A stretch of DNA of 64,000 bases from Nitzschia sp. pyKryTriq1. Taxonomy: Eukaryota; Bacillariophyta; Bacillariophyceae; Bacillariales; Bacillariaceae. How positions within the stretch are numbered: the stretch's first letter is position 1; each line of letters opens with the position of its first letter. Where the stretch lies: assembly GCA_956465555.1 (NCBI GenBank), contig OY101118.1:3183751-3247750 (forward strand), read 5' to 3'. The notes beneath the pieces are model-generated. The model had not been told where the DNA came from. It did no database searches and worked only from the letters and a program-made list of their open reading frames with translations. Made by a program: the position numbers and the translations under genes. Below, piece by piece: positions 1-64,000 of the stretch.

Positions 1-91
1 GAGTCGCATCGGCACATTGCCAAGAAGGGTATAATAGACGAACTGTTCAAAAGTTACCCCGGAATGTATAGAAAACTAATAAGAATCAAAA

Positions 92-1003
92 TTACTCAGC
101 TGCCGTGGTAATTGTATAGTGATTGGGTGTGGATAGACAAAAGTTGTCACCCTCGATGAGCAGAATTTCAGTCTCTGTTGAACAGTCTCCCGACGCGTCG
201 ATTTGTACAGTAAACTCACTGTCGCTTGTCGACGAATGGTCATCAACCGTTTCCTCGTCCATTTTGTCGAGAAGATGACGGATGTGGTCTTCTTCCTCAA
301 CTTCGAATGCTTCCTCGGACTCGTGCTCCATTCCTTGATGACTCTGGTCCTCGTCAAATTCTTCGTTTTCGACAGTGGGAACTAGAGAAAGATCATGGGA
401 CATCTGCGATAGCATACTCTTTAGCTCTTGCGTCAATTGCATATCCTCTATTTCAAAGAAGGATAAAGTGTCTTGCGACAGCATGCTTTCTTGGATTTCA
501 ATGATAGGATCCAAATGTGCTGGCTTGAAGTGGGCGCATTCACTGTTGGCCCTCTTTCGAATCTTCCTGCCAGAAGTTCCACGAATGGCGGGACGCGTGG
601 ATCGTACAACCTTGCTATTGATGTTGTGGCCAGCTGTTTTTGCTTGACGTGCCATCCTCCTCCATTGGTCGGAGCTGATGCGTGAGCGTTGCATCCCGGG
701 CGAACATTTGTTCTCGTCAGACGACGAAGGCGCTTCTTTGGTCGTTCTTATTGTTCGAACACTTCGCTTTTTGCGTTTGGCTTTACTCATCGAAGCCATC
801 TCCGAAGCCTTTTCATTGGAATCCACGACGGGTGATGATGATCGTTTTCTTTCTATTCGAGACAGCTCCGGATTGTCTCGATATTGATTTGACATGTCGT
901 CGACGCCCCCCTTGCAAAGCCCATCCAACAGCGTATCGACGACACCCCCTCCTCCGTAACACAACGGCGGGGGTCGCATCATCATGATTCCCAACAGTGG
1001 CAT
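92..1003 (-). CDS. Hypothetical acidic protein with basic N-terminal half, 303 aa
   Basis: I do not recognise this protein. The frame is open from an ATG at 1003. The first 160 residues hold several basic clusters (AKRKKRS near 76, GRKIRKRA near 145) that look like nuclear localisation signals. The last 120 residues are strongly acidic, with runs such as ESEEAFEVEEED. A basic part followed by an acidic tail would suit a chromatin or transcription-related protein, but this is inference from composition only. There is no transmembrane segment or signal peptide. A second in-frame Met at residue 37 (MSNQYRDN) could be the true start, because the preceding segment is glycine- and methionine-rich and looks less protein-like. 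The region is not low in complexity, which favours a real gene. Confidence 0.55.
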   Translation of the reverse strand: MPLLGIMMMRPPPLCYGGGGVVDTLLDGLCKGGVDDMSNQYRDNPELSRIERKRSSSPVVDSNEKASEMASMSKAKRKKRSVRTIRTTKEAPSSSDENKCSPGMQRSRISSDQWRRMARQAKTAGHNINSKVVRSTRPAIRGTSGRKIRKRANSECAHFKPAHLDPIIEIQESMLSQDTLSFFEIEDMQLTQELKSMLSQMSHDLSLVPTVENEEFDEDQSHQGMEHESEEAFEVEEEDHIRHLLDKMDEETVDDHSSTSDSEFTVQIDASGDCSTETEILLIEGDNFCLSTPNHYTITTAAE

Positions 1004-2197
1004 CTCTTCAACTTATTTTCACGAAAGAGGGTTGCAGCATTCCTTGAAACAATAAAGAGATGATGATCAAATATCACTTTGGAATGAGAAAGATATTTAC
1101 TTCCGAATTGAAATGAGGAATGATCGCGGTCGCCAGACGAGAGTTATCGCTGAGGCACTATTGAAATCCGATGGGTGGACCGTTGGTGAGTCGGGTGTTC
1201 GTTAAGTAGAGTGGCGTTGAGAGGCTCGACGTTGAGACAAAAGTACGGTACTTAAGGAATATTCATCCGTTGGGAATTGGCTGGCGCGAGATTCTGCAAG
1301 AAAAGCACACCCACCATTTTATGAAATCCGGAGTACCAAGGTAAGTTCCCAACAATCATCCTCCCCGAGCGAGAAGAAAGCTGGTACTGTACGTAACATG
1401 TACTTGTACTGTTCTATTGAGAACGATGTCATTACAACATTACTAATGACCGCCTACCTCAACATGACAGCAATCAATCACGACCGTAAAAGAGTCGGCT
1501 TTCGCTTCTGACGAGCTGCAAGAAGAACCTTCGGTTGCTCGTCCCACCACCACCGGCGGCAGCACTGCTGTCTGTTGACAACTTGCCTGCAACCGATCGA
1601 TCAAGCGAGGATGAAACACGGGCGACAGTTAATTTAGAGTCGAATTCTCTACTCGTACTGGATGTGGTAGTAACGATATCAAGGAGACGGATCTCGTGAC
1701 GAACACAAAATTCGAGGAAACCCCCCCCACCATGATGGCGACGGCTTCGACGATGATGGCTTCGTGGTGGACGAAACAAGCTTCTTCAAGAGATCGACAA
1801 CGGAGAATTAAGCGATTGACCACTGGGAAATGACCTACTGTTTGCCGAGAAAATTCACCAATCTTGCTACCTGTCGTTCTTGCACAACACCTTTTAGGTT
1901 TTCCAGCCGATGAGGCTACCAGCTCGTCGACAGGGAAAGACTCGCACTATCATAATATGGCCCCATGATAAACCCACGATACACCACGGACCGCTTCCCA
2001 TCATCTAGTGGTGGTGTTCATAAGCCGGACCCAAAACTCTCAGCCAAGCAATACATGATGCTTCTCCAGCATGTACTGCTCCGTATTGCTAGCTACCTGA
2101 ACATGGAAGATGCAGTGATTCCAATCGTCTAATACTGCTCAATCGAACTACATCCTTTCCATTCTAATCCTTGCTAGTAGTACGTGTTTTAAAAATG
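1004..2197. other. Intergenic, no gene seen
   Basis: About 1.2 kb between two minus-strand genes. It should hold the promoter of the gene ending at 92 and the 3' flank of the gene that ends at 2198. Short open frames at 1474-1823 on the minus strand have no recognisable content. There is a run of eight C at 1721-1728. Confidence 0.5.
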
Positions 2198-4075
2198 TTA
2201 GCATGGCTCTTGCTCGCAAGAAAACGAAGGAACGGTGCTCACATTGGTGTTGAGCAGCCCACCAGGTCTCTCGTAGAAGACGAGCGGAGCGTAGTCCTCT
2301 CCAGTTTCGCGAGATAGAAAGCTTTCACCGAAAGGATTGCTTAGGTCCGGTGTTTGAAGGGCAAAGAGTACTCCACCGTTGTTGGGCATCTCATTGTTCT
2401 TGGATAGATCCAACAGGTCATTGATTTCAAACTCGGCCAGTCGCACTTCATCGGAAAGTGTAATCGTCGTGCCCAGCTTCTCTTCCCACACAAAGTCATC
2501 CCAAGTCAAGTCCTCAATGTTGAAACCGGCAGTTGCATTCTTGAAATAGTCAGCTTGCATACTCACACGGCTCACTTGCACTTTCGGAGATGGGTACGAC
2601 AACTTTTCGCCAATGTGTTCCACCCGAAGGACCAACGATTCCCCCGGAGTAGATTCCCCTTCTAGCATGGGGAGTCCCGTCAGATTGAAGTACAGCAGGA
2701 TCCGCGTTTGGAATCCACTGTTCTTGACCACCAAGAGGGAGTTACCGCTACCAAAGTTTTGAGTCGAACTAGCACCATCCCGTATGTACGTGTCAGCCAC
2801 AACCGGAAAGTACATCTTGTTGGGATCTCGAGTCGGATTCATGGTGGGGTAATTCGATGGCGCCGCCGTGGGAGTCATTGAAAGGGTGGGGGATAGGGAC
2901 GAGGAAGGCGGAATCGATGGTGGCACCGTGGGGGAAGTCGTAACGACCACGGGTTCCGCGGTTGAGGGAGCCATGGAAGGAGCCATCGAGGGTACAGGGG
3001 AGGGGGCAGCGGAAATGGAAGGAGCTGGAGTCGCATCATCCACACGGGACTCCTGCTTGTTGGTATTCGGAGTTGTGTCGTCCCTGCTAAATATAAGAAG
3101 ACTGGTGGCGATGACGGCCATGAGGACCCAACAGCAGCAGCATGCACACATGAGTCTCATGAGCGAAATTCGCCGTTGTGAATCTTCCACCAAGATATCT
3201 TTGGTTTTCTCCAGCTCTTCCGCATAGACTTCCAGGTCTTCATACGTATAGTGATCTGCTTCTCTCTCGGCATCGTCATAGTAGTACTCATCCTCATACT
3301 GCTCCTCAGGGTAGTCCCCATCATCAAGATCTTCTTCGTCATAGTAATTTCCTACAGGATCCTCTTCGCCGTAATAGCCTCCTTCTTGAAGAGGGTCCTC
3401 TTCGCCATAGTATCCTCCTTCTTCAAGATCGTCTTCATCACCAAAGTTGACGGTTTCTTGGTAGTCCTCATCACCCATTTCACCATCGTCGCCTTCCTCT
3501 TCTTGACTTTCTCCATATTCACCTTCCTCTTCTTCTTCATCATTATACTCCCCATCACCTATTATTTCTTCTTCTTGTTGTTGTTCATCTTGTTCTGGTT
3601 CTTGTTCTTCGCCTCCCTCTTCTTCGAAACTGGGCCTTTGCGCCACATAGTCCGGGGATACTGCCAAGACTGTTTGACCTCGTTCCTTTTTGGATTTGGG
3701 AGCTTCGCCCACCGATAACAATATTTGTTCCCCATCCAATAAATTCCGAATCACCAAATCTGTCTTGAGTTTCATCTCTTCGATGAGATCCTCCGAGTGC
3801 CCGATATCCGCATGCCGCTTATCGAGATACCATTCTATCACTTCATCCCATGTCAAATAGTTATTTTCGTCGTCTCCTCCTTCTTCGTCTCGTTCGAGAG
3901 ATTGCAAGTGACTGGCAACGGCATATTTGATGGACTCGTATTCTTCATAACTAATCTCGATGGCCTTTTTCTTTTTCTTCTTTTTCGCGCGTGTTTCTTG
4001 CTCATCGAACGGCTGCTCGCCTTGTTCAAACTCTTCTTGTTCTTCTTCTCCTTGTTGTTGTTGTTGATCACTCAT
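2198..4075 (-). CDS. Membrane protein: MCM6-like winged helix, acidic linker, TM helix, CBM96/DNRLRE domain
   Basis: A 625-residue protein with an unusual domain order. Residues 31-37 are a poly-lysine run. Residues about 39-145 read like the C-terminal winged-helix domain of the replicative helicase subunit MCM6: ISYEEYESIK, then EVIEWYLDK, then SEDLIEEMKL with VIRNLLDGEQILLSV, then VLAVSPDYV. A glutamate/aspartate-rich linker with repeated GGYYGEEDP units covers 150-290. A cysteine-rich membrane helix lies at about 309-330 (LMCACCCCW onward), a likely palmitoylation site. A Pro/Ser/Thr stalk (340-420) of the kind common in diatom wall proteins follows. The C-terminal 190 residues start FPVVADTYIRDG and contain TRILLYFNL, typical of DNRLRE/CBM96 modules. 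I infer a type II membrane protein with the CBM-like part outside. The frame is continuous, so this is not an artefact of joining exons. What the winged helix does on the cytosolic side is unknown. Confidence 0.75.
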   Translation of the reverse strand: MSDQQQQQGEEEQEEFEQGEQPFDEQETRAKKKKKKKAIEISYEEYESIKYAVASHLQSLERDEEGGDDENNYLTWDEVIEWYLDKRHADIGHSEDLIEEMKLKTDLVIRNLLDGEQILLSVGEAPKSKKERGQTVLAVSPDYVAQRPSFEEEGGEEQEPEQDEQQQEEEIIGDGEYNDEEEEEGEYGESQEEEGDDGEMGDEDYQETVNFGDEDDLEEGGYYGEEDPLQEGGYYGEEDPVGNYYDEEDLDDGDYPEEQYEDEYYYDDAEREADHYTYEDLEVYAEELEKTKDILVEDSQRRISLMRLMCACCCCWVLMAVIATSLLIFSRDDTTPNTNKQESRVDDATPAPSISAAPSPVPSMAPSMAPSTAEPVVVTTSPTVPPSIPPSSSLSPTLSMTPTAAPSNYPTMNPTRDPNKMYFPVVADTYIRDGASSTQNFGSGNSLLVVKNSGFQTRILLYFNLTGLPMLEGESTPGESLVLRVEHIGEKLSYPSPKVQVSRVSMQADYFKNATAGFNIEDLTWDDFVWEEKLGTTITLSDEVRLAEFEINDLLDLSKNNEMPNNGGVLFALQTPDLSNPFGESFLSRETGEDYAPLVFYERPGGLLNTNVSTVPSFSCEQEPC

Positions 4076-5170
4076 ACTGCTAGATCAGTCGATTGCTTCG
4101 TTGTTGTTGTTGTTGTTGTTGTTGTTGTGATGTTTCGAGCGGAAGTTGTAGAGGGACAATTATTCCTGGTACGATAGCCTAAAAGAGCGTAGTGAGTGTA
4201 GCTGTAGTTCTAGTAGTAGCGAGAAAGGAAAGAGAATAAGACGGTCGCATGCATAGATAGGCATTCCTCGTTTTATCGGGCGATCCGACCGTACTAAATT
4301 TTTCTCCGCCTATTTTCCCCTCGACAAATTTGTTGACAGGTGGTGCGTGGTTCGCTAGGTAATCGTAATTTCCGGGGAAAGTATATATGACATTTCGATT
4401 ATGCCCTATGACTCCTTGGAAAGGCCCAATAAAAATAGATCTAAGCCTACGCTTCTGAATGGTTTCGTTGAAGAACCACTTTCGATACTAAACTTTTCTA
4501 TTATTTCGCGAAGACAGGAAGAAGAAGCACTGATGTTAACATCGCAGTCATTGCATTATCTACAACATTCGCACGAATAATCATAATAAGAAATACGAAG
4601 GAATGCCATAGAATTCGGAGGTTGTTGATGCTTCCGCTACTGGTCGGTCGGTGCGCGCGTGCGTGCTTGTTGTGACGTCACGTCGGAGGCCGGACGGACG
4701 GACGGCTCCCTCCACAACAACCGCCACGAACACAACGACGAGAACCCGACTTGTACAGTACGTAGTACCAGCACGTACCGGCACCGTACCAGTACTTCAA
4801 TCATCGAGCGTCAAGGTAGTAGCTCAAGGAGACAGTGCACTTTTTCGCTGCTATACGATAGTACTAGTAGAGTAGTCTATTCTTGTTTCTTCAAGGAAAA
4901 AGATCAACGTTCAACACTACAGTTGTCAACAAATACTATTAGACTTCTTCTTTTTGGCCGCCCATGGTTCGGTCATGATCTGCGCAGGTAGGCAGGTCTT
5001 GTAGCATTCGACTCGTCCGATGCAGGATCTGGTGGCATGTGTCGTCGTGCAAAACTACTAGTAGATTCTGATGCATTCCAAAAATAGATTATAATTCACT
5101 ATTCTTAGACGTCAAGCTTTTCTTTTTTGGTACTATTCCTATTCCTATTCCTACGAGTAGTAGATTCAGT
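4076..5170. other. Intergenic with GTT run and GTAC-rich words
   Basis: A (GTT)n run at 4100-4128 lies just upstream of the minus-strand start at 4075. Words of the GTACCGGTAC type cluster at 4750-4800. (CCTATT)n lies at about 5130-5155. No convincing gene was seen. Confidence 0.5.
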
Positions 5171-7273
5171 CTATTGGGCCTGGCTGCTCAATTCGAACCA
5201 TCCCCAGTCATCCTTGATAGTGTTGACGTAGTGTTCCTTGGCCCAAGTATCATAGTCGTTACAGAGTCCTTCTTGAATAATATCCGAGACAGTGACCACC
5301 TCCGGTTTTTTGTCGGGACCGTTGTCTCGATACAAGACTTCGCCCGGTATGTTGGATTTGACAGGCATGTTCAGAGAACCGCAACACTCCTTGGTGGTCT
5401 TGGCGATCGTTTCATGTTGGCACAATCGATCGTGTGTCTGTCGCCCTCTCTGGCTACTAGGCAATTTGGAGAGAGGAATATATCCCCAGTGCACTCCGCC
5501 CATGACATTGGGAATGGCATCAAACTCCTCTTCGGTCAAGGCAGGAATGAGATTATACTCACAGCCTTGGCAATCCAGATTCAATACATCCATCATGTTG
5601 GGCGTACTAGATCCATGATCGTGGGTCAAATACACATCGGCTTCCGCCAAGATACTTCGTAGTTTACGGAGTCGTACCAGTAGTTCGACGTCGTCGGGCC
5701 CAAATTCCTCCTTGGGTGTCCATGCCCGAGTCGAGGTAGTGGAAGTGGCACGCCACATGAGTTTGGCCATCATGTTGTCTTCATCGTCGGTATTCGGACC
5801 GACACCTGCAAGGACGACCTTGATCTTGGTAAATTCTTGTTTGGAGAGATTGCATCGTAGATTCAACTCTTGCAAGAGCCAGTTGGGAGACGCTGGTTCG
5901 ATACTGACAATCTTGGTCCCCGGATACTTGTTGGAGATGGCCATGGTAGTCAATCCCATGCCCGATCCGACATCGACAAAGAGCTTGTCTGGACCCAAAG
6001 AGGGTTCCAATAGATTCAACGTTTCCAGTAGTTCATTGTTCAAGGTATTGATCATGTATTTCATTCCCGTATCGTCCTTTGGAGCCCATAGATTGTAGGT
6101 TCGGCCCAAAATACCCTGTGACTTTTGTTCCAGTGCCAATTCCAGTACCTTTTTCAAAAGAGCCACGTCCGAAATTTGAGCCCTTGCCGACGTCCACAGA
6201 TCCAACAAGGTCTTGCGCTTGCGGCCCGAAGCGGCACAAGAAAATTCAGAGACGATTTCGGTAGGAGGCTCTTGCATGGCTGCCAAACAAAACAAGTGTT
6301 TTGCCGAAAGCCTGGTAGCGCTGTAACCACCAAAATAATCATCACCGTTTCCACCACCTTGATCATCTTGCTTGAAATCAAAGCCGGGAGCGTCGTCCAT
6401 GCCATTCATCATGTCGGCATTTCCCATGGCTTCACGTCCCCACTTTTCTTCCTCCGCATCTCCTCCATCTTCTTCTTCTTCTTCTTTTGTATCATCGTCT
6501 CGTTGCTCCCCACCATCAGCCTTTTCAGGAGGATCCTTACTATCGAGATTCTCAAATCCTCCATCGTCTCCATGTTGATTATTTTCTTGCAACAACAATC
6601 GACGAAAACGACGATTTTGTTGGTCGTCTTCTTCTGCCGCCGCGATCATGCTGTTATCATCTCCAAAGTCACCTCCGCCACCTCCTTCTCCTCCTCCGCC
6701 GCCGCTTTTTTTCTTCAATTTCTGGAGTGTTTCATCAAATAATTTGTCACATTCCAATGTTTCCAAAATATCGAGCGCCATGGCATTAAAGGCTTCACTC
6801 ACAAAGGACTTTTGTTCTCCTGCCTTTTTCTTCTTGGTGGCCGGCGAGGCGTTTTGATTATTATTATTACTATTATTATTCACCTGTCTCTGCTGCTGCG
6901 GCGAAATAATGGCAGGATTGTTCTTGTTCTTGGCCGCCGCCGCCGACTGGTCTTCTTCTTCCTCGTCTTCATCTTCTAAAATCAATTGAGGATGAGGTTT
7001 CCTATGCCGGAGTGGGTTATTATTGTCAAAATTCGCGTCGCCAATGTTCGCAGCACCACTATTCGTAGTACTATCCAAAAAAGAAGAGGAAGAATCATCG
7101 CCTCCTCCTGCTGATGCCGAAAAGAAGATGAGCCACAAGACGGCAATACACAATCCACCGACGAGTAGGCCCAGCTTTTCCTTGTCGGCTTGCGAAATAT
7201 TGTTATTACCCCTATTATTATTATTACGCTGTCGTAATTGAAAGCCTTGTTTGGCTTTGCGAATCGAAACCAT
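5171..7273 (-). CDS. FkbM-like SAM-dependent methyltransferase, membrane anchored
   Basis: I chose the ATG at 7273 (MVSIRKAKQGF); the frame stays open upstream but that stretch looks untranslated. The product is 700 residues. Near the N terminus is a single hydrophobic segment (LGLLVGGLCIAVLWLIFF) after a basic stretch, giving a type II anchor and probably an ER or Golgi site. A long, low-complexity acidic stem follows. The catalytic part is in the C-terminal 350 residues. It has the SAM-binding loop LFVDVGSGMGLTTMAI, an acidic strand end at KIVSIEPASPN, and the FkbM-type motif LNLDCQGCEYNLIPAL, which replaces the usual KIDVEGxE. Related proteins occur widely in diatoms, but their substrates are not known; a glycan or lipid hydroxyl would fit the family. 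Cysteines near the end (LCQHE, ECCGS) may form lumenal disulfides. The family call is firm, the substrate is not. Confidence 0.8.
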   Translation of the reverse strand: MVSIRKAKQGFQLRQRNNNNRGNNNISQADKEKLGLLVGGLCIAVLWLIFFSASAGGGDDSSSSFLDSTTNSGAANIGDANFDNNNPLRHRKPHPQLILEDEDEEEEDQSAAAAKNKNNPAIISPQQQRQVNNNSNNNNQNASPATKKKKAGEQKSFVSEAFNAMALDILETLECDKLFDETLQKLKKKSGGGGGEGGGGGDFGDDNSMIAAAEEDDQQNRRFRRLLLQENNQHGDDGGFENLDSKDPPEKADGGEQRDDDTKEEEEEDGGDAEEEKWGREAMGNADMMNGMDDAPGFDFKQDDQGGGNGDDYFGGYSATRLSAKHLFCLAAMQEPPTEIVSEFSCAASGRKRKTLLDLWTSARAQISDVALLKKVLELALEQKSQGILGRTYNLWAPKDDTGMKYMINTLNNELLETLNLLEPSLGPDKLFVDVGSGMGLTTMAISNKYPGTKIVSIEPASPNWLLQELNLRCNLSKQEFTKIKVVLAGVGPNTDDEDNMMAKLMWRATSTTSTRAWTPKEEFGPDDVELLVRLRKLRSILAEADVYLTHDHGSSTPNMMDVLNLDCQGCEYNLIPALTEEEFDAIPNVMGGVHWGYIPLSKLPSSQRGRQTHDRLCQHETIAKTTKECCGSLNMPVKSNIPGEVLYRDNGPDKKPEVVTVSDIIQEGLCNDYDTWAKEHYVNTIKDDWGWFELSSQAQ

Positions 7274-8545
7274 AATGATTCTGATTATGATTATTATCGA
7301 CTGTCTAACTGACTCTGACTGAATGACTGACTGACTCTGACTTCCTGCGTCTGGTGCAATGCAATGCACTGTACTGTATAATACGAAGAACTGCTCTATT
7401 GCTTTCCTTTGCGTGACGGATATAATATAACGAGCAATGCTGCGATGTATCTACTACTAGTAGAGCTGCGAGATGAGGATGCCTATGGATAATATGCACC
7501 CGGCGGCAGTGATGAATACGTCTTCGTGCTGCTATCGCATATGGAGAGCGGTCGTAGCGTAGCTAGTATTATGCAGTAAATAATATTGCATATCATGATG
7601 TGTCCATACGTGTACGTGTAGCGTTGCGAACGTAAGTATAAAAAGCACACAAAAAACGAAAGGGAAAGATCCAGAATACGGTACGACGACCGCCGCACGC
7701 ACGGCCAAGCCAGGTATGTACATACTTGTACCGTACCGTACTACTTACCGGTACTGTACCCCGGGGGGGGGCGGTACCTGGTACACGTATGTGCGATGAG
7801 AAGCGTGGCGTGGATGGGGATCCGGTCGGGCGCGCGGGGGACGGAGGAGCGACATTCTTATTTTTTTGCGCGCGCTTTCCGTCGTACGAGATATCCGTTG
7901 ATAAAGATCCGGGTTTAGAGCCTTCGTTTTCTCTTTCCGTTGCTGTCGTCGCGGGGTATCACGATGTACCGCGAGCGAGCGCGGCGATATTAATACCGCT
8001 ATTAGTAGTCTTCAAGTTGGTTTTGAAAAAAATAAAAAATGGCACGATTGATTGATCACAACCTCTCTATCTGTAGACTACGAATACTACTGTACTTGTT
8101 CAAGAACGTGTTGTCGATCAGCATGATCATAGTAGGAGAGATCGACGATGATGAAATTGAAAGCTCTACTATTCTTTACTCTTGAGTACTAGCATAGAGT
8201 AGTTCTACTACTACTAGAGCAGGAGAGGGACATAGCTTTGAGTTTTTATTATTCATAGTCTCTACTACTACTAGTAGTCACTATCGAGATGCCCTACTTC
8301 TACTACCAGTAGTAGATACTCTAGTAGTAGAGAGTTGGTTTGTGGCGTGGTGGAAGTAGGATGTGTACTAGTAGTAGTACGTTAGTAATTTTTTAACAAA
8401 AGTCTAGTGGTAGTAGTACAGTACAGTACAGGTACAGTACAAGTAGTAGTACTACAATATTATTATGATATTGTTCATTTATTCATTCATTCCCGTTCTT
8501 GAAAGTTTGGACCTTCTAGAGTACAGTACTACCATCTACCATCTA
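7274..8545. other. Intergenic, dense CTACTAGTAG / GTACCGGTAC words
   Basis: The densest patch of short palindromic words in the window runs from about 8130 to 8460, mostly CTACTAGTAG, TAGTAGTA and GTACAGTAC. A G-run next to GGTACC lies at about 7760. No protein-like frame was seen. Confidence 0.55.
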
Positions 8546-8767
8546 CTACCATGCAAAGGCAGAATAAGGAGAATGGTGGTGGCAGGATGATGCATGAGCA
8601 GTCGTTTCCGTGGCCGTGGCGGCCGCCGTTGCTGCTGCCCCTCCTCGACAAAGAAAGTGCCGCGTATTCAAAAAGTCAAAGGTAAACAAAGAGTCATACT
8701 CCGTTTCGTCTTGCTGTTGCTGTTGTTGTTGTTGTGGGTCTTTGAGCAGCTCTCCTTTTTGTTGTTG

Positions 8768-8800
<33 letters not shown>

Positions 8801-9922
8801 GTCATCGAGTGACACGGTCCGTGCCACACTGGAATCTTCGCCATGTGGAGCACAAAAGAGCACATCACTGACGGCCTCCAACCATTTCAATGACCAGATC
8901 CAAGGATGGGGGGACCAACCATCATCATCGCTTAGTATCATCTTCTTGTTGATATGGTGGCATGATGATGACTGTTTCTTGTTGGTTGGTTGGCCACCAC
9001 CACCACATCGCGGCAAGTAGAGACCCATCATGTCGGTAATCGTCGAAGTGTCCGTCAAGAGGGACAAGTCGGTATCCAAATCATCTATCGATGTCAACAT
9101 GGGTTCTCCATAATAGTATTGAAAGAGATGCTGGGTGCGTTGTTGTTGCTGTTGCATGGCTGTTGTTGCTTTGGTGGACAATTCTTCCTTGCTCAATCCA
9201 AACGTCAACATACGATGCGGCCGTTCGTGAAAGTCTTGAATGTCGTACAAGACACGTCGGTACAAGTCGGAATGCTGGTTTTGATCTTTGCTGTTGTTGT
9301 TGTTGCTGTTGCTGTTGCTGTTATTGTTGCTGTTCTTGTTGCTGTTATTGCTGTTGGCCGATAGTATGACTGCCCGCCACGCTTGAGCGATAATGGGCGA
9401 CGGTGCCAAGAGTTTACTAGTCGCAAACTCTTCCGTCAAGATTTTCAATTCCAAAAAGCGTACCAAATGCTGCACCAAAAAGGAACGGGCAGTGGGACTG
9501 ATATAACTCATGGTGTTATTGTCATCATCATCCTGCTGCTGTTGCTGTTGTTGCTGTTGTTGCTGCTCTCCAATCACCATTTCCAATTCATTCCACGGAG
9601 CAAAGGGTTGAGACAAGACGGAAAGAAAGGCTTTGGGTGGCCGTGTCTTCTTGTTCTTGTTCTTCTTGTTTAGCTGAATGACAGGCTTATCATTATTATC
9701 ATTATTGGCCTTTGTTCCTGTTGCAACGCTTTTCTTGTTGTTGTTGTTGTTCTTTTTGGTATTATTCGTGGGTTGTTCCAAAGAAGAAGCAGGATCAATT
9801 CCTTTCAGATCGCCACTGCAGGCTAGCAACGAACGTCTCATTCGATTATTCTTTGGTTTCTTGTTGTTATTGTTGTTGCTGTTGTTGTTGCTGTTGCTGG
9901 TATGGAACGACTTCATGGTCAT
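8546..9922 (-). CDS. Hypothetical Q/N-rich protein, 458 aa
   Basis: The frame runs from an ATG at 9922. Runs of N, Q and D break up a more ordinary core. Residues around 145-190 (SFLVQHLVRFLELK, then LLAPSPIIAQAWRAVIL) resemble the core of diatom proteins distantly like the GRDP/DUF1399 group, where the pattern is a helix ending in FLxLK followed by SPSPxVDxxWHxxIL. Here the usual WH is WR, so any catalytic or metal role would be lost. A second conserved-looking block is LYRRVLYDIQDFHERPHRM. The C terminus has no known domain. The polyglutamine runs are encoded by mixed CAA/CAG. The gene is probably real because the non-repetitive blocks keep frame across several repeat expansions. Function is unknown. 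Confidence 0.6.
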
Positions 9923-10944
9923 TGGTGTGGTTATATATTATTCTATTGTAAATGTGTAAATGTAAATCAAGAAGCAACAAGTTGTGGGAAAAACAAAATA
10001 GTAGTACTCGTATGTAGTACTGTAGTTCGAAAAAATCACTATCGTTCCGTAATAATGGGAATCCAACGAATAGATAGATGCACGTGGTGGGCATCATCCG
10101 GTAGTACCGGTAGTACCGGTTGTACCGAAAGCCACGATTATTATTTGGTCGAAACACTTGAAATTTTGCGAAACTTCGTGTCGGTTCGTCCAACCGGCTG
10201 GCGTGCCTGTCTCCTAGTAATTGAAATTTTATTACATGTGATGCCATGTGTGTGACATTAAACCTTTTCGGCTCCACCATGTGCTTGTAGTGTACCCCTT
10301 CAAGTATGTACGTGGTACTTGTCGTGTATTACTACCATACTTTATCAAATTCGGAGTGTTTGGTGCATACCGCGCCGGCCGGCGTTGCGGGCGGAGAATT
10401 CGTGGATTCAAAAAATAATACATAACAATACACGACGACGACGACGAAGGGTCCAATCAATCTCAGTCATCATCATCTGCGGTAGTAGTACAGTATCATA
10501 CGCGGTACCAGGTACGGTACGAGTATGCGTCATCACCTACCGGTGTTTGTTTTTAAAAAAATAGACTACTGGTAATGACATCATCATCATCATCATCATC
10601 ATCACACAGAAAAGTGTATCTTTGGAAGGCAAAACGCACATGCAGCGAGCCGCCGAGCGACGACGCGACGCCGAGATGAGATACCGGTACAGGTGCAGTA
10701 CTGGTACCGGAAGATGAGATGCATTTCTTCATTCATTCATATTATTCTCCTGCATCACGGCGAAGGATACCGTACCAGTACTGTGATATCTGTACTCGTA
10801 TACGTATTGGAACAATTCCCAAGAATGTGGCGCCGATCATTACTAAAGTAGAGTCTACTGGTACTCTCTCTCTCTACTACTAGCTAGAGTAGAGTAGCTA
10901 CTCGTACTAGTAGTAGTACGGTAGTAGAAGACACAACCGCAAGC
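9923..10944. promoter_or_regulatory. Bidirectional promoter region between divergent genes
   Basis: About 1 kb between the starts of two divergent genes (9922 minus, 10945 plus). It contains a direct array of TAGTACCGG units at about 10105-10130, an (ATC)n run at 10577-10603, several GTACCGGTAC words, and CTACTAGTAG words just before the plus-strand start. No ORF of interest. Confidence 0.4.
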
Positions 10945-11804
10945 ATGATCACCATCATCATCATCATCATCGTTCTTTGGATTATTATTGCAATCGTCCA
11001 AATCCAAGCATCGGTAGTGGCAGCATCACCAACCGTGCTTCCCGATCCCGTCACAATTCCCCTTCCTTCCCATTCGGATCTCTTTCTCCACGTGAAGGAC
11101 TTTGTCTACGACGACTACGACTACCGGTACGACTACCACTACGACGAGAACCAATACGAGTACAAGGAGGACGAGTATTACACAAGCGGCGGCGGCGGCA
11201 GCAACTACAACAGCAACACTAGTAGTACAAAAAATAATACCAATCCAAAGAACCCGCCACCACGAAAAGCGTATTGGATCCACACGAATTATCCATTGTC
11301 GGTAGTTGCTCCCCCGCCAGTATCATCCAAATCATCATCACGATCATCAAAATCATCATCACGATCATCATTATCAAAATCACAACAACAACAACAACCT
11401 TCTTTCCCCTTGTGGAAGACATCGTATCAAGCACGACATTTCTCATGTGATATTCTGGCCGTCAATGGAGGTCCGTTTCATAAACAAGACGGAACGAGTT
11501 GTGGGGCCACGATTGTGACGGCGGATGGTGGAAGGCTAGTAGGAAATGGCGATCTATCCTCCGATATGATTGGAATAGGCATTGCTAGTAGTAGTAGTAC
11601 TGCTGCCAGGAAGACCATCATGACGACGACGACGACGCCACGAGCGTTTCCTACTACTAGTGCTCCTACTACTACAAGTAATACTAATACTACGAGTAAT
11701 ACAAATGGCGCAACCACCAGCACGACAAAAGAAGAAGAAGAAGAAGAGTCCTCTTATTGGATCATGGGATCGTATTCTCAATTCGTCGCACCACAGAACA
11801 GCAA

Positions 11805-11839
<35 letters not shown>

Positions 11840-12693
11840 ACAACACGACCAAGAACAAGAACATGAATAACCACAACAACTGGAAGATTCACTCCTTTGT
11901 GACGGGATTTCATTGGCTTGTTTACAATGGAACGGTCATTGCCAAGGATCATGACAATGATCCTCATGACAATGACAATGATCACCATGATGATGATGAG
12001 GATCATCATCATCATCATCATCATCGTCACGAGAAGAATAAAAAGCACCATCAGAAAGTACCACGGGCGCCTCGTACGGCAGTGGGTATCCTGGACGATG
12101 GGACGTGGGTGATTCTAGTAGTGGATGGATGTGAAAAGTGGTAAGTAGATGAATGAATGAATGAATGAAGAAATGAATGAAGAAATGAAGAAATGCATGA
12201 TCGGATGAATGAATGAATCAATCGTTGTTTCCGCATTAGGTTTCTTGCAATCAATCTTCGCCTCATGCATTCGCTTCTTTTCTTTTTCATTTTGCACGTA
12301 TACGAGTACAGTCGTTACCATCCAGGTCTCTCCTTGACGGAACTGGCAAATCTCATGCTGGAGCAACAACAGCAACAGCAAGAGCAACATGATACACCAT
12401 CCGCCAATGCTAGCAGCAAAAACAACAACAGCAGCAACAACAACAACAACAACAAGCTTTTATATGCTATCAATATGGATGGGGGAGGATCCACCACGAT
12501 GGTTTACCATCAAATTCTACATAATCGTCCCACTTGTTGGGATGTCGACTTTGTTTCTTGTGAACGGCCCGTGGCGTCGGTCCTTTGTGTCTCCTCCTCC
12601 TCCTCCTCCTCCTCCTCATCATCATCAAGAGCAGCATCAGCATCATCATCAAGAGCAGCATCAGTATCAGCATCAGCATCAGCATCAGCATAA
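10945..12693 (+). CDS. Phosphodiester glycosidase (NAGPA-type) with signal anchor, two exons
   Basis: Exons 10945-12140 and 12312-12693 (intron GTAAGT...ACAG, phase 2) give 525 residues. The N terminus is a strong hydrophobic segment (IIIIIIVLWIIIAIVQIQ), so the protein enters the secretory pathway. The core matches the NAGPA/phosphodiester glycosidase domain (once DUF2233): CDILAVNGGPF, then GTSCGATIVTADG, RTAVGILDDGTWVILVVDG, GLSLTELANLM, AINMDGGGSTTMVY, and CERPVASVLCV at the end. In animals this family removes GlcNAc from GlcNAc-phospho-mannose; bacterial members act on other phosphodiesters. Long Ser/Thr/Asn/His-rich inserts separate the conserved blocks, and the protein ends in a Ser/Ala repeat tail. 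Splicing joins EKC to RYHPGLSL exactly at the conserved block, which supports the intron. The substrate in this organism is unknown. Confidence 0.8.
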
Positions 12694-13126
12694 ACATCAG
12701 CATAAACATCAGCATCAATAGCTTCTTTGAAGGAGACGACGAAACAGAAAGGACTGGACATGCTGGGTACTACTCTACTAGTCCTGTAGCAGTACGTGGT
12801 ATCAATTGGACTGAAAGAAAGTTTGCCGTCCGCGTGATGGATCGATGGATGGATGGATGGATGCTATGGATGGCGAACAATAGAACATGTGAATGCTCTT
12901 CGGATTGGAGAATATCATCTATGGATACTAGTACCGGCTGTAATCATCAAGACTGTATTGGCTGATTGGATGGTGGGTTGCTTGGAGCATTTGAGAAAGG
13001 AATAACGGTCCTCCTCCTACTAGACGAAATGCTGCTCTACTAGTACTTCTGTGCGATGCTGCTGATTTTGCATCACCAACCAGGCTGGTTGTATCAGATC
13101 AACAATAGTAGTAGTGGCTATAGCAA
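12694..13126. other. Short convergent intergenic region
   Basis: Lies between the 3' ends of a plus-strand and a minus-strand gene. It holds a (GATG)n run at about 12839-12864 and nothing else I can name. Confidence 0.5.
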
Positions 13127-13708
13127 TTATGATTGTATTTTGAAACTGCTCGTCTGTGAAGAGAAGTGATGCTGTTGATCTCGTTGTTGTTCTCGTTGTT
13201 GTTGGTTGCCGAGCTCCTCGCTGCTCTTGTTAGGACGAAGGTACAGGATTTTGATAGGAGCAGAGGAGGAGCGTGCAGAGTAGTCATCGTCTCCTTCTGG
13301 AAAGAGCGAGTCCCAGCTTTCTTTTTGTTTGTGCTTACTGCTGGGTGTTGATGCTTTTCTTCTTGTGACTCGCTTGAGGCATTTTCGCCACTTATCCGAG
13401 TCAAACGAACGGAAGCTTCTGTCGTCGTCCTCGTCTTCGTGCTGTTGGTGATCAACAGCATGAGTGGTGCCACGATCTTGTTCATGCTTAGGGCGACGCC
13501 CAATACGCGATTGCTGCCTTTTGCTCGTACTTTGCTCCAGTAAGGACCGGGTAGTAGTAGTAGTACAAGATTCAGTTCCATATGCATTCTTCTGCGCAGC
13601 TTCGAACTTTTGGTCTAGGATTGCACTCAAATCCAACAGACTTTGGCGAGCGCTTTCCCGTCGATCGAGGTCGACCGAAGCGAGGATTCTCTCGATGGTG
13701 AGTTGCAT
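13127..13708 (-). CDS. Orphan family A-D, member A (193 aa)
   Basis: The start is ATG at 13708. The N-terminal 40 residues form a probable helix pair shared with three neighbours: ERILASVDLDRRESARQS, then LLDLSAILDQKFEA. A second shared block sits in the middle: DDDRSFRSFDSDKWRKCL followed by KRVTRR. A third is near the C terminus: APIKILYLRP. Between the blocks the sequence is polar and variable. There is no signal peptide or membrane helix; basic stretches suggest a nuclear or cytosolic site. I do not know the family or its function. It lies head to head with member B across about 970 bp that includes a perfect palindrome. Conservation of three separate blocks among four genes is the main evidence that this is a real protein. 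Confidence 0.7.
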   Translation of the reverse strand: MQLTIERILASVDLDRRESARQSLLDLSAILDQKFEAAQKNAYGTESCTTTTTRSLLEQSTSKRQQSRIGRRPKHEQDRGTTHAVDHQQHEDEDDDRSFRSFDSDKWRKCLKRVTRRKASTPSSKHKQKESWDSLFPEGDDDYSARSSSAPIKILYLRPNKSSEELGNQQQREQQRDQQHHFSSQTSSFKIQS

Positions 13709-14676
13709 CTCAGATTTGTTTGCCTTGCGTGATTAGTTTGAAAAGCGTCACTTTAACAAGAATTGTGAGCATCTATTCATACTCGTGGAGAGAGGATGAT
13801 ATGATCAAAGCTGTTGTGATAAGGGATCAACGGTGATTTCGGGGACTAAGTTTTTCCGCTCTTACTAGTCTCACCTCAGCTTTTCGGAGATTCTTTGCGC
13901 CACATAAAAAAATGGGACGCGAGAACAGGCAGAGACAGAACAGACCAGCGAACTGGCGCGCGGAACAGACAGCAAAGGAGAACTGTTCTCCTTTTATCAT
14001 CTTTCGAGAATGAAGCAAGGTCCCGCTGAGGAATCAATAAATATTCTAGGCCTTTGCTCGCCCCGAGAAGAACCCGTCGAATGGTACTCAAGGTTGAGAG
14101 TGCTCTGAAAGTTTTTTCGCGTGAGATTTTATTAGTACTCTCTCTCTCTACTAGCTAGCTACTCTAGAGTAGACAAGTACAGTAGAGAATGATCGTAGAG
14201 CAGCTGTTTCCCATGATTTTCGCCAGCCGAGTGTTTGTTCTTCGAGAGGGCACTCCCCAACTGTTAAACAAGAGCAGTTCGCATCTGTTCTCACTTATGT
14301 GTATAGGAAGCGAATCCTATGATTACAGTAAACGGTACCGGTACTGCCCCACTTCGCATCAGTTCTCTCAAAAGACGACGCGAAGGTTTCGAGAGAGTTC
14401 GAGAGACAGGAATGCATTCTCTTCGATGAAGTTATTATGTAAAATACTCCGACCAGCGCCAGTGAGAACCCGGAAAGAGTTCTAACAAACCATTCTTTTT
14501 CCCTGACGTAAGCCCCTGCAGTAGCGCTTCGCTTGATCGTTCCGCACCTGTACTGTACGTACCCCTCTTTTTTTCACCTTCACCCTCTCACAATTTATAG
14601 TTATTATTTTCAAAAGACGCAGTGTGTCTTGCAAACCATGTGCAGAATCTCGACGAAGTTCCCAGCACAAGGAACA
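13709..14676. promoter_or_regulatory. Divergent promoter region of members A and B
   Basis: Shared upstream region of two divergent paralogues. It contains a perfect inverted repeat at 13974-13994 with arms AAAGGAGAAC and GTTCTCCTTT around a single T. A TTCGAGAA word resembling half a heat shock element lies at 14003-14010. Several further TTCGAGAG words lie at 14390-14415. A CTCTCTACTAGCTAG cluster lies at about 14140-14165. Regulatory meaning is inferred only. Confidence 0.4.
13974..13994. repeat. Perfect 10-bp-arm palindrome in a divergent promoter
   Basis: Arms AAAGGAGAAC and GTTCTCCTTT with a one-base loop. It is too short to be a hairpin terminator of known type here and sits between two divergent gene starts, so a dimeric protein-binding site is the simplest reading. 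Confidence 0.5.
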
Positions 14677-15129
14677 ATGGCAAACAGAGACGACGATCAG
14701 CAGCAGCTGAAGGATACCATCGACAAAGTCATCGCCTCCGTTGACGACCTCGAAAAGCAGGAAATGGTTCGCCGAAGTTTGATAGCTTTGACGGATATCC
14801 TCGACCGCAAGTTCGAAGCTGTAACGGCATTGTCGAAGCAAGTGTATGCTGCTGACTCTAGCCGCTCTCTATTAGAGAAATCTCGTGGTTGTTCGAGGCG
14901 ATCACAGAAAACTTCTCAGAATGAATACAGCGACGAGGGCGACGACAGAAGCTTCCGCTCGTTTGACTCGGATAAGTTGCGAAAAGGCCTCAATCGAGTC
15001 ACAAGAAGGAGGACGAGGGCCTCACAAAGCAAAACAGAAGATGCAACTGAAAGACAGCAACTCCTCAGTTCACGTCCGATCAAAACATTATTTATTACCA
15101 AGACCGGGAGTCGACTGGGGAGCTTGTGA
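14677..15129 (+). CDS. Orphan family A-D, member B (150 aa)
   Basis: I chose the ATG at 14677 because it has a good context (ACAATGG) and places the conserved helix near the N terminus, as in the paralogues; an in-frame ATG at 14638 is the alternative. Shared blocks: TIDKVIASVDDLEKQEMVRR with LIALTDILDRKFEAV, then DDRSFRSFDSDKLRKGLN with RVTRRR, then RPIKTLFITK near the end. It is the most compact and complete member and so the best model for the family. The family has no membrane segment and no catalytic motif that I can see. The strings of Arg/Lys after the FDSDK block could be a nuclear signal or a nucleic-acid contact. Function unknown. Confidence 0.7.
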   Translation: MANRDDDQQQLKDTIDKVIASVDDLEKQEMVRRSLIALTDILDRKFEAVTALSKQVYAADSSRSLLEKSRGCSRRSQKTSQNEYSDEGDDRSFRSFDSDKLRKGLNRVTRRRTRASQSKTEDATERQQLLSSRPIKTLFITKTGSRLGSL

Positions 15130-15503
15130 ACAAGAAGAGCCTTAGTTGTCCATCATTTTCTTTTAATCCTACAACTCAACGCCGAGGCGCTGAAAGACGG
15201 ACATAACACAGTTTTGTATTCTGATAATTTGGTCTAATTCTTTTGTTTTTCGCAATCTATCATGCTTCGACTTCTTTGTTTAGATTGTCCGTCCCCATTC
15301 CTCCTAATACTACAAGCTCATCTCTACTATTCATCGCGAGTGTCGGTAGCCTCAAGTTGCTGGTTGGGAGATGATAATGATTGAAGAGATTATTCTGCGG
15401 TGCAAAAAAGTACGCGAAAAAACCGTGAAAATTTAGCGCGCGGTGGAGTTCGGATTCCTACCAGTAGAGTATTTGCTACTACTAGTAATACTGCTACAAA
15501 AGC

Positions 15504-15767
15504 AGCGTAGAATGGCATTAGTACTAGTAGCATACAAAGTAAAGCCATAAGTATTTGAGAAAGGTCGGTCGGTGGTGGCTAATAGTTTGTAGTAGTAAAA
15601 AGTGCGAACCGCTTTCTCCTCTCTACTAGTTGTAAAGCGTAGAATGGCATTAGTACTAGTAGCATACACAGTAAAGCCATAAGTATTTGAGAAAGGTCGG
15701 TCGGTGGTGGCTAATAGTTTGTAGTAGTAAAAAGTGCGAACCGCTTTCTCCTCTCTACTAGTTGTAA
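15504..15767. repeat. 132-bp tandem duplication, two copies
   Basis: Copies 15504-15635 and 15636-15767 differ at about one position (CATACAAAG against CATACACAG). Each ends in GCGAACCGCTTTCTCC followed by a CTCTACTAGTTGTAA tail. The near identity points to a recent duplication. A diverged relative at 15902-15957 keeps TTTGAGAAAGGTCGGTGG and GTGCGAACCGC. I see no terminal inverted repeat or coding capacity, so I do not call it a transposon. Confidence 0.8.
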
Positions 15768-15901
15768 ATAGTAGAGGAAGTACAAGTACTGTACCATGAA
15801 GAAGATACCAACCAAAGCGGCGCGATGGATGATTCGTGGTACTACAGTACTACTAGTAGTAGTACCTTACAAAATAATTTCCCTATTTGAAAGAATACGC
15901 C

Positions 15902-15957
15902 ATTTGAGAAAGGTCGGTGGTGGCGGCTAGTACTATAGTGCGAACCGCCTTCTCATT
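15902..15957. repeat. Diverged third copy of the 132-bp repeat (partial)
   Basis: Keeps TTTGAGAAAGGTCGGTGG and, after a shortened middle, GTGCGAACCGCCTTCTC. The gap between the two blocks is shorter than in the main copies, so this is an older, deleted copy. Confidence 0.6.
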
Positions 15958-16273
15958 CCAGGTACCACAGAGAGTTGTTGATTAATTTTAAAAGAAAACA
16001 ATTATGCTGAACCCATATCTCTACTACCGTACCAGGTACAGTGCGTACAGTAATAGTAGTATTACATTTCGATTCGCTCGGTCGTGTGTGAGCATGTAGT
16101 AGTACTAAAAACGATGCCTGGAGAATTTAAGAAGCACTTCTCACAAATTCTCCTTTGTTGTAGCGCAACTTACATGTACCTCCTTCGGGAACTTCCTCCT
16201 TCGCGCTCACAATATTTCTCAAGCGATACCACAGATCAGTATTTGCATTACCACCGACGAACACGCCAGAGGA

Positions 16274-16696
16274 ATGGTTGATACAACAAATGAACAAAAC
16301 AAGCAACTCCTCCTCCTCGCTGTTCACAAAGTCATCACTTCCGTCGACCCCGATCGGCAGGAAAGCGTTCGCCAAAGTTTGACTGCACTGATGGCAAGGC
16401 TAGACCGAAATTTTGATGCCTTAGAACAAGCGGCATCTGAACAGCAGATGCGCTCTCAAGGACGAAATGGGTCAGTTGCACGAGGTGATCATCTCGTCGT
16501 CGATGAATGCGGGCACCGGCGGCGCCGTGAGGACAACGAAGATGAAGACGACGACCACAGCTGCCGCTCATACGATTCAGATAAAGTGCGCAAAGGATTG
16601 AAACGAGTCGAAAGGAGAGTGAGAATAACAAGAATCTCGTCAAGGTTATTGTCCGAATATGAATACCACCAGCAGGACGCGTTTGTCACCTACTAG
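16274..16696 (+). CDS. Orphan family A-D, member C (140 aa, short C terminus)
   Basis: The start is ATG at 16274. The N-terminal block is well kept: HKVITSVDPDRQESVRQS with LTALMARLDRNFDAL. The middle block appears as DDDHSCRSYDSDKVRKGLKR. The PIKTLYI block found near the C terminus of members A, B and D is absent; the protein ends soon after an Arg/Ile-rich stretch. This could be a true short form or a copy whose 3' end has been lost or moved into an exon I did not find. It is in the same orientation as B and D, which suits tandem duplication. Function unknown. Confidence 0.6.
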   Translation: MVDTTNEQNKQLLLLAVHKVITSVDPDRQESVRQSLTALMARLDRNFDALEQAASEQQMRSQGRNGSVARGDHLVVDECGHRRRREDNEDEDDDHSCRSYDSDKVRKGLKRVERRVRITRISSRLLSEYEYHQQDAFVTY

Positions 16697-17932
16697 TACT
16701 ACTATCATCGATTGCTGTCCTCTTCTCGCTCCTGCCAGCAGACATCCTCCTCATTAACCATATGGACACGGAGCAAGTACTATCGCCAATCTCTACTAGC
16801 TAGTGATGATTCTACTCTAGCACCAAAAAAGGCGCTTCTTACAGTCTAATTCTAATATTTGATAATTATACTACTACCGGTAGTACTCCGAGTACATCGT
16901 CGTGCTGGTGGTGATGATGATGCTCGTCGTGGTAGCAAGAGGAAGAAGGACGGAGACAACGATGATAGTACCTCTCAATCCAAGTCGACCACGAGGAAGA
17001 AGAACGAGATCGACCATGAGCATCTGAATCACAGCACCCTCAAGCCGCTCCTTGAGTCTCAAGGCAATCTCAAGGCTATCGAGAAAGGAGAGCGACTCTT
17101 CCAGATGTTGATGAGGCATATATTACTGCTCATCCAGGATTCCCAGATTGAGTTTGCAGGAAGCTAGTCGCAGGTTTGTTCGTGGAAGTAAGTTGATCTT
17201 GTCAACTATTCAGAAAGATAGATGCTGAAAAGCTCTCAATAAATTAGACGAGAGACTGTCAAACAATTCTCTACTACCTACTAGAGTGGAACGAGTCCAC
17301 GTCTATTAGCTACCGGTAGCTACGTCTACTACTGTCACAACACGGAGACCTGCCAGACTACAGTCGTATTAGTCAAACTCCGGTCGCGTTAGTCAAAGGG
17401 TACTCGTGCGAGGTATTCAGCTAGCCGTACAAGTACCGGTATGTGCTGCGGCTGGCCGAAATGACGAGTGCCGTGCGCCCCAATCAATCCTCAGGGCTTG
17501 GGGAATCGCGATTCCCCATCCGAAGTGGGCAACAATCCGCAATAATTACTGTCTGGAGGTTGGGCCTCTCGCCCCACCTTTCCACCTCGCTGGTTGGGTA
17601 TTATACCGGTACCGGTACGTTCTGTACCGACCTGTACGTAGCTATTTCACGTTCTGCCCGCGCATCGGGCGGGTCGATAAGAAAACAGCGAACCTCTGTC
17701 TTCTCCCACGAGTACGCTATACGAGTACTTCTACTTGGAAATTATTTGTTCTCCGAGGAAAAAAGAGAAGCTTCAAGCTTCAAGATAGTAGCAGTGTGTT
17801 AATTAGAGTAATTCGTGCCTTCGCGAAGTCCATAGTAATACCCAAGAACGACATCATGGATCATACGTCTTACAGTTTTAGTTGCATTGCTAAAACGACT
17901 TGATTCTCACCGCATAACTTCCAAAAACAACA
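16697..17932. other. Intergenic, possible small frames only
   Basis: About 1.2 kb between members C and D. Apart from the small frame at 16859-17167 (listed separately) and a longer one at 17406-17903 with no protein-like features, it holds CTACTAG and ACCGGTA words. A stretch at 17440-17600 is free of simple repeats and unexplained. Confidence 0.45.
16859..17167 (+). CDS. Possible small orphan gene or gene fragment (102 aa)
   Basis: After a hydrophobic first dozen residues, the frame is Lys/Asp/Ser-rich (GSKRKKDGDNDD) and ends in an amphipathic segment, LKPLLESQGNLKAIEKGERL followed by FQMLMRHILLLIQD. The second half looks more protein-like than chance, but nothing in it is recognisable. 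It has no clear relation to the A-D family around it. It may be a remnant of a larger gene. Confidence 0.25.
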   Translation: MIIILLPVVLRVHRRAGGDDDARRGSKRKKDGDNDDSTSQSKSTTRKKNEIDHEHLNHSTLKPLLESQGNLKAIEKGERLFQMLMRHILLLIQDSQIEFAGS

Positions 17933-18739
17933 ATGCAAAACCAACAATTCATCATCGAAAAGACCGTCGCTTCCATTCAGCATCCAGGGGAAAGGGAACA
18001 TGCCCGCCAAATGCTCTTGTCTTTGACCGAGATCCTCGACCGGAAATTCAACGCAACGATGCTCCTGGCAGCGTCACCAAAAGAGCAAGAAAAAGGAGAT
18101 GTGTTGAAAAACAAGTCTTGTGGTGACGGGCCATTTTGCCCGGAATCACCGAGTAGTACGGCTAGTTCAATTGTATCCTTGCTTGAACACACGCCTGCTG
18201 CTAAGGATGACATACCATGTTTCCCCATCCATCAAGACCCCCCTGGCTTCTTGTCTTCTTCTCGTCACGACGATGCTGATCTTCTTCTTCCTGCCGCAGG
18301 CCAGAATTTTGAAAGGTCCCTCCCCCGCCGCCGGAGAAGTAATTCCCACCCAACATTAGAACTGAAAACACGCCCAAGCCACAACAACCAGGAGAGAACC
18401 GAGATGTTTCAACAAAACCCACGAAAAGAGAAGCGCACGAAGAAGGCATCATCCTCCCTTGACAGCAACAACCTATGCTTCATCGAGGATGAATTCGGGC
18501 TTCTTTTCCGGAGCTCTACTTCTATTAGTGGCTGCAACCAAGGAGTTCTCGCCAATCATCAGCATGGAAAGAAGACACATCGCCACAAGAAATGCGAGTC
18601 ATCCTTTGAACCACCTATCAAAACCTTGTACATTCCTAGTACTATGACCTCCGATATTATGTCCGATATGATGGTGATAGACAAAGAAGCACAATACGCG
18701 AGCAGTGATGCATTCCAAGACTTTCGTGTGATCGGTTGA
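17933..18739 (+). CDS. Orphan family A-D, member D (268 aa)
   Basis: The start is ATG at 17933. The N-terminal block is EKTVASIQHPGEREHARQ with LLSLTEILDRKFNA, clearly the same unit as in A-C. The FRSFDSDK block is not present; instead there is a long polar insertion with PRRRRSNSHP and KKTHRHKK basic clusters. The C-terminal block returns as EPPIKTLYIPS, followed by 30 extra residues. It is the longest and most diverged member. It is tail to tail with threonine synthase, only about 155 bp away. No domain, signal peptide or membrane helix is visible. Confidence 0.65.
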   Translation: MQNQQFIIEKTVASIQHPGEREHARQMLLSLTEILDRKFNATMLLAASPKEQEKGDVLKNKSCGDGPFCPESPSSTASSIVSLLEHTPAAKDDIPCFPIHQDPPGFLSSSRHDDADLLLPAAGQNFERSLPRRRRSNSHPTLELKTRPSHNNQERTEMFQQNPRKEKRTKKASSSLDSNNLCFIEDEFGLLFRSSTSISGCNQGVLANHQHGKKTHRHKKCESSFEPPIKTLYIPSTMTSDIMSDMMVIDKEAQYASSDAFQDFRVIG

Positions 18740-18895
18740 TAATCAATCCTCAACCCCTACGTAATATGACAGCACGCACATTACAATTCGAATTTGAGCT
18801 ACTACACATAAAGACTTTCATTGCTATATTATACTTCACTTAATCTAGTAGTTGTAGCCTGCTGAGTACTGTACTCTGCTATGTATGAGTAGTCC

Positions 18896-20074
18896 TTATT
18901 CGTAAACATGATGGTACTTCAAACCCGTTCCGGTATTGAATAGAACTACCTTTTCGTCGGACTGGATCCATCCCTTCTCTAGCAAATGCACTTGTGCGGC
19001 AAGGCATGCCGCTCCCTCGGGTGCTGGAAAGATTCCAGTATTGCGCCCCATGATTAGAGTGTACTTGATCATATCGGCATCCTCCACCGCCACTGCTGTT
19101 CCACCGCTGTCTCGAATGGCTTGCAAGATCAAAAAGTCTCCCACGGCTACGGGCACACGAAGACCGTCGGCAACCGTCTTGGCACCCTCCCACATTGTCG
19201 CATGTTTGGCTCCTTCTTCAAACGCTCGAATAATGGGAGCGCAGCCAGTGCTTTGAACGCTCACCATTCTCGGTCGTTTGCTTCCGATCATGCCCATTTC
19301 TTCGAGTTCTTGAAATGCCTTCCACATTCCTACTAATCCAGTACCTCCGCCCGTCGGATAGATGATAACGTCCGGAAGTTCCCAGCCCATTTGCTCGGCA
19401 ATTTCATAGCCCATGGTCTTCTTTCCTTCCAGACGATAGGGCTCCTTGAGGGTACTCACATCAAACCAACCAAATTTGTCCACTCCCTCTTTTGCCTTTT
19501 TACCACAATCATTAATTAAACCATCGACCAAAGTCACTGACGCCCCTAATTGACGGCATTCCGTTTGAAAGCAGAGCGGGACATCCTTGGGCATAAAGAC
19601 ATGGGCAGGCAAACCCGCATTGGCAGCATAGGCGCTCATGGCACCGGCCGCATTTCCAGCACTGGGCACCGAAATCTCCTTGGCACCGAGTTCGAAGGCT
19701 CGACTGACCGCCACCGACAATCCACGAGCCTTGAAACTTCCCGTCGCGTTGTTCGACTCGTCCTTGATATACGTATTCGGGCATCCGATTTCGGCGCCCA
19801 GTCGTTTGGCATGATGGATCATGGTCCATCCTTCTCCTAAACTGAGCATTTTATCCCTTTGACGAATGGGAAGAACTTCTTCATAGCGCCACAAGGTCGG
19901 AACGCGTCCTTTTAAGGATTCGGCCGTCAATGTTTCCTTGGCCTTTTGGAGATCGTACCGTGCCAACAAGGGGCGCTGGCAGTCACTGCACATGTTGATC
20001 AATTGATCGGCCTCGTAGCGTTTTCCGCACATTCCACACTCCAAATGCGTAAAGGTAGACAATGTCGACGCCAT
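18896..20074 (-). CDS. Threonine synthase (PLP-dependent)
   Basis: A 392-residue fold-type II PLP enzyme that converts O-phospho-L-homoserine to L-threonine, the last step of the aspartate-derived pathway. The N terminus has a zinc-ribbon-like CxxC pair (Cys13/16 and Cys29/32). The PLP lysine is Lys115 in NATGSFKARG. The phosphate-binding loop is PTGGGTGLVGM near 250. PSAGNAAGAMSAYAA is the substrate/cofactor contact region. Length matches the compact bacterial or archaeal type rather than plant enzymes of about 520 residues, and there is no obvious plastid presequence or SAM-binding extension. The ATG at 20074 starts directly with the zinc-ribbon domain, so little is missing. The gene is intronless. 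A threonine synthase-like phospholyase remains a minor alternative. Confidence 0.92.
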   Translation of the reverse strand: MASTLSTFTHLECGMCGKRYEADQLINMCSDCQRPLLARYDLQKAKETLTAESLKGRVPTLWRYEEVLPIRQRDKMLSLGEGWTMIHHAKRLGAEIGCPNTYIKDESNNATGSFKARGLSVAVSRAFELGAKEISVPSAGNAAGAMSAYAANAGLPAHVFMPKDVPLCFQTECRQLGASVTLVDGLINDCGKKAKEGVDKFGWFDVSTLKEPYRLEGKKTMGYEIAEQMGWELPDVIIYPTGGGTGLVGMWKAFQELEEMGMIGSKRPRMVSVQSTGCAPIIRAFEEGAKHATMWEGAKTVADGLRVPVAVGDFLILQAIRDSGGTAVAVEDADMIKYTLIMGRNTGIFPAPEGAACLAAQVHLLEKGWIQSDEKVVLFNTGTGLKYHHVYE

Positions 20075-20805
20075 TTTGTTCTTTTATTGGCGTTCTTTGT
20101 TGTTGTTGTTGTTGCTGCTGCTGCTGCTGTTGTTTCTGCTGCTGCTGCTGCTGTTGTTGTTGCTGTCGTTAATGTGATGAATAGCTCAGTTCCAACTATT
20201 TGAGGGTCGTTCCCATCATCGAGAGAGCTCTATGAAGAGACGTATGATGCGATGCTTCACAAGAATATCGCGAAGGCGGACATCATGCTGATGTTGTTTT
20301 GCGATCGAATCCAAAAGATCGCTCGTGCGCGTTGATGTTTCTGGAGCATCCAGGGGTTGCGGACGAAGCAAGCTCTTTAAAGTGCGCCCCTACGACACCC
20401 AACAATCCCCCCTTAGCAGACGAAAAAATGCGTCTAACCCTTCACCCGTCAAAATCATCATCATCGGACAACAACATGATCATCTATCGACCGGTACGGC
20501 ATATCTACAATATGTATCTGAATAGTATCTTCTGACAGCGAAATTCGACTCACACGACAAACAATTGCCGGCAAAGCAGGAAGACAAGAAGCTTCTACTC
20601 GCATGGGCGGACGACAATCGTCTACTCTAGTAGTAGTAGCTAGATATTGCTAGTAGTGGTAGAACAGTAGTTTGAAAGGGGCGGGAATGTAGTAGCTTAC
20701 GACTGCTGAACAAGCATCGCCAAATAACAGTCAGACGCAGCAAGATGCATAGCGCAAGCATCTTTACATTATCTCATAGAAGGACATTATACTTTTAAAA
20801 AAGTC
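20075..20805. other. Intergenic with GTT/GCT triplet runs
   Basis: Mixed GTT and GCT triplets at about 20098-20168 lie just upstream of the threonine synthase start. The rest has a CTAGTAGTAG cluster near 20622-20660 and no gene that I can support. Confidence 0.5.
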
Positions 20806-22639
20806 CTACTTTTGGCTTGTTGTTGTTGTTCTTTCTTCTTGTAATTCAGCACCACAGTGTTGAAGAAGCCAGGGATGAGAGAGGGCTTGCCGGGCCGTCG
20901 GTCTTCGAGAAGGATCCTTTTGCAGCAATTGACGGCAAAAGTCTTGCGCTTGGGGGGATATATTCGCCCATTGCGCGGGGGGAAAGTCAATGTGCTCGTG
21001 GTTCATGAGCAGTCGGATGGTTTCTCGTTCATCGGCTCCTTGAAAGGGAAGTGTCCCGCAACTTAGAATCAAAAAGGCAATGACTCCTATACTCCATACA
21101 TCACATAAACATGTATATTCATCTTGTAACAAAACTTCGGGAGCCACATAGTAGGGCGTCCCGACTTCGGACGTCATGGTGCCGTAAAGAGATCGTCGTA
21201 CAACATCGTCATCATGATCATGATCATGATCATGATGATTGTCCGGTGGTAAGCAACATGTGGATGAGGACCGTGGGGATGAAAATGGAGAGGCGGCCAT
21301 AATTTCGATTTCGCCATCGGACATGCTCGAGTGTGCCGTAGCAAAGGATGCCATTCTTGTGGACGATGTGAAGGAAATAGTATTCCTGCTGCGCCGTCCT
21401 TGTCTAATAGCCGCATCTTTTTCCTCCTCGTCGTCTTCGTCTTCCTCCTCTTCTTCCGACGCCGTGGCTGTTCGAGTAGATGGTATAGGAGTAGAATTTG
21501 CCGATATAAATCTATCGGAATCGTCTTTCGAGTAAGACGACGGCAGACAATCGACCAAGTCGACAACTTCATCATCATCATCATCATCTTGTTCTTCCAT
21601 GGTAATTTCATGGTGGTCATCTTCGTTGGATCCCAGCGGACGTTCCATTCTTGTTTGATCCAGTCGTTTGTTGTTGCTCGTCATGGGGGTAGTATTTGTA
21701 GAAGGAGTAGCAGAAGGAGAAGGAGGAGGATTTGGGACTGGTACGTGAATGGACAATCCAAAATCAATAATCTTGACATGCAAGCTCCCCTGTTTCCAAA
21801 ACAAAAAGTTGCTCGCCTTAAGATCCCGATGCGCGATATGATGCGTATCATGCAAATAGCTCAAGGCTTGCAAGATTCCCAACAATATTACTGCCGCCTT
21901 GGTTTCATCCACGAAGCTTTGTGGTGTTTGTTGTTGTTGCTGCTGCTGTTGTTGTTGATGTTGTTCCTTCTTCTTTTTCCATTCCAAAATCTGATCGTAC
22001 AATTCTCCTCCCGAACACAATTCGGTGATGATATGGACATACTTGTCATCTTCGTACACATCAATCACTTCGACAATGTGTGGATGAGGTTCCCGTCGCC
22101 TGTTCTCCTTTGAGGTAGTAGAATGATTGTGGGAGGAGGTTGCTGGTGCTGATGACGATGATGGACGATATTGGACGGCCCGAATATTGGCCACTTCTCG
22201 TTGAATCGTTTGAATGAGTTCAGCCGAGGCCGAAGAAGAAACATTGTTTTCATTTTGCTGCTTTTTCGCAATCGATTTACAGGCAAACCATTCTTTGGTA
22301 GTCTTGTCCCGACATTTTCGTACGACACCAAAGGACCCTTGTCCAAGAATCGCTCCTTGTGGATGAAACGAATAACTGTTGTTGAAAAAGAAAAGGAGGA
22401 CGAGAGTATGGTGAATGTAAAAAGGAAGAACGTGAGTGAATTCATAGGAGACCGATACAGTATAATACATATTATAATATTCTACCGCGCAGCACTCACC
22501 GCTTTTGAATATTTCGAAGAGCATCGGGAATGATATAGCCAGGAGGAGGAGAAGAAGAAGAAGAAGAAGAAGAAGAAGAAGGAGGCGTCCATGATGATGA
22601 TGTGGCGGAGGATGAAAAGAGCTTGACGAAAAAGTCCAT
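20806..22639 (-). CDS. CAMK-like Ser/Thr protein kinase with very long activation-segment insert, two exons
   Basis: Exon 1 is 22639-22500 and exon 2 is 22375-20806 (donor GTGAGT, acceptor AACAG, phase 2), giving 569 residues. Splicing joins NIQKR to YSFHPQGAILGQGSFGVV, the same short linker that precedes the kinase domain in calcium-dependent kinases. Key motifs: glycine loop GQGSFG, WFACKSI (ATP lysine), ITELCSGGELYDQIL, HRDLKASNFLF, IIDFGLS, GTPYYVAPEVL and DVWSIGVIAFLILSCG. All catalytic residues are present, so it should be active. About 180 extra residues, rich in D, E, S and T, lie between DFG and APE, where 20-30 is usual. There is no EF-hand after the kinase domain, so it is not a complete CDPK. 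A polyQ run interrupts the region before the catalytic loop. Confidence 0.9.
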
Positions 22640-23707
22640 ATCGTTTGTGATTCTTTTTCTTCTTCCAATGTGATTCGCTTTGGATAATAGTAGAGAACTG
22701 CTGCGGAGGCTGGTGGATGCAGACGAAGGCTTTGAAGATCTCTCTCTCTCTCTCTCTGTCTGTCTGTTGTAGTGAGGGGGAATCGTCAAGCGGTGGATTT
22801 CGTTTCGTTTGTGTATATTATTTGAGGAGGAGGATGATGATGATGATAATAATGCTTCTAACATACACATTCGCCCTTTGCTTTTGCTGCTGCCGAATAC
22901 TAATCAATTAATCGATCGATACGCAGAATAACAACTTATCCATATTATACCGGTATTACCCCCGGTATGCTTCGCTCGCCAGTACTGTATGTACCGGTAG
23001 TTTTTGGCGCCAAAAAATGGATCCAACGGAGGCGGGCGCTATCTCAGTTCCTTTCTACTTCGCGCGCGCCCGAAGTAGTATACGGTGACTTTGTACTGGC
23101 ATCGTACGTACATATAACCGTTCTCTACCGGTATAATAACGCCATACCGGTGTCATCCCCTTCAATATAATAATCCGACGAGATCTCTAATATCATAATA
23201 ATATTATTATTATCTTAATTCGAGAGCAAAAGCGACCATGATGGGATCCAAGTACGTGCACATACCTGCGGTACCCTCACCACCACCACCACCACCACCA
23301 TCCGATGTTCTTGATGACATATACCGGTACTTGTAATAATACAGTACCGGTAGTAGCTATGGTATTTTAGAGTATGGTCCATGTGGGAAGAAGAGGTAGC
23401 AATCAACAATCAGCTCATTTTATTTATGTATCAGCCATAGTATCTGCTGTGCTGGATTGTTGTTCATTCCTAAAATACTGGGTATAATACTGCTACTACA
23501 TCGTTCGTACGCCGCGAATTCGTGGACATGCCTCTTCTTCTTCCAAAATGATTATCAAGACAAAGAGGAGGATCATCATCATTACGTGCGGGAGGGAATA
23601 TGCTGATGAGAAGCTATGGTATTACACACCACCACCACCACCACCATCATCACCACCATCATGATCACGATCATGATCATCATCACCACGTACTGCCCAA
23701 GAAAGCA
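22640..23707. other. Intergenic, simple repeats
   Basis: Contains a (TC)n run at about 22738-22760, (GAT)n near 22830, (CAC)n at 23278-23300, and a CAC/CATCAT block at 23627-23695 that runs to the end of the next gene. TACCGGTA words are frequent at 22950-23150. No gene seen. Confidence 0.5.
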
Positions 23708-24721
23708 TCACTGATGATGGTGACGCGTGAAGACACTTGTGGGCGATGATGGTGACGATGATGACGATGATTCCAATATTTTTATTGCCTTGTTGGATAT
23801 TAGCTCGGAGGAAGGAGGTGATACTACGAGTACTGCTGATACTGATGGAAGAATCAATGACAAAGAAGAAAGCTGTTGTTGGTGTTCGTGGTCTTGGTGG
23901 TGGTCTTGGTTGTGGTCTTGGATGATGTTAGTACTCTTGACTGGCGGTGGATGCTTCCTCGGTGCAACAACTGCTGATGGGTTTCTTGGAGGTACTACTA
24001 GACGGCGGCATTTGGATCGCTTGCGAGAGTCAATGCTGGCGAGATCACCTTCTTTGGTGGTAGTATTGACTAATACTACAGGACATTGCCGGCTCTTGGT
24101 GCGGCACAGCTGCTGAGGTTCTTCTTCTTCTTTCTCTTCGGCATGGACAAGATCAAACCAATCCTGGTAACCAGTCTCCCAGTGAGAGCGGGGATGGTAA
24201 TAATGAACACCGCTTTGCTGACTTGTCATCATCATCATCATCATTCGCCAGGACGAGCTGGCGGTGCTCGTTCTACTACAGCTGTGGCTCGCCATCGAAG
24301 AGTGCTGCTGCTGCTGCTGGGTGGTTGTCGTCATCAGAGGGATGGATGGATCTTCCACCACTACTAGTTCTACTTTTTGTTGATCTTCCTCTTCGTCTGA
24401 CCGCCACGACGCGCAGCTACTTTCATCTACGATCTCGTCTTTCACCTCTTGGTGTTCCTCTTGATGGTGCTGCTGCTGCAGCTCATCATCATCATCATTC
24501 AACAAGGACTCCCATCCCCATTCAGGACCATCATCATCATGACCAGCATATTGCCACGCGGACAAACATATGCAGCGTACGGAGTAGAACAATCCCGTTG
24601 TTGCAGTTCTTTTCACATCCCCATGATCCAGGGAGTGATAATTTGGTTGCGCCACATCCATTGCTGGTAAAAAGTTAGAACCGGTTGACTGATAATTATG
24701 GTTGATGTTCGGAGAATCCAT
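23708..24721 (-). CDS. Hypothetical H/Q/E-rich protein, 337 aa
   Basis: I do not recognise it. The frame starts at ATG 24721. The more ordinary parts are the N-terminal 70 residues (with GPEWGWESLLND) and the segment HWETGYQDWFDLVHAEEKEE. Short basic clusters, RKRSKCRRL, lie in the second half. Met, Gln, His and Ser runs come from triplet expansions. There is no signal peptide or membrane helix. Two Trp-acidic motifs (WGWESLL and YQDWFDLV) resemble acidic-aromatic activation segments, but this is only resemblance. It lies within the orphan-rich stretch of the window. Confidence 0.45.
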   Translation of the reverse strand: MDSPNINHNYQSTGSNFLPAMDVAQPNYHSLDHGDVKRTATTGLFYSVRCICLSAWQYAGHDDDGPEWGWESLLNDDDDELQQQHHQEEHQEVKDEIVDESSCASWRSDEEEDQQKVELVVVEDPSIPLMTTTTQQQQQHSSMASHSCSRTSTASSSWRMMMMMMTSQQSGVHYYHPRSHWETGYQDWFDLVHAEEKEEEEPQQLCRTKSRQCPVVLVNTTTKEGDLASIDSRKRSKCRRLVVPPRNPSAVVAPRKHPPPVKSTNIIQDHNQDHHQDHEHQQQLSSLSLILPSVSAVLVVSPPSSELISNKAIKILESSSSSSPSSPTSVFTRHHHQ

Positions 24722-25298
24722 TATCTAATGTCGGAGTAACACATCCATCACAAAATACTCGCAAGTGTTTTTCAGTGTCTGGAACTCAACGGTACTACAT
24801 CATCATGTTGTTGATACCGGTGCTGGTACTTTCAGGCCGCCGGAAGAACGCGCGACTTGCGACTTCTCTTTTTTGAGAAAGCAAGGGAGATAAAATAGTC
24901 ATGCATGGTGGATACGAACCGGAACCGACTATTTTCTCGCCTGCTCTGTTGGCTCTAACGGTACTGCCTTACTAGGTAGCCCCAGAGTAGTCTACAAGAA
25001 GAGGATAGGATGTGCTACTCTTACTACTAGTACTACTACTTCGCAGTATTAGTCTACTACTAGCAGTCAATGGCGCGAAGCCTGAGAGAAAACGTGAGTG
25101 CTGGTCACCGTGACGCCCGCCTTCTGGGGCGACACCTTCTTTCAGACTGGATCATGGACAAAATTAAGTATTATGATCGAGGGAGAGAAGCTATTATTGG
25201 CGAGTCTAGATTCGAGTAGTATTTCCTCGGTACTAATAGTAATAGATACTACGTCGGACATATTGTGAGAAGTTCCAACACAAAGAATAGTACCCGCC
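24722..25298. other. Intergenic, CTACTAG words
   Basis: A cluster of TACTACTAGTACTAC-type words lies at 25018-25065. No gene was seen. Confidence 0.5.
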
Positions 25299-25934
25299 TC
25301 ACAATTGCTTTCTTGCGACCCGCGGGCAGTCGGCTAGAGTAATGGAATCAAAACTTGTGTCAGATGCCCTTCTTGGGATGCGACAGCATCTTCGACTCTT
25401 CTTCTTCTTCTTCTTCTTGCCGAGTGCTTCACCATTTCTCGAGTCGTCACCATCATCAGCCAAACTTACACTCCGTTCTTCTTCGCCATCATCGAGATAT
25501 TCGCAGAGACGAAAGCCGAAAATGATTGGACCTTCTTCTGGTAGTGTCGCTTCTTCGTCGTCGGAGGCAACCTCGTACGCCGAGGAGGAGCAGGACACCA
25601 ACTCATACACCGACGACGACGACGACGCGAGGCTACTAGAATCGTCGCCAGAAGACCATGTCGCACAAGACCATGTCTGATTTGTCCCATGGGAGGATGG
25701 CTTTTTAAAAACTTCAATGTAACAACAATCCTCATCGTTCTTGATAGGAGAGGAGCACATTTCTTCAACGTCGATTTTGCTATCGTTCTCGTTGCCCTGC
25801 TGACCAAAGCGCCGCCGTCTCGTCACGGCGTCTTTCTTGCTGCAGCATGGCATTGGTTTCTGAGGTTGTGGAATATCAGTCTTCTTGGTTTTACTAGCGT
25901 ACTGACGAAGTATTGATGGACGGCTCGCGAACAT
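25299..25934 (-). CDS. RRxS family, member 2 (211 aa from first ATG)
   Basis: The first in-frame ATG is at 25934, but the frame stays open upstream to beyond 26081, so the true start or an upstream exon may be missing. The protein shares blocks in the same order with its neighbour at 26609-27421: SSHGTNQTWS followed by a Ser-rich acidic patch, FGFRLCEYLDDGEEERSVSL (against ICFVIDLNDGEES), then RRASDTSFDSI and the terminal CPRVARKQL (against CPRVSRR). The RRxS element fits a basophilic kinase site, as known for PKA- and CaMK-type kinases; that is inference. No known domain, signal peptide or membrane helix is visible. Confidence 0.55.
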   Translation of the reverse strand: MFASRPSILRQYASKTKKTDIPQPQKPMPCCSKKDAVTRRRRFGQQGNENDSKIDVEEMCSSPIKNDEDCCYIEVFKKPSSHGTNQTWSCATWSSGDDSSSLASSSSSVYELVSCSSSAYEVASDDEEATLPEEGPIIFGFRLCEYLDDGEEERSVSLADDGDDSRNGEALGKKKKKKKSRRCCRIPRRASDTSFDSITLADCPRVARKQL

Positions 25935-26081
25935 GTTCTTGACTTGTTGGGTTGGTTCGAAAATTTGTTGTTGGCCTTGGGCGTTGTCAGGTTGGCTTGA
26001 ATAAGGTTTGAAGCCTTTTCTTGTTGGCCATGTTCGTTGGGAAATAATCAGATGAAGAGGGGCTCTTATTATTATTTGCAA

Positions 26082-26491
26082 TATTCCAGATTGACCGTCC
26101 CGATACTCGTCACTGACTCACGTCTTGTAATATATATTGCATCACTTACAATATATATTGCATCATCCGAAGAACGGCGAGTTCGCATGTTGCATATGCC
26201 TTCGGCGAAACATCATCATACCACCGTCGGTACTTGTATGCATTTACGCGGGATTTTAGAGTGGGGGAGGAGGAGCTCTCCGCGCGCTCGCTTGGTCTTC
26301 TCTTGCTTTCTACTGTAGAAGAGCAGAGACGAGACATGTAGAGTACCGCATAAGTTAGCACTCTACTACTGGTAGAGAGACTGGTGCATGCATGGAGAGA
26401 ACGAAGCTTTTTCAACAATATTACTAGAAATTGAGATCGCAGTTCTAAAACGCAATCACGCGGAGTAATTTTCTTTTTGATAACACTACTA
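26082..26491. other. Intergenic with 16-bp direct repeat
   Basis: AATATATATTGCATCA occurs twice, at 26129-26144 and 26150-26165. The rest is unremarkable. Confidence 0.5.
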
Positions 26492-26608
26492 CTATCTTCT
26501 CCTGCTGGAAGAAACTCTAGGGCAAATGGAGTTTGCCAGAGTGTCATTGCTTGCCAGAGAGTCAAAGCTGTCGTTGGATCCCCTTCTAGTAGGTACTACT
26601 CTCCTTCT

Positions 26609-27421
26609 TTAGACACGGGGGCAATTCGATTTTGCCAGAGAGTCGTAGCTTGTCAGAGAGTCAAAGCTTTCATTGGATCCCTGTCTAGACATGCGGGTGG
26701 TGCGTCGTTGATCACCAGGAATCTTGTTCTTCTTTTCGTTGCGCTCTGCAGAATCCTTGTCGGCGTCACGCAGACTGATACTGCACTCGTCGTTTGCAAA
26801 CCCAATACTTTCTTCTTCATCATTCAGATCAATTAAAAAGCAAATCGCTGCGTTTTGCTCTTCGTGGTGACGATCCACGGTACTTTCGTTGAATCCCCTT
26901 CTAGTAGGTAATACTCTCCTTGAGACACGAGGGCACTTCGATTTTGCCAGTGAGTCGTAGCTTGTCAGAGAGTCAAAGCTTTCATTGGATCCCCGTCTAG
27001 AGATCATCCTTTTATCGTTGCGCTCAGCAGAATCCTTGTCGGCGTCACGCAAACTGATACTCCAATCGTCGTTTACAAATCCATAACTTTCTTCTCCATC
27101 ATTCAGATCAATCACAAAGCAAATCTCTGCGTCTTGCTCTTCGTCGTGGTGGTGAAGAAAATCACCGGCGGCGCCGGCGTCCTCCTCGTCCTCATCCTCC
27201 GTGAACGACGACGAGAAACTATCGCCGAGAGACCAGGTCAAGCTCGTCCCATGAGAGGAATGAGCTGGCTTGTTCATGAAATCAGCGAGGTTCAACCCTT
27301 GGTCATCAGTGAGTGGTGAGAAGTATTCAAAACCGGTCTCACCCGCGTTCGCGGCCTCTTGGTTGTTCTTGTGACTAGCAGTACGCTGTAGATGATGATC
27401 GGACGAAGAGTGCATAGACAT
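26609..27421 (-). CDS. RRxS family, member 1, with internal 93-residue duplication (270 aa)
   Basis: The start is ATG at 27421. After SSHGTSLTWSLGDSFSSS the protein has two tandem units of about 93 residues. Each runs ICF(V/L)IDLND, SISLRDADKDSAERN, S-R-(R/Q)-GSNESFDSLTSYDSL, then AKS(K/N)CPRV. The DNA of the units is nearly the same, so the duplication is fairly recent. The stop (TAA at 26609-26611) falls right after CPRV, where unit 1 reads Ser (TCA). Beyond the stop, the frame stays open for 39 codons and encodes part of a further unit (TRRGSNDSFDSLA, then ICPRV) before TAG at 26492-26494. Thus the present gene ends early compared with an ancestral form, or read-through gives a longer product. 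Function unknown. Confidence 0.65.
   Translation of the reverse strand: MSMHSSSDHHLQRTASHKNNQEAANAGETGFEYFSPLTDDQGLNLADFMNKPAHSSHGTSLTWSLGDSFSSSFTEDEDEEDAGAAGDFLHHHDEEQDAEICFVIDLNDGEESYGFVNDDWSISLRDADKDSAERNDKRMISRRGSNESFDSLTSYDSLAKSKCPRVSRRVLPTRRGFNESTVDRHHEEQNAAICFLIDLNDEEESIGFANDECSISLRDADKDSAERNEKKNKIPGDQRRTTRMSRQGSNESFDSLTSYDSLAKSNCPRV
26611..27168 (-). repeat. Two tandem 279-bp coding units inside the RRxS gene
   Basis: The offset between equivalent bases (for example the start of GCGCTC(T/A)GCAGAATCC at 26741 and 27020) is 279 bp, or 93 codons. Boundaries are approximate. Part of a third, more diverged unit lies at 26492-26608. Confidence 0.75.
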
Positions 27422-28184
27422 GATTTTATACTCAAGTCGGATCGGCAAGGAACTTTATTTGAGTTGTTTTTCAATTAATTTTTATGAGTAGGGAGATCTG
27501 ACGAGGAGTATTGCATTTGGTGAAATTGATCATTATTATTTTGTGATCACAACGGCTCTTGGATACTTTCGGGCAATTACATGTACGGTGGATTCGAATT
27601 CGGATATTGCTCAGCTATTCCGCGCAACCAAACAACTACACAACATGTTGCGAAGACGCGAAACCAGAACTTGTGCCTTGCCTTCAACAAACCATTAATG
27701 GCAAACTACGATAACACCAACTCCGCAGGACACCACGGCGAAACTGCTAGTACTTCCATTATTAAAAAGAGCAAGTTCTCACAAACGAATTCGTACCGGT
27801 ACAAAAACAAATCAGTCGTCAATACCAAAAAATAATACCGCTACTAGTAGTAGGGCCATATCATCATAGTCAATCACCACGCAAAGGGACGAGCCGTACG
27901 CCTGATACAATGTAGCTACAGTAGGAAGATTCATTCATCGCTGGGCAACAACTCGCCAGCAGCGCGAACCGCGAAAGGGATTTGGCGGCGCAACAAGAGA
28001 ACAATATCTGATGCGAACCTTCGCTTCGTGATCATCCGTTGTTGCTGCAAGCTACAGTAGACTACACAGTACAAATACTACTAGCTTAACACGTTGGTGA
28101 GCGGTGGTGGTTTCTCGGCGAGATCATCATACTACGAGTAATCTACTACGTAGTGGTAGAGTACATAGGCCCTACCATGATAAT
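27422..28184. other. Intergenic, no gene seen
   Basis: Separates a minus-strand and a plus-strand gene and should hold both promoters. A small frame at 27581-27835 has no recognisable content. Confidence 0.45.
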
Positions 28185-29141
28185 ATGATACTACTTCTTC
28201 CGCAGAGTGCGAGTAGAGAAACAATTGTCACAAAACAAATGAAGTCAACTGCTAGAACTCTACTAGTAGAAGAAGAAGGTCAAACAATCATTCCCAGCCC
28301 CCGCCAACGGACAACAAGAACAAGAACGCACATCATCGCTGCTCCCTTGTTGTTTGAGTTAGAGTACCAGCATCATCAACGAGATCCCACGATACTACTA
28401 GCAACTAAAGTACTTACAGCAAATACCATGACCACATTTCCTTATCATCAAGTACTAAGCAAGGAGGCCGCGGCTACCCCGGCGCCTTTTACTTCGACAA
28501 GTTATTCCTACTACCCCCACCACGACGAGCAGGACAAGAACAACGATATCAGCGAGGACAAGAAACGACAAACAACAAGAAACAACAAGCGCCCCCGTAG
28601 CATCACGATTGAAGAACTACTCCTTCCCAACGAACAAGAACAACAACAACAACACACATCATCTACTTCTTCCCAAAGTTATAGTAGTACTACAAATTCA
28701 GAGGAAGAAATTATTTCTTTGTACTACCCGCGCACCACCACCACCACCACCACCACCAAGAGGAATCCAAAGCGACGATTTGCAAGACGAAATTCCAAGA
28801 GTCCAAGCATGTTCTTCAAAATCCTTTCTCCAAGCAATCTCATGGACCTGCAAAGAACGGGGATCCTGACCCTCGTCCGTACGAACAGCAAGAACAACGA
28901 CGACGAGGACGAGGATCAAGCAGCGGCGCCGCCGCTGTATGATTATCCGCACGATCATGATGATGAATATGATCAGCAGCAGCAGCAGCAGCATCATCAA
29001 GAACAACAAGCGAAGAAGAAAGAAGAAGAAGTTACTATTCATCATCACCAGTCGTCGGTGCCGCATCCAACGAGGCGATGTACGCTATCCGTACTTACTG
29101 AAGCTTTGGACCTTTCCAAAAAGCACCACCAAACTTGTTGA
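28185..29141 (+). CDS. Hypothetical polar protein, 318 aa
   Basis: The first ATG in frame is at 28185; the frame is open upstream without an ATG. Most of the protein is polar and repeat-rich. More conserved-looking parts are RPRSITIEELLLP, a basic stretch RNPKRRFARRNSKSP, MFFKILSPSNLMDLQRTGIL, and the C-terminal RRCTLSVLTEALDLSKKH. The last two are amphipathic and may be protein contacts. The basic stretch could be a nuclear signal. No family recognised. Confidence 0.5.
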   Translation: MILLLPQSASRETIVTKQMKSTARTLLVEEEGQTIIPSPRQRTTRTRTHIIAAPLLFELEYQHHQRDPTILLATKVLTANTMTTFPYHQVLSKEAAATPAPFTSTSYSYYPHHDEQDKNNDISEDKKRQTTRNNKRPRSITIEELLLPNEQEQQQQHTSSTSSQSYSSTTNSEEEIISLYYPRTTTTTTTTKRNPKRRFARRNSKSPSMFFKILSPSNLMDLQRTGILTLVRTNSKNNDDEDEDQAAAPPLYDYPHDHDDEYDQQQQQQHHQEQQAKKKEEEVTIHHHQSSVPHPTRRCTLSVLTEALDLSKKHHQTC

Positions 29142-29934
29142 AGGAGAAATCACCAAACAAAAAGAACAAGATCATCATGATTGTTGTCATCACGACCAGC
29201 AGCACCACCATCATGGTGTTGGTGCTGGTGGTGAATCATCATGGTGGTGCTAGTACTACATCTAGTAGTACTAGACGCTTTACTATCTTCTTTTTCTTCA
29301 TCTCGTCGTCCGACGACGAGAGGACCACGAAAGCTACTTTTTGGCGAGGGAGAGATGATGATAGTAGACGATACAGCACCAGCACCAGTCCAGCAGTACT
29401 CCTCCTCTCCTCTTGTACTTGTACTACTAGTAGTACTACTTGTACTACCCCTGTCGTAGTCTACTACTAGTACTAGCTACTAGTAGTAGAGATATATCGA
29501 TTGGAGCTTCTTTCTTGTTGGTTCTTTGCTTCTCAAGAGTACCTGGTACTGTACCGGTAGCCTGCTTTTTGTGCTTTGGGATCTTCTTGCGAGCTCTCTT
29601 TGCGTATTTCTTCCAGCGCGATATGATGATTCATCGTCTGCCCATCGTCCTCCCCTTCCGATAGTACAGCAGTATTACCCGCACTCACGCACGCGCGCGA
29701 TGACGAACGACGACTGACTGACGACATACATATGACGCACCGTATATCTTTTGAGCGGTCGGCTTCGCACTGCGACTTTTTATTGCGTTGACACCATGAT
29801 CATACTGTATCTTCGCCCAGCAACTCTTTTCTTTGCGATCGAGAACGACGACGCGACGACGACGACAGCATCACAAACACACCCTTTGCCTCCTTCCATA
29901 TCATCATCATCATCATCACCTGATCGTCATCATC
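29142..29934. other. Intergenic upstream of enoyl-CoA hydratase
   Basis: Contains ACTACTAGTAG words at 29425-29490 and an (ATC)n run at about 29901-29918. The hydratase frame is open upstream of its ATG, but that segment is a His-rich triplet run and is probably untranslated. Confidence 0.45.
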
Positions 29935-30864
29935 ATGTTCTCTCTTCTTGCTGCTTCCACTCTGACCAAACAAGGCCTCGTCGCCGCTTCCCGTAATACT
30001 ACGACTAAATCATCTCGTCGTTTTCTTGCTTCAAGCCTGCAGCAGCAGCAGCCGCAGCAGCAGCTTCAAGATTCCTATGAGAATATTCTGGTCGATGTTC
30101 ATACCGAAGACAAGACTGCCTTGATTACTTTGAATCGTCCCAAGGCCTTGAATGCCTTGAGTGATGCCTTGTTGAAAGATATCCTTCATGCCACTCAAGT
30201 GTTGGATCAGGATCCATCGATTCGTTGTTTCGTCGTGACGGGAAGTGCCAAAGCCTTTGCGGCCGGTGCCGATATTTCGGAGATGCATACGCGTGGATTC
30301 GAACAAGCCTATGGGACGGACATGTTTGCCGAATGGCAGCAACTATCATCCTCTCGTTTGACACGTACTCCTTGGATTGCCGCCGTTTCGGGATTTTGCT
30401 TGGGCGGAGGATGTGAAGTTGCCATGATGAGTGATATCATGGTCTGCAGCGAAACGGCCAAATTTGGACAGCCGGAAATCAATTTGGGAGTCATCCCTGG
30501 TGCCGGTGGGACGCAACGATTGACACGTGCTATTGGAAAATCCAAAGCCATGTATATGAACTTGACGGGAGAATTCATGAATGCTCAAGAAGCCTATGCG
30601 AGTGGCTTGGTCGCCAAGGTCTTTGAGACTGAGGGAAATCATGACGTGTTGGTGAAGGAATCGTTGAAGATTGCCAAGACGATTGCTAGTAAAGGATCGT
30701 TGGCGGTACAAGCGGCCAAGGAGGCCGTCAATGCGGCCGAAGAATTACCGTTACAAGAAGGACTACGACTGGAACGACGTCTCTTCCATTCCTTGTTTGC
30801 TACCGACGATCAAAAGGAAGGCATGAAGGCCTTTTTGGAAAAACGTCCCGCCAATTTCAAATAA
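29935..30864 (+). CDS. Enoyl-CoA hydratase, mitochondrial (crotonase family)
   Basis: 309 residues from the ATG at 29935, which begins a Ser/Arg-rich, acid-free presequence typical of mitochondrial import. The enzyme hydrates trans-2-enoyl-CoA to 3-hydroxyacyl-CoA in beta-oxidation and amino acid breakdown. Motifs seen: ALITLNRPKALNALS, the oxyanion loop AFAAGADISEM, CLGGGCEVAMMSD with the first catalytic Glu, and FGQPEINLGVIPGAGGTQRL with the second. Both glutamates of classic short-chain hydratases are present. The C terminus (GMKAFLEKRPANFK) matches ECHS1-type enzymes closely. The gene is intronless. A QQQQPQQQ run lies between presequence and domain. An upstream in-frame ATG at 29833 would add a poly-His leader and is less likely. 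Confidence 0.95.
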   Translation: MFSLLAASTLTKQGLVAASRNTTTKSSRRFLASSLQQQQPQQQLQDSYENILVDVHTEDKTALITLNRPKALNALSDALLKDILHATQVLDQDPSIRCFVVTGSAKAFAAGADISEMHTRGFEQAYGTDMFAEWQQLSSSRLTRTPWIAAVSGFCLGGGCEVAMMSDIMVCSETAKFGQPEINLGVIPGAGGTQRLTRAIGKSKAMYMNLTGEFMNAQEAYASGLVAKVFETEGNHDVLVKESLKIAKTIASKGSLAVQAAKEAVNAAEELPLQEGLRLERRLFHSLFATDDQKEGMKAFLEKRPANFK

Positions 30865-31435
30865 GGCGTACACCTGGTTGTACGTACGTACGTACGGAGT
30901 AGAAGCAAGGGTAGAAGGAGTAGTAGAAGACTTACAGTAGCATGGTGGTGAGAAGGAGTCCGACGAGGATGCCATATTAAAGAAGCAGGACCAATAAATA
31001 TGCTTGTTATGTTATCAGTGGTAAATAATAGTAGTAGATGCCATTTTTCAGTGGCGACTAATATGACCAAAATATCATCCATTCGAAACGTACTGCTGCA
31101 TATCGCAGCGCCGCATTATTATTGCTCTTATTTCTGCCCATCATACATCATGTACGCATACCGTACGTATTACAGTACAGGTATCATTACACGCCAAACA
31201 ACGCATCTATAACAACATATATTATTATCCTCAACAAGAATATTGTGTTCTGATATTATTATAATATCATCGCAACTACTACTTTACTTTACTATCGGTA
31301 GGCAGGCAATCATCGGAGACGATCCATGTCATCCAATCCATAAAGGAGATATTATAATACCGACCGTATATGTATGTGCACATCCTTCCCGCATCAATCC
31401 CCCCCCCCCCCCCCCCCCCAAATAACAATACCAAG
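30865..31435. other. Intergenic, with (GTAC)n and poly-C
   Basis: GTACGTACGTACGTACG lies at about 30880-30896, shortly after the hydratase stop. A run of 21 C ends 16 bases before the next ATG. No gene seen. Confidence 0.5.
31399..31419. repeat. Homopolymer of 21 C upstream of a kinase start
   Basis: Uninterrupted C from 31399 to 31419. It lies in the probable 5' leader of the PDK1-like kinase; if translated from an upstream start it would give a Pro run in frame with the ATG at 31436. Confidence 0.85.
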
Positions 31436-33436
31436 ATGGAGATAAGTAGTAGTAGTAGTAATGACGGCACTGCTACGGCTGCTACGTCTGATGCGGATAC
31501 TGCTGCTGCTGCTGCTGCTGCTGATGGTATGTCTTCTTCTCCTCCTCCTCCTCCTCCTTCCACGGCAGATTACTGGATCGGTCCCATGATTGGTGAAGGT
31601 GCGTTTGCCCAAGTGCATATCGCGAAACACAAGAGTACGGGACGACGCGTCGCCATCAAGGTTGTGGATCATCATCATCATGATCATGATCATCATCATC
31701 ATGATCATCATCATGATCATCCAGCCATGACAACGACGACGACGACAACAACGACAACAACGAATCGTCGCAATCAATATGCATCCCTCCTACTAGCGAG
31801 TATCTTCCAAGAACGACGTGTATTGTTGATGCTGGCAACTACAAACAATACTACTACTACTACTACTACGGAAAATACTCCTGATACCACTCATCATCAT
31901 ATTTCCGATACCAGTACTAGTAGTAGTAGTACCGGCGGCGTGCGAGAAGAGCCACTATCATCTTCTTCAGCAGCAGCAGCATCAGCAGCAGCAGCCTCCT
32001 CGTCAAGCTGGGTGATTCGATTATGGAGTTCCTTTTATGATTCTCAATGTCTGTATTTGGTATTGGAATTATGTGAGGGAGGCGATTTGCAAAGTCTCAT
32101 GGATCGTCATTATTTCGATCATCCGGCATCATTTGGCATGAGCAGCAGCACCAGCAGCAACAACACCAACACCAGCAGCAGTCATGGGAAGGAAGCGACG
32201 ATAGAGGACCAACGACGACAAAGACAGCAGCTGCAGCAACAGCAACAGCAACAGCAACATTGGTTCGATTATTATTACTCCATTCCTTTTTATTTGAAGC
32301 AATTACGTCAAGCGATTGATGCGATTCACAAGAGGGGGATAATTCATTGCGATATCAAACCAGCCAATATTCTATTGACGTTGGATGGACGACGACGACG
32401 ACGACGACTCAAACTCAAGTTGGGAGATTTTGGCAGTGCCTTGGATTTGTCATCATCATCATCATTATCAACAACATCCATATCAGCATCATTATCATTA
32501 TCAACGGATGATGCAACGAGTAGAAAGAATGGGCTGCCCACTAAAAAATTATTATCTTTACGTGGAACGGCCGAATATGCACCGCCCGAGTTGATTCGAA
32601 ACCAAAACGAAGAGGAATTGTTGTTGGAAGCTTTAAAAGCAGCTGCAGCAACAGCAGCAGCAGCAGCACCATCCATCGAATCTTGTACTTCCGATGATGA
32701 TGAGAAACAACAGCAACGACAGCAACGACACATTCTTCAAGCGATCGATTATTGGTCCTTTGGTTGTGTCGCTGTTGCCATGTATACTACGGGTCGTTCT
32801 CCCTTTTGGCGACAAGGCTCCGAAGCCTTGACGATTCAAGCCATTATGGAATATGCTACTGCCACTGCTGCTTCGGATGATGACGACGATGATGATGATG
32901 CAAAGAAGAAGAAGAATGACTTTTGGAATGAGCTAGAGGAAAAGGCGCGACAATCTTTAGTAGACATGACTTCGACTACTCCTACTACTGGAATTGTTGC
33001 TGGTGGCAACAGCAAGAACCAATCAGTAATCCCATCACCAGAATCATCATCACCATCACCATCTTCAGCATCAGCATCAGCATCCTCGGTGGTATTATTG
33101 TCATCCTTTCGAGGACTCTTACAATCCAATCCAATGGAACGATACCTTGCCTGGCAGCACAGCATGACAACACTACTACAAACAACAAGAGCAGCAGCCG
33201 CAGGAGCAGCAGGAGGATCAGGAGGATCAGGAGGATCAGGAGATAACAGCGCCCCCGGCCGCAACGACGACAACCAAGATGCTGAAAACCTTGTTGTTCT
33301 GCCGCGGCCAACGTGGAATCATGAGCAGCATCCGTCCAATGATGATTATGATGGTGCTGCTGCTGCTGCTGCTGACAAGGGGGATAATATCGAGTGGAAG
33401 GATGGAGCGTTGGGATGGAGTGTATTCTTCCTGTGA
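31436..33436 (+). CDS. PDK1-like Ser/Thr protein kinase with repeat inserts
   Basis: 666 residues from the ATG at 31436. Kinase motifs in order: DYWIGPMIGEGAFAQVHIAK (glycine loop), RVAIKVV, FQERRVLLML (helix C Glu), LYLVLELCEGGDLQSLMD, GIIHCDIKPANILL, LGDFGSALDL, LRGTAEYAPPELI and AIDYWSFGCVAVAMYTTGRS. The GTAxYxxPEL activation end and the block around WSFGCV are closest to PDK1 and other AGC-related kinases. The catalytic loop reads HCD instead of HRD, so it is a non-RD kinase that may not need loop phosphorylation. Large His/Asp, Thr and Ala inserts interrupt the N lobe and the segment after PPEL. A C-terminal PH domain, usual in PDK1, is not visible, though the tail has LPRPTWNHEQ. It is intronless. 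Confidence 0.85.
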   Translation: MEISSSSSNDGTATAATSDADTAAAAAAADGMSSSPPPPPPSTADYWIGPMIGEGAFAQVHIAKHKSTGRRVAIKVVDHHHHDHDHHHHDHHHDHPAMTTTTTTTTTTTNRRNQYASLLLASIFQERRVLLMLATTNNTTTTTTTENTPDTTHHHISDTSTSSSSTGGVREEPLSSSSAAAASAAAASSSSWVIRLWSSFYDSQCLYLVLELCEGGDLQSLMDRHYFDHPASFGMSSSTSSNNTNTSSSHGKEATIEDQRRQRQQLQQQQQQQQHWFDYYYSIPFYLKQLRQAIDAIHKRGIIHCDIKPANILLTLDGRRRRRRLKLKLGDFGSALDLSSSSSLSTTSISASLSLSTDDATSRKNGLPTKKLLSLRGTAEYAPPELIRNQNEEELLLEALKAAAATAAAAAPSIESCTSDDDEKQQQRQQRHILQAIDYWSFGCVAVAMYTTGRSPFWRQGSEALTIQAIMEYATATAASDDDDDDDDAKKKKNDFWNELEEKARQSLVDMTSTTPTTGIVAGGNSKNQSVIPSPESSSPSPSSASASASSVVLLSSFRGLLQSNPMERYLAWQHSMTTLLQTTRAAAAGAAGGSGGSGGSGDNSAPGRNDDNQDAENLVVLPRPTWNHEQHPSNDDYDGAAAAAADKGDNIEWKDGALGWSVFFL

Positions 33437-33617
33437 TAAACCACTATTCATCACACCACACCACACCATATTATCATATCACGTCGATATGGTACTACTG
33501 GTATGTACGTACGTATCCAACTAAACCTATCTTCTTATGTCTTCTCTCGCGCAACAAGAGGGAACTGCAGCTGTATAAACCGTACACTCCATGGATCTGA
33601 GAAACCTTGAAGACTTA

Positions 33618-33648
<31 letters not shown>

Positions 33649-33684
33649 CGGCGGCAACAAACGCTCTACTACAACTTCACTACT

Positions 33685-35425
33685 CTAGTAGAGTGCCCCC
33701 AACAGCCATGGCGCAATCATCCCAAACACAAACGCCGCCACACCATAAGTTGTCAGGCCGGCATCAGATCCTACGCCGCTACTAGTAGTAGTAGTAGTAG
33801 TAGTGGCACTCTTATTCTCGGGTATAGTGTCAACATAGACATTGCAGTTGTCCTGCTCTGGCAAACTCTTTGCGTCCAAGTATTCATACATCTGTTGAAT
33901 CTGAAGATTCTGGTTGTTTACAATCTCGTACATCATACCTTTCCTCGTGGGAAGAGGCTAGAGTGAGTTTTCCGACAAATCCAAATATTGGTGGTACGAA
34001 CATGCAGCAGATACTGAACCACTTACTTTCCAAAATGCAGTCTGGATCTTCATCATTTGAAAGATCGTCACACTTCAGCGTGTTGCCTTTCAGCAACAGT
34101 TTCGCCATATTCACAGCATTCTGGTGATGCGGGATCATTTGATGAATGAACAACGCTGCCTGGGACTGCGCTTTGATTCCAGTGGTCATTCCACTCAGCA
34201 TGTGACAATTCATAGCATCGATGCAGTGAGAGAAGTCGCGAAGCTCCTGGGGCGCGTCTTCCTCGGTACAAACAAACTTTGCAGGGCAAAGAGGATTCGG
34301 AAGCTCAAAGTCTCCCAGCGCAAACGTACCACACTTCTCATCAAAAGCCGAAGGAACATCCTGCGTATAGCCGAGATCGGGCGTATCAAGTTCGTTCAAG
34401 ACTTGTCCGTTCTTTGTCAGCTTAATTCGACCACCCATGAACTTGTGAATGTGGCAAAAGTAAAAGAGGTCAGATTTAACAGTGTCGTCATCGAATCGAA
34501 ACTTGACAGAAAATGTGCCCATCGACGTCCATTCATGCGGTGATCGGAAGAACAGGGGCTCGAAAACATCTAGCCCGAAATCCTCCTCCCCAGTCGTAAC
34601 ATTCTTCACCTCCGGAATGTTGGAATAATGTCCCAAGTACTCATCGTTCAAGAAATACATTGGTGCCGAGCATGACAGGTCTTCGATGCAATCTTGTCGG
34701 CCTTTCGAGATACCAGGCTCGACTTCATCTCCAAACGGCACATATGCGAAACCAAGGGCTTTGTTTGTATTTGAATACCACCGGTACATGAAGAAAGAGG
34801 AGGAAAGCATCATTTACATCAATGGCACGGGGGGTCAGCAGCATAGGACAAACGACGAGCGATCCAGTGGTGAAACGTTACCAACTACCACTCATCTGGG
34901 AACTTACGGTGGTAGTAGTTGGTGCGATCCTTCTGAACAAAAGTGTAGGTTTCTCCCACTTCCATGGCAATGGTTGGATTCAGTTTCTCCATGCCGCATT
35001 CTTCAAAAACATGATAACCTGGTCGGGCAGAAACAGTAACAACAAGAACAACACGAGGGATAAAGAATTATGGATGTGGTGAGGCTACGTAGTACTACAC
35101 GATGATGACGATCCTACTCTCGCTCGTCGTCGTCCTCCGACGGACGTGAAGAAGAAATTCTCGAGCGGCGAGTTACAAGTAGTAGTAGTAGTAGTAGTAC
35201 TACTAGGCGCTTCTTCTTTTGCTTACCCAATTCCCCAGCATGCAAGTTGACTCGAGCCGTGAAAGTTTTGGTGTCGGAAATGCAGATCTCGTCGTCAGCA
35301 GCAGTAGCAGCAGCAGCAGAAGTACTAGTAATCCCACCAACGAGGATCCACGACCAAAGAAGGAGCGAAGACGAACAAGCCAAGAACAAGGAGGCACCAA
35401 CAATCTGTGCTGCTGATTTTGCCAT
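33685..35425 (-). CDS. Secreted cupredoxin-like + DUF305 protein, four exons
   Basis: Exons 35425-35227, 35018-34908, 34758-34027 and 33938-33685 join in frame to 431 residues; all junctions are GT-AG. The N terminus is a signal peptide (SLFLACSSSLLLWSWILVGG). The first half is cupredoxin-like: ETYTFVQKDRTNYYHPLGFA supplies a His, and DLFYFCHIHKFMGGRIKL supplies a CxH...M set typical of a type 1 copper site. The second half is a DUF305-like helical domain with ALFIHQMIPHHQNAVNMAKL, and it continues after the last intron as MMYEIVNNQNLQIQQMYEYL. The protein ends in a hydrophobic segment (TYGVAAFVFGMIAPWLLGAL) that could be a membrane anchor or GPI signal. A role in copper or redox handling at the cell surface is inferred from the ligands. 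The two smaller exons were found by reading phase and motif continuity. Confidence 0.85.
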
Positions 35426-36248
35426 TCTATTCTTCTGGTGGATGGTCGTGAGACAATAATTGTATTATGTTGTTATGCTGCGCACTAACTGCAACTGGTA
35501 CGTATCGGTACAACAGAAACGGTATCGGATATCCGACCAAATAATGTGCTCGATCCGATCGATAACATATTATTATGATGATGAGGATTCATTCTTCGTC
35601 TCTCCTCGACTGTAGGTACAGTATGTTGATCGATGTTTGTTGGTCGGTAGTACTATGAAAAAGTGGGAAGTGTGGAGAGCGCGTGGAGAGAGGATGACGC
35701 CCGGTGCATGTTGCGTGTGTCGGGCGGGCGCGGGCGCATACAACGATTGCGCGGGCCGGCCGAGCAGGCCTTTTCAGCTAGCGTCTCGTACCGGTAGCGT
35801 ACTCTAGTGAGCACGCGCAGACCGACCTCAACCAATCAAACCATATTTCATTGGTCTCATTACGTCACGTCTTACTTAACGGTATGTACAGTATGTGTTA
35901 CTGTACGCACGCACGAAATCGAGTAGATCGAGCACAGTCTGGAACCCATCATGCTCGTCCACGTCACAAGATGACGGACGAGGATGACGATGCTCCAAGG
36001 TATGGGATCAAGACGTCATTCATGATTCATTCGAATGCTTTCTCGCTGGGATAGTAGTTCCGCCCATCTAGCGACGATGATGATGATGATCATCACTTCT
36101 GAGTCACTCAAATTGTTTCTACATGTTACCCGCACCGACTCGTGCAGGGCAGCAGTCATATTGTATTATCAGTCGAGCTAATAGAGGCAGAGCTAACAAT
36201 CTAGCTACCCGAGAGCTACTAGCAAGAGTGCTGGTGTAGAGTGTTATC
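35426..36248. promoter_or_regulatory. Bidirectional promoter region, no gene seen
   Basis: Lies between the start of the cupredoxin-DUF305 gene (minus) and the ABC1 kinase gene (plus). It contains a GC-rich patch at about 35700-35770, TACCGGTA words, and an (ATG)n run near 36075. Short frames are not protein-like. Confidence 0.4.
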
Positions 36249-39200
36249 ATGAGAGTCGTTGTCGTCGCTTCGAAGAATCATCTTGCGGTACTGGCGGTCC
36301 TCCTGGTGGCAGCAGGAACAGCAGCATCAGCCGCCTTTGTTCCTCCAAACATCATGAATACGATTAGTATTAATGCCAATGCCAAGGATTATGCCTCTTC
36401 CTCGTGGAAAGATTTGCCTCCCCCAGCACTTCCAGATCAGACCGCTACTGCTACTGCTGGTGCTTCTGCTTTCAAAGGAGGAGGAGGACCGTCGTTTGAC
36501 TTTTCTTTGCCTGCTTTGCCTTCCTTTGACTTTTCTCTGCCAAACCCGCTGGATCAAATTCATCTTCAGATGCCGCAAATCCCTACCATCAGTCTTCCAA
36601 TTACCGATGCCTCAACCAATATCGGCATTCCACCACAAGTCGTCAGTCCCGAAGCTCTGTTGACATCTCTGCTTTCTTCGTTGGAAACGCCTTGGCATGT
36701 TCAAGCGATTCTCGTCTTTGCCATGGGCAATTTCTTGGTCCGTTGGATCAATGCCCCGTTGGATTTTTCGCAAGCACCCTTTGCGCCGGGTACCGATACC
36801 TATTCTCCTGCGGCATCGGATGCCTTTTATCAACAACGTCCGGGTATGGTATTGCAACGTCTACTGAAATTGGGATTTATTTCCAGTCGCTTTACCGTCG
36901 GATTACTTTGGGATTGGCTCGTATTGGGAAAGTTGTTCAAAGATGAAGACTATACGGCATTGAAACGTGCCGAACCTCGTCGGGCCAAGGAAGCCTTGCG
37001 ATTGTGTGAACAACTGGGTCCGACCTTTATCAAATTGGGACAAGCCTTGAGTATTCGTACCGATTTGATACCCGAAGCGTATGCTTTGGAATTGCGTGCC
37101 CTGCAAGATGCCGTCCCACCCTTTTCCAATGACATTGCCCAAGCGATTTTGAAACGTGAATTCAATGTCAATGACTTGTCGAAAGTATTTGTCGAATTGA
37201 CCGGACAACCCGTCGCTTCGGCATCGGTCGGACAAGTCTATCGTGGGATTTTGGCACGAGATGGGATTACCGAAGTCGCTGTCAAAGTCCAACGACCGGG
37301 AATATTGGCAGAAATTGCCTTGGATTTGTATATTTTACGATTATTGACACCGATCCAAACCCGACTTCAAAATGCCGTCAATAGTGGTGGCGTCATTGAT
37401 ACCGAACAGGAAGACATCGATCTTGCCATTGCCCTTGTGGATGAATGGGGACGTGGCTTTGTGGCCGAAACGGATTACAAATTAGAAGCCCAGAACACCA
37501 TCAACTTTGAAGCGGCGATGCGAAAACGTGGATTGGATGCCGTTTGTGCTCCTACAGTCGTTCCCGAACTGGTGCGAGGTAAGAATTCCATTCCATTCCA
37601 TTGCATTGCATTGCATTGCATTGCATACAGTACAACGATTCGTTTGGTTGTTGTCTCGTCTCACATCGCCCTTGTTGTGATTACATAATATATATATATA
37701 TTTTTTACTTACCAGACAATGTGCTCGTGACGGAATGGGTGCAGGGTACGCGATTGGATTTGGATGCCTCTCCTGACGTTCCACGATTGTGTGGAGTGGC
37801 GGTCAATGCCTATCTGACCATGTTGTTGGATACTGGGGTACGTCCTCGTCATCGTCATCGTCATAGTAGTAGTAGTACTAAAGAGTATACGATACCATAC
37901 GATACTCGGGTTCCTTTTCATTTCCTCTCGATATCTCACTCTATTTCTTCTTTCTTTTTACAAATACACAGGTTTTGCATTGTGATCCTCACAAGGGAAA
38001 TCTACTACGAACGACCGATGGAAGATTGTGTATTTTGGATTGGGGAATGACCTTGGATGTGCCACGAGATTTACAATATGCCTTGTTGGAATTCATTGCG
38101 CATATCAATGTAGAAGACTACGATGCCATTCCTCAAGATTTTATCAATCTAGGCTTTTCGCCTCCCGATGTGACACCCGAACGATTGCAAAATTCCGGTA
38201 TCACCGAAGGCTTGTCCTTTGCCTTTCGACAATTGGCGGCGGGAGGTGGACCCAAGAAGATTCAAGAACGAGTCAAACTTGAATTCAAGGAACGATATGG
38301 ATCCGAGCTGTCCGATGAAGAGCTTCGACTTGCCGCACGAGCCGATATGATGAAACGCATGGAAGCGCAACTCGCTTCGGAAGGAGTGGATGTCAAGGGA
38401 GTGACCAACATTATGGAAGAAATCTCTCGACGCAATCGGGAACTCTTTTCTCTTCCTCCATATGTCTTGTACTTGGCGCGGGCCTTTTCCACGTTGGAAG
38501 GGATTGGATTGAGCTTGGACGATAACTACTCCATCATTCAGGAGTGCTATCCCTACTTGGCAAGTCGACTCTTTACCGATCGGAATCCTCGAGCCAAAAA
38601 GGCACTCAAAGCCATGCTCGGTCTTTCCGATGAGGAGATGGAAGAAACAAAGGATCATCAAATGGGCAGTTCTAGTACTAGTAGTAGTACAACAACTTCC
38701 TCAGGATCCGCATTGTCTCTGGTTCAACAAGCTGTTGCTTCCAAGGAGCACGAATTGCCGTCATCATCATCATCATCATCCAAATATAACAAGGGGGGTC
38801 TCTCTCCGGCCAAACTCTTGGAAATGTCCGAAGGGTTTGCCTCCTACACCGCGGCGACTGCCAATGTGGATCGGGATGGTAAAGGGCAACTCAAGGCTGC
38901 CACTGAATTCACCAAACTGTTTTTGGATCCCAAGGGCTCGACGCTCCAAGACATATTGGTAGACGAAACGGCCAAATTTGGAGATGCCATGACCCGAGCT
39001 ACCCTTCGAGCCGCCTTGGTGAATAATCCGGCCGCCAAGGTTGCCTTTAACGTTCTCAAGACACCCAAAGGAATACTCGATCAAAACAAGCAACTGGGAT
39101 CGCTCTTTCCGGGTCCATTGAAATCACTCTTGATCGATCGACCGGCCGAATTCGAAGGTATGATGGAATCATTGGTGGCGACTACCGCAGAAGATGAACG

Positions 39201-39537
39201 ATTGTTGATTTCCATCCAAGAGCTGAGAGACGCTTTGGGACCTCGCGTGGCTGGTGCCATCAATGGAACGGCTCCGATCGCCAGCAATAAAAGCGCTCAG
39301 GAGGCGGCTTCGACCGTGTCGGACCTTCTCTCCGACGAAGAAACGCGGCAGGCGCTGTTGGAGCAACTGCCAGGGGCGGTCGCACTCGGACGTAGAATAG
39401 GTGCCGGACTGTTGCGACGGGCTGCCTATCGCACCGAGAAGACGTTAGTACTTCCAGAAGAAGCTCGCAAGAGAGTCGTTGAAGTGAATACGGATCTCGC
39501 CAACGCTATCGAACCAAAACCGTTCCAGGAGGAATAA
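36249..39537 (+). CDS. Plastid ABC1 (UbiB/ADCK-type) atypical kinase, three exons
   Basis: Exons 36249-37578, 37716-37837 and 37972-39537 give 1005 residues. The N terminus is a signal peptide ending in SAAFVPP, the ASAFAP-like motif with Phe that marks plastid import in algae with secondary plastids. A Pro/Phe-rich spacer follows. ABC1 motifs: GPTFIKLGQALSIRTDLIP (the KxGQ motif near residue 258), SASVGQVYRG (the Ala-rich loop of the family), VAVKVQRPG, VTEWVQGTRLD, VLHCDPHKGNLL and ILDWGM (a variant of DFG with Trp). Splicing rebuilds ELVR-DNVLVTEW and LLDTG-VLHCDPH exactly, so both introns are well supported. Plastid ABC1 kinases are tied to plastoglobules, prenylquinone metabolism and stress. 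The C-terminal 350 residues are specific to this lineage and contain Ser runs. Confidence 0.95.
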
Positions 39538-40126
39538 AAGTTAAATGTGTTTTAAAAAGGTGAAGCGTGGAACCCCATTATCGCTTATTTAGTTAGCGCC
39601 GGTACTGCCACTGCTCTCTAGCTAATAGGCATTTCATTCTTGCTGTGGTAACTCGGAAAGGAATTACTACCTATGCCACGTTTGTTCCTCGGCCCTCGAG
39701 TGAATGGTGGATGATCCTCCCGGTACTGAACGGGGGCAGCCCATACCTAATACTAGAGTATGATAGCAGGACACAAAACTGAATGAATCCTTCTTGCGGC
39801 CATTCGTCGTTTTGGTCACCAGGAGGGGAGTTCTTCTTTTACTATTACTATTACTAACTATATTAGTGGAATGTTGTGTTGTTCTGGGTCGTTTGTTTAC
39901 CAAGTTGATAAAGACACATACATAGGCGCCGTTTTCATGATACAATAATATTATAATATCCTTCTGTTCTTATTATTTTTTCCTCGTTCACCACCTCCTC
40001 ATTTCCAGCATGAGGAATCAATCCATTCGCCACCGCCACCGCCACCGCCACCGCCACCACCACCACCACAAGTACCTCATCTTCATTCTTTCTTTCTTGA
40101 TTTCTTTCTTCATTTCTTGATTTACT
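39538..40126. other. Convergent intergenic region with CCGCCA run
   Basis: Between the 3' ends of the ABC1 kinase and CenH3 genes. It carries a (CCGCCA)n/(CCA)n run at 40027-40071 and a CTATTACTATTACTA stretch near 39840. No gene seen. Confidence 0.5.
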
Positions 40127-40889
40127 TTATTCTCTTGTATATCCCCGAATTCGTCTCGCCAATTGCATATCCTTGGGCATGATGGTAACGCGCTTGCCAT
40201 GAATCGCACATAGATTGCAATCTTCAAACAATCCCACCAAATGCGCTTCGGCCGCTTCCTGCAAGGCCAAAATCGCCGTCGCTTGCCAACTGTAGGCATG
40301 TCGTGACTGCGTTTGCTGAATTTCTCGTACCAACCGAGCAAAGGGGAGACGACGAATCAACAAATCGGTGCTGGTTTGATATTGTCGAATCTCCTTGAGC
40401 GCTCTTTCTCCTAATAACAATCATAACAATCATAATAATGAAAATAAAATTGATAATGGTAAAAGTGTAGTGTAGCACGTAGTGTAGTGTAGTGTAGCGT
40501 AGCGGAGTGTATGAACGTAACACAATATTATGATAAAAGAAAGAAACAATATTTGGCAGTCCGTGATGAGAAGAAAATAGATTAGAAGAGAAGAGAAGAG
40601 ACTTTCAAAACAACCATACAACCCAACGCAGCACAACGCAACGCAACATATAATATAACACTCAATCAGGACCGACCACGTTTTCCTTACCAGGCCGCAT
40701 TCTTCGTTTCTTTCGTCGAATGGCGGGAGGTTCTCGAGCAGCACCACCAGCAGCAGCAGCAGCACTAGTAGTAGTATTTGAAGTAGTATCGGCACCGGAG
40801 CGCTGTCGTCCTACTACTACGGCAGAGGAGCCGCTGATATTACTTGCAGCGCTACTTCTTCGCACTCCACTTTGCTTGTATCGGACCAT
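40127..40889 (-). CDS. Centromeric histone H3 variant (CenH3 / CENP-A), two exons
   Basis: Exons 40889-40691 and 40410-40127 (donor GTAAGG, acceptor TTAG, phase 1, 280-bp intron) give 160 residues. Splicing joins KKRRMRPG to [11 protein letters not shown], the conserved H3 alpha-N junction. The histone fold is clear: [54 protein letters not shown]. It is a centromeric variant, not canonical H3, for three reasons: the N-terminal 60 residues have no ARTKQT/ARKS tail but are Ala/Ser/Arg-rich; loop 1 ([12 protein letters not shown]) is one residue longer than in H3; and a Trp sits where H3 has Phe, as in CENP-A (WQA). It should replace H3 at centromeres and seed the kinetochore. Start at ATG 40889. 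Confidence 0.93.
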
Positions 40890-41905
40890 GGTGATTGTTA
40901 ATAATAATAATATTGTATTTCTTCTTGCTTGCTTGCTTGCTTCTTGCTTGCTTGTTGTGTATAGTAATAGTAGGATGGATGGATGCTCGATGGATGGATA
41001 GAGTAGAGTAGTAGCGAGGGTGTGTTGTGTTGTGTTGTGCTGTGTTTTTTAATAAATAATAGGGTGATGGTGTCAACTATCCAGCAAGATCCACGCATCG
41101 GTTGACGACTCCTCCCATGGAACCGTAGTTAGTTAGAGTAGTGGAGCAATAACAGTTCTTGTTGCCTCTGCTTCTTTTCTTTCGTCGGCGTTTTCGGTTG
41201 GCGATGGCGTTCAACGGTTCTTTAGCGGCAAAACCTCGGCTTTCCCGCCCAAAATCCATCCATCCATCTGTCCGTCCATCCATCATCCGTCGGTCATAGT
41301 CAGTCCGTCCATCCATCCGTTCGCATGCACGAACATTATTATCGGACATTACGAATCGACGCATGCGTATGTAATGGATGCGCGATGATGATGATGATGA
41401 TGATTTACTGTATTCTTCACAACATACCGTGATCTCACTTGTGCAATCAGTTGTCAAGAGGATTCTACTACTAGTTACATTACAATCAAACGTGAGAGGT
41501 AAACGACCAAGGAAGGGGATCAGTGCTTCCAGCCTTTTACTTCAGGATGAAAGGTTGACTTGTGAGTTGACTGCTCTGCTCGTCACAAACAAAACTTGGC
41601 AATACCGAAGTCTTGCGGTGTCTTGGGAGACTCTTTGGAATTTGATTCCGTTGAGTCTCCTTTTTCTAGTAAAAGAGGTAACTGTAGGAATCCGTGACTT
41701 GACTGTTGAGTTGACTTGATCGATCCCATCTTGGCTTTGTGGCGCGGTGCGGTATTTTATTCTACGTCGTCTCAGACAGTAGACCATATGGCATAAAAAG
41801 AGAACATGTGCACATAAATACACGAGACGAATTACCTGACATGGTACTGTACCATCACTAAACGGCGTACCTTCGAAACACAATACTATACTATACTATA
41901 CTATA
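40890..41905. promoter_or_regulatory. Divergent intergenic region packed with tetra- and pentanucleotide runs
   Basis: Upstream of CenH3 (minus) and of the EEFSCCCVP protein (plus). Contains (CTTG)n at about 40922-40953, (GGAT)n at 40974-40999, (TGTGT)n at about 41022-41045, CATC/CGTC runs at 41258-41320, (GAT)n at 41384-41403 and (ACTAT)n at 41883-41903, ending just before the next ATG. Small frames here reflect the repeats. Confidence 0.5.
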
Positions 41906-42789
41906 ATGCCAGCAGCAGCAGCAGCAGCAGGTCACAATAATCAGGGTGATAATGATAATGATGATGCTCTGACGGTGGTGACAGTGGCTACGGATGCTCC
42001 GGATGATGTCGTTCCACCGCTTGCCATTCACCATCAAGCCAAACAGGGAGGCAAGGCCTTTGGATGTTGTTGCGATTATCGAAGAGCCGTATTGATATTC
42101 GGGGCCGTGACGGCCATTATGGGAATGTTGGATGTCATCTTTCGGATAGGAAATGCCGCAACTTCGTCATCGTCATCGTCATCATCATCATCATCGTCGT
42201 ATCAACCTCCGTTTGATGATGATGCATTGGTGGACGAATTGTCCGCCTTGAATGAAAGCTACACAATACCGTACATTCTTTTGGAAGTCATGGCGGTAGT
42301 CTTTGGATGTGTATCCATCATGGGGGCTGCCACATTTAGTCAATTTGGGGTAAGTACCATACATCATTATTACGTATTCACTATATTCTATTCTGCTCTT
42401 CTTGGTTCCTTATATATTATTTGACTCTTCCTCCTCCTCATCATCATCATCATCACGCACCATCATGCGGCAATACGATTACTACTACTACTACTACTAC
42501 TACTATTCGTACGTATTAGACATCAGCGGCGATTTGTTATGGGATTGGTTCGACTGTCATGGTGATAGTATTAGATTTGGAAGCACGGTCGGCTGCCAAC
42601 CAAATACTGACGTCGTATCAACAACCACCGATTCCTACTACTAGTGCGATATTCTACTATTGCTTTGTGGGAATCTCGCAAGCGATTTGGTGGTACCCGT
42701 CCGTCTTTTTTCTGTGGGAAGTCCATCGAGGGATCATGACGCCACGAACATATGTTCGAGAAGAATTCAGTTGTTGTTGTGTACCGTAG
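41906..42789 (+). CDS. Four-TM protein with EEFSCCCVP tail, two exons
   Basis: Exons 41906-42349 and 42520-42789 (donor GTAAGT, acceptor TTAG, phase 0) give 237 residues. Four hydrophobic segments: AVLIFGAVTAIMGMLDVIF, IPYILLEVMAVVFGCVSIMG, AICYGIGSTVMVIVL, and SAIFYYCFVGISQAIWWYP continuing to VFFLWEVHRGIM. A CCCDYRR motif precedes the first and the protein ends REEFSCCCVP. The C-terminal YxREExSCCCV pattern and this layout recall a multigene family I know from diatoms, with no assigned role. The cysteine cluster at each cytosolic end suggests palmitoylation. A Ser run codes for the loop after helix 1. Function unknown; a membrane organiser or transporter subunit would be guesswork. Confidence 0.8.
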
Positions 42790-43043
42790 TAAACAACAAG
42801 TAATAGTAGTACTTTGTGAATGATGATGAATGAGAATAATACTACTACTACTACTAGTAGAACGTCTACTTTTTACTTCGTGTTTTTAGACAGACGACTT
42901 TTTATTCGAGTCGTCGTCCTTGCCCATAGTCATTTTATGTTAGATCATTGTCGAGGTTACTGTATATAACATAGTGCTACTAGCTTAGCTTTGTTGTTGG
43001 CGCGAACTGCTCGGAACTCGAAAGGGCGCCAGCGGACTTTTCC

Positions 43044-46000
43044 TTATTTGCTGCTCTTGCTATCTGAATGGTGGTCCTCCTGCTGGTGCTGTGAGAGCAA
43101 ATTACTGTACTTGCGATCAATCTGCTTAACTTTGGCATGAGCTCCCCAGTCATACCAGTACTCACGAGCCTGTGACAAACGATACCCGGCCTCATCCATA
43201 TCTTTCGTCACTGTCAAGTGGAATTCTCCGAGCCGCTCGCATGCAAAGGCGGCATCTTGCCGGCAACCGCCTCGTCCGGACGCAACGATTGCTTCCTGGT
43301 AGAATTTGATTGCCTCCTTATTCCTGCCCTTGTACGCCATAAACTCGGCGTCGACTATAAGATCATATCTCTTCACATTGGGGTTCTTGGCTTTCAACCA
43401 TTTCTTGATTTTAGCTCTCATCTTCATGCCAATTTTGGCATAATTCTTGTTTCCCGTCTCGCGAGCTGCGGCGAAACATGAGACACCCTTCAAATAAGCG
43501 TCAAGGACAGCGGCGACCTGAGCCATCACAATTTTAGCAATGCAATTCGCTCCGTTCTTCACCATGAATTCGGCGATCTCCTGGTGCTCACCAAAGAAGG
43601 TCTGGAGAATTCCACCAAAAACTTTGATAGCAGCCCAAAGTAACGGCTCGCTTGTGTCAGTCACCTGGTGGCCTTCTTGAGAAAAGGCATCTCCGATGAG
43701 ATTAGTCGGATTGTCTACGTTGTTGACTCCCATTAGATTCAAAAAGGCCTGCAAAAGCGTCCTACTGAAATTGGCTGTGATCAGCCGACCCAAATCCTTC
43801 ATCTGTTTCGAGTATATTGTCAGATCGTCCGCCATGACTAGCAAGGAATCACCGCTCATGTACTTGAATGTACTGTAAAGGTAGATCGCCGCAGTTGCAC
43901 TCTCAGTATCTCTATAAGCAAGAAGTTAGAAGTGTTGAAGGGGAGGAGACGTGGCTATGTAAGAAGCGACCCGTACATATCATGATGTTAATAGTAAAGA
44001 CTCACCCATAACGCAATCCTGAGTGATACGCCTCAAGAAGCGGACTCAATAGTGTACTCAAAGGACGAGTCCAAGCATAGATGCCACTGAGAGACGTCAT
44101 CCGCACAGACGAGATGAATCGGTGATTCTGAGTCATCGTCAAAATCTCTTCTGCTGTCTCCGCATATTCAATCGCTCCGTAATAGTCTTCCAGGACAGCC
44201 ACTAGGATGACTCCGGCTTGGGCAAAACCGATGGACGACGCACCACAGACTCCGTACTTCGCTGCCCACTTCACAGCCCGAAAACCAGTCAATGGGTAGC
44301 GTATGTCGTTTCTCAGATAGAAACACATATTCAGTCTCACCATCAACTCCATTAGCTCTTCGCGGACAGGATCTTCCATCCGCTTCAGCTTTGTGCTTCT
44401 TAGTTTCTTCATCGTAGATTTGACCCGTAGAACACCGCCCAGAATTCCAAACACAACCGAAACGGTATTCGAAGGGAACTTGCACCCAAAACGTTTCAGT
44501 ACATCCAGAATTAGAGCGATAGCATCATCCACCTGGCCACCAAATACCATGCTATCGATCATGACGTTGTAAACTCGAAGTTTGTCCTCCTCCTTCCCTA
44601 CATTCTGTGAAAGTACTGCGCGGCAATACTTGTGCATAGTGTCGACGTTACCAAGGTAGCCCTCAGCTTTGGCTCCCAAGGAATAAAGATCCAACGCCAG
44701 CTCATAATCTTCGGTCCACTTATTCTCCGGTAGCAGTACGATTCCATGGCGGGCATAAACTGACGCACTTTCAAAAGCAGAAATCGCGACCGCCTTTTTC
44801 GTAGCACGGCGGTTGCAGCGTGCCACTTCGAGATTCGACAATCCTCCCGCGTCCTCTCGGGAGACACTGTTCCTCCGCGCGTTGAGCAATTTCACAATAA
44901 TGAAAAAGGACGCCTCCACATCCGTTTCGTCAAGCTTTCGCAACAGAATCTCTCCGGCATGTCGAGCAAACGCTGGTCTTTCATCAACGGGCAACAGTTC
45001 TAGGGCAGCTTCATGAATCTTGTCGTGGACAAACGAGTAGGAAGGAGGCTTGTAGTCGGACAAGGACAACAAGAAGCCCCCCTTCTCAAGCGACGTCAGA
45101 GTCTCAGCTAATAGTAGATCGTTCTCATCTGATTCCTCCAATAACTGCGGGTCCATTTCGTTCCAAAGAACTTGTAGACACGTCATGGAAAATGTCGAAC
45201 CAAGAAATGCTCCGAGTTTCAGAACTTGAGAGCAGTGTTTCGGAAGCGAGTTCATGTCGGCACGAAGCAACGCAACAACATTGTCGCTAGTATCCGTTTG
45301 CAGTTTGATAGATTGTTCATCCCACTCCCACGACATTGATCCAAAGTTGAAACTCAGTAGCTCCCTGGCGTACAAAGAATTCAGGTACTGGCGAAGGAAC
45401 AACGCATTTCCCAGCGTCTTTTCTTTGACGAGCTTCGAAAGGCTGACAACGCTGTTGTGGTTGTTTGAGTTATCAATCTGAAGAATGTCACAAAGCAGCT
45501 TTTCAATATCCTCCAGTTCAAGATCAGAGACGTGCAACTGACTCATCTCGAAATCTTTGTTCTCTGACGACTTGCTTGCAAAGTTCTGCAGACGGCTGTA
45601 TAAAAAGTGTTGTTCCGAATTCACCTCTTCCGAACGATACAGTCCCACCACCAGAATCTTCTTGATTTTCCTATCCAGCAGTAACGCTTCCAAGAGTGCA
45701 AGTGAGGCATCATCTCCCCACTGCAAATCGTCGATGGTAAAAATAAGGGGCTCAAAGTACTCGGTCATGATCCGAATAAAGCTCGAAAAGGAAAAGTTGA
45801 TTTGATTTGTGGATTCTTCAGCACTCAAAAGAATAGAGTCGTCGCCCTTGCTTACTTCATCGATATCGACAACTTCCGCCAAAGCTGGGATGAACTTGGA
45901 GAGAAGGTGTAACTGAGAACCGAGTTCGGTCGTAATTGATGTTTGAATGGCAGCTGCTTTGTCGGCATTTGTATTTTGTAGTGAAACAATCGCCCCTAGA

Positions 46001-46626
46001 ATTTCCGCACATGCTCTTGCTATCCCCGAGTATGGGCCGCTGCTGCTGGCATTAGCACCACCATCGCCATCTCCATTTCTCAAATCGAATTTGCCTCGGA
46101 CAAACAGCCCTTCTGGTGTTGCTGCTGCTGCTGCTGCGGCTTTTGACGATGACGACTGATGTAGCATCATCATCTCTGCAAGGGATTCCGCCAGTGTTGT
46201 TTTGCCTGTCCCGGCGTGACCTGCTATTGCAACAAATCCTCTGTATTCATCCGAAGAATTCAAATTCTTCCAAGTCTCCTGGAGCGAATTGAGCTGCTCT
46301 GTTCGTCCGTACAATGGACGACGTTTGAAGTTGAGTTTGTTGATGGTGACATCGGATAAATCGTTGGATTGCCGACCCAAGCGTTTGCGTGGAAGCGAAG
46401 CATTCTTGGGAATCACCAGTCCTCTTTCATCTTGTGGTAAACAACGAGACGATGGCAACAAACTGCCGGCAGTTTCTGTTTGGGAAGAGACGGTGAAACT
46501 ATCGCGGTTGGAAAAATAACCGCTGATGCTGAGGACTTCACCATCAATCTCGTCCTCCTCCTTTATCGACACTCGCCGTCCTGGAACTTGTACTGTCTTG
46601 ACATCAAACTTTTCCGAAGACGACAT
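43044..46626 (-). CDS. AAA_16/predicted ATPase with helical-repeat C terminus, two exons (1162 aa)
   Basis: Exons 46626-44006 and 43911-43044 (donor GTGAGT, acceptor TATAG, phase 2). The ATG at 46626 is preferred; an in-frame GTG lies five codons upstream. After about 100 polar residues comes RRPLYGRTEQLNSLQETW, the usual entry to an AAA_16 module, then Walker A GHAGTGKTTLAESL at about 136-149 and Walker B LIFTIDDLQWGDDASL near 300. The downstream part resembles the STAND/predicted-ATPase region that follows kinase domains in PknK- or CHK-like hybrid sensors, with TPR-like helices and the motif AYHSGLRYGDTESA, rebuilt by the splice. The N terminus has no kinase or cyclase domain, so this gene carries the ATPase and scaffold only. 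No GAF or histidine kinase domain follows. A role in signalling is inferred. Confidence 0.88.
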
Positions 46627-47651
46627 TGATTCGTACTGCACTCGAATTAGTGTTGAGTTATAAATAAGAGGTGTCTACTCTCTCTCTCTCTCTAGAGACT
46701 AGAGTGTGATTCTTTGTGATGATGTGCATGTATAAAATAATATAACTCATCCCATACAGTAGTTTGGATCTACTGCAACTTTGGGCAATTGAAGTGGGTA
46801 ACAGTGTCGTAGGTATTCATGCCGGTCATTTTGACAGCTCTCCCCGGTCATCCAGCTTATTGAATGTCTATTCGTACGAAGTGCTGTACACCAGCTACAA
46901 ATAATTTGTACAGGCCCACCCACGCCCGTACGTCAGTCACGCAAAAACTCCGACTCCTCTTCGCTGATGGTCGATTTTCGATATTTTTTCGGAGAAACTA
47001 CAGTACGTGTAGTATAATAAAATGAGTGCCGTCCAGCATGTTCTCTTTTTTATTATCACACTTCAATCAAATTGAGCACGCACGACGTGCTAGCGTTCGT
47101 GATAGATGTGTGATGGCGAAAAAGAAGACATCGAATCTTCAAGAAGCCACTAAAAGAACGCGCCACCACGCACAAGAAGGACAAAGTTTTGCACGACTTG
47201 TTGTTTAGAGTACAACTGTAGTTACGTGGTACGAACAGTTGTTCGTCCGTGATAGGCACATCACAACATGGCACTCCGCCTCTATGTCATCTTGGAACTG
47301 ACTTGGAACATCTCCATAAATGCCTAATTAATGAAACACCTACCGCTGCACTATATTATTTATGTTGCCGGCCATCATCCCGAACACGATGGATGATTCT
47401 TCTCCGGGGTCCGCAATTAAAAGAAGGCGGACGACGCGAGAATGCATGCATGCGTGCCTAAAGTCGCGGCGAAAAAGTTGCTGTATTCACAGCTCACATG
47501 GCATTTCGCGTTGCTGATGGGCCAAAAGTAGTTATCCACGCATTCCACATCAAAAAGTCGACGAGCCAGATAGACGATAAAGGAATACTAATACGGAAAG
47601 CAATAACCATATTATATACTCATATATTACAAGCAAGGAAGCCATCATATC
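46627..47651. promoter_or_regulatory. Divergent intergenic region between the ATPase and first HSF
   Basis: Should hold both promoters. A (TC)n run lies at about 46678-46693. I looked for a GAAnnTTC array upstream of the HSF start and saw none that was convincing. No gene seen. Confidence 0.4.
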
Positions 47652-49350
47652 ATGCCGAAAACTCATGAGAATAATAAGACATATGCGATATTGTTCCCGG
47701 AGCTCCTTCATGATTTGCTGGAGGACGCCGAGAACAACAGTGAATCTGATATCGTTTCGTGGAGTCCGAATGGACGATGCTTCAGGGTCTACAAAAAGGA
47801 AGACTTTGTGAAGACGATTCTTCCTAGATACTTCAAATTATCGCACTATCGGAGCTTTACGAGACAGCGTGAGTATAATACCTGTTGGCGCGTCTTGTTT
47901 TGACGTATTGAGCTACTGTAATATGGTACAGTTCTCGAAGTACTATATAGTATGGCATCTGACTTTTTGTGATACTTGGCACTACTCATATATAGTCAAC
48001 ATATGGGGATTCCATTGCATCGAGACCGGCCCCGAAAAAGGATACTGTAAGTATACGCAAAGAAGATCGAAACTCGGCTTCGTCAATGCGATGATGATGT
48101 ATCTCAGAGCTCACCATCATTCTTCCGCGTTGCTTGCTTGCTTGCTTGTTTGTTGTTGTGTATTTGTATTAACAGACCAGAACGAACACTTTGTTCGAGG
48201 GAGAAGAGAACTTTGTAGAGGAATGTTTCGAGAAACGATCAAAGGCACGGGGAAGAAGCGACGGCCCTCGCAGCAGAGTAATAATGATCCTCCTGCGCGG
48301 TTTTCGACCACCACCGCCGCAGAATTCCCGCCCGGTAGCACCACTTTGGGTACGAGTATTGGCTTTGCTGGCGTTCCCGCTATGATCCAAATACCCCATA
48401 ATGAGGTATCATCACTTCCTTTGGTTCTTGGAATGGATGATTATCATGTTACCGGTAGAAGAAGAAGAGGCAGCAGCAGCAGCATTGACCGATCGGCGGT
48501 GGCAACCGCCTTTAATGCCTATCACCAGCAATCCGCTGCAGCCGCTGTCAGCGCGCTGCTGTCCTCGTCGTCGCCGCTAATGGTGGCATCTTGTTTCCAA
48601 CAACAACAACAACAACAACAACAACAAGCCCCAAAACAACAAGAACTCGAGGGGACCACGATCGAGGACAATCACCACCATCATGAAGATCAAGCAAATG
48701 CGCAGAGGACGAAAGCGCAGCAGCAGCATGGTTTGAGTCTAGCTGGGCTATTAGTGCCACCAGGATCTGCCGAGCAGAACATTAGCAGTCATCCCTACTA
48801 TTACGGAACTTTCCCTGCGGCCAATTTCAGTATTACTGATGCTGGTGCAAGAAGGAATGCGACTGGTACTAGTACTAGTAGTACGGCTGCTCATCAAGAA
48901 GCAGAGAAACGACGAGGCAGTTGGTGGGGAGACCTTTACACCGATCGAGGCTCTGTCAATGCTCTTGGTACGCAGTTTCTTCTTGTGGGAGGAGACAACA
49001 AGCAGCCATCGGATAATATTATGGGGGGAGATCCTCGTACTCAACTCTTGTTCAAGAACGGCGAGACTACGAGCAGCAGTAGCAGCAATTTTCATGATAA
49101 GGATGCTGCTGCTGCTGCTGCTGCTGAACAAGAAGAGGAAGATTGGCTGTCAGTATTTGAGAAGAAGTTCGACGCTGTGCATGAAGAACATCCTCTTGAA
49201 ACAAAAGACACAGCAGCAGCAGCAGCGCCCAATCGCCTTACTATTTTCGAATTGTCGTCATCAGCAGCAGCAGCCGCCGCCGCCTCACCAATTGCTCATG
49301 ATCCTCCCTCCGGATCGCATCATGATGACAAAATCTCCCATAGCATTTAA
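47652..49350 (+). CDS. Heat shock transcription factor, copy 1, three exons (480 aa)
   Basis: Exons 47652-47868, 47996-48046 and 48176-49350; introns are GT-AG, both phase 1. The HSF-type DNA-binding domain starts near residue 12: YAILFPELLHDLLEDAE, SDIVSWSPNGRCFRVYKKED, ILPRYFKLSHYRSFTRQLN (the recognition helix end is rebuilt by the splice), IWGFHCI, then NEHFVRGRRELCRGMFR. It binds inverted GAA repeats in heat shock promoters in known family members. No heptad-rich HR-A/B trimerisation region is obvious. The rest is Q-, A- and S-rich. Near the C terminus EEDWLSVFEKKFDAV is shared with the two neighbouring HSFs and looks like an aromatic-hydrophobic-acidic activation motif. KGTGKKRRP after the DNA-binding domain is a likely nuclear signal. 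Confidence 0.95.
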
Positions 49351-49994
49351 GGGCTTTTCGATTTTGTTTACTATATACCTTCGTGAAGAATAGAGTGTCC
49401 TTCCAACTACAGTATTGTATTTTCCCAGACATCCATCATCACGCGGGCGGCGGCGCTCGGAAACCAAATCCCCCGTTTCGCAAAAACTCCAAGCAAGTTC
49501 CGGCTTGCGCCTCCACCCTCTGTTTCCGGAACATGGAGAACAACGCACGACGACGACGACGTACGTTATGTACCGAAAGCGAAGAAAATTGCCTCGTATC
49601 AATTTGAGCGTGTGAAAGTCGTAGAAGAGACACATCAAACATTATGCCTTTTGAGAGAAGATCGATGATAGAAATGGATGATGAAGATTCTTCGATGCGA
49701 GCGAATGAAGCGGCGATGATGCACGATGGGCAGGTGCGTGGTCGGTTGTGCGACCTGATGCGAACCTCCGGGGACGGAGAATAGCATTTGTTCCGATTTA
49801 ATAATTGCAAACACACGCGAAGACGCGTCATACTTCGTGTGGACAGCTGCTTTGCTGATTTACTCGATATTTACAGGTAGAAAAAATCGAACGACGCATC
49901 ATTATTCTGCAAACAACAAAACAACATAATCACCATCCAGAAGCAAAAATCGCAGCAATCCAAAGGATAAAAGTCAAGGAAAGACCCCAACAAT
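49351..49994. other. Intergenic between HSF copies 1 and 2
   Basis: No gene seen. It includes a short (ACG)n run near 49547-49562. No clear heat shock element array. Confidence 0.45.
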
Positions 49995-51610
49995 ATGTCG
50001 AAAGATCAGAACAACCGAGAAAAGGGAGCTTACTTCCCAGTACTGCTTCATGACTTGCTGGAGGACGCCGAGAATAGTAATGAATCTGATATCGTTTCGT
50101 GGAGTCCGAATGGACGTTCTTTTAGGGTCTACAAAAAGGAAGACTTCATGGAGACAATTCTGCCTAGATATTTCAGGCTCTCGCAGTATCGGAGCTTTGT
50201 GAGGCAACGTGAGTAGTATGATAAGTTTGATTTCTGTTTGTCAGATTGTTATACTCGAGGAATGCGATCAGCTACTAACTGAAATGATACGACGAAAAAC
50301 AACGCCTGCTGCTGCCGTATATATACTAATAGTCAACATATGGGGATTCAGATGCATCACCAAGGGTGCTGAAAAAGGTTTCTGTAAGTGCATCTTAATC
50401 AGCCCGGGATACTCATCGTTTGTGCACTGATCCATCTCAGAACACTCCTCCACTCCCTCGCTTGTCGTGTCACATCTTTTTCCATATCGCAGACCAGCAC
50501 AGCCACTTCGTTCGGGGAAAGCGAGAACTGTGCGACGGCATGTTTCGTGAAACAATCAAAGGCACAGGGAAAAAACGTCCTTTCATCCGGAAAAAAATAT
50601 CGTCCAAGCAAGAGGCTAACGTTGAATCGAAACAGCGATATATTTCCGACCAGGACGAACAAGTTCAAGAACGCCCTCTTTCAACAAGAAGAACTCATGC
50701 TGACCTAGTCCTACCACTCTCTCGCCACCGCACCTCCGTCGTCACTCCTCCGGCGAGTTATTTCTTACCCATGACTACCAGTTCGCTGCCGCCTTCCTTG
50801 AATATTTGCAGAGATGAGCCTTGCGGCTCCGCCTCAATAACAACTTCTTACCGTGCCGTTTCTGCTCCTGCTGGTATTGGTGCCCAAATCCCCACTTTCT
50901 TGTCGGCACCAGCCGTCGGCACCACCAGCACCACGCAGCAAGAGACAAAAATGCGGCCACTTTTTGATCCTAGTATCAGTAACACAACGGCGCCAAGTTA
51001 CCAGCACCTGCTTCTTCCTCAGGAGCAGTCAATAGTCCCTTCCTACGAGGACCAGCACCAGCCCAGCACGCTGACGACGCTGATGACATCTGCTGCGGAC
51101 GCTCCTGTCTATCATACCACCGCCGGCCGCGGGCTTCACCACCTCTTGCGACGAGATCCCACCAGCAACGTCGTTATGATGGACGGTAGTACTCCTCCCT
51201 TTGTTGCGCTTGGTGGGCGTAATCCTCCCCCCGAGGAAAATAGTATCAACTACGACTGGTTGGTGGAAGGTGAGGATGATCCCCCCGAGGAAATTAGTAT
51301 CAACTACGGCTGGTTGGTGGAAGGTGAGGATGATCATCATTCATTTGCCGGCATTTCGTTGATGGATGCCGCCACCACTACCATCACCAGAAATAGTCTG
51401 CCGGTACTAGCAGCAGACGACCAGTACCAATTCGTCATCGGTGGGAAGCACTTCGATGGTGCTGCTGCTGGGCTATCGGCAGAACAAGCAGCAGCAGCAG
51501 CAGCAACACAAGGAGGAGAAAAGGAAGAAGCCGATGATGGTGAGGATTGGCTCTCGATCTTTGAAAAGAAATTCGATGCGATTCCTCCTCCTCCTCGACT
51601 GCAAAAGTAG
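49995..51610 (+). CDS. Heat shock transcription factor, copy 2, three exons (460 aa)
   Basis: Exons 49995-50208, 50333-50383 and 50493-51610. The 51-nt second exon and both phase-1 introns fall at the same codons as in copies 1 and 3. DNA-binding domain: YFPVLLHDLLEDAE, SDIVSWSPNGRSFRVYKKED, LPRYFRLSQYRSFVRQLN, IWGFRCI and SHFVRGKRELCDGMFRET. It is closest to copy 1: about 40 residues around DIVSWSPNGR are almost the same. The middle region has a perfect-length 18-residue tandem duplication (NYDWLVEGEDD then NYGWLVEGEDD). The C terminus carries GEDWLSIFEKKFDA. KGTGKKRPFIRKK is a likely nuclear signal. Confidence 0.95.
51227..51334 (+). repeat. 54-bp in-frame tandem duplication within HSF copy 2
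   Basis: Copies 51227-51280 and 51281-51334 differ at only a few bases. Each encodes PPEE-(N/I)-SINY-(D/G)-WLVEGEDD, an acidic segment with a Trp core. Confidence 0.85.
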
Positions 51611-52466
51611 TACTAGGAGGAGCCGTTTCCTATTGGACGCGAAGGAAGCAGGGGGGGCTTTTGGAAACGATGATGCATAATATGACTGATGGCATGCATG
51701 GTTTCCGGGTTTCTGAGCACCGCATGACTATGACATCGCGGACAGGGGCAATATCAATATCAATATTGACAATTTCTCCCTCGCTGGCGGGGTCTTCTCG
51801 CCATGCGCTGGCCACACGCACAGTACTAGGTTACATAGTAGAGAACGACCACGTTTTGTACAAAAAAGTCGCCAGATTTTAAACTAGTACGTGTACGTAT
51901 TAAAAACAAAGAAACTTATTGGGCAATTTCCACCCCTCGCGGACAGCTGCTTTTAAAAAAAAATATATCATCTGATTCAGCAGATCGCTTTGATGATAGA
52001 GAACGACCTCTTGTACCGGTACTAGGCTTCCTAGATGCTCCAGCCACTTTATCTTGGTTCTCCCGCAAGTTGAATCAGCAAGGACGACCATAAGTGCAAT
52101 CGCTTCATCATACGTCACGAACCCTTTATGGTACTAGAATGACACGTATGTGTACTCGCTGTACGTTTCGATCCCAAGAATGCATACAGCAAAGGTGGTG
52201 GTGCGAAAAGAATAATATGTCTTTCCCGCGCTATAGAATTGAGAATCACGCGATGTCATGCGGAATAGGCGTTCATATAATATCGTAAAGTAGCGCGAAA
52301 CGCCGGCAATGTGATGTATTTTATGCTCGGAACGAAGTCAGTGTACAAAAGAATCTTCTTGCACGACATTTTCTCATCATCCCACCGCAAAGAAGCCTTT
52401 GGTATCACCATTATCATCAAGAGGAATCACATATTATTATACTGCCAATGATAAAACGACCTAACG
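51611..52466. other. Intergenic between HSF copies 2 and 3
   Basis: About 0.85 kb without a gene I can support. Contains an A-rich stretch near 51955-51968. Confidence 0.45.
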
Positions 52467-54749
52467 ATGGCGTCGTCGGAGCCGAAGGAACAGACGGGTC
52501 TCTTCCCTGAAATGATGCATGAGTTGCTGGAAGCAGCTGAGACGAACAACGAATCTGATATCATTTCATGGAATGACGAAGGCTTTTGTTTCAAGGTGCA
52601 CAAGAAGGAAGAATTCGTGGACAGAATTCTCCCTCGGTATTTCCGATTGTCACAATATAAAAGCTTCGTCCGACAGCGTAAGTCTTGAGCAGCATGATTA
52701 GTGATCGTTGTCGTTGTTCTTGCCTGCTGTGTTGTTGATATTCACCGCCAGCAGCACTGGATGAGGAATCTGCCTGAAAGCTAACGTGTGTTGCTCGTCT
52801 TTTATTCGAACAAAGTCAACCTATGGGGATTCGCGTGCATAAATGAGGGCAAACTCAAGGGCTACTGTAAGTAAAAGAATTGTTCTGACTGGTTCTATAT
52901 TTTCCAATGGATTCGTCTAACATTATCATTATGCTTCGTCGCGTTGCTTCTCGCAATATTAGATCGGAACGCTTTCTTTATCCGAGGAAGGAAAGAGTTT
53001 TGCAGCGGAATGGTCCGTGAAAAGATCAAGGGAACCCGAAGGAGACGGGACCCTATCAAGGGCTCAGTTCTAGATAAAGAAGTGAGTTCACCGGATTTGT
53101 CATCGGGAACAGCATCTACATCTCCTCTCTCCAGCAACGCAACGCGCAGTCAACCCATGGGCTCGTCGGCTACTTCTCCCCCTTTCTTCTCCCATTCGCC
53201 CGAGTTTCTAGCTCTCACAATGCTTGGACGAGCAGACCCGCAATCAATCGCACCATCATCCTCCAACGCGTTGTTTTACCCTCCTGTTTCTGTTGCGGCC
53301 GCAGCTGCTGGGGGTTCTGCTGTGGTTCCACCACCTCCATCCTCCCTAGTTGTGCCAATAAGTCAATCCTTATCTGTCGTGGCGCTCGATTCGAATCCCC
53401 ATCAACAACACCAATACCCATACCCATTAGCAAGCGATCCTCCTTTGGATGCCACATCTCGGTTTATGGAAAGTGTGGGTCTTCTTCGTCAAACAGAACC
53501 ACGAATGCCGTTCCAGCAGCACCAATCATATACTACCCAAGAATTAGACGAAGCACCACTGGTGGTGCAGCATCGCCACCCTGCTGCTGCTGCTGGTATC
53601 ATTCTTGGTACATCACCTGCTGATCAGCAGCATTACTACCGGCATGACATGGGCGGCAGGATGGGTCTTCGAGAAACCTTTTGGGGAGAGGAAGAACAGC
53701 CGCAGCCGCAACCGCAGCCAAATTCCCATCACACCAGTGGCGCACGCTCGCTGTTTTGGAACACTGCCCTTCCTGTTGCTTCTTCTCCAGACCTACTAGT
53801 ACGAGATGGTAGTGTTAATCAGCATCCGCGATCGCACCAGCCACATGTTGCTAGTACAGCAGCAGCAGCGGCGGCGGCAGCAGCAGCAGCACTTGATCCA
53901 AACAGCAGTGCTACTACAACTTCTCCACAACAAGTAGTAGCTCAGGCCATGGGCGCTTTTGTATTACCCCAGCAGTCCGATCCCCACTTCCAGCAAGAAG
54001 ATGTTCTTGCTTCGGGCGCCTCTCTTTCGATTCTTCAACGTTTGCAACACCAAATTTTGATGCGTTCCCAACAGTCGCAGCAACAACTGCAGGAACAACA
54101 ACAACGTCCTCCAAGGATGGAAATTTTTCAGAGTGGATCCCAGTGGACGCCAACCCCTTTTTACGGCAACACCACCACCACCACCACCAACAACAACAAC
54201 AACCTCGTCATTAGCCACCACGAACCGCCTCCACCTCCCTTATTACAATGGCGAAATTATGATCAGCAGCACCAAAACCAGCACGAGCACCAGCACCACC
54301 ATCAGCACCACGGGGAAGATTGGTTCACATCGTTGGAAAAGAATTTCTTTCTTGAGGACAACACCAATACTACTACCAACAAGAAGAAGGAAACCACCAC
54401 CACTGCCACTACTACTACTACTACTACCACCGCCACTACTACTACTACTACTGCCACTGCCACTAGCAGCGGGTCGAGTATGAGTAGGACCAGCACAAGT
54501 GTCGACGGGGACGCATCTTTTTCCAGCATGCTGGGTGATTCTGCTGCTGGTGGTGGTGGTGGTGATGCTGGTGGTGGTTCTTCTTATTTGGCCGCAGCAG
54601 CAGCTTCATCATCATCAAATAATATAACAACTCAAGAAGGACAAGAATATCAAGAACACCATAAGGATGATGATGGTCATGATGATGGCCATTATGATGA
54701 TCCTTCCAACAACATTCTCGAGCCGCGTCCCTTTTCTTCTCAGTGGTAA
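52467..54749 (+). CDS. Heat shock transcription factor, copy 3, three exons (682 aa)
   Basis: Exons 52467-52677, 52816-52866 and 52963-54749, with the same 51-nt exon 2 and phase-1 introns as copies 1 and 2. DNA-binding domain: LFPEMMHELLEAAE, SDIISWNDEGFCFKVHKKEE, ILPRYFRLSQYKSFVRQLN, LWGFACI and NAFFIRGRKEFCSGMVREK. It is the most diverged copy and has the longest tail, with runs of A, Q, H and T from triplet expansion. The shared motif near the C terminus is altered to GEDWFTSLEKNFFLED, keeping Trp, Phe and the acids. KGTRRRRDP follows the DNA-binding domain as a probable nuclear signal. A role in regulation other than heat stress is possible, as diatoms have many HSFs. Confidence 0.95.
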
Positions 54750-55673
54750 CCATAATATACTGTATATGTTGGTATTATACAGTGATGAGAAGGAGCAGTC
54801 GATGCGATATAGTAACATAGTATTTATTGTACTATCATCACATTACATCACATCACATCACGTTGTCATAATCATGATAAGCAAGCAAGCAAGAAGAAGA
54901 AGAAGAAGACGAAGGAAGAAATGCAGTAATAAGTGACACGATGATGATGACGAAGCATCAGCATCATATCATCATCATCATCACCATCATATAGTCAACA
55001 GAGCATCCTATAATACCGGTATTATGTTCGTATTTAAAGATGAACCCTCTCATCCCTCGCGCATTCTCCTCATTCATTCATCGCTCATCTTCATTCGCAT
55101 CATGAGCATCATACAGGTAATATCGCATGCTCCTCGCTGCTGTCGCGACTCGCGCAGGATTGAGGATTGCAACCAGAGATAATACAGTAGTCTACTAGAG
55201 AGGTTATGAATCATCATCATTATCATCATCATCATCCAAAGCCTGGTGTCTGTTTCTTCAGTTCGTCTTGGGCGGTTCGTTACTAACTTACAACACCGTT
55301 CCAGTACCAGGTACCTGGTACGTACCGTATACATACGGCACCTTACGGTACAGTACACGTACCGTATGGCGGTTCGTTTGTTCTGGTTCGTTATCGATTG
55401 GATCGGATCGGATCGGTCCATCATCGTTCATCGTTCATCATGGTGTGGGTTGTGCATGCGTGTGTGGTTGGTTCTTTTTTATCGCGCCGTTCCCCAAGCA
55501 CCCACGCACGCACGTCGCCCGACCAGCATGCCGCCGGAGAGAGCAATGACATGACCGAAAATTCAAATACTCTCTACCGGTATACAGTACTATGTAATAC
55601 TGTCGCTACTACTAGAGTAGAGCTTTATGATGTACTTGTACTGTCTGTACCGGTAGAGAAGAATCATCATCGT

Positions 55674-55707
<34 letters not shown>

Positions 55708-55840
55708 CCATCACCATCACCATCACCATCACCATCCTACTAGACTACTGTACATCTCTCCTTTTACAAACAGACACCACGCGATATAAGAAAGATTCGA
55801 ACCGCCGCATCCGAATACTAACAAACCAAACCAGGGCAGG
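54750..55840. other. Intergenic, many ATC/ATG runs
   Basis: Contains GAAGAAGAAG near 54894-54912, ATCATC runs at about 54965-54990 and 55205-55235, GTACCGGTA words, and a long CAT/CAC block at 55674-55737. Short frames are products of these runs. Confidence 0.5.
55674..55737. repeat. CAT/CAC microsatellite
   Basis: A (CAT)n run changes into (CACCAT)n; the total is about 64 bp. It lies about 100 bp upstream of the nucleotide-sugar transferase start. Confidence 0.9.
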
Positions 55841-58176
55841 ATGGTTCTTCCTTCGGCTCCTCCTCCTCCTCCTCGAAGCCTGAACAACAACAACAACAAC
55901 AACAACAACAACTATAGCAGCAGCAACAACAACTATAGCAACAATGCTAATAGCGGCGGCGGCTGCGGCGCCTGTGGCAGTATTATAAACAAGAACAAGA
56001 ACAACAACAACAAGAAGAAGAAAGCTTCGTTGCTGTCGATTCAATCCATGTTGACTCATGGATTGTTGGGATTGCTTTGTTTCTATCTAGGAATTATGTT
56101 GGGAATGAGTGGATCAACATCATCATCATCGTCAAGTGATGGTGATGGTGGTGGTGCGGCCTGTTCTTCGGAACAGGACTTTGCTGGTACGACGACTGAC
56201 CAACAACTACTACTACGTCGTACACTTGGAAAGACTAGCAGCAGCAGCAAGACGCTCAAGGCCTTGAAAGAGAACAACAACAACAACAACCACAATTCTC
56301 CTTTTCCTCCTACCTTATCCAATATGTTTGTGGATTTTACCACTGTCGATCGTGTCGCATTGAATGACGTATTGGAAATTGGAGTCCCGCTCGATGATAC
56401 CAAACCCGGTGCCGAAGATGCATTGATTTTATACACGAGCACGAAAAGTCTACCCAGAAAACAACAACGCAGCAAGAATGATAGTAAGCTTACGGCGACT
56501 CAAGCCGTCGAAAATTGTCGTACCGTCAAGGTCATTTTGATGGAAACGGCCAAACAACATGCCGTGCCGGAATGTTTGGCAATTTTACCTCAATGGGAAT
56601 CCTATCATGTGCACAAATTTATGCGATTGCCGCCCAAAGGGTATGGCGGTGGTGGCGGTGGCATTGGCGGTATTGATCCCAAGGCACGCCTCCGTTATGT
56701 CAGTCGATCCCATGATATCAAAGGACGGTATGTGGATGTTCCGGAATACAAACGTCATACCCTGCCTGCCTATGGAGCCTTGGCCGAGTATTTGGGAACT
56801 TTGGACAATGTCTTGACGGAACTCAAACCCTTGATCGAACAAGTCTTGCTCAAATCATCATCATCATCATCGTCATCATCAACCTACAACAAGATCAACA
56901 ACAACAACAACAAATCTTCCCACAAATCCAGAACGATTATTGTTCAAGTTTGCAATTATGGTCAAGTCGAACTCTTTCGCAATTTCATTTGCAATGCCCG
57001 CGCCAAAGGATTGGATTATTCTCGCGTCTTTATCTTTGCGACGGATGAAAAGACGTATGAACTGTGTCAACAACTTGGAATTCCATCCTATTACAATCCC
57101 GTCATTTTTGGTGACATGCCCGAAATGGCCGCCCGAGGATATGGCGATCGGGTATTTAGTAAAATGATGATGGCCAAGGTATATTGCGTCCATTTGGTAT
57201 TGAGTTTGGGATATAACGTCTTGTTTCAAGACGTCGATCTGGTATGGTATCAAAATCCACTCCCCTATTTGGAAAGTGAAGCATTGGAAGAATGGGATTT
57301 ATTATTTCAAGACGATGGGGCACGATCCAGTCGATATGCTCCCTACTCTCCCAACACTGGTACGTACTGCAGTAATAGTACTGAATACTTGCATGCTTGC
57401 ATACGGCATGCTGCTGCTGCTGGTGGTGGTAGTACTTGCTTTGCTTTGCTTTGCTTTGTTTGCTGCTTCTACGACCAGTACTACTCTCGTGATGATGATA
57501 TGATATGATATGATATGATGATGATATGATCCGTCTTACATTCTTCTTCTTCTTGTGTCATCATCCCGATCCAACGTCCATACTACTAGGTTTTTATTTT
57601 GTGAGATATTCTCCCGAGACGCTTTTCTTTTTTGGAATGCTCCTTCGCAGTGGGGATACCGTCGCCAAAACGACGAGTCATCAAGCGGCATTGACGGCGT
57701 TACTGACGGAACATGTCAGTTGGAAGGGATTGCGCGTCAAGGTATTCAAACGGGGAGAAGAGAATCCCTTTCCGGGTGGAGTCGAATATCATCGTTTTAA
57801 AGATATCATGAAACAACTCTTGAAACGCAACCAACGCGAATTGGAACAACGAAAGAACAACAACAACAAAGATCCTTGGGCAGCAGCATTAGCAGCATCA
57901 TCATCATCGTCATCGACAACGTCCCACAACAACAACAACAACAACAACAACAGTACCAATCCTTTGATTTTCCACATGAGTTGGACAAAGAACAAGGACA
58001 ATAAGAAACTCTTCTTTGAGCAAATGGGAGAATGGTACCTGAAAGACCATTGCTCGACGGGATTGGACTGTTGTTTGGCCGAACCAAAAATCACTTGTCA
58101 TTATCGTGACAAACCTTCCTTGATTCCCTGCCGCGATTCGCCGCCGATTGATGCCGGCAAACCAAGCTTTTGGTAA
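55841..58176 (+). CDS. Nucleotide-diphospho-sugar transferase (DxD), Golgi type II, two exons (701 aa)
   Basis: Exons 55841-57359 and 57590-58176 (donor GTACGT, acceptor CTAG, phase 1). An Asn-rich cytosolic tail is followed by one membrane helix (LTHGLLGLLCFYLGIMLG), the usual Golgi layout. The catalytic part begins SRTIIVQVCNYGQVELFRNF and contains VFIFATDEKTYE, VFSKMMMAKVYCVHLVLSLG and NVLFQDVDLVWYQNPLPYLE, where DVD is the metal/nucleotide-binding DxD motif of the Nucleotid_trans (DUF271) family. Exon 2 completes it: GFYFVRYSPETLFFFGMLL, a C-terminal PLIFHMSWTKNKDNKKLFFE, and a Cys-rich end (CSTGLDCC) likely disulfide-bonded in the lumen. Plant relatives move arabinose or galactose; the sugar here is unknown. 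Confidence 0.87.
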
Positions 58177-59316
58177 AAGAAGCAATAGCAAGAACAAGAA
58201 GAAGAGAAGAGAAGACAAGCAAGAAGGAAGGGAGGAAGGAAAGAGCAAGAGTACTATTATGCTGGAGTTGAACTGCCGCTGGCTGCTGCTGGTGGACTAT
58301 GTACCACCGTCCGACCAAAGATCTTTCTTCTTGCTCTACTTTCTACTACTCTGCTAGCTAGAGTGATTTTTTCTCGGACGCAAAAGAAACCTGGCATCAT
58401 ACTGTAATTCGTTACCGGTAAAGTAGCGAGTGGAATAGATATTATTCTCTACCAAGTCTACCGGTACTCTACTACCAGTAGAGTACTGGTACTGCCGTCA
58501 GTAGAACCCCTGCTAGAGTAGACTCGTTAGAGTGCTACTACTAGTACTACCTGAGGTAGATAGTAGATAGATGTTGTACAGCCAGCCGAAGACGACCATG
58601 GTTTTTTGAATTTTTGTTCCCCGATTTTGTCCTTTCGTTCACTTCGTTTAGTTTTGAGATCATTGAATACAGCCATTGGAGCGCGATTGTGGGTCCACTG
58701 CCCACACGCGCGTAGTTGCGCAGCCTTTGGGGGAAAATTTAGGGGTGAAGGGGCGACTGACAAGAGGCGCGCCAAATTGGAAAGGCGAAGCCCACCACCC
58801 GCTGTAATTGTCAGTCCAACGGCCTGTGGGAGTATCGTACAGTATCAACGATTTGAACTTGCGCGATGGGTCGTTCTTTACCATCAGCATTGGAGTCCGA
58901 CTTAGACAAATTTGTATGTGAGAGATAGGATCCTCCTAAGTAACCATCCGGCCGGCGTCAAGAGTATGTGCGTTTGGTTTTTTGTGACACTGCTTCCGCG
59001 AAAAACCGTCGCGGCGGCCGGCTACCCATGAGACACTGATTTTTGCGCGACGGAACGGCACAGAACGAGCCAACCAATCCCCGCCGCCCCATCATCACGA
59101 ATCATCACGAATCATCATCACGAATCATGACGACAGAACAGAACACGCACAACAAAAGCGAGCGCAAGCAAACAAGCACGAAAGCGGCACTACTACACGT
59201 ACCGGTACTGGTAGCGCACAGCTTTGGTGTTACCCACTTGCTCTCTACCACGGTGGTATCATACTTCTTCTCTGTTTGTATTTGTGTCATTCTTTTTTCC
59301 CTTTACCACCATCACC
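58177..59316. other. Intergenic with an unexplained repeat-free stretch
   Basis: CTACTAGTAG and TACCGGTA words lie at 58340-58560. The stretch 58600-58910 is free of simple repeats, somewhat GC-rich, and has open frames on both strands without recognisable content. ATCACGAATC direct repeats lie at 59093-59127. Confidence 0.45.
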
Positions 59317-61403
59317 ATGAGTACGACAGCAACAGTAACAGTAGCTGCTACTACTAGTACTGCTGCTACTCCCGGCATGCGCCTGGATGCTCTGTTGGGT
59401 GAACTGGACAACTTGAGTACCTTGCAAATGTACGGTTTGATCGTGGCGGCGACAGTGTGTGTCTGCTGGGTGTTGTTGGGCACTGGCGGCAGCAGCGGCA
59501 GCGGCAGCATGGAGAGCTTTCAAGTAGCAGCGTCCGCCGCCATTCAAAAGTCGGCGTCATCGTCTTCCAAAGCAGCAGCTTCACGACAACCTCGCTGGCA
59601 CATTTTCAAATACGTCAATGTCGTAGCCTCTCTTCTCTTTTTGGGCAGCGTGGCTCAATTCGGCTGGAACGCAAGCCATTACATGGAGCATGGCATGGTC
59701 ACCACCTTTTTAATTGGATGGTCCCTGTTCTTATGTTACTTTTTCGGCTTTTTTGGAATCTCCTTGATCTACAATGACTTGCCAGAAAACAACAACAACA
59801 ACAGCAGCAACAACGTGGAAGCAAGGTACGTTTTGTGATGTGATAGTGTGATTCGGTGACGTGATGTGATGTGGTATGCTGTGCTCGGTGCCACTCCTCC
59901 TCCGAGTGTTGGTATGTTACATCGGTCCAACAACAACACCAATACTGACTCGCACTGTACTGCCTTTCGTTCTTTGTTTCTTCTACTTGTGGTGGTAGTT
60001 CTTCGTCTTCCTCTTCTTCCAAGTCGACTACTACTACTACCACTACCAAGACGGTCCATCCTCCCGCTTCGTGCGCTCCCGTCTGCAGTGACCCCAAGAC
60101 CTTCAAGAAATCAAGCAGTTCGTCTCTCCCTTCCAACTTGAAGGAGCTGTCCAATGAAGAGATTAGCCAACTGGTTCTTTCCAATCAATTGAAGGATCAT
60201 GAATTGGAAAAGAAACTCGATCCCTTTCGTGCCGTTGATGTCCGACGTCTGGCCGTGACTCAAAAACTTCAATCCTCTTTGGGCATTACCAATGGCAGTG
60301 ATCCACTCGAGCAATTGCCGAGTCAACCATCGCTCGATTATGCTCGGGTGCATGGTGCCAATTGTGAAATTGTCGTCGGGTATGTACCACTTCCCGTTGG
60401 GTTGGTAGGACCCTTGACATTGAATCAAGAAACCGTCTATGTTCCCATGGCGACAACGGAAGGATGTTTGGTCGCCAGTACCAATCGTGGTGCCAAAGCG
60501 ATTTGTCAGGGTGGTGGTGCCATGGCCCGGATCGTTCGGGATGGGATTACTCGTGCCCCCTGTGTCCGAATGGCATCGGCGATGGAAGCAGCCGATTTGA
60601 AGTTGTGGTGTGAAATGCCTCAAAATTTTGCCAAACTCAAGCAAGCCTTTGAATCCACGACATCGTTTGGAAAACTTCAAGCTTGTAATCCAACAGTGGC
60701 AGGACGTAATGTCTATTTGCGACTGGTGTGTTTTGCAGGTGATGCCATGGGAATGAACATGGTCAGTAAAGGATCGTTGGCTGTCATTGAATTGCTGCAA
60801 AGTACCTTCCCGACCTTGTCTCTTGTGGCATTGTCGGGCAATATGTGCACGGATAAAAAAGCGGCGGCGACGAATTGGCTGGAAGGACGAGGCAAGAGTG
60901 TAGTCGTGGAAACGATCATCCCTGCTGCTGTCGTCCAATCGACATTGAAAACCACCGTCCAAGCCATGGTCCATACCAATCTTCACAAGAATTTAATCGG
61001 ATCCGCCATGGCCGGTGCCATGGGAGGCTTTAACGCCCATGCTTCCAATATTGTGACTGCGGTCTTTTTGGCCACAGGTCAAGATCCCGCTCAAAATGTC
61101 GAATCGTCCAATTGCATAACGCTGCTGGAAGAAACCCCTGAAGGAGATTTGTGGATGTCCTGTACCATGCCCAGTATTGAAGTCGGTACGGTCGGTGGAG
61201 GGACCTCCTTGCCCGCACAAGCGGCCTGTTTGCAAGCGATTGGATGCAAGGGAGGAGGTGCGACGCCCGGAGAAAATGCCAAAAAGTTGGCCATGGTCGT
61301 CGCGGCGGCTACCTTGGCTGGAGAAATGTCTCTTCTCGCAGCTTTGGCCGCCAATACTCTGGTCCAAGCCCACATGACGCACAACCGAAAACCACAGAAA
61401 TAG
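59317..61403 (+). CDS. HMGR: 3-hydroxy-3-methylglutaryl-CoA reductase (class I), two exons (637 aa)
   Basis: Exons 59317-59825 and 59999-61403 (donor GTACGT, acceptor GTAG, phase 2). The ATG at 59317 is preferred over an upstream in-frame ATG at 59224. It reduces HMG-CoA to mevalonate with two NADPH, the committed step of cytosolic isoprenoid and sterol synthesis. The N-terminal part has several membrane segments (LQMYGLIVAATVCVCWVLLG, VNVVASLLFLGSVAQFGW, TTFLIGWSLFLCYFFGFFG), so the enzyme sits in the ER with its catalytic domain in the cytosol. Catalytic motifs: VVGYVPLPVGLVGPL, TTEGCLVASTNRG (Glu), MGMNMVSKG, CTDKKAAATNW (Lys), GTVGGGTSLPAQ, and His in HNRK at the end. All four catalytic residues of class I enzymes have a counterpart. 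The intron sits in the Ser-rich linker. Confidence 0.97.
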
Positions 61404-62336
61404 ATGGACTGCGTTTGGAGCAAACATTCCGTCCACTGTCTGTGTATCTATCTATCTGTCTATCCATCAAGCAAGCAAACAAGCGATATCATCCTTACTA
61501 TCATTCATCCACTCACTCCACCAGTACAACTTGTGTTAACAGTAACAAAGAGAACTTCATTGCCTACCACAGTACTCGGTCCTGTATACTTTTTTTCTCA
61601 CTTATCTACGTACGAGTAGGTTGGTTCATGGGACTCCGGTATCGTACTAGTAGTCCAACTCCACTTTGAAGTGTACCAGTAGGCTTGTAGTAGTAGTAGT
61701 AGTGCGGTAGAGACTTCTTGCTCTACTCTACTCTAACAGTAGAGCTAATGGGTGCGCTCTATCTTGAAAAAGGAAAAAGCAAGTGCGAAGATGGCATAAT
61801 CTCTCTGCTGGAGGCCTGCATGATGGTCGATCGTAATAATATTATATTGCTACTAGTAGTAGAGTAAAAACGCTTGTCGTAATAATGCCCTGGCTATGAG
61901 TCTACTTTGTTCATGTTCAATTATTAATATTATGTGTAGACTGCCTACCGTAGGTGCTCGTGCAGTACAACAAGAAGTGTGCTTCGTTCTTGTTGATGAT
62001 GAAATTTCATTCAGGTCGCATCGTCCTTCTGCTCGGATCCATATCTACTAGAGCAGAAGATGATCTATCTTCTGTTTTTTGTGTGGACGGATGCTGGCTC
62101 ATCTGGTCAACGAATGAGATGGCCGGGCGTCGCTTCGAGGAGTTGATTTATAGTGGCAGTGCAGCAAGTCAGTAATATGAATTGTAAAAGAAAGAAATAC
62201 CATCAGGCTTATGATCATCATATAGCCATGATGGCACAATCCGCATCTTTTGTTTGTCCATCCATCACACAGAGATGACGGGATGATATGATGATCATCT
62301 TTCTTTCGTTCTTTCATTCATTCTTTCATTCTTTCT
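61404..62336. other. Convergent intergenic region, no gene seen
   Basis: Contains a TAGTAGTAGTAGTAG run at about 61688-61703, CTCTACTCTACTCTA near 61720, and CTTTCATTCATTC runs at 62300-62335. Frames at 61954-62175 have no recognisable content. Confidence 0.45.
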
Positions 62337-63059
62337 CTATATGGAATATCCTTTCATGGCTGCCGCAAACGAGGCTTCGAGGCTTGGTTTGCCCTCAGCC
62401 CTGCCGCCGCAAGTACTTGTTGTTGTTGTGGGGACGGCACAACGACCGACTGCTTGCGATGGCGTGGCCTGGCAAGTGCGGACGACCTGCTGTTGCTGCT
62501 GCTGCGAGCTACACTGTTGTTGTTGGACGGTTCGTTGACAGGTTCCTCCTCCTACTACTCCTCCGTTAATATTCCCGTTGACTCGAATCGAAAAGTCCGA
62601 AGCAGTAGTACTACTACTAGTAGTAGTCGAGATGTCAACAGGATCATTGGGTGTGACGAGCATACCAGTCGTTTTCCCACTGGACGTATTGGTGATTTGG
62701 AAAAAGGTCGGTTCGTGTACTGTCGCCAAGGAACTCAAAAGAATCCACATGCAAAAGACGACGATAACCACAACCAGTGCAATCGCCTTGCCAAAACTCA
62801 TACTGTGACGGGCGCGTTTCGCACTTTCCTTTTTGAGGACTCGTTCAAAGTTTCCGACGGGGACCACTGAAACAATCAATGATGGCGACGACGACGACGA
62901 CGACGACGATGATGATGAGCGGGGACTTGAAGCAGCAGCAGCAGCGGATGAAGTAGATCCAGAAGATTTTTTTAACAGAAAGGAAGAAGAAGAAGGAGAC
63001 GAAGGAGGAGTCGCCTCGACGAGTCCTGGTGCTGGCGATGATGGCATGGATGAAATCAT
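62337..63059 (-). CDS. Hypothetical single-pass membrane protein (240 aa)
   Basis: I chose the ATG at 63059 (MISSMPSSPAPGL); the frame is open upstream but becomes less protein-like. The N-terminal half is Ser/Pro/Ala-rich. Before the membrane helix comes a conserved-looking basic block, FERVLKKESAKRARHSMS. The helix is AIALVVVIVVFCMWILLSSL at about residues 96-115. Behind it is a Thr/Ser-rich and Cys-containing outer part, ending LEASFAAAMKGYSI. The arrangement suggests a cytosolic basic anchor and a small outside domain with a few possible disulfides. I do not recognise a family. Confidence 0.55.
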   Translation of the reverse strand: MISSMPSSPAPGLVEATPPSSPSSSSFLLKKSSGSTSSAAAAASSPRSSSSSSSSSSSPSLIVSVVPVGNFERVLKKESAKRARHSMSFGKAIALVVVIVVFCMWILLSSLATVHEPTFFQITNTSSGKTTGMLVTPNDPVDISTTTSSSTTASDFSIRVNGNINGGVVGGGTCQRTVQQQQCSSQQQQQQVVRTCQATPSQAVGRCAVPTTTTSTCGGRAEGKPSLEASFAAAMKGYSI

Positions 63060-63786
63060 GGTTTTTACTCGTAGTAGTAGTAGTAGGTGTGACAATGCCA
63101 ATGAAACTATGGATCCGCTGATATACTTTAGATGAGAGATGAATGCTGCGAAGATGGGAATGGATCGGATGGAGGGAATAGACGAGGAGAGCGGAGAGGA
63201 GCGCCGAAGATGTGAGTATTCAACTTGGGCATTTAGGAGGTCAACGGTCGGTCGCGCGCCCCAGCGTATGACACTGTACCAGCTTCTACGTACTGTCTGC
63301 AAGAGATCTGTAGTACCAGCAGGAGGTCGGTACGAAGAGATTGTCCTCCGCCAATGAAAATGACAGGAAGGGTCCAAAGAACACACTCCAATCTAGAATT
63401 GTCAGTACTGGAATCAGCGTACAATCTACATAAAATGACCGAATGACCGACTGACAGACCGTCCCGCGTACCATCTACCATCGCCGGAGGACCTAGTCGA
63501 CCAGACCGTCCATCCGTCCGGCAATGATGTGGACGTGGGTCCTGCGTGCGTGGTTCATAGCTAGTAGCTAGTACTACGAATGAATAATACACATTGTCTT
63601 TGTTGCAGTGCTTGGATATAGTCATCTATGTTGAGTGTATCTCTAAAATAGTAGCATGTAGGCAGTCGTTTTGGTAGTAGAATAGCTCCGAGTAGAAGAT
63701 TCCGAAAAGAAGTAGCAAGGTCGTGGGACACTCTCAAGTAGTATTGTAGTCTCACTACCAGTCGTACTTTGTACTCTACCGGTACT
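63060..63786. other. Intergenic, no gene seen
   Basis: Unremarkable apart from CTACTACTAG words near 63770-63805. Confidence 0.45.
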
Positions 63787-64000
63787 CTAGTAGTAGTAGT
63801 AGTTTTCACCAAAGGAAAAGAGAGCGCCTCCTAAAAGAACCAAAGTCGTTGTCGAGAATGATACCATCCATGATCCGGCATGGTATCGAGAACAAGCGTA
63901 GTTGGAGGAGGATGCACCACTACTACTTCTGGTATTTTCGTTCAAAGAAGATACAGCAAAACCAGCAGCAGAGGGACGCAAGGAAGGCGTCGATGTGCTG
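63787..64000 (-). CDS. Partial gene at window edge, C-terminal tail with membrane segment
   Basis: The frame is open from the window edge to a stop at 63787-63789 and has no ATG near its upstream end, so it is probably the 3' end of a longer gene. The visible 70 residues are Ser-rich and end in SFSTTTLVLLGGALFSFG followed by a short Tyr tail. This could be a tail anchor or a GPI-attachment signal. Too little is visible to name a family. Confidence 0.35.
   Translation of the reverse strand, partial: STSTPSLRPSAAGFAVSSLNENTRSSSGASSSNYACSRYHAGSWMVSFSTTTLVLLGGALFSFGENYYYY

Follow-up and report, generated by a model that had tools for sequence, protein, structure and literature searches.

A putative local family of four orphan genes in the diatom Nitzschia sp. 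pyKryTriq1, with one predicted helical hairpin and two short motifs

Introduction

Do four short open reading frames (ORFs) crowded together in the genome of the diatom Nitzschia sp. pyKryTriq1 form one gene family and, if so, what could such a family encode? A large share of the genes in such algae has no known domain, and local families of this kind are already known in diatoms: in the parts of the Seminavis robusta report drawn on here (PMC7335047), tandem-driven expansions are described as largely species-specific, with many genes lacking annotation, tandem duplicates as less constrained than dispersed ones, and 40% of the genes as being of unknown function. We analysed the four ORFs, g1 to g4, within a stretch of 64,000 nucleotides of contig OY101118.1 (referred to as the window), for which a sequence-only reading had proposed an undescribed family expanded in place. 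On balance, we favour the explanation that they constitute a local, apparently lineage-restricted duplicated family encoding small intracellular adaptors, a judgement that takes the family, its evolution and a broad adaptor role jointly.

Results

Arrangement of the locus

All four ORFs were present at the proposed positions (Table 1), within 5.6 kb of one another (13127–18739). g1 is the sole inverted member and stands head to head with g2, with 968 bp between them. Translation of g2 could alternatively start at an in-frame ATG at 14638, 13 codons upstream, which would extend the product to 163 amino acids, and a fifth ORF (13099–13587, minus strand) overlaps g1 in another frame. The left neighbour of the cluster is a phosphodiester glycosidase of the NAGPA type in two exon-like pieces, and the right neighbour is a threonine-synthase-like PLP enzyme.

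The intervals between the genes were also inspected. No exact 9- to 12-mer was common to at least three of the four upstream regions of 500 bp each, of which those of g1 and g2 overlap by 32 bp, and a scan of 13700–14700 for bacterial promoters and terminators was discarded as not meaningful for a eukaryotic host. Between g2 and g3, a 132-bp unit is duplicated in tandem with 99% identity (15504–15767). The g3–g4 interval contains an open, charged stretch of 88 codons (16901–17164, plus strand) that occurs once in the genome and is possibly an exon or a relic.

Table 1. Positions in the window of the four ORFs, their conserved blocks and the word that spans the g3 stop codon
Feature	Coordinates	Strand	Description
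g1	13127..13708	-	193-aa ORF; N, middle and C blocks
g1 C block PIKILYL	13238..13258	-	residues 151-157
g1 middle block	13355..13435	-	residues 92-118
g1 N block	13598..13699	-	residues 4-37; predicted helical hairpin
g2	14677..15129	+	150-aa ORF from ATG 14677; N, middle and C blocks
g2 N block	14716..14820	+	residues 14-48
g2 middle block	14932..15012	+	residues 86-112
g2 C block PIKTLFI	15076..15096	+	residues 134-140
g3	16274..16696	+	140-aa ORF; N and middle blocks, C block not found
g3 N block	16319..16420	+	residues 16-49
g3 middle block	16541..16621	+	residues 90-116
CTACTAGTA word	16690..16698	+	contains g3 stop TAG 16694-16696
g4	17933..18739	+	268-aa ORF; N and C blocks, middle block not above chance
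g4 N block	17951..18055	+	residues 7-41; predicted helical hairpin
g4 C block PIKTLYI	18614..18634	+	residues 228-234

Relationships of the four genes

The genome (40.65 Mb in 20 contigs) was searched exon by exon with a heuristic in which the best candidates were scored. With g2 as the query, the search returned g2 itself (E = 8.6e-88), g1 (1.3e-13), g3 (2.9e-12) and g4 (0.0017) and nothing else below 0.01, the two further matches having E-values of 0.66 and 0.87. Similarly, g1 recovered g2 (1.1e-13) and g3 (2.1e-9), with g4 at only 0.28, and g3 recovered g2 and g1 but not g4. Whole g4 recovered g2 only (0.007), and its N block alone reached both g2 (6.7e-4) and g1 (0.003). Judged by these matches, g1 to g4 are paralogues belonging to one local family, and g4 is its most distant copy, yet a member.

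No fifth copy was found outside the cluster at E < 0.01 when the whole genome was searched with the four proteins and the g4 N block. Non-family matches at E-values of 0.66 to 1.23 (four loci, one of them with a kinase-like ORF and one in the window) were judged to be due to chance. Kinship with an orphan gene pair at 25299–27421, in which SFDS stands near PRV and basic residues, was also not supported: a search with the larger member of that pair returned three places, none of them outside its own cluster. Genome-wide, the middle-block pattern and the PIKTLYI pattern each had three matches free of mismatches, all within the g1–g4 cluster; because both patterns were derived from g1 to g4 themselves, these counts are a measure of specificity, not of discovery. 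With up to two mismatches, the middle-block pattern matched 19 further places, 15 of which are copies of one dispersed repeat, and its reversed control matched 1; with up to one mismatch, the C-block pattern matched 25 further places compared with 20 for a control pattern. The dispersed repeat that surfaced in the middle-block search carries AATGACAGTAACAAGKGTAGGAAGTGTCT and occupies its 15 places on ten contigs (C1, C2, C3, C5, C6, C8, C9, C10, C13 and C14).

Nor did the four proteins match described families: there was no Pfam match over the cut-off (weak matches to SelP_N, at 0.014, and MRP-S25, at 0.074, fell under it), no NCBIfam match at E 0.1 and no PDB sequence match at E 10. Rfam gave no match in the window, and the block motif strings did not occur in the literature searched. 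The proposal of an undescribed family expanded in place, with no known domain, is thus supported by four paralogues in 5.6 kb, with none found elsewhere in the genome and no match among the described families searched. The family seems real and apparently undescribed, and local families of this sort are ordinary in such genomes.

Its apparent restriction to one lineage has a serious competitor, namely an older, fast-evolving family spread widely among diatoms or stramenopiles, with only the local duplication being young. We give this explanation appreciable weight, short of thinking it probable. Adjoining copies have already diverged to 27–49% identity over their aligned parts, so that orthologues elsewhere would be findable only by a profile search of proteomes, and the predicted N-terminal hairpin is kept in each member. 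On the other side, no relative was confirmed among 49 pattern stretches in viral contigs or 66 in prokaryote contigs, although these are the wrong organisms for the question.

Shared blocks and predicted fold

The N block, of about 35 residues, was found in 4/4 copies and is predicted to form a helical hairpin in g1 and g4, in keeping with the helix block that all four genes had been said to share. The middle block, SFDSDKxRKGLxRV, was found in three copies (g1, g2 and g3), in each of which an acidic run is followed by serines and then by a basic run. Three copies had been credited with this block or its traces; a trace in g4 was not upheld, as its best window was no better than those of shuffled g4 (P = 0.43). 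The PIKTLYI-like C block is likewise present in three copies (g1, g2 and g4), but these do not end with it as had been claimed, since it is followed by 36, 10 and 34 residues, respectively. In g3, the C block was not found against shuffles (P = 0.55), and none was seen when the three downstream frames of 16697–17300 were read by eye. Five blocks taken as present were subjected to the same shuffle test (N and C in g4, middle and C in g1, and middle in g3), and each gave P = 0.001, which is the floor of this test with 1,000 shuffles. All three blocks occur together only in g1 and g2, because g4 is without the middle block and g3 without the C block; the order of the blocks, described as constant, is therefore visible in only two of the four genes.

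Structures of g1 and g4 were predicted with AlphaFold2 from the four-sequence alignment. The g1 model has an N-terminal helical hairpin with helices at residues 2–10 and 17–43 (mean pLDDT 81–91 over residues 1–40), and the g4 model has one with helices at 2–13 and 18–47 (mean pLDDT 89–95 over residues 1–40 and 83 over 41–50). The ten-residue mean pLDDT in the rest of both models is at most 63, and the g1 model additionally contains three short helices of low confidence. In these models, the N-terminal two-helix hairpin is the one confident element of both predicted members. The earlier picture of constant short motifs in a disordered backbone is accordingly right about the short blocks and the mostly low-confidence backbone, but only the N block is present in all four copies, and for it the prediction is an ordered helical hairpin.

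A Foldseek search with the g4 model gave no significant match (all 11 E-values were above 4), a result that excludes nothing. The top fold rows were the katanin p60 N-domain, L27 and AHSP, all small helical modules, and unrelated rows scored equally; identity to modules such as L27 and the katanin p60 N-domain was 5–12%, and this lead is one of fold comparison only. For the long N helix, the hydrophobic moment was not significantly above that of shuffles in any of the four copies (P = 0.07–0.32), and amphipathic pairing is for this reason offered here as a hypothesis. The possibility of a secreted or silica-associated protein was discounted, since inspection by eye showed no hydrophobic signal at the N-terminus.

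We also considered whether the proteins might be nuclear regulators, in which the basic KxRKGLxRVTRR part would serve nuclear entry or nucleic-acid binding and the hairpin would dimerise, as in a small transcription cofactor. This explanation appears unlikely to us: the succession of acidic run, serines and basic run is seen directly in g1, g2 and g3, and the lack of a visible N-terminal signal agrees with it, but g4 is without the middle block, no Pfam DNA-binding domain was found, and disordered proteins often contain basic runs.

Possible gene conversion and truncation

The middle blocks of g1 and g2 are much more alike than the N blocks of these two genes. They are 94% identical over 77 nt and 90% identical over 27 aligned codons, compared with 74% for the N blocks; the mismatches between the two genes amount to 8/81 in the middle block versus 27/102 in the N block (P = 0.005). 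The g3 middle block is 67–69% identical to those of g1 and g2. Where the middle blocks have the same residue, the codon is a different one at 2/22 positions between g1 and g2, at 11/20 between g1 and g3 and at 11/19 between g2 and g3 (P = 0.002 for g1–g2 versus g1–g3), and no such contrast exists in the N block (5/19, 6/17 and 7/19, respectively). This likeness is best read as a short tract of gene conversion between g1 and g2, which are inverted relative to each other, the counts being small; the argument depends on the contrast with g3, because the synonymous differences between g1 and g2 by themselves (5/19 and 2/22) are too few for proof.

The stop codon of g3 lies inside the word CTACTAGTA, which has 41 matches on both strands, at 29 places in the window, versus 0.27 matches expected. 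Possibly, a stretch of this type truncated g3 ahead of its C block. The palindromes TACTAGTA (32), TACCGGTA (27) and TAGTACTA (25) are also frequent in the window, and CTACTAGTAG was present in 20 of 49 loci examined, 7 of those 20 being outside the window. The abundance of these words may be partly due to TAC/TAG microsatellites.

Coding status and constraint

Between 13000 and 18800, we found five ATG-initiated ORFs of at least 140 amino acids, whereas 400 dinucleotide shuffles gave 0.075 on average and never more than 2. Codon usage gives no support for the coding of g1 to g4. Their synonymous codon preference in frame 0 was −0.03 to −0.06 bits per codon, the references being −0.01 to 0.25 for the training set, which comprised 11 ORFs assumed to be conserved genes and only partly checked for homology, and −0.43 to 0.04 for all frames of ten intergenic stretches. 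In each of the four ORFs, at least one of the other five frames scored higher than frame 0 in synonymous codon choice.

Comparison of dN/dS between copies, which had been suggested as a check on the family, gave NG86 values that were below 1, and not near 1 throughout, wherever the dS of a block pair was finite. For the N block, the values were 0.57 (g1–g2), 0.70 (g1–g3), 0.17 (g1–g4, with a dS of 2.1), 0.32 (g2–g3) and 0.41 (g2–g4), the dS of the sixth pair, g3–g4, being saturated. For the middle block, they were 0.40 (g1–g2) and 0.09 (g2–g3, with a dS of 2.7), with g1–g3 saturated, and the C block is too short for this measure. Residues were kept beyond random placement of the substitutions in 4/6 pairs of the N block (P = 0.003–0.045) and 2/3 pairs of the middle block (P = 0.0002 each), P values that are flattering because the blocks were picked for aligning as protein and the pairs are not mutually independent. 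The test was not significant for g1–g2 in either block or for g1–g3 in the N block. In the middle block of g3, 19–20 of 27 residues are kept despite 25–27 nucleotide changes. These substitution patterns suggest a lean towards protein-level constraint, and g1 to g4 look like a real local gene family. That they are instead decaying or non-coding duplicates, drifting relics of one ancestral gene whose frames are open by chance, is improbable, for although frame 0 is not favoured by codon choice, g3 and g4 each miss a block, and the g3 stop falls in a dispersed word, the four long open frames (at most 2 in shuffles), the dN/dS values below 1 and the residues kept in the g3 middle block argue against it.

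Discussion

If g1 to g4 are a local family of adaptors, as we favour, each copy would give rise to a small soluble intracellular protein that joins partners. Only its N-terminal hairpin would be folded, and this would pair either within the family, with itself or a sister copy, or with a helix of a partner. Linear docking would be the task of the middle acidic–serine–basic block and of PIK(T/I)L(Y/F)(I/L), a role that we infer and that fits such short blocks. Loss of the C block from g3 and of the middle block from g4 would then leave the copies differing in the partners that they join. Phosphorylation of SFDSD is possible, and no observation requires it. Taken by itself, this adaptor mechanism is put forward tentatively, and we are more inclined to doubt it than to rely on it. 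A bolder version, which we regard as a long shot, would make the N block a pairing domain of a new, minimal helical type. The array would then consist of adaptors that can replace one another, all with the hairpin but with differing subsets of docking motifs, one motif being kept common by conversion between the inverted copies.

In forming a local array of duplicated genes, the cluster resembles the tandem families of Seminavis robusta. Those named in the parts of that report drawn on here have known domains or names (LRR, cyclases, heat-shock factors and others), whereas g1 to g4 have no known domain and are four in number, one of them inverted (PMC7335047). The family would not alone overturn anything, and its interest is modest unless the hairpin is a new pairing domain. 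With one predicted fold, two short motifs and natural copies missing either motif, it nevertheless offers a tractable case for studying function and motif turnover.

Additional observations

Several other features were recorded in the window. In a 625-aa ORF at 2198–4075 (minus strand), a winged-helix domain of the type found at the MCM6 C-terminus (PF18263, 2e-12) is joined to an acidic stretch, a segment that by eye is probably transmembrane, and a CBM96 domain. In its PF18263 part, 57 of 103 aligned positions are identical to an MCM6-like ORF on contig C9, and no PF18263 places besides these two were found in the genome. The 625-aa ORF looks like a membrane protein that captured the tail of a replication helicase.

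The orphan pair mentioned above (25299–25934 and 26609–27421, minus strand) is a second local set, with SSHGTxxTWS and RRxSxxSFDS...CPRV blocks. In the larger member (26609–27421), the RRxSxxSFDS...CPRV block is repeated internally, with a further piece of the repeat at 26507–26593, and a genome search found no relatives of this member outside its cluster. A third local set is an orphan trio on the plus strand (48223–49350, 50540–51610 and 53010–54749), characterized by an N-terminal M(F/V)RE(T/K)IKGT and a C-terminal EDW...EKxF. A search with 50540–51610 recovered 48223–49350 (E = 0.009) together with a weak match on contig C5 (0.06), and did not recover 53010–54749; no Pfam domain was found in the two members of the trio that were scanned.

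In the genome as a whole, the light-harvesting family PF00504 has 72 matches. For one such protein, the best PDB match besides the multi-domain LHCI chains was a fucoxanthin-chlorophyll a/c protein (8iwh), which very probably marks the host as a photosynthetic stramenopile. Contigs C1 (at about 4.28–4.32 Mb) and C3 (at about 3.14–3.19 Mb) each carry two light-harvesting genes, with identical scores on the two contigs and comparable spacing (40 and 43 kb, respectively), and these pairs point to a recent duplication of large size or to retention of a haplotype.
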